Origin: an uncultured Candidatus Actinomarina sp.
Lineage (GTDB): Bacteria; Actinomycetota; Acidimicrobiia; Actinomarinales; Actinomarinaceae
Length of the DNA: 38,209 bases
Assembly (NCBI GenBank): GCA_902627635.1
Contig: CACOKA010000007.1
Coordinates: 1-38,209 of the forward strand
Direction: 5' to 3'
The notes beneath the pieces were generated by a model that saw only the letters and a program-made list of their open reading frames with translations, did not search any database and had not been told where the DNA came from. The translations under genes were made by a program, and so were the position numbers. This document shows, in pieces, positions 1-38,209 of this stretch; positions within the stretch are counted from its first letter, which is position 1; the number at the start of each line of letters is the position of its first letter.

Positions 1-44
1 GATGGGACCAGAACCCATTGTGTTGCCAATTACACCATCCCCGA
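1..44 (-). tRNA. tRNA-Gln (CTG anticodon), 3' part outside window
   Basis: On the minus strand the 5' half of a tRNA is visible. It has an acceptor strand starting at 44, a D arm with GTG/CAC stem, and an anticodon stem ATGGG/CCCAT enclosing loop TTCTGGT, giving anticodon CTG (Gln). The T arm and 3' acceptor strand lie beyond base 1. It follows tRNA-Glu by only 7 bases, so the two are probably cut from one transcript. Its product would be charged with Glu by a non-discriminating GluRS and amidated by GatCAB, both encoded in this window. Confidence 0.88.
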
Positions 45-51
45 AAGATAG

Positions 52-124
52 CAGCCCCGACCGGATTCGAACCGGCGTTTCTGGGTTGAAAACCCAGCGT
101 CCTAGGCCTCTGGACGACGGGGCC
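52..124 (-). tRNA. tRNA-Glu (TTC anticodon)
   Basis: A full 73-nt cloverleaf reads on the minus strand from 124 to 52. The acceptor GGCCCCG pairs with CGGGGCT (one G-U at the end). The D arm is GTC/GAC, the anticodon stem CTGGG/CCCAG has loop TTTTCAA (anticodon TTC, Glu), and the T arm carries GGTTCGAATCC. CCA is not encoded after the discriminator G, so it must be added afterwards. It lies 38 bases downstream of gltX, the enzyme that charges it, on the same strand. A TATA-rich stretch just upstream (about 130-145) may be its own promoter. Confidence 0.97.
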
Positions 125-162
125 GTATTTGTATAAGAATATAGTAACTTATTTATTATTTG

Positions 163-1470
163 TTACAAATTATCAATCTTTTCAGCAAGTCTTGCGATAG
201 TTGAAGACTGACCTAACGCATAAATGGACTCGAATAAAGGTGGGCTTATTTTCGTTCCAGTTATCGCTACTCTTGCAGCCTGGAAACCTTCTTTTGGTTT
301 TAAATCAAGTTTTTTTAATTCTTCACGCATCATTTCTTCAATTTTGTCTAGTTCAAAATCTTTCATGGTTTTAAATTCATTTCTTATGTTTGTGAGATAA
401 TCCTGTGCAACATTTGAATTAACTTCTTCCCATTGCTTCTCATCAACATTAAAGGGTTCGTCTAGAAGAAACTTTACCTGTTCTATTAAATCATTTAATG
501 TTTCAAGACGCTCTTGAACAACAGAAAGAATTAAATTGATCCTATCAATTTCTTCGCTGAATAATTCCCTTGATAATGAAGTTTTAATAGACTCATGAGC
601 AATTTTATTAAATGTTTTTTCGTCAATTTCCCTAATGTATTGACCATTCATCCAAAGAAGCTTCTGTGTGTCAAAAATTGCGGGATTAGCTAAAACTTTT
701 TTTAAATCAAAATTGTTTATTGCAAATTCTTTATCAAATATTTCTATATCATTTCCAGGAGACCAACCAAGGATTGACATAAAATTAAACATTGTTTCAG
801 GTAAAACTCCACGCTCTCTGAATGACGAGACTGAAGTGTCACCATGTCTTTTACTTAATTTTTTTCCATCTGGCCCAAACAATAAAGGAAGATGACAAAA
901 ATCAGGGACTTTTGCATTCAATGCATTCATTATCATTATATGTTTTGGAGTGGAAGAGAGTATGTCCTCTCCTCTAGCGATTATTGTAATTTCATAGTCA
1001 ATATCATCTACAGTCGAGGCAAGGTGATATGTTGGGCTTTTATCAGATCTTAAAATTACAAAATCTTCAACATCATTACTATTAAACCTCATGTCTCCTC
1101 TTACATAGTCTTGAAAAAATATCTCTTTATCTTTTTCAACTCTAAATCTCACGGCTCCATCATCTTCATATGCAAAATCATTTTTTAGAAGCTGATTTGC
1201 TACTTCCTCATACCTACCAAATCTATCTGACTGCTTATAAGAATTTGAATCACTAATTTCATAACCCTCATCCCAGTCGATACCAAGCCACGAAAGATTT
1301 TGTACAATATTTTCAATATATTCTGGAGTGCTTCTTTCGGTATCTGTATCGTCTATTCTCAGAAGAAATTTACCATTATTATTTCTTGCATAAAGCCAAT
1401 TAAATAATGCGGTTCTTGCATTGCCAATGTGAAGCTCTCCAGTAGGTGACGGGGCGATTCTTAATTTCAT
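163..1470 (-). CDS. gltX: Glutamyl-tRNA synthetase (GluRS), probably non-discriminating
   Basis: Class I synthetase that attaches Glu to tRNA(Glu). With GatCAB nearby and no GlnRS in view, it probably also misacylates tRNA(Gln). Seen: N-terminal Rossmann start with HIGN at residues 14-17, RGED near 167-170, and the KMSKS-type loop KLSKR at 204-208, followed by the helical anticodon-binding half. The length of 435 residues is short for the family (usually about 470-490). The shortfall maps to one place: after residue 100 the chain goes from AYEDDG straight to AVRFRV, so the Cys-containing segment found here in E. coli GluRS is missing. The ATG at 1470 fits the usual start. It lies 3 bases after the FAH-family gene, so it is probably in that operon, with the tRNAs downstream. 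Confidence 0.97.
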   Translation of the reverse strand: MKLRIAPSPTGELHIGNARTALFNWLYARNNNGKFLLRIDDTDTERSTPEYIENIVQNLSWLGIDWDEGYEISDSNSYKQSDRFGRYEEVANQLLKNDFAYEDDGAVRFRVEKDKEIFFQDYVRGDMRFNSNDVEDFVILRSDKSPTYHLASTVDDIDYEITIIARGEDILSSTPKHIMIMNALNAKVPDFCHLPLLFGPDGKKLSKRHGDTSVSSFRERGVLPETMFNFMSILGWSPGNDIEIFDKEFAINNFDLKKVLANPAIFDTQKLLWMNGQYIREIDEKTFNKIAHESIKTSLSRELFSEEIDRINLILSVVQERLETLNDLIEQVKFLLDEPFNVDEKQWEEVNSNVAQDYLTNIRNEFKTMKDFELDKIEEMMREELKKLDLKPKEGFQAARVAITGTKISPPLFESIYALGQSSTIARLAEKIDNL

Positions 1471-1473
1471 AAT

Positions 1474-2241
1474 TTACTCAACGGAATTAATTAATGTTCC
1501 TAAAGTTTCAATTTCAATTTTAATTTCATCTCCCGGTTTAACTTGACTGACCCCTTCTGGAGTTCCAGTCATCACAACATCGCCTGGAAGTAATGTCATT
1601 ATTGATGTTACAAATTCTAATATTTCGCCTATTGAATAAATCATATCTCGACTGTTTCCATCCTGTTTAAGATCACCATTTACATATGCTTTAATGTTGA
1701 GTTCTGGATTACTTGTAAATTCCGTTTGGATAAATGGTCCTAAAGGACAAAATGTATCGAAACCTTTAGCTCTTGTGAAGTGACCTGTTTTGCCCTGCAG
1801 TACTCTCTCCGATAAATCATTGGCTGCAGTTAATCCAAGAACATGTTCGGTCCAGTTATCTCTCGATATATTTTTACTAACTTTAGAAATGACTAGTGCT
1901 AACTCTGCCTCATGATCAACATGTTGACCTATTTTTGGATAAATTATATTTTGACCAGTACCAATTACAGATGTTGAGGGTTTAATAAAAAATACTGGAT
2001 TATCTTCCTGATACTCATATCCAGGCAATCCCATTTCCTCAGCGTGTTTTGCATAGTTTTTTGCTACAGCGACAACTTTTGATGGTAAGACTGGTGCTAG
2101 TAATTCAATTTCATCAAGTTCATAAATTTCCTCTGTACTTTCCCAAACAACTAGAGGAGATCCTTCGTAACGAATAACTTTATCCTCAACTAGCTCTCCA
2201 TAAAAGATTTCATTTTGATGTTTTGCTCTTACAATTTTCAT
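1474..2241 (-). CDS. Fumarylacetoacetate hydrolase (FAH) family protein
   Basis: Member of the FAH superfamily, metal-dependent enzymes that hydrolyse, isomerise or decarboxylate acylpyruvate-like substrates; the substrate here cannot be read from sequence. Seen: 255 residues, the usual single-domain length; the signature NYAKHAEEMG around 62-71; DHEAELALVI, whose acidic residues bind Mg/Mn; the AANDLSER segment; and the C-terminal GDVVMTGTPEGV loop. From memory, an FAH-family gene sits directly upstream of gltX in many actinobacteria (Rv2993c before gltS in M. tuberculosis), so the pairing is a lineage marker. The ATG start is preceded by a TAATAT box with a 10-base spacer. Confidence 0.93.
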   Translation of the reverse strand: MKIVRAKHQNEIFYGELVEDKVIRYEGSPLVVWESTEEIYELDEIELLAPVLPSKVVAVAKNYAKHAEEMGLPGYEYQEDNPVFFIKPSTSVIGTGQNIIYPKIGQHVDHEAELALVISKVSKNISRDNWTEHVLGLTAANDLSERVLQGKTGHFTRAKGFDTFCPLGPFIQTEFTSNPELNIKAYVNGDLKQDGNSRDMIYSIGEILEFVTSIMTLLPGDVVMTGTPEGVSQVKPGDEIKIEIETLGTLINSVE

Positions 2242-2251
2242 GCTTCTAACA

Positions 2252-2257
2252 ATATTA
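2252..2257 (-). promoter_or_regulatory. Predicted -10 box TAATAT for FAH-gltX operon, leaderless type
   Basis: TAATAT on the minus strand ends 10 bases before the ATG at 2241, which would place the transcription start at or next to the start codon. No Shine-Dalgarno sequence is present between them. Confidence 0.5.
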
Positions 2258-2279
2258 AGGCATTAGAAAAATAGAGTGT

Positions 2280-2696
2280 TTAGTAAAAATTAAATATTGA
2301 TAAAAGGTGTGTGCCTTTATTTTTTTCCTTAGAACATTTAATTAACAATTCTTCAGTGAGGTCACCTAAACTATTTTCAGTTATTCTTAATATGCCTAAT
2401 ATATGGTGAAGATCGTAAACAGTAGGAGCCCTGCCAAAATGTGCTGCTCTATTAATCATTAGGTTTATAACAATTGATGAAACTAATTTATTCCTTGGAT
2501 GATCGGCCCATAAAGTTTTATATTTATTTACTATTTTTATTGCAAAGCCGCTATCCGGACCAGTACTTCCGAAAATCTCTTTGTCATTAGGATCAAGATT
2601 TTCTGCAAGTCTTTTAGAGTTCTTTCTAGGAACAGGCATAACCGGGTCGTTGATTCTCTTAGTTTTATCTAAATTGATATTTGGTTCTTGAGGCAT
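2280..2696 (-). CDS. Conserved-looking hypothetical protein, 138 aa
   Basis: I do not assign a function. The first 45 residues are polar and Pro/Arg/Lys/Asn-rich (VMPVPRKNSKR), followed by GSTGPDSGFAIKI at about 43-55, which looks like a conserved motif, and then a mostly helical part with IVINLMINRAAHFGRAPT and LHHILGILRI. No signal peptide or transmembrane helix is seen. Its ATG shares one base with the stop of the branched-chain aminotransferase (TAATG), so translation is probably coupled to it. Codon use matches its neighbours and the ORF fills the space exactly, so it is very likely real. Position in the operon suggests co-expression with ilvE, not necessarily a shared pathway. Confidence 0.85.
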   Translation of the reverse strand: MPQEPNINLDKTKRINDPVMPVPRKNSKRLAENLDPNDKEIFGSTGPDSGFAIKIVNKYKTLWADHPRNKLVSSIVINLMINRAAHFGRAPTVYDLHHILGILRITENSLGDLTEELLIKCSKEKNKGTHLLSIFNFY

Positions 2697-3610
2697 TAAA
2701 TCAATGTTATATATGATTTAAAATTATCATCCTTTGCATTTACCACATCTTCATATGAATCAATTATGTCTGAAGTGATATTTCCAACCTGTCCATCTGA
2801 TATGTCATCTTTATCAATACTTACTACCCCAATAACACCAGTTGCAGTACCAGTAAAAAATACTTCATCAGCGGTTTTAAGATCCTCTACTGTAAGATTT
2901 TTCTCTTCAATGAGAATATTTTTCTGTTCAGCAATCTCAATTACTGTTCTTCTAGTAATTCCATTAAGGGCACCTGTGGAATTTGGAGGGGTGTAGATAT
3001 TATTATCCTTAACGATAAAAATATTTTGTCCGCTACCTTCTGCAACTGTTCCGTCATCACCTAACATGATTGCGTCATCATAACCATTCTCAACAGCATC
3101 AATCTTGGCTAATGTAGAATTCATATATCCTCCAACACCTTTGGCTAGAGGTATAAAACTAGTCGGACTAATTCTTCTCCATCTTGAAATACAAACATTG
3201 ACACCTTGATTGACTGCTTCATCTCCTAAATAAGCTCCCCAGTACCATGCTGCTATTGAAACTCTTACAGGAACATCTTTTGGAAGGAGACCCATTTCCC
3301 CTTCACCAAAAAAAACTAATGGTCTGATGTAGGCCGATTCAAGCTTATTTTTGCTCACAACATCTTTTATTGCCTCAAAGATAACCTCTTTTGTGTATGG
3401 AATTTTTAAATTATATGAATCAGCCGAAGCAAATAATCTATCGACGTGATCATTGAGTCTGAAAATTGAAATACCTTTTTCTGTATTTCTTGCTCTTATG
3501 CCTTCAAATACTCCGGTTCCATAGTGCAGAGTGTGTGTCATAACATTTATCTGAGCACTATCCCAGTCAACAAATTCGCCATCAAACCATATAAAATCGG
3601 ACTTTTCCAC
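2696..3610 (-). CDS. ilvE: Branched-chain amino acid aminotransferase
   Basis: PLP-dependent class IV aminotransferase that interconverts Val, Leu and Ile with their 2-oxo acids using glutamate/2-oxoglutarate. Seen: IWFDGEFVDW at the N terminus, THTLHYGTGVFEGIRA at 25-40, the PLP-binding Lys at about 157 in LAKGVGGYMNS, EGSGQNIF, and the phosphate-binding GTATGVIGV near the C terminus. The 304-residue length is normal. Related class IV enzymes (D-amino acid aminotransferase, aminodeoxychorismate lyase) are less likely given the HYGTGVFEGIRA motif and length. The start is GTG at 3610, supported by a TAGTAT box 9 bases upstream. It is transcribed divergently from pgpA across a spacer with a 14-bp palindrome. 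Confidence 0.95.
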   Translation of the reverse strand: MEKSDFIWFDGEFVDWDSAQINVMTHTLHYGTGVFEGIRARNTEKGISIFRLNDHVDRLFASADSYNLKIPYTKEVIFEAIKDVVSKNKLESAYIRPLVFFGEGEMGLLPKDVPVRVSIAAWYWGAYLGDEAVNQGVNVCISRWRRISPTSFIPLAKGVGGYMNSTLAKIDAVENGYDDAIMLGDDGTVAEGSGQNIFIVKDNNIYTPPNSTGALNGITRRTVIEIAEQKNILIEEKNLTVEDLKTADEVFFTGTATGVIGVVSIDKDDISDGQVGNITSDIIDSYEDVVNAKDDNFKSYITLI

Positions 3611-3619
3611 AGTAAATAA

Positions 3620-3625
3620 ATACTA
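3620..3625 (-). promoter_or_regulatory. Predicted -10 box TAGTAT for ilvE
   Basis: TAGTAT on the minus strand ends 9 bases before the GTG start of ilvE. There is no Shine-Dalgarno sequence, consistent with leaderless initiation. The palindrome at 3627-3640 directly abuts its upstream side. Confidence 0.5.
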
Positions 3626-3626
3626 C

Positions 3627-3640
3627 ACCTTTTAAAAGGT
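3627..3640. promoter_or_regulatory. Perfect 14-bp palindrome, candidate operator between ilvE and pgpA
   Basis: ACCTTTTAAAAGGT is its own reverse complement over all 14 bases. It lies between the two divergent -10 boxes, inside the ilvE promoter spacer and about where the -35 of pgpA would fall, so a bound repressor could block both genes. A 12-of-14 match, ACCTCTTAAAAGTT, occurs in the divergent amt/metG spacer at 27693-27706. No regulator is identified. Confidence 0.45.
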
Positions 3641-3654
3641 CTATCCAAGAAAAA

Positions 3655-3660
3655 TACTAT
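3655..3660 (+). promoter_or_regulatory. Predicted -10 box TACTAT for pgpA
   Basis: TACTAT ends 10 bases before the GTG start at 3671; no Shine-Dalgarno sequence lies between them. The spacing matches the other leaderless candidates in this window. Confidence 0.5.
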
Positions 3661-3670
3661 TATTCAAATT

Positions 3671-4147
3671 GTGAAACGATTTATAGCGTCAGGATTTGGG
3701 GTTGGACTTTTCTGGGAAGCATTTTTTGAGGATAAAAGAGGTGGAGGTACTTTTGCCTCTTTATTATTAACATTAGAAATCTACTACGGCAATAATATGT
3801 ATGGGATTTGGAATACTCTTAATTTATTCATATTGTTTATTGTTTTAATTATTTTATATTTTTTAACTGTTGATGATAATGAGTCATCCTCTGATCCAAG
3901 CTGGATTACGCTAGATGAGATTTGTGGAATGAGCCTTGTAACAATAGGTTCAGGAGCTGAATTGTTACCTTTATTATCTGGTTTTCTTGTTTTTAGATTA
4001 AGCGATATTCTTAAACAACCATCTTTCGTGGGAGACTTGGAGAAGCTACCCGGAAAATTAGGAGTTCTCTACGATGATCTTGGGGCCGGATTTGTTGGAT
4101 TAATTTCTGCAATGATTGTTAATCAAATTATCCAAATAACTCTTTAA
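3671..4147 (+). CDS. pgpA: Phosphatidylglycerophosphatase A family protein
   Basis: PgpA-type lipid phosphatase, which dephosphorylates phosphatidylglycerophosphate to phosphatidylglycerol at the inner membrane. Seen: 158 residues, the usual size; an N-terminal GGGTFASL stretch matching the family GTxGSL motif; DEICGMSLV at 82-90 with the acidic pair D82/E83; RLSDILKQPS at 109-118; and DDLGAGFVG at 135-143. Hydrophobic helices lie at about 50-66, 92-107 and 140-156. The start is GTG; no ATG fits. Its last 20 bases overlap the 3' end of gatB on the opposite strand. The FDxxKP motif of better-known members is changed to SDILKQP, so activity is likely but not certain. Confidence 0.88.
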   Translation: MKRFIASGFGVGLFWEAFFEDKRGGGTFASLLLTLEIYYGNNMYGIWNTLNLFILFIVLIILYFLTVDDNESSSDPSWITLDEICGMSLVTIGSGAELLPLLSGFLVFRLSDILKQPSFVGDLEKLPGKLGVLYDDLGAGFVGLISAMIVNQIIQITL

Positions 4148-5573
4148 GTAAAATATCTTTTACAGTTCCAGGATTGACCTTGTTCTCAGAGCTTTTCATT
4201 ACTTGACCTACTAAAAAACCAACAAGTTTATCTTCAGGATCTTCTAATCTTTCAACAATATCTTGATTATCTTTAATTATTGAAGTAACAAGTGCTTTTA
4301 TTTCCTCATCATCTGAGGATTGGATAAGATTGTTATCAGACGCATATGATTTAGGATCAATATCCTCACTTAATAATTTTGTAAGAATATCTTTTGCTGA
4401 TGTAAAAGAAACCTCATTTGTTTCAAAGAGATTTATCAAATTAGCAAGTTTTACTGAATCAACCCAGTTAGGTAACTCATCTATTTCTGCTTTTCTCATT
4501 TGTCCTTGTAGTTCACCTGTAAGAAAATTAAATGTTGATTTACTATCTTTAGTGTTTTCAACAGTAGACAAGTAAAGATCATATAACCATTTTTCACCTT
4601 TATCTAGATAATTTGAATCTGATAAAGATAATCCGGATTCTTTTAAAGTTTTTCTCTTATCTGTAGGTAAGTTTTGTATATTCTTTTTTGAATTATCTAT
4701 AAAGTCTTGATCAATAATCATATTTGGTAAATCTGGATCTGAAAAATATCTATAATCAGCACTTCCCTCTTTTGTTCGCATAGATACAGTAACCTGTTTG
4801 TTCTCATCCCAATGCCTTGTTTCCTGAATTACAGATTCACCTTTTTCAACTTGTTTAGATTGTCTCATGATTTCATAATCGATTGCTTTTTCTAATGACT
4901 TCAATGAGTTCATATTTTTGATTTCTACCTTTGTTCCAAGTTCATTTGCGTTTTCATCTGCTACAGATATATTTGCGTCAAATCTTAAATTTCCTTTTTC
5001 TAATTTACCTTTTGAAATTCCAAGATCGATGACTACTTGTCGTAACTCTTCAATGTAAGCAACAGCCATTTTTGAAGTTGAAATAACAGGTTTGGTTACA
5101 ACTTCCACTAATGGAATGCCCGATCTATTGAAATCTAAAAGTGTACTAGTGGCGGAATCAATTCTTCCCGAACCCATATGAACACTTTTTCCGGTGTCTT
5201 CCTCCATATGTACTCTTTCAATTTCAACTGAATGAAGCTCTTCATCGAGAACAATTTCTAGAGATCCGTTTACCCCTACTGGAAAATCAAATTGAGAAAT
5301 CTGATAGTTTTTTGGCAAATCAGGATAAAAATAATTCTTTCTATGAAACATGCCTTCATTAGTAATTTTGCAATTTGCACCTAGAGAAAGCATGACTATA
5401 TATTCAATTGCTGTCTTATTTGGTACGGGTAAAGCACCTGGAAGTCCTAAGCATGTTGGACAAACACTAACATTTGGTTCATCAGTTTCCACTACTTCGC
5501 ATGAACAGAACATTTTTGATTTTGTATCCAGTTCAACGTGAGTTTCCATTCCAATGGTTGCTTTAAGATTCAT
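4128..5573 (-). CDS. gatB: Asp/Glu-tRNA(Asn/Gln) amidotransferase subunit B
   Basis: GatB binds the misacylated tRNA and phosphorylates and amidates the Glu (or Asp) on it, using ammonia from GatA. Seen: 481 residues, typical; the N-terminal IGMETHVEL signature; zinc-site cysteines in CSC and CPTCLGLPG; the cradle motif YFYPDLPKNYQISQ near 86-99; RIDSATSTLLDFNRSG; and a C-terminal YqeY-like tail domain ending in VKDILLKELFG. It overlaps gatA by 11 bases, giving the order gatC-gatA-gatB in transcription. Its 3' end overlaps the convergent pgpA by 20 bases. Confidence 0.98.
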   Translation of the reverse strand: MNLKATIGMETHVELDTKSKMFCSCEVVETDEPNVSVCPTCLGLPGALPVPNKTAIEYIVMLSLGANCKITNEGMFHRKNYFYPDLPKNYQISQFDFPVGVNGSLEIVLDEELHSVEIERVHMEEDTGKSVHMGSGRIDSATSTLLDFNRSGIPLVEVVTKPVISTSKMAVAYIEELRQVVIDLGISKGKLEKGNLRFDANISVADENANELGTKVEIKNMNSLKSLEKAIDYEIMRQSKQVEKGESVIQETRHWDENKQVTVSMRTKEGSADYRYFSDPDLPNMIIDQDFIDNSKKNIQNLPTDKRKTLKESGLSLSDSNYLDKGEKWLYDLYLSTVENTKDSKSTFNFLTGELQGQMRKAEIDELPNWVDSVKLANLINLFETNEVSFTSAKDILTKLLSEDIDPKSYASDNNLIQSSDDEEIKALVTSIIKDNQDIVERLEDPEDKLVGFLVGQVMKSSENKVNPGTVKDILLKELFG

Positions 5574-7020
5574 TCTTTTCCTTTAGCAAATTTGGAGAGA
5601 AATTAAACTCAACCATCTCTTCAATAGATTCTGCAAAATCAATTAGGGAATAGTCTGAACATGGCTTACCCATAATCTGAACTGATAAGGGTAAATTATT
5701 TTCCGATAATCCAGTTGGAACACTTATAGCTGGTAAGCCAGCAAGATTGGCTGGAATTGTACATAAATCTGATAAATACATTTCCAGAGGATTCTTGGTT
5801 TTATCACCAAAGCCAAATGCTGGTGTAGGAGTCGTTGGTGATAAAATAAAGTCAACTTTGTCGAATGCAGTTTTAAAATCTGAAATTATTTTTGATCTCA
5901 CTTTTAACGCCCTGCCGTAATATTCATCAAAATATCCAGCAGATAAAGCATAGGTTCCCAGTAAAATTCTTTTTTTAACTTCTTCACCAAATCCAACCGA
6001 GCGTGTTTTATTCATCATTTCATAACTTGTCGATGCATCTTCTCTAATGCCATATCTCACTCCATCAAATCTTGATAAATTTGCAGAACATTCCGCAGGT
6101 GCAATAAGGTAATAAACAGATAATGCCATTTCAGTAAGAGGTAAAGAAATTTCAGTAACATCATGCCCTTTTTCTTTAAGTAGAGTGACTACTTTGTTAA
6201 CTTCATTTTGAGACTCCTTTGAAACCCCTTCTTGCATAAGTTCCTTTAAAATTCCGACTTTTATTTTTTTATTTTCTAGTTTTGTATATTCAGGAGTTAT
6301 TGATGTTGCGTCCTTACTGTCATATCCTTGAATTTCATTAAATATAATTCGTGTGTCGTCCACTGTATTTGTAATTGGACCAATTTGATCTAAAGAAGAT
6401 GCAAATGCTATCAAGCCATATCTTGAGACTGTACCATAGGTTGGCTTGAACCCAACTACTCCACAGAATGAAGCAGGCTGTCTTATTGATCCTCCTGTAT
6501 CACTTCCTAATGATGCTACAGCCGAACCTGCAGAAACTACCGCTGCGGAACCGCCTGATGATCCACCTGGCACAAAATCAGGATTCCATGGATTCTTTGT
6601 TGGACCATAAGCAGAATTTTCTGTTGAGGAACCCATTGCAAATTCGTCAAGATTCGTTTTTCCAGTAAATATTGTTCCTGCTTTTTTTAGACTTGAGATA
6701 ACTGTTGCATCATATGGTGAAACATAGTTTGAAAGCATTTTTGATGAACATGTAGTCTTGTAACCGTAAACATTTATATTATCTTTTATTGCGATTGGAA
6801 TTCCATCAAGTAATCCAAAACTCTCATTTTTTGAATATCGATTATCAGACTCTTTAGATAATTTTAAACCCTCATCATAAAACAATTCTAAATGTGCATG
6901 TAGCACAGATTCCGTGTAAGAAGCTGTTTCATATACTTGTTCAAATAGTTCAGACGGTTTCATTTCTTTATTCTGAAACAATTCATTTATTTTGGAAATT
7001 GAAGGTATTTTCTTTGCCAT
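5563..7020 (-). CDS. gatA: Asp/Glu-tRNA(Asn/Gln) amidotransferase subunit A
   Basis: Amidase-signature subunit that hydrolyses glutamine and passes ammonia to GatB. Seen: 485 residues; IAIKDN with Lys79; PGGSSGGSAA with Ser154; and LGSDTGGSIRQPA with Ser178. These form the Ser-cisSer-Lys triad at the same residue numbers as the well-studied Staphylococcus aureus GatA. The C-terminal FILSPTTPTPAF segment is also present. The ATG at 7020 begins 6 bases after the gatC stop. The complete triad and the gatC/gatB partners rule out a general amidase. Confidence 0.98.
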   Translation of the reverse strand: MAKKIPSISKINELFQNKEMKPSELFEQVYETASYTESVLHAHLELFYDEGLKLSKESDNRYSKNESFGLLDGIPIAIKDNINVYGYKTTCSSKMLSNYVSPYDATVISSLKKAGTIFTGKTNLDEFAMGSSTENSAYGPTKNPWNPDFVPGGSSGGSAAVVSAGSAVASLGSDTGGSIRQPASFCGVVGFKPTYGTVSRYGLIAFASSLDQIGPITNTVDDTRIIFNEIQGYDSKDATSITPEYTKLENKKIKVGILKELMQEGVSKESQNEVNKVVTLLKEKGHDVTEISLPLTEMALSVYYLIAPAECSANLSRFDGVRYGIREDASTSYEMMNKTRSVGFGEEVKKRILLGTYALSAGYFDEYYGRALKVRSKIISDFKTAFDKVDFILSPTTPTPAFGFGDKTKNPLEMYLSDLCTIPANLAGLPAISVPTGLSENNLPLSVQIMGKPCSDYSLIDFAESIEEMVEFNFSPNLLKEKNES

Positions 7021-7026
7021 GTCTAT

Positions 7027-7311
7027 TTATTCTATGGATGGAGGCACAACAAAGTGACCATCCTTTGTTTCAGGAGAGTTCATCATTGCGTCCTCGTGTT
7101 TCAATGATTCTTTTGATTCATCTTTTCTCAATTCAAGGACCTTACTTAAAGGATGAATATCAATTTTTTCATCTTTTACATCAATATTTTTTAAAGCATC
7201 AACATGCTCTAGAATTATTTGTAAATCTTTTTGAAGTTTGGCTTTTTCATCTTCGCTAAGCTCTATAGAAGCAAGATTTGATACATCATCAATGTTAAAA
7301 TTTTCGCTCAT
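7027..7311 (-). CDS. gatC: Asp/Glu-tRNA(Asn/Gln) amidotransferase subunit C
   Basis: Small belt subunit that wraps GatA and stabilises the GatCAB complex. Seen: 94 residues, the family size; the N-terminal helix pattern DVSNLASIELSEDE at 8-21; HVDALKNIDV in the middle; and the C-terminal PETKDGHFVVPPSIE, the part that packs against GatA and GatB. The start ATG overlaps the dapE stop by 4 bases (ATGA), so it is translationally coupled. Confidence 0.96.
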   Translation of the reverse strand: MSENFNIDDVSNLASIELSEDEKAKLQKDLQIILEHVDALKNIDVKDEKIDIHPLSKVLELRKDESKESLKHEDAMMNSPETKDGHFVVPPSIE

Positions 7312-8348
7312 GTAGCACTCTCAAGAAACTTATTTAATATCTCATAAGATTCTAATATTTCATTTTTAATAACAAATTCATCTGATGTATGAGCTAGTAG
7401 TGGATCACCAGGCCCGAAATTTAGTGCTGGAATACCATGATTTGTAAATCTTGCCACGTCTGTCCACCCTTGTTTTGGCGTAACTTTTAAACCTGTAGAA
7501 TTTATAAAATCAGTGATTATATCTAAATTTTTATTTGGCAACGCTCCAACAGATATGTCTCCTACATTAACATCTCCAAATCTTTGTAGCTCATCAGTAA
7601 TATATTTTTCTGCATCCTCAGCTGAAAAAGAAGGGACAAACCTAAAATTAACATTTAAAGTGATGTCAGGTGGCGTTACATTATTTGCCACCCCACCATT
7701 TATTCTTGTTACAGTTATTACCTGTTTGTAAATTAACCCATCAATTTCATAATCTTTTATTTCATTCTTTAATAAAAATTCACTCAAATCTTTAAGTTTA
7801 AAAAATGGATTCTCTCCCATCCAAGGTCTTGCAGAATGGCTTGAAACACCAGGAATGACTAATGTTGCGTTAAGTGTTCCATTACAACCTAGTTGACACT
7901 CTAAACTACTTGGCTCCATAACAATTGCTAATTCAATAGAAAAATCCTCCTTCAATTTACTCATTAGATTGTTAAGTCCATTTTGTTCTGGTGTTCCTTC
8001 TTCGCCTGTATAAAAAACACCGACTACATTATCCCTTTCATCAAGTATGGTTTGAATCATGACTGCAACTCCGGCCTTCATATCAACAGCTCCTCGACCA
8101 TAAATATTTTCTTCATCAGAATAATTTTTTTGGCTTTCATGAATAGGAACAGTATCGAGATGTCCAACTAATGCTATTTTGGGATTTGAATCAGGAGTAT
8201 TAACAATCAAGCCCCCTTCATCTTTAAATATATTTCCTTTATATCCAGAATCTAGAAGAAACCTTTCAATAAAATCAATTAATTCCTGTTCATCACCAGT
8301 TACTGATTCAATATCTATTAATTTTTGGGTCAATTCGTTTAAGTTCAA
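7308..8348 (-). CDS. dapE: Succinyl-diaminopimelate desuccinylase
   Basis: M20-family metallopeptidase that removes succinate from N-succinyl-LL-diaminopimelate in lysine and peptidoglycan precursor synthesis. Seen: GHLDTVP at 62-68 (metal ligand H63, then D65), YGRGAVDMKAG with ligand D89, GEEG with catalytic Glu116/Glu117, the VMEPSS ligand segment, and a dimerisation (lid) domain containing SSHSARPWMGENP. The 346-residue length fits the Gram-positive/actinobacterial type of DapE. It overlaps dapD by 4 bases upstream and gatC by 4 bases downstream. The adjacency to dapD settles the substrate, which M20 sequence alone would not. Confidence 0.94.
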   Translation of the reverse strand: MNLNELTQKLIDIESVTGDEQELIDFIERFLLDSGYKGNIFKDEGGLIVNTPDSNPKIALVGHLDTVPIHESQKNYSDEENIYGRGAVDMKAGVAVMIQTILDERDNVVGVFYTGEEGTPEQNGLNNLMSKLKEDFSIELAIVMEPSSLECQLGCNGTLNATLVIPGVSSHSARPWMGENPFFKLKDLSEFLLKNEIKDYEIDGLIYKQVITVTRINGGVANNVTPPDITLNVNFRFVPSFSAEDAEKYITDELQRFGDVNVGDISVGALPNKNLDIITDFINSTGLKVTPKQGWTDVARFTNHGIPALNFGPGDPLLAHTSDEFVIKNEILESYEILNKFLESAT

Positions 8349-9157
8349 ACGTCAACTCCAAATGTTCTGAGTGCCTCATTTAATGAAGTTTTCTCGTTCG
8401 TTGATTCTTTTCTCTGTCCAATAATTAATGCACATTGAACTTCGAATTCACCACTTGGAAATTTCTTTGGTCTGGTACCAGGAATTACAACAGAGTTGTC
8501 AGGGACAATTCCTTTGTGCTCAATAGGCTTTTCACCAGTAACATCAATCACTGGAGTGGAGGAAGTTATCGTAACGTTCGCCCCTATAACAGCCCCTTTG
8601 CCAATTCTTACACCCTCAACAATTATTGCCCTGGAACCAATAAAAGCACCATCCTCGATAATTACTGGCATTGCAGAAGGTGGTTCTAAAACTCCTCCAA
8701 TTCCTACCCCACCAGATAAGTGAACATTTTTTCCAATTTGAGCACATGAACCAACTGTTGCCCAAGTATCAACCATTGTTCCAGAACCAACATAAGCTCC
8801 AATGTTTACGAATCCGGGCATAACAACTACTCCAGGCTCACAAAAAGCTCCATACCTTACAACTCCCGGAGGAACTACTCTAATTTTTAAATCTTCATAA
8901 TTTTTCTTTGGTTCTAATTTATCAAAATAGGTGACATCACCTGATGAAATGACTTTCAAATTTTCTATGGTGAAATAATGTAATATTGATTTCTTTACCC
9001 ATTCATTGACCAACCATTCACCATCGACTTGTTCTGCAACTCTTATCTTGCCATTATCTAATGCCTCAATAGTCTGCCTAATTAAAGCAATATCTTCACT
9101 AGATATATTCTCAGCGTCAATGTTTTCAATGTTTTCTTTTAATTTTTCACTATTCAT
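8345..9157 (-). CDS. dapD: Tetrahydrodipicolinate N-succinyltransferase, proteobacterial-type DapD
   Basis: Transfers succinyl from succinyl-CoA to tetrahydrodipicolinate, the step before the aminotransferase and DapE. Seen: an N-terminal helical domain with DNGKIRVAEQVDGEW, then a left-handed beta-helix of hexapeptide repeats. TMVDTWATVGSCAQIGKNVH and LSGGVGIGGVLEP read almost like E. coli DapD. The 270-residue length also fits the E. coli type (about 274). Many actinobacteria instead have a longer, divergent DapD, so this form may have been acquired by transfer. AAAGAGA about 7 bases before the ATG can serve as a ribosome binding site. First gene of the run dapD-dapE-gatC-gatA-gatB. Confidence 0.95.
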   Translation of the reverse strand: MNSEKLKENIENIDAENISSEDIALIRQTIEALDNGKIRVAEQVDGEWLVNEWVKKSILHYFTIENLKVISSGDVTYFDKLEPKKNYEDLKIRVVPPGVVRYGAFCEPGVVVMPGFVNIGAYVGSGTMVDTWATVGSCAQIGKNVHLSGGVGIGGVLEPPSAMPVIIEDGAFIGSRAIIVEGVRIGKGAVIGANVTITSSTPVIDVTGEKPIEHKGIVPDNSVVIPGTRPKKFPSGEFEVQCALIIGQRKESTNEKTSLNEALRTFGVDV

Positions 9158-9181
9158 ATTGGTCTCTTTTTAGTTATTAGA

Positions 9182-9187
9182 TAGTAT
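9182..9187 (+). promoter_or_regulatory. Predicted -10 box TAGTAT for the 9196 gene
   Basis: TAGTAT ends 8 bases before the ATG at 9196 with no Shine-Dalgarno sequence, the leaderless arrangement seen elsewhere in the window. It lies in the 38-base spacer shared with divergent dapD. Confidence 0.42.
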
Positions 9188-9195
9188 TTTAATGT

Positions 9196-12728
<3,533 letters not shown>

Positions 12729-12732
<4 letters not shown>

Positions 12733-13874
12733 TCTATTTCCTTTACAGCTTTCATGACTATGTCTGCAGCCTTGCTTCCGTCACCAGCTTGAGTTGTCCA
12801 GCCAAAACTAAACCTCAAATGATTGTTTATAAATTTAGAGTCTATATTCATGGCCTGAAGCACGTGGGAAGGTTTTTGTGCACCACTTGCACAAGCAGAA
12901 CCTCTTGAAACTCCAAGTCCATTTAGATCTAACTGAATTAAAAGTACTTCAGAATTAATATCTCTAAATTGTACATTGCTGATATGTGGAAGTCTCTTCA
13001 TTGACTCTCCTATAATCTCTACACTTAATGCATTCTTAAGTTTGTCTTCAAAAATTAACCTTTCATCGTTCATCAAACCAACTTCTTCATCAAATCTTGT
13101 TTGCTGTTCCTGTAATGCTGTAGCAAATGCTGCTATGCCGGGTACATCCACTGTCCCTGCTCTTCTCTCAAGTTCTTGTTTTCCACCATGTAAAAAGCTG
13201 GGTAGCTTAAATTTATTATTTACAAACATAGCCCCAACACCTTTAGGGCCTCCAATTTTGTGAGCAGATATTGCTGCACTTTCAATTCCATTTCTATGAA
13301 AATCAACATTATCTGAGATAATGCCTTGGACAACATCTGAATGAAAAAGTGTTGATGTGTTGATAGATTTTAATTCTTTAGAAATATCTTTTATTGGCTG
13401 GATGACTCCTGTTTCATTGTTTCCCCACATTAATGATGCAACTTTAGTTTCATCATCAATTTGTTTTATAAATTCATCCTTAGTTACAAACCCATTTTCA
13501 TCCGACTTTGCATATTTAGTTTGAAAACCGTTTGAAGATATCCATTCAGCTGAGGCAAGAACTGCCTCATGTTCAATATTTGAAGTTACTAGATTATTAT
13601 TTGGTTGTTTTGAATCAAATAAAGACTTAATTGTCCAATTGTCCGCTTCGGTTCCACCACTTGTAAAAATGATTTCACTAGGAGCAGAATCAAATAATTC
13701 AGCAATTATTTCTCGAGAATCTTCTAATAAATTTTTTGAATTTCTAGAAAGCTTATGTCCTCCTGAAGAATTAGCAAAACCAAAGCTCTCTGCTTCTATA
13801 TATTTATCCAAAGCAGATTTACGCATCGGTGTTGATGCAGCATGGTCTAGGTATAAATAGTCCTGATTTTTCAT
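12729..13874 (-). CDS. Cysteine desulfurase, NifS/IscS family
   Basis: PLP enzyme that takes sulfur from cysteine to form a persulfide. Seen: LYLDHAASTP at the N terminus, TSGGTEADNW, SNIEHEAVL with the cofactor-stacking His, SAHKIGGPKGVGAMF with the PLP-binding Lys, RRAGTVDVPG, and the catalytic Cys in SRGSACASGAQKPSHVL. It is cotranscribed with mnmA, so tRNA thiolation is a likely job. An Nfu-type scaffold is nearby, so Fe-S assembly is also possible. Start choice: ATG at 13874 has a TAAAAT box 8 bases upstream. A TTG two codons further up (13880) is possible but would sit only 2 bases from that box. Confidence 0.95.
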
Positions 13875-13882
13875 ACTCAATT

Positions 13883-13888
13883 ATTTTA
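13883..13888 (-). promoter_or_regulatory. Predicted -10 box TAAAAT for the cysteine desulfurase-mnmA-ligA operon
   Basis: TAAAAT on the minus strand ends 8 bases before the ATG at 13874; no Shine-Dalgarno sequence is visible. It supports the ATG over the upstream TTG as the start. Confidence 0.45.
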
Positions 13889-13900
13889 GTGAGGAACTAT

Positions 13901-13906
13901 TATTGT
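13901..13906 (+). promoter_or_regulatory. Predicted -10 box TATTGT for the SRPBCC-lipoprotein operon
   Basis: TATTGT ends 10 bases before the ATG at 13917, with only A/C-rich sequence and no ribosome binding site between them. It lies back to back with the cysteine desulfurase promoter in a 42-base spacer. Confidence 0.42.
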
Positions 13907-13916
13907 AAAACACACA

Positions 13917-14357
13917 ATGAGTAAAACAATTACTGTAGAAACAACAATAGACGCTTCTTTAGATGAAGTTTGGAGTGAAGTATCTCGTATTGAAAATCAT
14001 TCAAATTGGATGAAAGATGCGGTAAAAATTGACTTTGAGAGTGAAACAAAATCTGGTGTAGGAACGAAGATAAAAGTTCTTACAAAAATAGGTCCTATAA
14101 AACTTTATGATTATATGACTTTTACTAAATGGGAAGAAAAAAAAATTATTGGTGTTGACCATATAGGTATAGTTACAGGTAAAGGTGAAATGGAATTTAA
14201 CAAAATTGACGATAATACAACAAAATTTAAATGGACAGAAACTTTAAAATTTCCATTTTATTTATTCGGTCCGATTGGAGAAATTGTTGGAAAGCCTATT
14301 TTAGAATTTATATGGAAAGAAAATTTAAATAATTTAAAGAATGAGATTGAAAAATGA
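13917..14357 (+). CDS. SRPBCC (START/Bet v 1-like) family protein
   Basis: Small lipid- or aromatic-ligand-binding fold of unknown substrate. Seen: 146 residues; the N-terminal strand TITVETTIDASLDEVWSEVS followed by SNWMKDAVKIDF and GVGTKIKV; later strands GKGEMEFNKI and TTKFKWTETLKF; and a long C-terminal helix with PILEFIWKENLNNLKNEIEK, which closes the ligand cavity in this fold. No signal peptide, so cytoplasmic. It overlaps the lipoprotein gene by 4 bases (ATGA), so the two are probably made together. Confidence 0.85.
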   Translation: MSKTITVETTIDASLDEVWSEVSRIENHSNWMKDAVKIDFESETKSGVGTKIKVLTKIGPIKLYDYMTFTKWEEKKIIGVDHIGIVTGKGEMEFNKIDDNTTKFKWTETLKFPFYLFGPIGEIVGKPILEFIWKENLNNLKNEIEK

Positions 14358-14965
14358 AAAACATAAGTCCTTTTATTTTTTTAATCGTATTTTTTATTGT
14401 TGGATGTGCCAATACAGAAACAGATACTCAAGGAGGTAATGAGGGTATTTCAATAGATAATGAACTTAATTGGAGTCAAGGTCTCGGTAAATCTCCAGAA
14501 GAGTTTGTTTCGAATTGGAATAAATTGATCGATTCAATATCAAATGATCAAGATACTATTACTTTTTTCTCAATTGATCCCGATGGCATATATCAAGTAA
14601 GTACTGCTAAAGAAACATTTGTGTATCAATTTGGAAGTACAGAAAATATTTTTGTATTAAATCTAAATGTTTCAAATAATGTAGTAAACGCAATAGAATT
14701 TTTCTCACCAACATCAACAGATGAAATTACATCTCAACAAACAAAATTATTTTTTTTGATGATTATAAGTATTTCAGATGATTCTTTAGATAAAGATGAA
14801 AGAGAAACTGTTTTGGTTGATCTTGGACTATATGAAGATTTACTTGATCCATATGAATATGGAGGCACTACTCTAAAAAATCAAATTCAATATGAGATAG
14901 AGCCAATTGTTGTTGAAAATCAAATGGTAGGAATTAATTTTTACAGCAGAATACTTTCAGAATAA
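14354..14965 (+). CDS. Putative lipoprotein of unknown function, 203 aa
   Basis: Seen: a short N-terminal region (MKN), a hydrophobic stretch FIFLIVFFIVG and a lipobox-like FIVGC with Cys18. It should therefore be lipidated and cut by signal peptidase II, then anchored outside the cytoplasmic membrane. The mature part is acidic and Asn/Ser/Thr-rich at first, then has alternating strands (TITFFSIDPDGIYQVSTAK, FVLNLNVSNNVVNAIEFF). I recognise no domain. It is coupled to the upstream SRPBCC gene. The 3' end stops 9 bases from the convergent Nfu gene. Confidence 0.83.
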   Translation: MKNISPFIFLIVFFIVGCANTETDTQGGNEGISIDNELNWSQGLGKSPEEFVSNWNKLIDSISNDQDTITFFSIDPDGIYQVSTAKETFVYQFGSTENIFVLNLNVSNNVVNAIEFFSPTSTDEITSQQTKLFFLMIISISDDSLDKDERETVLVDLGLYEDLLDPYEYGGTTLKNQIQYEIEPIVVENQMVGINFYSRILSE

Positions 14966-14974
14966 ATTTAAAAG

Positions 14975-15253
14975 TTAAGTAGCTATTACTTGTTCAACCC
15001 CAGGAACTTTATCTATCAAAATTCTTTCAATACCGCTCTTTAGAGTAGCTATTGACAGGGGGCATCCTTGGCATGCACCTAGCATCTCGATATTGACTAC
15101 GCCATCTTCCACGGAAGATAGTTTTATGTCACCACCATCAGCCTGTACAGCTGGTCGAATATATTCAATAGTGTCATTTAATATATCCATATCTATATCA
15201 ACCTTTTCAGGTCTTTCCTTAAAAGTTGGAAAATTTATTCCTGTATCATCCAT
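14975..15253 (-). CDS. NifU C-terminal domain (Nfu-type) Fe-S scaffold protein
   Basis: Carries or delivers Fe-S clusters. Seen: 92 residues with an Nfu core: IEYIRPAVQADGGDIKL at 29-45, the cluster-binding CQGCPLS with Cys61 and Cys64, and STLK-like SGIERIL. No N-terminal NifU scaffold or SUF neighbours are present, so it is a stand-alone Nfu. It overlaps the end of murA by 8 bases (ATGGATGA) and is translationally coupled to it. Likely clients in this window are GltB and ferredoxin partners of KorAB, but that is inference. Confidence 0.93.
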   Translation of the reverse strand: MDDTGINFPTFKERPEKVDIDMDILNDTIEYIRPAVQADGGDIKLSSVEDGVVNIEMLGACQGCPLSIATLKSGIERILIDKVPGVEQVIAT

Positions 15254-16514
15254 TGGTATTATTATATTCGATTGTTGACCCTAATGAGCTTAATGAAGTA
15301 ACGATGTCTTCGTATCCTCTGTTAATATGATCAATTCCTGTAATAGTAGACAAACCATCAGCTTGTAATGCTGCAATAATCAGGCTTGCACCAGTTCTAA
15401 TGTCTGTTGCATGCACTGGAGCTCCAGATAGACTTTCAACACCTTTTATCATTGCATGTTGCCATCCAGTCTGTATATTCGCCCCCATTCTTTGGACTTC
15501 TGGTATCCATTGAAAACGTTGATCATATACATTTTCAGTTAATATAGATGTACCTTCGGCTAGTAATAAAGCTGACCCAAATATTGGTTGAAGATCCGTA
15601 GCTATACCAGGAAATGGTAAAGTTGAAAGTTCTATTGATTGAAGATTATCTTGATATTCAATATTAATTGAAGTTTCAGTGCTATCAATTTTTGCACCCA
15701 TTTCACCTAATTTTTTTAACTCCATAGGCAAATGCTCTGGATTAATACCATTTACTATCCCTGAACCCTTCGTTGACAATATTGCAGCTAAAAAAGTTCC
15801 TGCAGCAATTCTATCTCCAATAATTTCATGGTCTGTTGGATTAAGTTTGTCTACACCTTCAACAATAATTTCGCTTGTACCAGCACCACTTATATTGGCA
15901 CCCATCTTTATAAGCATGTTGACAATATCAACTATTTCAGGTTCTCTTGCAGCATTCTCAATGACTGTTCTTCCATTAGCTAATACAGCTGCTAGTAAAG
16001 TATTCTCAGTAGCTCCAACTGATGCGTAAGGAAGGTTTATCTCAACACCATTAAGGCCATCCGTTTTACCAATTAAAACACCATGATCAAGTTCAAAATT
16101 TGCACCCATTTTTTCTAATGCATCTAGATGCATTTGTACAGGTCTTGGTCCTAATTGATCTCCACCTGGAAATGCAATTCTTGCTTCACCGCAACGAGCT
16201 AACAAAGGACCAAGAATAATTATTGAAGCCCTCATTTTTTGGACTATCTCATATGGAGCTTCTACTCCAATTGTTGAAGGCGAAATTATCTCTAAAGAAT
16301 CATTTTTAAAACTACTATTTATACCTAAAACTTTTAAAACGTCCTGCATGTATTCAACGTCGTCAATTAAAGGGACATTTTTAAGTTGATATTTTCCTTC
16401 AGAAAGAATGGGAAGAATCATTTCTTTTAATACGGCATTTTTAGCACCTTTTACATTTATCTCACCACTTAATTTGTGGTTACCTTCAATCGAAATATGT
16501 TTTTCCACTATCAT
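15246..16514 (-). CDS. murA: UDP-N-acetylglucosamine 1-carboxyvinyltransferase MurA, Asp-type
   Basis: First committed step of peptidoglycan synthesis: transfers enolpyruvate from PEP to UDP-GlcNAc. Seen: INVKGAKNAVLK with the conserved Lys/Asn; LLARCGEARIAFPGGDQLG, where the catalytic Cys of E. coli MurA (Cys115, PGGC) is replaced by Asp (PGGD; about residue 119); GATENTLLAAVLA; and the C-terminal TDIRTGASLIIAAL with the active-site Asp and Arg. 422 residues from the ATG at 16514, the family norm. A TTG at 16544 would add ten residues without homology and is not preferred. An Asp at this place is known from mycobacteria and makes the enzyme insensitive to fosfomycin. Confidence 0.96.
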   Translation of the reverse strand: MIVEKHISIEGNHKLSGEINVKGAKNAVLKEMILPILSEGKYQLKNVPLIDDVEYMQDVLKVLGINSSFKNDSLEIISPSTIGVEAPYEIVQKMRASIIILGPLLARCGEARIAFPGGDQLGPRPVQMHLDALEKMGANFELDHGVLIGKTDGLNGVEINLPYASVGATENTLLAAVLANGRTVIENAAREPEIVDIVNMLIKMGANISGAGTSEIIVEGVDKLNPTDHEIIGDRIAAGTFLAAILSTKGSGIVNGINPEHLPMELKKLGEMGAKIDSTETSINIEYQDNLQSIELSTLPFPGIATDLQPIFGSALLLAEGTSILTENVYDQRFQWIPEVQRMGANIQTGWQHAMIKGVESLSGAPVHATDIRTGASLIIAALQADGLSTITGIDHINRGYEDIVTSLSSLGSTIEYNNTNG

Positions 16515-16551
16515 TGATATTACTTGAAGTTTAAAGTGTAACAATTTTTTT

Positions 16552-17217
16552 ATGACACATGATATAAATATTCATCATGAAGACAACCATGAGAGTGCGT
16601 CCAATTATCTTGTAGGAGAGATTAGAAACTTATTAGTTAATTCAAATAGAGATTTTTCAATTGGACTTTCTGGTGGAAACACTCCTAAGTTAACTTATTC
16701 AATGATGGCAGAAAAGTTTGATGACCTCTCAAAAACTTTTCTTTGGACAATTGATGACAGATGGATTGAAGAAGATAACGAGCTTTCAAACCAGAGAATG
16801 ATTAATGAATATTTTGAAAGGACTGAAGCAAATATTTTAAAATTTGAATTTACAAGCTCCTCTCCTGAAAGTGATGCAAAAAAATATGAAGATAAGTTAA
16901 AAAGCACAATCCAGATATTCGATGTAGCAATTCTTGGTATGGGTGAAGATGGACATGTAGCGTCACTGTTTCCTGGTACAAAAGCCCTTGAAAATAATGA
17001 TTCACTTTATGTAGCAAATGAAGTAAATATAAAAACAAAGTGGAGAGTTACATCAACTTTTAACTTACTTGGAAAAATTGAAAAGATATATGTTCTAGCA
17101 ACTGGAGAAAGTAAGAAAAATATACTTAAAAGTGTAAACGGTGACAATGACTTACCTATTAATGTTTTAAAGAATTATTCAAAAAATATTGAAATAATTA
17201 CTGACCAGATAATCTAA
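16552..17217 (+). CDS. pgl: 6-phosphogluconolactonase
   Basis: Hydrolyses 6-phosphogluconolactone in the oxidative pentose phosphate pathway, which makes NADPH. Seen: 221 residues, family size; GLSGGNTPK at 38-46; the TIDDRWIEEDNELSNQRM segment near 75, matching the DERWV..SN motif; and LGMGEDGHVASLFPG around 124-138 with the catalytic-site residues. No zwf or gnd lies next to it here, so the pathway genes are scattered. The ATG follows a run of T with no ribosome binding site; it starts 37 bases from divergent murA. Confidence 0.95.
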   Translation: MTHDINIHHEDNHESASNYLVGEIRNLLVNSNRDFSIGLSGGNTPKLTYSMMAEKFDDLSKTFLWTIDDRWIEEDNELSNQRMINEYFERTEANILKFEFTSSSPESDAKKYEDKLKSTIQIFDVAILGMGEDGHVASLFPGTKALENNDSLYVANEVNIKTKWRVTSTFNLLGKIEKIYVLATGESKKNILKSVNGDNDLPINVLKNYSKNIEIITDQII

Positions 17218-17242
17218 TTATTCTTTCATCTAGACTTAAATT

Positions 17243-17306
17243 GGAGCCGCTTTTTGTGTAAGTCTGAACCACTGACACTAATCAACTACCCTGTTGGGGT
17301 GGCTCC
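17243..17306 (+). other. Candidate structured RNA element upstream of the EamA transporter
   Basis: In the 122-base gap between pgl and the transporter gene, GGAGCCGC (17243-17250) can pair with GTGGCTCC (17299-17306). Inside are a second stem GTGT-A-AGT / ACT-G-ACAC around loop CTGAACC and a third short hairpin ACCC-TGTT-GGGGT that competes with the closing stem. Downstream, AACGA/TCGTT could form another hairpin just before the GTG start. Stem-in-stem folding with a mutually exclusive partner looks like a riboswitch or leader element. I could not match it to a known class, and no T-run marks it as a terminator. Confidence 0.35.
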
Positions 17307-17339
17307 ATAACAACGAATGTATGTTAGGCTCGTTATCTT

Positions 17340-18188
17340 GTGCAAATTAAAAATTTAACTTTAGCTTTAATTACTTCCTCAATTTGGGGATCATCTTTTT
17401 TGATGATTAAATATTCTTTAGATGAACTAAATCCATCTGATATTGCGATTTATCGAATTGTAATTGGTGCCATATTCATAAATATTTTTGTTAGAACAAA
17501 TGAGAAAATTGAAAAGAGTGATCATATTTGGATGTTAATAATTTCTTTCTTCTGGATGGCACTCCCTTTTTATATGTTTGGGATTGCTGAACAAACTATA
17601 ACATCTTCTTTAGCTGGTTTAATTAACGGATCAACTCCAATCTTCGTGGCATTTATTGCTGTTGTTTTTTACAAACTAAAAGTAACCCGACTTCAACTTA
17701 TTTATATTTTTTCTGGATTTATTGGAGTGGGATTAATAACTCTTGGAGATGGCTTAAATGAATTATCCTTCAGCATTGGTTCAATTTATGCCCTAATAGC
17801 GTCTATATCTTATGGTATTTCTGTAAACCTTGTTGAGCCTTTAATTAAAAAATATGATTCACTAATCGTAATCAAAATAGTTATGAGATACGCATCTTTG
17901 CTTTCTTTGTTGATGTTTGGTTTTACCGCTAGTTTTAAGATTCCAACTCTTGAAGTTTCACTAATTCCAATGATGATATTAGGAATTGGCGGAACAGGAA
18001 TAGCTTTCTTAAGTTATTACAAATTACTAAATAATGTCGGACGTATTTCAAGTTCGTTTGTTGTTTACATGATTCCAATATTTTCCATATTTTTTGGATA
18101 CCAGTTTTTAAATGAGATAACTAATTCAATTCAATTTGTGGGAATAGGAATAATTCTTTCTTCAGCCTTTTTGTATTCAAGAACTTAG
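17340..18188 (+). CDS. EamA/DMT-family transporter
   Basis: Drug/metabolite transporter superfamily permease, substrate unknown (members export amino acids, metabolites or drugs). Seen: 282 residues, about ten hydrophobic helices in two EamA repeats. The first begins LALITSSIWGSSFLMIKYSL; the second begins around GSIYALIASISYGISVNLVE, and each half ends in a G-rich helix (FSGFIGVGLITLG; IQFVGIGIILSSAFL). The start is GTG at 17340; no ATG is suitable. Upstream is a possible structured leader. Its stop is one base from the convergent thioesterase stop. Confidence 0.9.
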   Translation: MQIKNLTLALITSSIWGSSFLMIKYSLDELNPSDIAIYRIVIGAIFINIFVRTNEKIEKSDHIWMLIISFFWMALPFYMFGIAEQTITSSLAGLINGSTPIFVAFIAVVFYKLKVTRLQLIYIFSGFIGVGLITLGDGLNELSFSIGSIYALIASISYGISVNLVEPLIKKYDSLIVIKIVMRYASLLSLLMFGFTASFKIPTLEVSLIPMMILGIGGTGIAFLSYYKLLNNVGRISSSFVVYMIPIFSIFFGYQFLNEITNSIQFVGIGIILSSAFLYSRT

Positions 18189-18189
18189 T

Positions 18190-18606
18190 CTATTTAATTT
18201 CTACAAGCTCCGATTCAGCAATTGCAGCTAGTTCACCATTGTCTAAGTAAAGTTCACCTTTAAATACACTATTTCTTCCATCAGTACTCTCTCTCCAAGC
18301 AACAGCTGTGACATAACTTGTAGATGGCCCAACTGGTTTGATGTATTTAATAGAAAAATTTCTAGAAACAGATTTTTGACCAAGTAAAACACTTAGTGGT
18401 CCCATGGTGATGTCTATCCAAGAATCAATAATTCCACCAAGAGTCGTTGGAAGTGGATTAAAATATCTTTCTCTGACTGGAAATTTACATTTTAAAGATT
18501 CATTTTCTTTATCAAATTCAACAAATTCACCCTCAAGCTCAATCCAAACATTTGGAACAGGCATTCCATTGTTGGCTAGAACATCTTCATAGTTCTCTTC
18601 AGTCAT
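18190..18606 (-). CDS. PaaI/hotdog-fold thioesterase family protein
   Basis: Probable acyl-CoA thioesterase of the 4HBT/PaaI type; substrate unknown. Seen: 138 residues; VRERYFNPLPTTLGGIIDSWIDITMGPLSVLL, which matches the HxxGxxHGGxxxxLxD-like helix region of PaaI enzymes though the usual HGG is changed to TLGG; the beta strand VSRNFSIKYIKPV; and GELYLDNGELAAIAESELVEI at the C terminus. The altered active-site motif means activity is uncertain. A TATTAT stretch sits 6 bases before the ATG, so initiation may be leaderless. Confidence 0.82.
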   Translation of the reverse strand: MTEENYEDVLANNGMPVPNVWIELEGEFVEFDKENESLKCKFPVRERYFNPLPTTLGGIIDSWIDITMGPLSVLLGQKSVSRNFSIKYIKPVGPSTSYVTAVAWRESTDGRNSVFKGELYLDNGELAAIAESELVEIK

Positions 18607-18633
18607 CTGGTAATAATAACAACTTATATGAAT

Positions 18634-18660
18634 AAGCTGCCTTGATAACCAAGACAGCTT
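18634..18660 (-). terminator. Inverted repeat AAGCTG-c-CTTG / CAAG-a-CAGCTT, weak terminator candidate
   Basis: A stem of 10 pairs with one mismatch and a 5-base loop lies in the 104-base gap between the thioesterase start and the end of the second aldehyde dehydrogenase gene. Neither side has a clear T-run, so it may be an operator or a processing stem. Otherwise I see nothing in this gap. Confidence 0.3.
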
Positions 18661-18710
18661 AAACAGGGTTAATGAGTAATGATTTTATATTAAGACTAGA
18701 GTGTGACAGT

Positions 18711-19538
18711 TTATTGACCCTTCGGGTGCCATACTGTTTTTGTCTCAACAAATGGAATTATAGAACCCAAGCCCTCATCACTTGGCAAATTAACTATTCT
18801 TTTTACTGAATCAGAACCTTTGACATCTAAAGTTTCTAATAGGTCATTTGAAATATTTGAATAAATTGCGGCTAATCTTATTTCAACATGAGCCCCAACG
18901 TCTTCTACAATATTTTCAAAATTTCCCGTCAAAATGTTAAGACTTCCTGATGGGAAATCTGAGTTATTGATATCCTCTGAGAGTTTTAAAGCCAAGACTG
19001 CATTCTGGTTTGAAAATGATATAACAGAACATCCAACTGACATTGGTGGCAGAAAAGATTTAACTAAACTATTCAAAGATATATCGTCAGAGCTTAATGA
19101 AAAGGTTACTCCGATTGGTTCTTGATGCGATATATTAAAATACTCTCCTGCGACTGGATTTAAATTACCAGTCAATTGTTCCCATTTATCAACAATTCCT
19201 GCGTACCAGATAATGGTATTCACAGCATCCTCAACATCATTTTTCGAATCATTCTTTGTTAAACCGTGTTGTTGTAATAAAGCAATGTATGATTCTTTAT
19301 TTCCTTCAATCATTTCAGACAATCTATAAAGTATCTGTGATTTGTTGTACATAGTTAATGAATTCCATTTCGCAAATCCAGCTTTAGATGATGTAACAGC
19401 GTCTCTTAAGTCTTTCTTTGAAGTAAGAGGGATCTCATATTTTTCTTTTTTAAGATCAATTGCATACACTTTACCTGACTCAGATCTTATAAATTTACCA
19501 TCTACGTAATGTTTATATGTTTTCTTTACTTCTGTCAT
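18711..19538 (-). CDS. Short aldehyde dehydrogenase-family protein without active-site residues
   Basis: Seen: 275 residues that align with the N-terminal half of aldehyde dehydrogenases (YKHYVDGKFIRSESGK start; GFAKWNSLTMYNKSQILYRL; SGSLNILTGN). The functional sites are gone: the PWNFP region of its upstream partner corresponds to SSDDIS, the KPAE lysine region to SFSNQN, and the half with the catalytic Cys is absent. It ends with FVETKTVWHPKG. It overlaps the active gene by 4 bases, keeps a clean frame, and codon use is ordinary, so it is not a fresh pseudogene. A regulatory or structural partner of the active enzyme is the simplest reading. I recall a similar deoC-ALDH-ALDH order in other actinobacteria. 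Confidence 0.85.
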   Translation of the reverse strand: MTEVKKTYKHYVDGKFIRSESGKVYAIDLKKEKYEIPLTSKKDLRDAVTSSKAGFAKWNSLTMYNKSQILYRLSEMIEGNKESYIALLQQHGLTKNDSKNDVEDAVNTIIWYAGIVDKWEQLTGNLNPVAGEYFNISHQEPIGVTFSLSSDDISLNSLVKSFLPPMSVGCSVISFSNQNAVLALKLSEDINNSDFPSGSLNILTGNFENIVEDVGAHVEIRLAAIYSNISNDLLETLDVKGSDSVKRIVNLPSDEGLGSIIPFVETKTVWHPKGQ

Positions 19539-20974
19539 GATGATGCCTTTAAATAAGAAAGAAGACCATGCCTGCCTCCCTCTCTTCCAAAACCAGATTC
19601 TTTATATCCACCAAATGGAGAAGCAGGATCAAATTTGTTAAATGTGTTTGCCCAAATAACACCAGCATCAAGCCTGTCTGCAGTCCATAAAATTTTTGAT
19701 CCTTTTTCAGTCCAAATCCCTGCAGATAATCCATACTCTGTATTGTTTGCTATTTCAACAGCTTCATCTGGAGTTCGAAATGTTAAGGTGGTCAATACTG
19801 GACCAAATATTTCTTCTGTGGCAATTTTATAATTTACCTGAACCCCAGTAAATAAACTTGGTTTAAACCAAAAACCATTCTTAGGGAGTTCACATTCAAT
19901 TTGAAAGAGCTCTCCACCATCGCTTACACCCTCATTGACCATATCCGTGATTTTCTCAAGCTGATCTTTTGAATTAATTGCACCTATATCAGTATTCTTA
20001 TCGAGAGGATTGCCCACTCTTAAAGTCTGCATTCTTTTTTCAAGTTTATTGATAAATACATCATGTATATCCTCTTGAACTAATAATCTACTTCCAGCAC
20101 AGCATACGTGTCCTTGATTAAAGAAGATTCCATTTACAACTCCTTCTACTGCTTCATCTAAGGCTGCATCGTTATAAACAATATTGGCCGCTTTTCCACC
20201 TAGCTCAAGGGTAAGGCCAACATCTCTTCCAGCTAATGATTTCTGTATGTACTTACCAACACTTGTGGAACCAGTAAAAGCAATTTTCTTTATATCTTTA
20301 TGATTTACTAATTCGGAACCTGTAGTTCCATCACCAGTAATTAAATTAAAAACACCTTTAGGAAGACCCACTTCATCACATAGTTCTGCAAATAATAAAG
20401 CGGTTAGTGGAGTTGTCTCAGCAGGTTTTAAAACTACAGTATTTCCCGTTGCTAGCGCGGGAGCAACTTTCCATGAAAGCATTAATAATGGAAAGTTCCA
20501 TGGAATAATTTGACCTACAACTCCATAAGGTTTTGAAATTCCACTACCCCATGCAAGATCAATCTTGTCAGCCCAGCCGGCATAGTAGAAAAAATTCTGA
20601 GCAACTTGTGGAAGGTCAAAATCTCTAGATTCTTTTATAGGTTTTCCACCATCTAAGCTTTCTAAAACTGCAAACTCTCTAGATCTCTCTTGGATTAATC
20701 TTGCAAGCTTGAATAAATACTTTGATCTCTCTGATGGAGGAGTTTTACTCCATTGTTTGAGACCTTCTTTTGCCGCGTTTACAGCGAAATCTACATCCTT
20801 TTCATTACCAATTGAGATTGAGGATAAGACTTCTTCACTTGATGGAGATATTGTGTCTAGATATTTTTTAGAATTTGGTGATACAAATTCCCCATTTATA
20901 AAGTGACCATATTTTTTTTCTATTTTTACAATTTTTTCTGATTCAATTGATTCTGCGTATTCCCAATTATTCAT
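19535..20974 (-). CDS. Aldehyde dehydrogenase, NAD(P)-dependent, catalytic
   Basis: Oxidises an aldehyde to the acid. With deoC upstream, acetaldehyde from deoxyribose 5-phosphate is the likely substrate, but betaine aldehyde and others cannot be excluded by sequence. Seen: 479 residues; PWNFP with Asn160; VLKPAE with Lys183; FTGSTSVGK at 233-241; LELGGK with general base Glu257; FNQGHVCCAGSR with catalytic Cys291; EEIFGPV; and the C-terminal PFGGYKESGFGREGG. Starts 3 bases after deoC and overlaps the inactive paralogue by 4 bases. Confidence 0.95.
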   Translation of the reverse strand: MNNWEYAESIESEKIVKIEKKYGHFINGEFVSPNSKKYLDTISPSSEEVLSSISIGNEKDVDFAVNAAKEGLKQWSKTPPSERSKYLFKLARLIQERSREFAVLESLDGGKPIKESRDFDLPQVAQNFFYYAGWADKIDLAWGSGISKPYGVVGQIIPWNFPLLMLSWKVAPALATGNTVVLKPAETTPLTALLFAELCDEVGLPKGVFNLITGDGTTGSELVNHKDIKKIAFTGSTSVGKYIQKSLAGRDVGLTLELGGKAANIVYNDAALDEAVEGVVNGIFFNQGHVCCAGSRLLVQEDIHDVFINKLEKRMQTLRVGNPLDKNTDIGAINSKDQLEKITDMVNEGVSDGGELFQIECELPKNGFWFKPSLFTGVQVNYKIATEEIFGPVLTTLTFRTPDEAVEIANNTEYGLSAGIWTEKGSKILWTADRLDAGVIWANTFNKFDPASPFGGYKESGFGREGGRHGLLSYLKASS

Positions 20975-20977
20975 AAA

Positions 20978-21916
20978 TTACCCTCTTGGAAAATAATAAC
21001 TTGATTGATAAGCATTAGTTTTTAGTTTTTTGATTTGTTTAAGTACATCATCTAATAAGCTTGATGCACCAAACCTAAAATAATCTGGGGAAAGCCAAGA
21101 ACCACCTAGCTCTTCATTAATAATTACTAAGTATCGTATTGCATCTTTAGCGTCTCTGATACCACCAGCAACTTTTATGCCTCTCATGCCATACCCATAG
21201 GATTCAAACTCACGAACAGTTCTTGCCATTATTAGGCACGATTCCCTTGATGAACCATTAGATATCTTGCCGGTTGAAGTTTTTATAAAATCAGATCCTG
21301 CACATAAAGCAATTACACTTGCTTTCTTTATATTTTCATATGTTTTCAGCTCGCCAATTTCTAGTATTGTTTTTAGATGAATTTCTCCACAAACATCTTT
21401 TAGAGCCTTTATCTCCTCATAAACTTTTTTGTAATCTCCTTCAAAAAAAGCTTTTCTATTGATTACAATATCAATTTCATCTGCACCTTCATCAATTGCG
21501 AATTGAGTATCTGAAATTTTTGATTCTATAGGAGCTTGTCCACTTGGAAAATAAGAAGAAACAGATGCGACTTTAACATTTGAATCTTTTACAATTTTTT
21601 TAGCTGTCGATACTAGCGCTGGGTATACACATACAGCAGCAGCACTAGGTACATTATCATCATTTGGATCTGGTGACATAGCTTTTGATGACATTTGGAT
21701 AATTTTACCTTCAGTATCTTCACCCTCTAATGTTGTCAGATCACACATGCTTATTATTTTCTCTAAAGCATCTAATTTAGATTCTCTTTTTATACTTCGT
21801 GTAGCAAGAGAAGATACTCTATCAAGCACCCCAACCTCGTCAACTTTCACATTTCCAACTAGATCTGATGTTGTTGTCCAATCAACAATGTTATTCATTG
21901 ATAAATTTGTATTCAT
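20978..21916 (-). CDS. deoC: Deoxyribose-phosphate aldolase
   Basis: Class I aldolase that splits 2-deoxyribose 5-phosphate into glyceraldehyde 3-phosphate and acetaldehyde, for salvage of DNA nucleosides. Seen: CDLTTLEGEDT near 58-68; AVCVYPALV; VASVSSYFPSG; the acidic ADEIDIVINR strand; the Schiff-base Lys212 in DFIKTSTGK; and the second active-site Lys248 in GIKVAGGIR. At 312 residues it belongs to the longer DeoC form. First gene of the run deoC-ALDH-ALDH. No nucleoside phosphorylase or deoxyribose kinase lies in the window. Confidence 0.96.
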   Translation of the reverse strand: MNTNLSMNNIVDWTTTSDLVGNVKVDEVGVLDRVSSLATRSIKRESKLDALEKIISMCDLTTLEGEDTEGKIIQMSSKAMSPDPNDDNVPSAAAVCVYPALVSTAKKIVKDSNVKVASVSSYFPSGQAPIESKISDTQFAIDEGADEIDIVINRKAFFEGDYKKVYEEIKALKDVCGEIHLKTILEIGELKTYENIKKASVIALCAGSDFIKTSTGKISNGSSRESCLIMARTVREFESYGYGMRGIKVAGGIRDAKDAIRYLVIINEELGGSWLSPDYFRFGASSLLDDVLKQIKKLKTNAYQSSYYFPRG

Positions 21917-21958
21917 ATTCTTATGGTATAACTTAATTTGCTATAAAGAAATAGTTAA

Positions 21959-24900
21959 TTAATCAAGAGCTTTAATTTTTGCTTTTGCAGTATCTATGTC
22001 GCTTTCAGTAACGTTGGCAATTCCGCCAAAAACAGTAAACATTTTTGACCAATCTTTTTCTTTCTCGAGAATATCTTTAGCTAATTCAGATCCAGTTTGT
22101 TCAATGTGTTTATTTAGGAAAGCTCTCAACTCAAGAAGATCAATATCATTCATCTCTCTAGATTCGGGTGCAGATTTTGATATATATTGCTGAAAATTCT
22201 GTTGAGTTTTTAATGCTATTACTTTTCCACCAGTCATTCCTGCGCCAAAATTAAACCCTACACTACCCAAGATGATTAGTGTTCCACCTGTCATATACTC
22301 TGCGGCGTGAGCGCTACAACCCTCAACAACTGCTATACCTCCACTGTTTCGAACACCAAATCTTTGACCAACTCTTCCTGAAATATAAAGTTGCCCACCT
22401 GTAGCTCCATATAAGATTGCATTACCGGCAGCATGGTAAGCACCCTTGTTTTTAGTTCCTTGTGGAATAATAGTTATGCTTCCTCCACCCATTCCTTTTC
22501 CTACATAATCATTCGCACTACCAATAAGTTTAAGATTGATTCCATCCCTTATGAAAGCTCCAAAGCTTTGGCCGGCTGCACCAGACAAACTTATATGTGT
22601 TGGGTTATCTTTTAAAACTTTTCCTAATTTATTAATTGATACTTCACCTGAGACTCTTGCACCAATACTTCTATCTTCATTTGATACTGGATACTGAATA
22701 ATTGTAGATTGTTTACTTCTCAAGCCTTTCATTATTTCTGACGTGAGTCTTCTAGATAGACGACCTTCATCGTGTCTAATAAAACCAGGATGTTTTTTAT
22801 CTGACACAGCATTTCTTAGTAACTTGTGCAAGCTTTTTGGAAGATTATTATCCAATACTTTAAGACCAAGTAAGTCTGCGTGACCGATTAAATCATCTAA
22901 TGAATCTACATTAAAAATTTGAAGGTAAGACCTTACATCTTCTGCAATAAATTTAAACAATTGTATTACTTGTTCAGGAGCACCGGTAAATTTAGCCCTT
23001 AGGTTCTCATCCTGTGTTGCAATCCCAACAGGACAGGTATTTTCATGACACTGACGAACCATTTTACAACCTAAAGCTAAAAGAGGTAATGTTCCAAATC
23101 CATATCTATCCGCACCAAGTAATGTTGCGATGATAATATCTTTTGGAGATCTGAGACCACCATCAACTTCAAGTAGGACTTTATCTCTCATATTATTTTC
23201 AACAAGAGCCTGATGAGTTTCACTTAAACCAAGTTCCCATGGTGATCCAGCATGTTTAATACTTGTCCATGGACTTGCTCCCGTGCCACCGTCACTTCCA
23301 GCAATTGTAATAATATCTGCACCAGCTTTTGCTACGCCAACTGCAATAACACCTACACCTGGCTCAGATACAAGTTTTACGTTTACAGGATTGTTTGGAT
23401 TAAATGTTTTTAAATCATAAATTAACTGTGCTAAATCTTCAATAGAATAGATATCGTGATGAGGTGGAGGCGAGATTAATGTCACACCTTCGACAGTATG
23501 CCTTAATTTTGCAATATGAGAATCTACTTTAAATCCAGGTAACTGTCCGCCCTCTCCTGGTTTTGAACCTTGAGCCATTTTAATTTGAAATTCTTCAGCA
23601 GATGCTAAATAATCAGGAGTAACACCGAATCTTCCTGATGCAATTTGTTTGATCTTTGAATTTTTTTCTGTTCCATATCTATCAGGATCTTCTCCTCCTT
23701 CGCCTGAACCAGATTTTGCTCCAATACGATTCATTGCAATTGCCAGGGCTTGATGTGCCTCTTCCGACAATGCTCCTAAAGACATTGAGCTAACAGTAAA
23801 CTTTTGATATATATCTTCTAATGAAGAATTATCACCCTCATTACTTAATATTTTATTATTTTCTGGCAGAGTAAATAAATCACGAATTTGAACATTATCT
23901 CTGTCTTCTAGCGATTCTAAATATTTGTTCCATTCCTCTCTCTCACCAGACCTGACAGCCTTTTGTAATTTCAAAACTGTTACTGGAGATGTTACGTGTG
24001 GCTCACTCCCCTTTTTATGCTTATAGAAGCCGCCAATCTCAAGATCAAAAGGTTCTTCATTTCCAAAAATGAGTAAGTCATCATTTATCTTGTCGTATCC
24101 TAAACCTTCGGTTCTGGTGAATGAGTTTGAAAAAGCACCATTTGTTAACTCTTTATCGAGACCAATAATTTCATAAATTTCAGATCCTCGATAGGAAGAT
24201 ACTGTGCAAATGCCCATTTTTGACATTATCTTTAACAGGCCTTTGTTAAGTGCATCTCTGTAATTTTCCTGAGCCTGTGCAGGTGATAAATCTAAATCTG
24301 GATTATCAATTGAAAGAAGTCTGGCTTTTTCAAGAGCTAAATACGGCCAAACAGCTGATGCTCCGTATGCGATATGACATGATAAATCATGTGCATCTCT
24401 TACCTCACCAGATACAACTATTAGTGATGCCTTTAGTCTTACACCTTTATTAATCAAGTGCTGATGAACTCTTCCAATTACAAGTAGTGATGGGGCGACA
24501 CTGTTGCCTTTTATAACTTCTCTATCGCTTAATATAATTAAAGATTTTTTGGTTATAACTGCTTCATAAACGTCCTCACATAATTTATTAAGAAATTCTT
24601 CAAGATTAGATTCTGTTTTGTCAAAGCTGATGTTAAAAACTTTTGATTTATCTTTTGAAAATTCTTTTGAAACCAACAGGTCATAACTACCTTTACTAAG
24701 AATTGGTGATTCAAGTGTTATGAGATTTGCTTGTTGAGATGTTTCTTTTAATATTGACCCTCTCTTACCGAGATAAGTTTTAGTTGACATTACAAATCGT
24801 TCCCTAATCGGATCAATTGGGGGATTGGTTACTTGAGCAAACATTTGATGAAAATATCTACTCAATCTTGGTTTATTTTTACTTAATACAGCGAGTGGAG

Positions 24901-26338
24901 AATCATTGCCCATTGAGCCTGTTGGTATATCTCCTTGAATCATTGGTAATAAAATTAATCTTTCCTCCTCTGGTGTATACTGGAAATATTCTGAGAGCAG
25001 ATCTAAATCAATCTCGTCAGGTTTGTCGCTAAATTCGGTATCAGCAACTAAGGGTTTTGTATTTACCCATTCTTTATAAGGGTTTTTCTCAGCAAGTTTT
25101 TCAATTACTTCTTGTTCATCTAATAATTCATCATTTTTGATTCGATATCTAATTGTTTGTCCAGGCTCAAGTTGGGCAGTTTTATATGCACCGGCTTCAA
25201 CTGAGGGACAAATACCTACTTCTGACGCAGCTAAAATATATCTATCTGAAACCATCCACCTGAGTGGTCTCAATCCACTTCTATCCAAACCGGCAATAAT
25301 ATCCTCTCCATCTGTAGCAACAATTGCTGCAGGACCATCCCATGGTTCTGATAAGAATGCATGGTATTGGTAGTATGATTGCTGGTCTTTCGAAAATCTA
25401 GGGTTATTTTCCCATGCTGAAGGAATAAGCATCTCTTGAGCGTGTGCGAGTTTTCTTCCAGACTGAACAAGTAACTCTATTGCATTATCAAGTTGACCAG
25501 AATCTGAGAGGCTTTCATTAATAAATGGTTTTAACCTCTCAATGTCATCTTTCCAAATGTTTGAGGAAGCATCTACCTCTCTAGCTTTCATCCATGAATA
25601 ATTTGCTCTAATTGTATTTATTTCACCATTGTGTGCCAGCATTCTAAAAGGTTGTGCCTTATCCCAAGTTGAACTTGTATTGGTAGAAAATCGTTGATGG
25701 AATACTCCATACCTTGTTTTGTACAAAGGATTTCTTAGATCCCAATAAAAATCTGATGTCTGAGTAGCTGTAAAGAGACCTTTATAGACTACTGTTTTAC
25801 TCGAACAAGAATTGATATGAATGTTGAGGAATTCATTTTTTGCAAGATCTGTTTCTAGTGATTTCCTGAAAAGATAAAGATATTTTTCAAAACTGTATTC
25901 ATACTCTTTTGTGGAACAAATTACAGCTTGATAAATTCCAGGTTTTGAATTTTTTGCCATTGTTCCTAAGATTTCTTTATCTGTAGGGACTTTTCTCCAA
26001 TAGAGTAATCTGATGTCAAACTCCTCAAGTTTGTTATCAATTAATTCAATTGACTCAGTAATGTTTTTTGGATCGAAAAAACATGAGATCAATCCTAATT
26101 TTTCCTTTTCTTTGAGGGTGATTCCTCTTTCAACTAATTCAGCTTCAATTAACTCAAATGGGATCTCTGTAAGCACTCCAGCTCCATCCCCTGTTCCATC
26201 AGCAAATTTTGCACCTCTATGGTCAAGATTAGAGAGACATTCTAAGATTTTTAGTGTCATCCCATGAGTTCTTGGGATACCTCTTGATGCAATAAAACCT
26301 ACACCACAAGAATCTTTTTCTTCAAAATTGAAACTCAT
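21959..26338 (-). CDS. gltB: Glutamate synthase large subunit (GOGAT)
   Basis: Makes two glutamates from glutamine and 2-oxoglutarate. Domains: class II glutaminase starting at Cys11 (MSFNFEEKDS then CGVGFIASRG, so a 10-residue propeptide must be removed); a central domain; the FMN-binding synthase domain with SGEGGEDPDRYG and the 3Fe-4S cysteines in RQCHENTCPVGIATQ; and the C-terminal beta-helix with repeated Gly (GATGGQLYISGRVG). 1459 residues, slightly shorter than usual. No gltD is downstream (deoC follows after 42 bases), so the electron donor is open: a distant GltD or ferredoxin. A TAAAAT box lies 10 bases upstream of the ATG. Confidence 0.97.
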   Translation of the reverse strand: MSFNFEEKDSCGVGFIASRGIPRTHGMTLKILECLSNLDHRGAKFADGTGDGAGVLTEIPFELIEAELVERGITLKEKEKLGLISCFFDPKNITESIELIDNKLEEFDIRLLYWRKVPTDKEILGTMAKNSKPGIYQAVICSTKEYEYSFEKYLYLFRKSLETDLAKNEFLNIHINSCSSKTVVYKGLFTATQTSDFYWDLRNPLYKTRYGVFHQRFSTNTSSTWDKAQPFRMLAHNGEINTIRANYSWMKAREVDASSNIWKDDIERLKPFINESLSDSGQLDNAIELLVQSGRKLAHAQEMLIPSAWENNPRFSKDQQSYYQYHAFLSEPWDGPAAIVATDGEDIIAGLDRSGLRPLRWMVSDRYILAASEVGICPSVEAGAYKTAQLEPGQTIRYRIKNDELLDEQEVIEKLAEKNPYKEWVNTKPLVADTEFSDKPDEIDLDLLSEYFQYTPEEERLILLPMIQGDIPTGSMGNDSPLAVLSKNKPRLSRYFHQMFAQVTNPPIDPIRERFVMSTKTYLGKRGSILKETSQQANLITLESPILSKGSYDLLVSKEFSKDKSKVFNISFDKTESNLEEFLNKLCEDVYEAVITKKSLIILSDREVIKGNSVAPSLLVIGRVHQHLINKGVRLKASLIVVSGEVRDAHDLSCHIAYGASAVWPYLALEKARLLSIDNPDLDLSPAQAQENYRDALNKGLLKIMSKMGICTVSSYRGSEIYEIIGLDKELTNGAFSNSFTRTEGLGYDKINDDLLIFGNEEPFDLEIGGFYKHKKGSEPHVTSPVTVLKLQKAVRSGEREEWNKYLESLEDRDNVQIRDLFTLPENNKILSNEGDNSSLEDIYQKFTVSSMSLGALSEEAHQALAIAMNRIGAKSGSGEGGEDPDRYGTEKNSKIKQIASGRFGVTPDYLASAEEFQIKMAQGSKPGEGGQLPGFKVDSHIAKLRHTVEGVTLISPPPHHDIYSIEDLAQLIYDLKTFNPNNPVNVKLVSEPGVGVIAVGVAKAGADIITIAGSDGGTGASPWTSIKHAGSPWELGLSETHQALVENNMRDKVLLEVDGGLRSPKDIIIATLLGADRYGFGTLPLLALGCKMVRQCHENTCPVGIATQDENLRAKFTGAPEQVIQLFKFIAEDVRSYLQIFNVDSLDDLIGHADLLGLKVLDNNLPKSLHKLLRNAVSDKKHPGFIRHDEGRLSRRLTSEIMKGLRSKQSTIIQYPVSNEDRSIGARVSGEVSINKLGKVLKDNPTHISLSGAAGQSFGAFIRDGINLKLIGSANDYVGKGMGGGSITIIPQGTKNKGAYHAAGNAILYGATGGQLYISGRVGQRFGVRNSGGIAVVEGCSAHAAEYMTGGTLIILGSVGFNFGAGMTGGKVIALKTQQNFQQYISKSAPESREMNDIDLLELRAFLNKHIEQTGSELAKDILEKEKDWSKMFTVFGGIANVTESDIDTAKAKIKALD

Positions 26339-26348
26339 AAGTATGACA

Positions 26349-26354
26349 ATTTTA
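26349..26354 (-). promoter_or_regulatory. Predicted -10 box TAAAAT for gltB
   Basis: TAAAAT on the minus strand ends 10 bases before the gltB ATG. No ribosome binding site is present, consistent with leaderless initiation. It lies downstream of the large hairpin that ends the amt transcript, so gltB appears to have its own promoter. Confidence 0.5.
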
Positions 26355-26377
26355 CTATGAATAAATGGTTATTTAAA

Positions 26378-26435
26378 TAAGAAAACCAGCCTTGAAAATC
26401 TTTAGGGGGGGACCTAAATTTAGCTGGTTTTCTTA
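26378..26435 (-). terminator. Large two-tier hairpin between amt and gltB, probable amt terminator
   Basis: A perfect 13-bp inverted repeat (TAAGAAAACCAGC / GCTGGTTTTCTTA, arms 26378-26390 and 26423-26435) encloses a second perfect 6-bp hairpin (TTTAGG / CCTAAA, 26401-26418) with a G-rich loop. On the minus strand the outer stem ends in GGTTTTCTTATTTAAAT, a fair T-rich tail, directly after amt. The nested inner hairpin is unusual for a plain terminator and could make it conditional. Confidence 0.65.
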
Positions 26436-26443
26436 ATTATTTG

Positions 26444-27643
26444 TTACTTTTTAGTGATGAAATCTCCATATGCTGATGTTCCGTGCTCTGTAGCATCCAA
26501 ACCAGCAATTTCCTCTTCAGCTGTAACTCTTAGTCCAACTGTTGAATCAATAGTCTTAAACACTAGGAAGGATGTTCCATATGCCCAGGCACCAATTGCT
26601 AAAATACCAATTAATTGTGGTAGAAATAAAGTAGCTCCTCCACCGTAGACTAGACCATCTGTAGTATCAAAAATTGCCACAGCCAATACGCCCCAGATAC
26701 CACATATACCGTGAACTGACACAGCACCTACAGCATCATCAAATCCCTTTTTCTCTAAGAAGTTGATTGAGTACACAACTAACACACCAGATACCAAACC
26801 GATTAGAACTGCACCTAAGTTGTTTACATTTGCACAACCAGCAGTTATTCCTACTAAACCAGCTAATGCACCATTTAAGGTCATACCGACATTTGGTTTA
26901 CCTGAAATCATTGACGTATACATTGCAGTTATAGAACCTGCAGAGGCTGATAAAGTAGTTGTCACTGCTATTGCAGCTAGGTCAACATCTACTGCCGCTA
27001 AAGCAGATCCAACATTAAATCCATACCATCCAAACCAAAGAATGAATACACCAAGTGCTCCAGCTACCATCGAGCTACCAGGTATTACTTGAGGGTTACC
27101 ATTTTCGTCATATTTTCCAATTCTTGGACCCACAATTTGCACCCCAGCCAGAGCTGCAAAACCACCGACCATGTGCACAACACCAGAACCTGCAAAGTCA
27201 ATGAAACCTAGGTCACCTAACCAACCTTGACCGCTCCAGACCCAGTGGGTAACTATTGGATAAATTACACCACATATAAATGGTTGAAATAATAAGTATG
27301 CGCTAAATTTTGTTCTTTCAGCGACTGCACCAGAAACAATTGTTGCTGCAGTTGCTGCAAAGACTACCTGAAAGAAGTAGGTAATTGAGTCACCTTCTAA
27401 AAAGAAACTACCATAGGCTAAAAAGCCACCAAGAGTAGTTCCGCCGTATGCCAATGCAAATCCAAATGCCCAATAGGTAATTGCACCGACTGAAAAGTCC
27501 ATAAAGTTTTTCATTACTATGTTGACTGAGTTTTTAGATCTTGTAAATCCTGTCTCCACAAGCATAAAGCCAGGTTGCATAAACATAACTAATATACCTG
27601 CAACAACGATCCACAAACTATCTACATAAGTTGCTAGTTCCAT
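26444..27643 (-). CDS. amt: Ammonium transporter Amt
   Basis: Trimeric membrane channel that takes up ammonium. Seen: 399 residues, eleven predicted helices; GFMLVETGFTRSKN at 25-38; the recruitment-site Asp149 in GFIDFAGSGVVH; and the twin pore histidines His157 (VVHMVGG) and His311 (VSVHGICGIWG). The C-terminal tail has the conserved GLDATEHGTSAY shape. No glnK is adjacent, though PII often accompanies Amt. A strong ribosome binding site (AAAAGGAGAT) precedes the ATG, unlike most first genes here, so it has a real leader. A GlnR-like operator lies upstream. Confidence 0.97.
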   Translation of the reverse strand: MELATYVDSLWIVVAGILVMFMQPGFMLVETGFTRSKNSVNIVMKNFMDFSVGAITYWAFGFALAYGGTTLGGFLAYGSFFLEGDSITYFFQVVFAATAATIVSGAVAERTKFSAYLLFQPFICGVIYPIVTHWVWSGQGWLGDLGFIDFAGSGVVHMVGGFAALAGVQIVGPRIGKYDENGNPQVIPGSSMVAGALGVFILWFGWYGFNVGSALAAVDVDLAAIAVTTTLSASAGSITAMYTSMISGKPNVGMTLNGALAGLVGITAGCANVNNLGAVLIGLVSGVLVVYSINFLEKKGFDDAVGAVSVHGICGIWGVLAVAIFDTTDGLVYGGGATLFLPQLIGILAIGAWAYGTSFLVFKTIDSTVGLRVTAEEEIAGLDATEHGTSAYGDFITKK

Positions 27644-27650
27644 TTTTTAA

Positions 27651-27660
27651 ATCTCCTTTT
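27651..27660 (-). promoter_or_regulatory. Strong Shine-Dalgarno site AAAAGGAGAT of amt
   Basis: On the minus strand AAAAGGAGAT lies 7 bases before the amt ATG. It stands out because most operon-first genes in this window lack any ribosome binding site. Confidence 0.85.
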
Positions 27661-27685
27661 GTAACAACTTAATTAAATGAAAATG

Positions 27686-27701
27686 TTAAGAGACCTCTTA
27701 A
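27686..27701. promoter_or_regulatory. Inverted repeat TTAAGAG-AC-CTCTTAA in the amt/metG spacer
   Basis: Perfect 7-bp arms around a 2-base centre. It lies about 43-58 bases upstream of the amt ATG, where it could overlap the amt promoter. Its right half continues into ACCTCTTAAAAGTT (27693-27706), a 12-of-14 match to the palindrome between ilvE and pgpA. The binding protein is unknown. Confidence 0.4.
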
Positions 27702-27703
27702 AA

Positions 27704-27741
27704 GTTAAATGATTATTACCGGAATGTTTCATAAATGTTTC
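27704..27741 (-). promoter_or_regulatory. Four-box GlnR-like operator upstream of amt
   Basis: On the minus strand the boxes GAAAC, GAAAC, GTAAT and TTAAC follow each other with exact 11-base periodicity (starts at + positions 27737, 27726, 27715, 27704), so 6 bases separate each 5-base box. The actinobacterial nitrogen regulator GlnR binds GTnAC-n6-GAAAC arrays (also written AC-n9-AC) and classically controls amtB. The spacing, two perfect GAAAC boxes and the target gene agree. Box order is imperfect, so the assignment is an inference. Confidence 0.55.
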
Positions 27742-27772
27742 ACAAAAATGTAGTCTTTGTGATTTAAAAGTC

Positions 27773-27778
27773 TATTCT
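27773..27778 (+). promoter_or_regulatory. Predicted -10 box TATTCT for metG
   Basis: TATTCT ends 9 bases before the metG ATG with no ribosome binding site in between; leaderless arrangement. Confidence 0.45.
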
Positions 27779-27787
27779 TAAAGTGTT

Positions 27788-29404
27788 ATGTCAAAAAATG
27801 TATTAGTTTGTGTAGCTTGGCCATATGCAAGCGGCTCAAGACATCTTGGTCATATTGGTGGTGCTTATTTACCAGCAGATATATTTGCAAGATATAACAG
27901 ACTGATAGGTAATAACGTCATTATGGTATCTGGGAGTGATGTTCATGGAACCCCAATAACTGTTAGAGCAGATGATGAAGGTGTAGAACCAATCGAGATA
28001 GTAAATCGATATCATAATGAATTTCTAGGCTATTGGGATAAATTAAATATTCAATGGGATAACTACACAACAACAATGACCAACAACCATAAAGAAGTTA
28101 CCCAGGAAATGTTTTTGAAAATAAAAGAGAATGGTTTTATTGAAAAAAATAAAAGTATTCAGGCTTTTGATCCACAAGAAAACAAGTTTTTACCTGATAG
28201 ATATGTTGAGGGTGAATGTCCAAAATGTAATTATTTGGAGGCAAGAGGTGACCAATGTGATTCTTGCGGTACAACTCTTGATCCTGAAGAACTTATAAAT
28301 CCTAAAAGTAAAATTAATGGAAATAATGCCGAATTCAAAGAGACCGAACATTATTTTTTGAAATTAAGTGCTTTAAATGAAAAGCTTTCCGATTGGTTAA
28401 ATAGTAAAGAAGGTTGGAGACCTCACGTTATAAACTTCTCCAAATCATTTGTAGAAGAAGGTCTACAAGATAGAGCGATAACGAGAGATCTAGACTGGGG
28501 AATCGATATTCCAGAGAATGAATTAGGCAATGGAAAAAAAATATATGTATGGTTTGAGGCCGTAATTGGTTATTTATCAGCTGCTAAAGAGTGGGCCGTA
28601 AATAATGGCACACCTGATGCATGGAAAGATTTTTGGTTAAATGAGGATGCAGAGTCTTATTATTTTGTTGGAAAAGATAATGTTCCTTTTCACGCAATAA
28701 TATGGCCTGCCATGTTACTTGCATACGGTGATTTGAACCTACCAACAAATGTTCCTGCTAACCAGTACATATTAATTAAAGGTGAAAAGGCATCTGCAAG
28801 TAGAGGTGTTGGGAAAACTTTGAACGATTATCTTGATGAATGGAATCCAGACTCACTTAGATACGCCCTAGCCAGCATACTACCCGAGCAAAATGATTCT
28901 GAAATCTCTGAAGATGAGATGATTAGACGAAATAACGAAGAACTTGTAGCAGCATGGGGTAATTTAGTTCAAAGAGTATTTTCTCAATATATAAATAATT
29001 TTGAAAATTTAAAATTCGACTTTGAATTAAATGATGTTGATAGAAAAATTATCGATGAAGCTAATGTTTGTTTTGAAAAGACAAGTGAACTAATCGAGAA
29101 GGTCGAACTAAAATCATCACTTCAGTCGGTTATGGGATATGTAAATAAAATCAATGCTTATCTTAATGAAACAGAACCATGGAAGGTAATAAAAGAAGAC
29201 ATTACTAGAGCAACAGCAATACTTTATACATCGCTTACAGCAATAGAAGCATGTGCATCATTATTTACACCTTTTATGCCAACAACATCTGAGATTGTAA
29301 AAAATGCGATTGAAAAAAATACAAATAACAATTGGTCAGTAAACGACATAAAAAAAGGTGCCCCACTTCAAGACATCGGACACCTTTTTAAAAAATTTGA
29401 TTAG
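27788..29404 (+). CDS. metG: Methionyl-tRNA synthetase
   Basis: Class I synthetase that charges both initiator and elongator tRNA(Met). Seen: the HIGH-type motif HLGH at 19-22 after WPYASG; zinc-finger pairs CPKC and CDSC around 144-165; WFEAVIGYLSAAKEW; YYFVGKDNVPFHAIIWPAML; and the KMSKS loop in the degenerate form KASAS at 334-338, a kind of change also found in other actinobacterial and archaeal-like MetRS. The 538-residue length ends after the anticodon-binding helices, so the C-terminal tRNA-binding (EMAP) domain of longer forms is absent. The last 60 bases hold a hairpin that probably serves the opposite strand; its stop overlaps that of sodN by 4 bases. Confidence 0.96.
   Translation: MSKNVLVCVAWPYASGSRHLGHIGGAYLPADIFARYNRLIGNNVIMVSGSDVHGTPITVRADDEGVEPIEIVNRYHNEFLGYWDKLNIQWDNYTTTMTNNHKEVTQEMFLKIKENGFIEKNKSIQAFDPQENKFLPDRYVEGECPKCNYLEARGDQCDSCGTTLDPEELINPKSKINGNNAEFKETEHYFLKLSALNEKLSDWLNSKEGWRPHVINFSKSFVEEGLQDRAITRDLDWGIDIPENELGNGKKIYVWFEAVIGYLSAAKEWAVNNGTPDAWKDFWLNEDAESYYFVGKDNVPFHAIIWPAMLLAYGDLNLPTNVPANQYILIKGEKASASRGVGKTLNDYLDEWNPDSLRYALASILPEQNDSEISEDEMIRRNNEELVAAWGNLVQRVFSQYINNFENLKFDFELNDVDRKIIDEANVCFEKTSELIEKVELKSSLQSVMGYVNKINAYLNETEPWKVIKEDITRATAILYTSLTAIEACASLFTPFMPTTSEIVKNAIEKNTNNNWSVNDIKKGAPLQDIGHLFKKFD
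29352..29389 (-). terminator. Rho-independent terminator of sodN embedded in the 3' end of metG
   Basis: AAAAAGGTG (29352-29360) pairs with CACCTTTTT (29381-29389), with two further G-C pairs inside after one mismatch. On the minus strand, 12 bases after the sodN stop, this gives a hairpin followed by TTTTTT, a textbook terminator. The same DNA encodes metG codons on the plus strand. It is nearly symmetric in its A/T tails but would cut metG mRNA before its stop if it worked on the plus strand. Confidence 0.7.
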
Positions 29405-29787
29405 CTTTTTGTAGCTTGAAATACCTCATCTATTTCATTAATCAAACCTAGAAGCTCCTCACCTACTGCAGGATCTTCTGTTTTCTTTGCTTCTCCAGCT
29501 TTTTTTGTTGCATTCCAGAAAAGATCATGAACATTTGGGAATTTTTCAAGGTGTTCTGGCTTAAAATAATCTGTCCACAATACCCATAGATCTTTTTTAA
29601 CCTCTTCAGCCATATCTTCTTTGATGGTAATGCAACGTTGTTTGAATGCAGGATCATCAGATTCTTGATATTTTTTGGAGGCATTCACAACTGACTCAGC
29701 ATTGATTCTTGCTTGTGCGGGATCATAAACACCACATGGCAAATCACAATGAGCATGAGCTACTCTTGTTGGTTTAAATAACTTCAT
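29401..29787 (-). CDS. sodN: Nickel-containing superoxide dismutase
   Basis: Converts superoxide to oxygen and hydrogen peroxide in the cytoplasm. Seen: the nickel hook HCDLPCGVYDP, where after removal of a 12-residue leader (MKLFKPTRVAHA) His1, Cys2 and Cys6 of the mature chain bind Ni; then AQARINAESV and a four-helix bundle of about 116 residues with YFKPEHLEKFP. The leader must be cut for activity; the S26 protease encoded divergently next door is the expected enzyme. AAAGGAG just upstream of the ATG is a strong ribosome binding site, in keeping with an abundant protein. Confidence 0.97.
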   Translation of the reverse strand: MKLFKPTRVAHAHCDLPCGVYDPAQARINAESVVNASKKYQESDDPAFKQRCITIKEDMAEEVKKDLWVLWTDYFKPEHLEKFPNVHDLFWNATKKAGEAKKTEDPAVGEELLGLINEIDEVFQATKS

Positions 29788-29790
29788 AAA

Positions 29791-29798
29791 TCTCCTTT
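29791..29798 (-). promoter_or_regulatory. Shine-Dalgarno site AAAGGAGA of sodN
   Basis: On the minus strand AAAGGAGATTT directly precedes the sodN ATG. It decides this start and shows that sodN mRNA has a leader. Confidence 0.8.
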
Positions 29799-29835
29799 AG
29801 TAATCTACTATTAATTTTAATAACAAAATAACTAT

Positions 29836-30339
29836 ATGATTAAAAGCATTGCACGGATATTAAATATTAGAAACCTTCTAATCATCGCTGTCTATTTATT
29901 TCTTAAAAATAACAAAGATGGAACATATAGAGCTTATGAAATCAAAGAAGAAAGTATGGAGCCGTCATTGCACGAAGGCGATTACGTATTAGCAGCAAAA
30001 GTATCTGAACCATTAAATCGTGGAGATATTGTAATTTACGAATATACTCCAAAAAATATTGAAATAATTAAAAGGGTCATTGGACTTCCAGGTGAGACTA
30101 TTTCAAATGAAGATGGCGTTATCAAAGTTAATGGAAAATCTATAAACGATAGCTGGGGTAACGGCGAGTCAGTTTCTTTTGAGCCTATTACATTGCAGGA
30201 AGACGAAATATTTGTGTTAGGAGATAATAGACAAAAGTCTTCCAGTGATTCTTCATCTATTGGTGCAATTAAAGTTGAGGATTGTTGGAAACTAAGATAC
30301 CTTTATTGGCCTTATCACAAGTTTAAGAGTTATGAGTAA
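29836..30339 (+). CDS. sodX: S26-family signal peptidase, Ni-SOD maturation protease (SodX type)
   Basis: Seen: 167 residues; an N-terminal hydrophobic helix (NLLIIAVYLFL, about 13-23); the S26 catalytic Ser40 in ESMEPSLHEGDYVL; the general-base Lys79 in IIKRVIGLPGE; and the VLGDNRQKSSSDS box at 127-139. It is smaller than housekeeping leader peptidases. Placed head to head with sodN across 48 bases, it is the expected enzyme for removing the 12-residue SodN leader. No separate housekeeping signal peptidase is in view, so a wider role cannot be excluded. Its end overlaps the next gene by 8 bases (ATGAGTAA). Confidence 0.92.
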   Translation: MIKSIARILNIRNLLIIAVYLFLKNNKDGTYRAYEIKEESMEPSLHEGDYVLAAKVSEPLNRGDIVIYEYTPKNIEIIKRVIGLPGETISNEDGVIKVNGKSINDSWGNGESVSFEPITLQEDEIFVLGDNRQKSSSDSSSIGAIKVEDCWKLRYLYWPYHKFKSYE

Positions 30340-30520
30340 TTTAATTTGTACATGGTGTAGGAGAGAGATGACCTACCTTCATGGTCATGGAGCTTGTATT
30401 AATAATCAATGCCCTATGTTTGGTCTGAACCAAGCTGAATGTTGTGATGGTGAAACTGTTTCAAACTGTGCTTCACCACAAAAAAATGAAATAACATTAT
30501 CCCCGCGTGGATTAAACTAA
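30332..30520 (+). CDS. Small Cys-rich, zinc-ribbon-like protein, 62 aa
   Basis: Seen: CTWC at residues 6-9, HGHGAC, NQC at 25-27, and QAECC at 34-38, spaced like one or two metal-binding knuckles. GHGAC(V/I)NNxCPxFGxNQAECC is a pattern I associate with small conserved bacterial proteins of unknown function. It is coupled to sodX by an 8-base overlap and followed 17 bases later by korA, so it probably belongs to a sodX-korA-korB transcript. A metal or Fe-S handling role is suggested only by cysteines and neighbours. Confidence 0.82.
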   Translation: MSNLICTWCRREMTYLHGHGACINNQCPMFGLNQAECCDGETVSNCASPQKNEITLSPRGLN

Positions 30521-30537
30521 GCAGGTAAAGTTAAATT

Positions 30538-33204
30538 ATGAGTGAAGAAAAACCTTTAAACGTACCTGAATATCTATTGATTAGATCTGCGGAAGCAAGA
30601 GCTAAGCATTTAGGCATTTCTGTTGAGCAAGCTTTAGCCGAAATTAAGGGAGAATCCCAACCAGTAGCTAAAGTTGAAGAGTCTGTTGAAGAGGTAGTTG
30701 AAGAACCCGTAGCTGAAGTTGAAGAGCCTGTGGAAGAGGTAGTTGAAGAACCTGTAGCTGAAGTTGAAGAGGTAGTTGAAGAGGATGTAGAAGAAGTTGT
30801 AGCTGAGGAAGAACCTATTGAAGAACCAGTAGCTGAAGTTGAAGAGTCTGTTGAAGAGGTAAGCATAGAAAACAAAACTGTTGAGTCTATACCAGCCGTA
30901 ACAATTCGTTTTGCCGGTGACTCTGGTGATGGTATGCAATTAGTTGGTACTAGATTTACTGACACTTCTGCATTATTTGGAAATGATCTTGCTACTCTAC
31001 CAGCTTTCCCTGCTGAAATTAGGGCTCCTCAAGGAACAGTTGCAGGTGTATCTTCCTTTCAAGTACAAATTGCTGATTTTGATATTTTGACACCAGGGGA
31101 CGCTCCAGATGTTTTAGTTGCTATGAACCCTGCTGCTTTAAAAGCTCACTTGCAAGATTTAACACCAAACGGAATGTTGATATTGAACGAAGATGCTTTT
31201 GATGAAAAAAATATTAAAAAAGCGGGTTATGAAATAGATCCAAGAGAATCTGAAGAGCTTGATGGTTATAGAATTTTTCAGGTCCCAATGGAAAAACTTA
31301 CTAAGGAAGCTTTAGAGGAATTTGATTTACCAGGAAGAGCGGTCCTTCGTTCCAAAAATATGATTGCTCTTGGTTTAATTTCATGGACATTTAATAGAGA
31401 CCTTAAAGACACTGAAAATTGGATAAATGAAAAATTTAAGAACCTACCTGAGGTTGCAAAAGCAAACATAAAAGCTCTCAAAACTGGCTATAACTTTGGC
31501 ATTACAGTGGAAGCTTTTCACCATACTTATAAAGTAGACAAAGCGTCATTACCAGCTGGTGAATATACGAATATAAATGGAAACATCGGTTTGAGTTGGG
31601 GACTTATCGCAGGTGCTAAAAAAGCAAATCTCGAGCTATTTTACGGCAGTTATCCTATTACTCCTGCATCAGACATATTGCATGAATTATCAAAACACAA
31701 GAACTTCAATGTTTTAACTTTCCAAGCTGAAGATGAAATTGCAGCCGCTGCAGCAGCTGTGGGTGCTTCATTTACAGGCAAGCTTGCAGTTACAGGAACC
31801 AGTGGACCTGGTCTTGCTCTTAAAAGCGAAACGATATCTTTAGCACTGTCTGCAGAATTACCATTAGTAGTAGTGAATGTTCAAAGGGGTGGACCATCAA
31901 CTGGACTACCTACAAAACCAGAACAATCTGATCTAATGTTTGCAATGTATGGACGTCATGGAGAAGCTCCTTTACCAGTAATTGCAGCTAAATCGCCATC
32001 TCATGCTTTTTACGCAGCATTCGAGGCAACACGTATTGCTTTAAAGTACATGACACCCGTTATTTTATTGTCAGATAACTATGTTGCTACCGGTTCTGAG
32101 CCTTGGAAATTACCTGAAATTGATAGCTTGAATGAGTTGGGAACAAATTTAACCACTACATACAACACCGAGAATGGATTTTTACCATTTTTTAGAGATT
32201 TTGAAACTAATGCTCGACCATGGGCTATTCCTGGTACACCAGGTTTAGAGCATCGCGTAGGTGGTCTAGAAAAAGAAGATGGAACTGGAAATGTTTCTTA
32301 TGACACTGATAATCACCAATATATGACAGATATGAGAGCATGGAAAATTGAAAATATAGCAAATGATATTGACCAGCTTGAAATTAATGGAGACACATCT
32401 TCAGATACACTTATTTTGGGTTGGGGGTCAACTTTTGGTGGCATCACACAAGCTGTAAACAGACTTAATTCAAAAGGTATAAAGGTAGCAAGCGCACACT
32501 TCACGCATGTCAATCCTTTCCCAGACAACACAGCTGAAGTTTTGAGTCAATTTAAAAACATAATTGTCCCTGAATTAAACACTGGCCAATTATCAAAACT
32601 TTTACGTGCACGATATCTTGTAGACACTGTTGGAATCAATAAAGTCGAAGGTTTACCTTTTACAGCACAAGAGTTAGAAGAAAAAATCGAATCTCTCATA
32701 AACTCTTTTGGTACAAAACTTGAGCCAGTTGTAGAGGAAGTTGTAGCTGAGGAAGAACCTGTAGTTGAAGAGGTTGTAGAGGAAGTTGTAGCTGAGGAAG
32801 AACCTGTAGTTGAAGAGGTTGGAATACCAGAACACCTCATAATGAGATCTGCTGAAGCACGTGCAAAAGCTTTAGGTATACCTGTTGAGCAAGTTTTAGA
32901 AGAAATGAGTGCAGATAAACCAGCAGCAGAAACCGAGGAGCCTGTTGTTGAAGAAGAGCCTGTTGTTGAAGAAGAGCCTGTCATTGAAGAAGCAAAATCA
33001 GACAAACCTGAAGAACCAGCAGCAGAAACCCAGGAACCTGTTGTTGAAAGAGTTGTTGAAAGGGTTACTGAAAGAGTAACTGAGAGAATTATCGAAAAAG
33101 TTGATGAGACTTTACCTGAGAATAAAGAACTTGTTCAAGATGTTGAAGAAGAAAGAAATAAGGTTGATGAAGAGAAAAAAGAGGAAGTAAAGACTGATGA
33201 GTAA
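30538..33204 (+). CDS. korA: 2-oxoglutarate:ferredoxin oxidoreductase subunit alpha (fused gamma-alpha) with acidic repeat extensions
   Basis: With KorB, oxidatively decarboxylates 2-oxoglutarate to succinyl-CoA and reduces ferredoxin. Core: gamma domain from about 121 (VTIRFAGDSGDGMQLVGTRF), then the alpha domain (ELFYGSYPITPASDILHEL, FQAEDEIAAAAA, TSGPGLALKSE, QRGGPSTGLPTK) to about 728, colinear with mycobacterial KorA. Odd: 888 residues against about 650. Residues 1-120 and 729-888 are acidic Val/Glu/Pro/Ala repeats, and each holds one copy of a 28-residue motif (9-36 and 763-790; core RSAEARAK.LGI.VEQ.L). The last 60 residues (VERVVERVTERVTER) are probably a long charged helix. Function of the tails is unknown. 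It overlaps korB by 8 bases. Confidence 0.95.
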   Translation: MSEEKPLNVPEYLLIRSAEARAKHLGISVEQALAEIKGESQPVAKVEESVEEVVEEPVAEVEEPVEEVVEEPVAEVEEVVEEDVEEVVAEEEPIEEPVAEVEESVEEVSIENKTVESIPAVTIRFAGDSGDGMQLVGTRFTDTSALFGNDLATLPAFPAEIRAPQGTVAGVSSFQVQIADFDILTPGDAPDVLVAMNPAALKAHLQDLTPNGMLILNEDAFDEKNIKKAGYEIDPRESEELDGYRIFQVPMEKLTKEALEEFDLPGRAVLRSKNMIALGLISWTFNRDLKDTENWINEKFKNLPEVAKANIKALKTGYNFGITVEAFHHTYKVDKASLPAGEYTNINGNIGLSWGLIAGAKKANLELFYGSYPITPASDILHELSKHKNFNVLTFQAEDEIAAAAAAVGASFTGKLAVTGTSGPGLALKSETISLALSAELPLVVVNVQRGGPSTGLPTKPEQSDLMFAMYGRHGEAPLPVIAAKSPSHAFYAAFEATRIALKYMTPVILLSDNYVATGSEPWKLPEIDSLNELGTNLTTTYNTENGFLPFFRDFETNARPWAIPGTPGLEHRVGGLEKEDGTGNVSYDTDNHQYMTDMRAWKIENIANDIDQLEINGDTSSDTLILGWGSTFGGITQAVNRLNSKGIKVASAHFTHVNPFPDNTAEVLSQFKNIIVPELNTGQLSKLLRARYLVDTVGINKVEGLPFTAQELEEKIESLINSFGTKLEPVVEEVVAEEEPVVEEVVEEVVAEEEPVVEEVGIPEHLIMRSAEARAKALGIPVEQVLEEMSADKPAAETEEPVVEEEPVVEEEPVIEEAKSDKPEEPAAETQEPVVERVVERVTERVTERIIEKVDETLPENKELVQDVEEERNKVDEEKKEEVKTDE
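30562..30645 (+). repeat. KorA N-terminal copy of 28-residue motif
   Basis: Encodes residues 9-36 of KorA: VPEYLLIRSAEARAKHLG followed by ISVEQALAEI. It matches the C-terminal copy at 19 of 28 residues, but 8 of those 19 use different codons, so the two copies are old and held by selection on protein sequence. Confidence 0.9.
30673..30762 (+). repeat. 45-bp tandem repeat in the KorA N-terminal tail, two copies
   Basis: Two adjacent 45-bp units (30673-30717 and 30718-30762) differ at 3 bases and encode VEESVEEVVEEPVAE and VEEPVEEVVEEPVAE. Degenerate units continue to about 30860. Confidence 0.92.
32728..32817 (+). repeat. Perfect 45-bp tandem repeat in the KorA C-terminal tail
   Basis: Units 32728-32772 and 32773-32817 are identical in all 45 bases and encode VVEEVVAEEEPVVEE twice. 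Perfect identity implies a recent slippage or recombination event. The unit length equals that of the N-terminal repeat. Confidence 0.93.
32824..32907 (+). repeat. KorA C-terminal copy of 28-residue motif
   Basis: Encodes residues 763-790 of KorA: IPEHLIMRSAEARAKALG followed by IPVEQVLEEM. It lies between two acidic repeat blocks, as the N-terminal copy lies in front of one. Confidence 0.9.
32941..32994 (+). repeat. 18-bp tandem repeat PVVEEE, three copies
   Basis: CCTGTTGTTGAAGAAGAG occurs twice in perfect form (32941-32958, 32959-32976) and once with changes (32977-32994). It forms the second acidic block of the KorA C-terminal tail. Confidence 0.88.
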
Positions 33205-34213
33205 AATTCCTCTCTCATATAAAAGAGCTGACTTTGCTAGCGACCAAGAGGTTAAATGGTGCCCTGGGTGCGGCGATTATACAATTCTTGCTTCTGTACA
33301 AAACTTTATGACTGAATTAGGTATCAGAAAAGAAAATATTGTGTTTGTATCTGGCATTGGTTGTGCGGCAAGATTTCCTTATTACATGAACACATACGGT
33401 TTACATTCAATTCATGGTCGTGCTCCTGCAATAGCAACTGGAGTTAGCGCATCTAACCCTGATCTTTCAGTATGGGTAGTATCAGGAGATGGTGACGCCC
33501 TATCTATTGGAGGAAACCACTTGATTCATGCACTAAGAAGAAATGTAAACATGAAGATTTTAATGTTCAATAATCAAATATATGGACTTACCAAAGGACA
33601 GTATTCCCCTACCAGTGAAGAAGGAAAGAAAACAAAATCTTCTCCTTTTGGCTCTGTAGAACTTCCACTAAACCCAATGAGTCTAGCCTTAGGAGCCGAG
33701 GCGTCCTTTGTTGCAAGGTCAATTGATATGGATAGAGATCTTACAGCAGAGGTACTTCGAGCAGCATCTGAACATGAGGGTTCAGCTTATGTTGAGATTT
33801 ATCAAAACTGTAATGTGTTTAATGACAAAGCCTTTGAGCAGCTAACTTCTAAGGAAGGAAAAATAGCAAATCGTATAAATCTAAAACATGGTGAGAAAGT
33901 TATCTTTGGAGCAGAAGATGAAAATGCTGTAACAATTCGTGATGGAGAAGCAGTCATTGTCAAAAGATCTGAAATAGATGATAGTGAGATTTATGTTCAT
34001 GACATTACAAAAGATAATCCTTCAATTGCTTTTTCATTATCAAGATTATCTCATGGACCTTATGGACCAACACCAGTAGGTATCTTTAGAAAAGTTGAAA
34101 GAGACACTTACAATGATGAAGTCAGAGAACAAATTGACTCATCTATTGAACAAAAAGGTGAAGGAGAACTTGATAAGCTTATAAGATCTCTTGGAACCTG
34201 GAACGTAAATTAA
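33197..34213 (+). CDS. korB: 2-oxoglutarate:ferredoxin oxidoreductase subunit beta
   Basis: Thiamine diphosphate-binding subunit of KorAB. Seen: 338 residues; KWCPGCGDYTIL at 20-31; SGIGCAARFPYYMNTYG; the TPP/Mg motif GDGDALSIGGNHLIHALRRN; FNNQIYGLTKGQYSPTS; and PFGSVELPLNP. The cysteines CPGC near the N terminus and a later Cys (YQNCNVF) are the 4Fe-4S ligands expected in this family. The 8-base overlap with korA (ATGAGTAA) indicates coupled translation. KorAB replaces or supplements the 2-oxoglutarate dehydrogenase step of the TCA cycle. Its stop is one base from the convergent PhoU-like gene. Confidence 0.97.
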   Translation: MSKIPLSYKRADFASDQEVKWCPGCGDYTILASVQNFMTELGIRKENIVFVSGIGCAARFPYYMNTYGLHSIHGRAPAIATGVSASNPDLSVWVVSGDGDALSIGGNHLIHALRRNVNMKILMFNNQIYGLTKGQYSPTSEEGKKTKSSPFGSVELPLNPMSLALGAEASFVARSIDMDRDLTAEVLRAASEHEGSAYVEIYQNCNVFNDKAFEQLTSKEGKIANRINLKHGEKVIFGAEDENAVTIRDGEAVIVKRSEIDDSEIYVHDITKDNPSIAFSLSRLSHGPYGPTPVGIFRKVERDTYNDEVREQIDSSIEQKGEGELDKLIRSLGTWNVN

Positions 34214-34214
34214 A

Positions 34215-34847
34215 TTATTCGTCTAGATAATCTATTTTATCGGTTGGCATAATCAAGGCAGTGCTCGCATTTACAATATGTGAAACAATCCTTTTAAGAT
34301 AACGATAAAGTAAAGTTGTTGCGACTGGATACTGAACTTTTTCTTTATTTTCAAGTAGTGCAGTAATCTTATCATCAAGACTTGTCGACAGGGATGATCC
34401 GAGTGTTATTAAATCCTGTACTTTTGACTCATCGTCAAGATTCAAACAGGACTGTAAATATACAATAAGCTTTCCTATGTCATTTCTCAACTCAATATAA
34501 TTATCAAGCTCGTCACCTTGGGTAAATGTATTTCCAGTTTCTGCGATTTCAAATAAATTTTTACAATAATCGCCAATTCTCTCAATGTCTTTTGACATTG
34601 TCATATAGGAGAGTAGAAGGGGGATGTTTAGACTTCTTGAGTTGACCGCGGAATGAATAATCATTTCTCTTCTAACATCACGATGTAGTTCGTTAATTTT
34701 TTTATCTGTTGAATATAGATCATCTCTAACTGAATCTAGATTTGTATCTCCAAGAAGACAGTTCATTGCAAGGTCATAAATTCTCATGCTATTTGTTAGC
34801 ATCTCACTTAATTTTGCGTCAATACTATCTAATGATTCACTACTCAT
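34215..34847 (-). CDS. PhoU-domain protein
   Basis: Phosphate-uptake regulator-like protein. Seen: 210 residues of helical bundle with two PhoU-type repeats; MSSESLDSIDAKLSEMLTNS, LYSTDKKINELHRDVRREMI, and the metal-site-like MTMSKDIERIGDYCKNLFEI (PhoU ExxxDxxxD / DxExxGD pattern). It follows the Na/Pi cotransporter gene by 9 bases, and its Shine-Dalgarno site AAAGGAGA overlaps that gene's stop. It therefore most likely controls this cotransporter and not a Pst/PhoR system, none of which is visible. Confidence 0.92.
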   Translation of the reverse strand: MSSESLDSIDAKLSEMLTNSMRIYDLAMNCLLGDTNLDSVRDDLYSTDKKINELHRDVRREMIIHSAVNSRSLNIPLLLSYMTMSKDIERIGDYCKNLFEIAETGNTFTQGDELDNYIELRNDIGKLIVYLQSCLNLDDESKVQDLITLGSSLSTSLDDKITALLENKEKVQYPVATTLLYRYLKRIVSHIVNASTALIMPTDKIDYLDE

Positions 34848-34856
34848 ATTTCTCCT

Positions 34857-35993
34857 TTAATTAGATATTACTACTCCCAGTAAAGGAAGTAACAAAAATG
34901 TTACCAATACATACAAAATTGCAATATATCTTCTTTTGGCCACCACATTGCTGAAGGTCACAGCTAAGTTAACTGGTAAGTTCCTGATAAATTTGACAGG
35001 GTAGACAATCATGACTCCTATTGTGTTAAAAAATACATGATGCAATGCAATTGTTAATCCAGCAGTGTTATCTACAACAAAGCTTGCTAGAACCGCAGTT
35101 ATTGTGGTTCCAATATTAGCGCCAAGCGTTATGGGAAATGCATTTTGTATGGATAATATGCCTGAACCAACAATTGGAACAAGTATAGATGTTGTGATAC
35201 TTGAACTCTGAACTGAGAAAGTAATAAGAATACCTATCAAAATTGCAAATAGTCCACCACCTCTTGCAAGTGCTCTATCTAAGCCTATTTCGATTTGATT
35301 CATCATTAATGACTTCATATTTGAAACTACATTTTTCAAGCAAAGAAAAATTAATCCAATTGCTATGACTATCAACAAAACTGCGTAAATTCTATAAGAG
35401 TTTTCACTCAGATTGTTAATGAATGGGATTGACGATAATCCATCCAAAATATTGTTAGAACCCCATTTGATTGCTGCCTTAATAGGACTATTTGGTTTGG
35501 TGGCTGTGAAACCAGATGCAATTATAAACTCTGTACCGTTTTCGGCCATTCTTGTGATGAACCCAGTTATATGATCTAGTGGAAACAAAATGATTACAAC
35601 AAATACATTAAAAAAATCATGCATAGTTGATGCTGCAAAAGCCCTTTTAAATTCTCCCTCCCTTCTAACATGGCCAAAAGAAACAAGAGTATTTGTTACA
35701 GTTGTTCCTATATTTGCACCCATGACCATAGGTATTGCATACTCTAGGCTGAGGACACCACTACCAACTAAACCGACAATTGTAGATGTTGTAACTGATG
35801 AGGATTGAACTAAAACGGTACACAATATTCCAACAAGCAGTCCTGCGAATGGATTTGAAACAGATTCAAAAAGTTGATCGGTATATTCTGCACCAAGAGT
35901 TTTGATACCTTTTTCAAGTAGTTTGATAGATACAAGAAAGAAGTATAAGAAAAATAATGCGAAGCTTAAGTTTTTAACGACTTTTAAATTCAT
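34857..35993 (-). CDS. Na/Pi cotransporter family protein
   Basis: Sodium-driven phosphate symporter of the NptA/PNaS type. Seen: 378 residues and two inverted repeats, each with the QSSS signature (VQSSSVTTSTIVG at 62-74; VQSSSITTSILVP at 261-273) and GANIGTT (92-98, 291-297). Hydrophobic helices cover nearly the whole chain. The C-terminal PhoU domain found in many longer homologues is encoded as a separate gene just downstream. A perfect TATAAT box lies 11 bases before the ATG. High-affinity Pst genes are not seen here. Confidence 0.94.
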   Translation of the reverse strand: MNLKVVKNLSFALFFLYFFLVSIKLLEKGIKTLGAEYTDQLFESVSNPFAGLLVGILCTVLVQSSSVTTSTIVGLVGSGVLSLEYAIPMVMGANIGTTVTNTLVSFGHVRREGEFKRAFAASTMHDFFNVFVVIILFPLDHITGFITRMAENGTEFIIASGFTATKPNSPIKAAIKWGSNNILDGLSSIPFINNLSENSYRIYAVLLIVIAIGLIFLCLKNVVSNMKSLMMNQIEIGLDRALARGGGLFAILIGILITFSVQSSSITTSILVPIVGSGILSIQNAFPITLGANIGTTITAVLASFVVDNTAGLTIALHHVFFNTIGVMIVYPVKFIRNLPVNLAVTFSNVVAKRRYIAILYVLVTFLLLPLLGVVISN

Positions 35994-36004
35994 ATTCCGT
36001 ATGA

Positions 36005-36010
36005 ATTATA
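36005..36010 (-). promoter_or_regulatory. Predicted -10 box TATAAT for the Na/Pi cotransporter-phoU operon
   Basis: The consensus TATAAT on the minus strand ends 11 bases before the ATG at 35993. No ribosome binding site follows, so initiation is probably leaderless. The rest of the 93-base gap (35994-36086) shows no other clear structure. Confidence 0.55.
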
Positions 36011-36086
36011 TATAAATAATGTAATAAATAATTTCATCTGCAGAACTTTTTTCATCTTCTACTAGTAAAACTTTAACTGAGATTAA

Positions 36087-36917
36087 CTAAATGAGTTCAG
36101 ATGGAGAGGACCACTCACCTCGATTAAAGGCTAAAATATAATTCTCATAACCTAAAAAATCTTTTTGAAATTCAACCGGTATATTGAAACCCCACCAATC
36201 ATCTTTAAACTGACTTCGATGAGCTTTCATGGAATTAATTTTATGTTCAATATACTTTGTTCCATCTATTTCAACATCAATATCCTCATTATCACTTCCG
36301 ATAGGATTAAATGCATTAAATTCGTCTTCAGTTAATATGCCAGCCTCATACATTTGAGTTCGTCTTGCTTGGATTCTCGATTTTGACCACGCATTAAAAT
36401 AAAGTCTTTCTGGAATCCATACCTCTTCTCCATCTTTTAATGGAAACTTGTCGACATCACTAGCTGCAAAAAACGCAGCTGTTCCAACTCTATGTGTCTG
36501 AATATGATCAGGATGCCCATATCCCCCAAATGGATCATATGTTATTAAAACATCAGGTTTATATTTTCTTATTTCTGTCACAAGCTTTCCTACAGGTCCA
36601 AAATAATCTTGTCTCCAAAAACAATCAGGATCATTGTTTTCCTCTGTGCCCATCATTCCAGAGTCTTTATATCCAAGCCACTCATATTCTTTTACACCTA
36701 AAGCATCTAAACTTTTTTCAAGTTCCTCTTTTCGCATTTCAGCCAATTTTGGAAATAACTCTTCTGGGTTTTCATAGTTATGAATTTCACCAGCTGATCC
36801 ATCAGTTGCTGTAACAACAACAACTCGATGACCTTCATCTGCATATTTAGCTAAGGTAACACCTGTTGATACGCTTTCATCGTCAGGATGTGCGTGAAAA
36901 GCAAGAATTGTTGCCAT
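36087..36917 (-). CDS. LmbE/PIG-L family zinc deacetylase, MshB/Mca type
   Basis: Zinc-dependent N-acetylglucosaminyl deacetylase family. Seen: 276 residues; FHAHPDDES at 7-15 with metal ligands His10 and Asp13; YGHPDH at 133-138 with His135 and the third ligand His138; and the catalytic Asp12. In actinobacteria this group includes MshB (mycothiol synthesis) and Mca (mycothiol S-conjugate amidase). Residues 190-240 are variable and do not decide between them. It is coupled to atpC by a TAATG overlap, an unusual place for a detoxification gene. Other LmbE enzymes remain possible. Confidence 0.88.
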   Translation of the reverse strand: MATILAFHAHPDDESVSTGVTLAKYADEGHRVVVVTATDGSAGEIHNYENPEELFPKLAEMRKEELEKSLDALGVKEYEWLGYKDSGMMGTEENNDPDCFWRQDYFGPVGKLVTEIRKYKPDVLITYDPFGGYGHPDHIQTHRVGTAAFFAASDVDKFPLKDGEEVWIPERLYFNAWSKSRIQARRTQMYEAGILTEDEFNAFNPIGSDNEDIDVEIDGTKYIEHKINSMKAHRSQFKDDWWGFNIPVEFQKDFLGYENYILAFNRGEWSSPSELI

Positions 36918-37234
36918 TATTCGTCTGAGGTAAATGTCTTCTTTGCTAACTCTTGCCCGAGTTCGATGGCTTTATCATGATCACCGTCAATTTTTTCAAC
37001 TAACTCACCAAGAACAATTACTTTTTCTCCAGTAATTTGAAGTATTCCACCAGAAATTGCAAAAGACGTTCTCTGATTATCATGCTCAATGGTTAATCCG
37101 CCTGGAACTAATGTAGCTACGGTTGGTTCGTGACCTTCTAATATACCAATCTCTCCGTTTGGAGTTCTTGATATGACCATCGTTGCATCCCCTGTAAAGC
37201 AACTCTCTTCAGGAGAAACGACCTCTACATACAT
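36917..37234 (-). CDS. atpC: ATP synthase subunit epsilon, short form
   Basis: Central-stalk subunit of F1, which couples rotation to catalysis. Seen: the N-terminal beta-sandwich with VVSPEESCFTGDATMVISRT, GEIGILEGHEPTVATLVPGG and FAISGGILQITGEKVIVL. Only about 20 residues follow (IELGQELAKKTF), so the C-terminal domain keeps at most one helix instead of the usual two-helix hairpin. At 105 residues it is clearly shorter than the usual 120-140. It starts directly after the atpD stop with no gap. Loss of the hairpin would remove epsilon inhibition of ATP hydrolysis. Confidence 0.95.
   Translation of the reverse strand: MYVEVVSPEESCFTGDATMVISRTPNGEIGILEGHEPTVATLVPGGLTIEHDNQRTSFAISGGILQITGEKVIVLGELVEKIDGDHDKAIELGQELAKKTFTSDE

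Positions 37235-38209
<975 letters not shown>

Follow-up and report, generated by a model that had tools for sequence, protein, structure and literature searches.

The fused alpha/gamma subunit (KorA) of 2-oxoglutarate:ferredoxin oxidoreductase (KOR) carries an acidic tail at each end in one clade of Candidatus Actinomarina, a group of very small marine actinobacteria, and each tail of the KorA studied here holds a copy of a small motif that recurs, across the class Acidimicrobiia, on proteins of the respiratory chain. A role in docking or clustering fits this motif best: it is small, near neutral, and conserved, sits on long disordered linkers, is repeated and movable, and is nearly restricted to electron-transfer proteins. 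On the best reading from sequence comparison, the motif probably serves as a multivalent docking module in the cytoplasm that brings KOR together with the respiratory complexes. Linker-borne docking domains of small size are already known in kind. What appears to be new is the motif domain itself, together with its use across the class on respiratory-chain proteins and its transfer to KorA; a search of the open-licence literature found no description of such a domain.

Architecture of KorA and its two motif copies

The window, which is the whole stretch of DNA analysed here, consists of 38,209 nucleotides from an uncultured Candidatus Actinomarina. The korA gene (30538..33204; forward strand, as for all features given below) is an open reading frame with a translated product of 888 aa. 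The NCBIfam model of the 2-oxoacid:acceptor oxidoreductase alpha subunit, TIGR03710, matches residues 121-717 with 654 bits against a cut-off of 482.75, and the Pfam domains PF01558 (residues 130-318) and PF01855 (residues 359-581) identify a fusion of the gamma and alpha subunits. The gene for the thiamine diphosphate-binding beta subunit, korB (33197..34213; PF02775), overlaps the end of korA and scores 255.6 bits with TIGR02177, slightly below the cut-off of 261.9. The substrate of KorAB is probably 2-oxoglutarate, an assignment based on the family and on the annotation of a sister order (PMC12008989). In KorAB of Mycobacterium tuberculosis (Rv2455c/Rv2454c; family TIGR03710), a beta subunit likewise follows a fused alpha/gamma subunit. 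By the count of the earlier note on this DNA, the M. tuberculosis KorA is about 235 residues shorter than that of the window. In contrast to the mycobacterial enzyme, the KorA described here has tails, a form that occurs in a single clade of Actinomarina.

The N-terminal tail consists of motif copy N (NVPEYLLIRSAEARAKHLGISVEQALAEIKGES; 30559..30657, residues 8-40; profile match 7.4e-22), a predicted helix-turn-helix hairpin, and an acidic linker of V/E/P/A repeats (30658..30897, residues 41-120) that differs in length among relatives. The catalytic core (30898..32688, residues 121-717), defined by the TIGR03710 match, is kept in 53 of 60 genomes of the class. The C-terminal tail harbors a first acidic linker (32722..32820, residues 729-761), motif copy C (GIPEHLIMRSAEARAKALGIPVEQVLEEMSADK; 32821..32919, residues 762-794; profile match 4.9e-22), a second acidic linker (32920..33033), and a conserved terminal element of VxER repeats (EPVVERVVERVTERVTERIIEKVDE...EEVKTDE; 33034..33201) that is aligned in 7 relatives. 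These coordinates confirm that acidic tails are present at both ends of KorA with one motif copy in each, as the earlier note had described. Glu, Val, Pro, and Ala are abundant in both tails, and the linkers contain 33-45% Glu and 17-39% Val. The net charge of the linkers is about -69 compared with -3, or near neutral, for the two motifs together. The VxER element is a third conserved part of the tails and, across 41 genomes of the genus, is restricted to tailed KorA; 11 of the 41 have a single match each, located on KorA or on fragments of KorA tails at contig ends or frame breaks.

The N and C copies are identical at 19 of 33 residues and at 67 of 99 bases, and the codon is the same at 11 of the 19 identical residues and different at 8. 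This recount agrees with the earlier figures of 19 identical residues and eight differing codons, with the motif now delimited at 33 residues. Within the genome of the window, the N copy shares 23 of 33 residues with the copy on the bc complex compared with 19 of 33 with the C copy, and hence the pair is no simple internal duplication. Duplication inside korA as the source is disfavoured; each KorA copy resembles the bc-complex copy no less than it does the other KorA copy.

Distribution of the motif and its carrier proteins

The first profile of the motif was built from the four copies present in the genome of the window, namely the two on KorA (E-values of about 5e-22 and 7e-22) and those at the start of two unrelated genes, the C-terminal half of cytochrome b (C9) and a membrane cytochrome c (C16), which score 1.5e-21 and 6.7e-20. 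The likeness among the copies is not accidental; as the profile was made from its own four matches, independent support comes from other genomes. Genome-wide counts rest on profile searches, and these detect one to six copies per genome among relatives in the genus. Wider profiles recover the motif in all 42 genus genomes and in 52 of 60 genomes of the class. In a sample of the phylum, 19 of the 25 class genomes contain the motif, compared with marginal matches in 2 of 221 others (G156 and G157), in which a pattern check revealed no clear motif. Named loci assign the motif family to Candidatus Actinomarina and other Acidimicrobiia. The earlier note had proposed recurrence in unrelated proteins as support for a docking module, and such recurrence is strongly evident in the same genome, the genus, and the class. 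Tails lost or scrambled in all close relatives, or a motif limited to korA, would have spoken against the idea; instead, some relatives keep the tails, and conservation of the motif extends well outside korA. Searches of IMG/VR and plasmid collections returned no plasmid match and one small contig of the viral collection (L306, 4 kb), on which Actinomarina oxidase cytochrome genes lie beside phage-like genes, and which is either a chimera or a host fragment.

A total of 87 distinct carriers were sorted into 32 cytochromes c, 29 C-terminal halves of cytochrome b, 6 KorA proteins, 1 protein with two 4Fe-4S clusters, and 19 others. The others comprise 13 members of one polytopic family (366-432 aa), 2 Nfu_N-like proteins, and 4 fragments at contig ends. 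In every carrier, the motif adjoins a long low-complexity linker, and the proposed Acidimicrobiia domain is a sequence shared by non-homologous electron-transfer proteins beside such a linker. Membrane subunits mostly have one N-terminal copy; the number per carrier reaches three or four, with up to four on one cytochrome b subunit. If a genome is assumed to hold ∼1,100 genes with ∼50 respiratory ones, the probability that six carriers drawn at random would all be respiratory is near 7e-9; this figure assumes independent carriers, an assumption that does not fully hold because neighboring cytochromes swap the motif by gene conversion.

The motif is present in 68 of 80 named bc loci, and the gene start is cut or the frame broken in the other 12. 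A gene for a dicluster 4Fe-4S ferredoxin lies directly 5' of the cytochrome b gene in 63 of the 80 Acidimicrobiia bc loci, the remainder being mostly cut off (gene order assessed over L197-L276, e.g. L199:7760-8215). The paired carrier cytochromes c are similar to CcoO and CcoP, and their genes adjoin that of a COX1-family subunit. Neighboring ccoO-like and ccoP-like genes (L199:3849-5610 and other Actinomarina loci) are exactly the same over their first 188 bases. The motif of the two genes is identical at 99 of 99 bases within a genome at seven loci, and the sequences differ between loci, indicating gene conversion of the cytochrome c gene starts.

The polytopic carrier (e.g. L065:2563-3684 and its orthologues) is about 370-430 aa long, has an N-terminal motif, and matches no Pfam family. 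Its gene adjoins COX1, COX3, or CtaG genes of the aa3 oxidase in most loci checked, but not at L158 or L160. The protein with two 4Fe-4S clusters is NuoI, encoded within a nuo operon; of 42 genus genomes, only G011 has such a NuoI with a motif and acidic linker fused to its N-terminus (L051:4259-5038). The Nfu_N-like proteins (L173:3475-3924 and L165:7051-7983), from two genomes of another family, terminate in a shorter version of the motif, VPxHLLERSRAARxR.

Wherever a carrier has both a membrane span and a cytochrome c domain, the order is motif, linker, span, and haem domain, which would place the motif on the cytoplasmic side. The N-terminus of subunit IV, the C-terminal half of cytochrome b, lies on the same (n) side by the established topology of b6f. 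With the exception of the polytopic protein, the known topologies of the host families, KorA and NuoI among them, thus suggest that the motif copies are cytoplasmic.

Proposed docking, a possible assembly role, and the origin of the KorA tails

In the proposed mechanism, the motif would act as a docking domain, small, helical, and mobile, that only Acidimicrobiia have. Long disordered linkers rich in A, P, and E would attach it to the ends that face the cytoplasm in bc subunit IV, oxidase cytochromes c, the membrane protein of the aa3 operon and, in one genome, NuoI. One clade of Candidatus Actinomarina would have placed two domain copies of the bc-complex type on KorA. The domains may bind one another or one common partner, so that flexible multivalent tethers would hold KOR and the membrane complexes together and reduced ferredoxin from 2-oxoglutarate would be kept near its respiratory oxidant. 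The ferredoxin encoded directly before cytochrome b in the bc operon is a plausible electron carrier. The sequences show directly that the domain is shared, where it occurs, in which operons it lies, and that the motifs are under selection on drifting linkers; we infer the binding itself, the identity of the partner, a benefit from electron channelling, and the cytoplasmic side.

The entry of KOR electrons into the redox pools of aerobic actinobacteria has been left open, with a membrane-associated partner suggested (PMC2773412). If KorA and the respiratory complexes bear a common tag, this would offer a direct, testable answer to the question. The earlier suggestion that the tails are docking modules gains support from recurrence in unrelated proteins, and its likely target changes. 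As the other carriers are respiratory-chain proteins, the respiratory chain is the likely tethered partner, in place of KorB or a user of succinyl-CoA, two of the candidates named before. A wider version of the docking reading is put forward tentatively, in which one cytoplasmic tag might gather most of the respiratory chain of Acidimicrobiia, namely complex I, the bc complex, and two oxidases, into a multivalent assembly, and the Actinomarina clade might have recruited KorA to form a metabolon of KOR, ferredoxin, and the respiratory chain. Such a tag looks like a general organiser of respiration across one bacterial class, is absent from Pfam, and is sufficiently modular that it could tether enzymes and membrane complexes.

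Several observations count against docking. KorA is without tails in most Actinomarina and in every other member of the Acidimicrobiia sampled, and hence tethering is not needed for KOR function. NuoI bears the motif in a single genome of the genus, and binding of an assembly factor would give the same carriers. 

Mycobacterial CIII2CIV2 complexes are known from structures with direct contacts between subunits. In contrast, a separate tag occurs here on the bc complex, on oxidases and NuoI, and on KorA, a soluble enzyme of the citric acid cycle. The actinobacterial CIII2CIV2 supercomplex (e.g. PMC8523172) joins the bc complex and an oxidase.

A rather doubtful alternative, the strongest of those considered, is that the motif is an assembly or sorting tag bound by a chaperone or assembly factor that takes subunits to sites of respiratory biogenesis with no stable tether, and that KorA borrowed the tag for maturation or placement at these sites. 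Much the same carrier set would result; most carriers need cofactor insertion, the Nfu_N-like relative of iron-sulphur scaffolds ends in the short motif form in two genomes, and a single N-terminal copy is usual in membrane subunits. KorA, however, is devoid of membrane domains, and maturation of other KorA proteins does not require the motif. The two KorA copies on long linkers and the four on one cytochrome b also suit valency, as expected of docking, better than one-time delivery.

Tailed KorA is found in 11 of 41 Candidatus Actinomarina genomes, all in one clade; 25 genomes of the genus encode KorA of 616-631 aa without tails, and all KorA loci examined in other families of the class are likewise without tails. 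In a tree of the KorA core, nine tailed rows form one clade with support of 98/98, and a single gain of the tails is the simplest history. Automatic labels on the tree gave three changes because the tails of G003, G007, and G309 are interrupted by contig ends or a frame break; these tails were added by hand. At the G309 locus (L277), a frame change, from assembly error or decay, breaks the KorA C tail ahead of the C motif. In genome G011, a C-type copy sits in the N tail of KorA and the C tail is without a copy. The first N copy of G011 lies at the end of a different contig and would join this KorA; retention of two copies at a new place fits a tethered module.

Linker lengths in KorA vary even among close relatives, with the motifs and the VxER helix conserved. 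The C motif of G000 compared with that of G036 has 13 synonymous and 3 nonsynonymous codon changes. In 32 Actinomarina genes for subunit IV, mean identity is 88% in the motif compared with 90% in the cytochrome b domain, the nonsynonymous/synonymous ratio of codon differences is 0.34 compared with 0.26, and the linker ranges from 45 to 124 residues. Purifying selection on the motifs while linkers drift upholds the earlier view that the copies are old and selected as protein. It is unlikely, then, that the tails are functionless products of neutral growth, in which recombination and slippage copied the start and linker of bc subunit IV onto korA. This explanation agrees with repetitive linkers whose lengths change freely, with gene conversion that homogenises neighboring cytochrome c starts and so shows that the module moves between genes, and with the lack of KorA tails in most members of the genus. 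Against it, both KorA motifs and the VxER element are conserved, most of their changes being synonymous, in a genome streamlined to roughly 1 Mb, and the motif of bc subunit IV is kept across the class.

Fold of the motif and comparison with known domains

The AlphaFold2 model of KorA residues 1-49, obtained from 43 rows, predicts helices at residues 11-25 and 29-40, with a pLDDT for motif N of 90-95 over residues 11-30 and 81 over residues 31-40. At the start of a subunit IV with two copies, the first copy is modelled as two helices and the second as three (pLDDT 92-95). Packing of motif on motif is not predicted in this tandem model, in which a pTM of 0.39 accompanies no confident contact. 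A Pfam search with 43 motif sequences assigned no family, and Foldseek searches of the PDB with the KorA motif and the tandem model returned no significant match.

Foldseek places VapB, Arc, and CopG among the top neighbors of the KorA motif, and 1 of the 43 motif sequences touches FitA-like_RHH at an E-value of 0.036, as might be expected of a dimerisation or DNA-binding fold of the ribbon-helix-helix type. Such a fold is nonetheless very improbable, as all these matches are insignificant (best Foldseek E-value 2.0), the long form of the motif has a helix at the position of the strand, and the carriers are not DNA-binding proteins.

The earlier note had also likened the tails to the linker and peripheral-subunit-binding domain of E2 chains, which are alike in layout, a small helical domain with an Ala/Pro/Glu linker, and related in the 2-oxo acid oxidation step. 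A true domain of this type is hardly credible: E3_binding matches none of the 43 motif sequences at E-values up to 10, its fold is absent from the best 50 of 92 PDB Foldseek matches of the KorA motif, a query whose small size limits power, as well as from those of the tandem model, and the carriers are respiratory proteins rather than lipoyl enzymes. The likeness as kinship is therefore unsupported; in contrast to the E2 domain, the motif has no match in sequence or fold, occurs on respiratory subunits in up to four copies, and is located at either end of a protein.

In cohesin-dockerin and sticker-spacer proteins, small repeated helical units on disordered spacers are common to many enzymes. 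The docking module would resemble these systems in kind, but the motif appears unrelated to them in sequence and no dedicated scaffold protein built from it was found. PDB sequence matches with E-values of about 3e-4 to designed toroids and TAL repeats were rejected; they match ∼ten residues many times over, and thus show only that GISVEELL-like stretches start helices.

Follow-up and report, generated by a model that had tools for sequence, protein, structure and literature searches.

In the 2-oxoacid dehydrogenase complexes, the E2 subunit carries a peripheral subunit-binding domain (PSBD) and flexible linkers made of Ala, Pro, and acidic residues. The gene described here, korA of a Candidatus Actinomarina genome, resembles E2 subunits in combining a small helical module (~35 residues) with long low-complexity linkers and a catalytic core of 2-oxoacid metabolism. 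It differs from E2 in that the module is without detectable PSBD homology, the enzyme (2-oxoglutarate:ferredoxin oxidoreductase, KOR) is ferredoxin-dependent, and the module is common to membrane cytochromes. The KorA core and KorB are those of KorAB as in Mycobacterium tuberculosis (PMC2773412) and Magnetococcus (PDB 6n2n), but among the KorA sampled, tails such as those present here are confined to a single Actinomarina clade. Both the module and this kind of repeat linker recur in the Acidimicrobiia cytochrome bc (with a split cytochrome b, ExtP/ExtQ-like) and cbb3-like oxidase cluster; there, the carriers are membrane subunits and the occurrence is class-wide, whereas in KorA the module sits on a soluble enzyme and is clade-specific. 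In the respiratory III–IV supercomplexes of actinobacteria, the physical association of complexes III and IV is established for mycobacteria (PMC4505504); no module of the present type was found in the other actinobacterial classes sampled. Our literature search found no paper on Actinomarina repeats or on KOR tied to respiratory supercomplexes. The minisatellites of korA encode linkers that carry the module, and we lean, by a little, towards the reading that KOR is docked by its modules to the bc/oxidase complexes, on their cytoplasmic side. We infer both the docking and the identity of the electron acceptor discussed below.

The window (the whole stretch of 38,209 nt that was analyzed, C7:1-38209) belongs to a draft genome of 813 kb, with a korA closest to that of Candidatus Actinomarina, class Acidimicrobiia. 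This korA (30538-33204, on the + strand, as are its parts and korB) encodes the KOR alpha subunit, 888 aa long with N- and C-terminal tails. KorA reaches 654 bits against TIGR03710 over aa 121-717, which exceeds the curated cut-off of 482.75, and fuses a gamma domain (POR, PF01558) to an alpha domain (POR_N, PF01855), both above cut-off. The top fold match is 6n2n, itself a 2-oxoglutarate:ferredoxin oxidoreductase, and no transmembrane helix is predicted. The adjoining korB (33197-34213) encodes the beta subunit, with PF02775 above cut-off and 255.6 bits against TIGR02177, slightly below its cut-off of 261.9. The substrate of KOR is presumably 2-oxoglutarate, on the basis of the 6n2n fold match and of a genus without the E1 of 2-oxoglutarate dehydrogenase.

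Along korA, an N-terminal copy of the module, VPEYLLIRSAEARAKHLGISVEQALAEIKGE (30562-30654), is followed by an acidic linker (30655-30870), then by the catalytic core with the gamma and alpha domains (30871-32697, delimited by the domain and fold matches). After the core come a first C-terminal linker (32698-32823), a C-terminal copy of the module, IPEHLIMRSAEARAKALGIPVEQVLEEMSAD (32824-32916), a second C-terminal linker (32917-33051), recognized like the N-terminal one by composition and repeat scan, and a helical end (ERVVERVTERVTERIIEKVDE..., ERVTERV-type, 33040-33201). This helical end is kept in the C tails of relatives and has no second copy elsewhere in its own genome. In the N-terminal linker, E, V, P, and A make up 88% of the residues and the net charge is -31; the C-terminal linkers have net charges of about -14 and -13. 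With such charges, the tails could serve mainly for solubility, charge, or cation binding, the modules being helical caps. We consider this very unlikely, since it leaves unexplained the similarity of the modules to those of cytochromes b and c, and since the cytochrome linkers are Ala/Pro-rich as much as acidic.

The docking reading starts from the repeats within these linkers. The repeat scan agrees with an earlier description made from the sequence alone (hereafter the sequence-only reading), with two N-terminal 45-bp units, two identical C-terminal units, and an 18-bp array after them. The best N-terminal pair (30671-30760, with several registers equivalent) shows 3 mismatches, and the array reported there by TRF has 3.8 copies with 82% matches (30659-30824). 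The C-terminal units (32728-32772 and 32773-32817) are identical at 45/45 bases; the run of identity at offset 45 is 49 nt long and the array spans 32728-32821. This run is the longest self-offset run in the window (periods 10-60), compared with at most 11 nt in Markov-1 random windows (n = 5), which rules out a chance origin of the korA repeats. The 18-bp array (32938-32992) has 3.1 copies with 94% matches, and a degenerate 12-bp array is also present at 33040-33077. Given the amino acids, the 15 identical synonymous codon choices of the C-terminal pair have a probability of 7e-6 under the codon usage of the genome and of 6e-5 under that of the tails. Such identity is improbable enough for the pair to represent a recent copy and not only a constraint at the protein level. 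Judged by its codons, the C-terminal duplication is recent, or homogenised, and the perfect pair had rightly been seen as a sign of repeat-number change.

The equal length of the units at both ends had also been thought meaningful. The N- and C-terminal units, however, mismatch at 15 of 45 positions in the best rotation, so that length alone is common to them, and the repeat units of relatives are of 27, 33, and 18 bp. With unrelated units and relatives that differ, the shared 45-bp length carries no message, and we reject a functional meaning for it. The sequence-only reading had further held such repeats to be rare in so compact a genome. This stands for the window, where no array other than those of korA scores above 41, but not for the respiratory genes of a relative, whose module-bearing members have linker arrays of 54 bp (4.5 copies) and 45 bp (2 copies), both at 100%.

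What had been missed is that the repeats serve as linkers flanking a conserved module, one that cytochrome b and c proteins also carry. The module comprises about 31 residues forming two helices, with the motif (I/V)PE[HY]LL.RSAEARAKALGI.VEQ.L.EM. The two KorA copies match the module profile (A1) in their own genome with E = 3e-21 and 3.5e-20, the latter for the N-terminal copy. An AF2 model computed on 51 aligned copies places helices at 11-25 and 29-37; in the first helix and the loop, pLDDT is close to 90. In the AF2 model of full-length KorA, both modules are helical (the C-terminal one with helices 765-779 and 783-791) and most linker residues have pLDDT below about 31 (about 26-31 in the N-terminal linker, <30 over most of the first C-terminal one). 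The linkers are thus predicted to be disordered and the modules ordered. Because the mean pLDDT of this full-length model is 63, with low overall confidence, we do not use it to judge whether the modules touch the core.

No family in Pfam, NCBIfam, or the PDB is a convincing match for the module, which is apparently undescribed. In Pfam, no family is better than E = 0.06 and E3_binding gives no match at E <= 10; in NCBIfam, nothing is better than 0.08. Against PDB sequences, the best profile match has E = 0.024 and the matches are weak (designed repeats, a dehydrogenase helix), while a single-sequence search matches a designed repeat protein at E = 2e-4, no individual stretch passing by itself. 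Foldseek with the module model gives nothing below E = 4, and VIA-align a Z of 3.3 at most. Homology to the PSBD (PF02817) is not supported, with an hhalign probability of 0.5% against one PSBD sequence and no Pfam match.

In the genome of the window, the module occurs only in KorA (twice), in the C-terminal half of cytochrome b (L033, PF00032), and in one cbb3-subunit-III-like cytochrome c (L035, PF00034). In both cytochromes, it stands at the N-terminus and precedes repeats of their own (EAPAPAAEVK in cytochrome b and PPAEEA in cytochrome c). The profile search found the module in 42 of 42 Ca. Actinomarina genomes and, this genus included, in 129 of the 198 Acidimicrobiia genomes sampled. 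Among 396 genomes of other actinobacterial classes, there is no module at E <= 1e-4. Four out-of-class matches to a 20-residue profile (E 0.003-0.01) are ascribed to chance, as a pattern scan found no ORF with the motif. Outside the genus, the carriers are the same respiratory proteins, with 1-4 module copies. Besides KorA, the carriers examined are of four kinds: the C-half of cytochrome b, CcoO-like and CcoP-like cytochromes c, and a multi-TM membrane protein of ~375 aa (L129:1359-2477, L133, L137, L138, L140) without Pfam family. In L129, the last comes after genes read as coxIII-, coxIV-, and ctaG-like. In further Acidimicrobiia families, the same cytochrome b and c proteins carry a shorter form of the module, IPEHLLKRSRERRAA, N-terminally. 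KorA is the only soluble carrier found, the other carriers being membrane subunits of the bc or oxidase cluster. Attachment of c-type haem takes place outside the cytoplasm. In the cytochromes c, the module comes first, then the sole transmembrane helix, then CxxCH, so that the module is expected on the cytoplasmic side of the membrane, the side of KorA; we infer this side from the order of the sequence elements.

The pairing of module copies on KorA and the 2-4 copies on some cytochromes, joined with linkers predicted to be disordered, are what would be expected of a multivalent sticker-and-spacer element. The module could then be a self-association or clustering element, with KOR and each respiratory protein clustering separately and no cross-docking. 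This option is unlikely in our view, since the KorA copies form no divergent class. Both have the cytochrome b copy as their nearest counterpart (aa identity 74% and 65%, nt identity 76% and 73%), which suggests cytochrome b as their source and fits a shared partner.

A partner shared through docking would also be compatible with the selection on the module. Between the window and its nearest relatives, the N module has 5-8 nt changes and no aa change (8 nt and 0 aa with G018); with G011, there are 16 nt differences and 1 aa difference (dN 0.036, dS 1.3). For the C module, dN = 0 across the five nearest genomes. Judged from these substitutions, the KorA module is under purifying selection.

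The tail-bearing KorA form one clade (support 99/99) and one change on the tree suffices; on this phylogeny, KorA gained its tails and module once, in one Actinomarina clade. In the remaining Actinomarina clades, KorA is tailless, beginning with M..ENKTVESIPA and ending directly after the core. Within the tailed clade, the aligned KorA differ among species in the length and repeat make-up of the tails. Counted from QELE up to the C module, the KorA of the window has 52 residues; where the cores are about 98% identical, the counts in other genomes are 48, 62, and 63, and the korA tail of G003 has 33-bp units repeated 11 times (97%). The comparison of relatives thus bears out an unequal repeat number and tail length. 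Variation had been expected between strains; with one genome per species compared, it is seen at the level of species. In G018, the C module is frameshifted by a 1-nt deletion in a C-tail repeat unit (L084:4905-4925), which may reflect either a dispensable C copy or a sequencing error. In G011, the C tail is without module and the N tail has an extra one (as read from two contigs). Taken together, the G018 frameshift and the G011 arrangement indicate that the positions of the module in KorA are not fixed.

Such features raise the question of whether the tails are passengers, a piece from the 5' end of the cytochrome b gene having been duplicated into korA, where slippage enlarged it and it is tolerated without function. 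Linker length is free to vary, the C tail of G018 is frameshifted, and most of the genus has tailless orthologues, all of which would agree with a passenger. On the other hand, the module residues are strongly conserved despite diverged synonymous sites, as in the comparison with the N module of G011, and two copies are retained in a genome under streamlining; we therefore hold this to be quite unlikely. The taillessness of KorA in most Actinomarina clades also speaks against docking, as do the very small size of the module, the G018 deletion, and the C tail of G011 that has no module.

Contigs break inside korA in 9 of the 11 genomes with tails and in 2 of the 22 without (Fisher p = 6.7e-5, from a hand count), and in at least six genomes (G006, G007, G011, G012, G030, G062) the break falls within a tail or at its border. 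The short-read assemblies of the relatives therefore probably under-represent the repeats. The repeat count given for the window depends on its own assembly, and breaks of this frequency in or near the tails could be taken to mean that misassembly of this single genome produced the perfect repeat. That is most improbable, since the relatives share the tail architecture with repeat numbers of their own, and since the breaks suggest repeats that are under-represented, not invented. In G017, contig C12 (L030/L065) opens with an inverted korA fragment, a likely amplification chimera.

The minisatellites encode flexible acidic linkers joining the KorA core to the two-helix modules, which one Actinomarina clade has put on both ends of KorA. 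If KOR is docked, the module would hold it at the bc/oxidase complexes, either by module–module contact or through a shared partner, and low-potential electrons from 2-oxoglutarate would be delivered locally, donor and candidate acceptor being close to each other. As acceptor, the candidate is the ferredoxin-like dicluster protein encoded in the bc operon; NuoEFG-less complex I would offer an alternative route. With repeat number shifting by slippage or unequal recombination, spacer length would shift too, and, since the units are multiples of three, it can alter without breaking the frame. The repeats may act as evolvable spacers, in a sticker-and-spacer or tether-like design. An extended version seems to us doubtful, with the class-specific mini-domain as a common plug at the cytoplasmic side of the bc and oxidase complexes, two such plugs added to KOR by one streamlined marine lineage, the electrons of KOR passing via the bc-operon ferredoxin to the quinone pool in a metabolon of TCA enzyme and respiratory chain, and minisatellite length tuning the reach. 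A seemingly trivial minisatellite has, in any case, provided evidence for a shared and apparently undescribed module that marks respiratory proteins of a whole bacterial class and that was co-opted by an enzyme of central metabolism, KOR. Should docking be true, an abundant uncultured ocean bacterium would encode in its genome a respiratory-chain tether for a TCA enzyme, and its relatives would constitute a natural linker-length series for testing the effects of spacer length.

The 2-oxoglutarate dehydrogenase E1 domain OxoGdeHyase_C (PF16870) is absent from 41 Actinomarina genomes. KOR therefore appears, from gene content, to be the sole enzyme of the genus oxidising 2-oxoglutarate to succinyl-CoA, and the electrons should leave as reduced ferredoxin. 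Complex I of the order containing Actinomarina is described as NuoEFG-less (PMC7771536). The bc operon has the order ~200-aa membrane protein, 2x[4Fe-4S] protein, cytochrome b N-half, C-half, Rieske, and cytochrome c with two haem-c domains. It is complete, with the split cytochrome b, in G012 (L221:2288-7325) and in the genome of the window (L033), and the same order is found in G045 and G057, from other Acidimicrobiia families. The gene next upstream of cytochrome b encodes the 2x[4Fe-4S] ferredoxin-like protein (L221:6290-6745, L222:8255-8704, L224:7457-7870, L033:251-706), in loci that cover the genome of the window, one relative, and two other Acidimicrobiia families; electrons could enter the bc complex through this protein. 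The taxonomic order of Actinomarina has been described as without complex III (PMC7771536), a statement on which the operon of the module bears, with both cytochrome b halves, Rieske, and a cytochrome c with two haem-c domains. In G061, two module-bearing cytochrome b/c clusters are present in one draft (contigs C8 and C10), by duplication or in a mixed genome.
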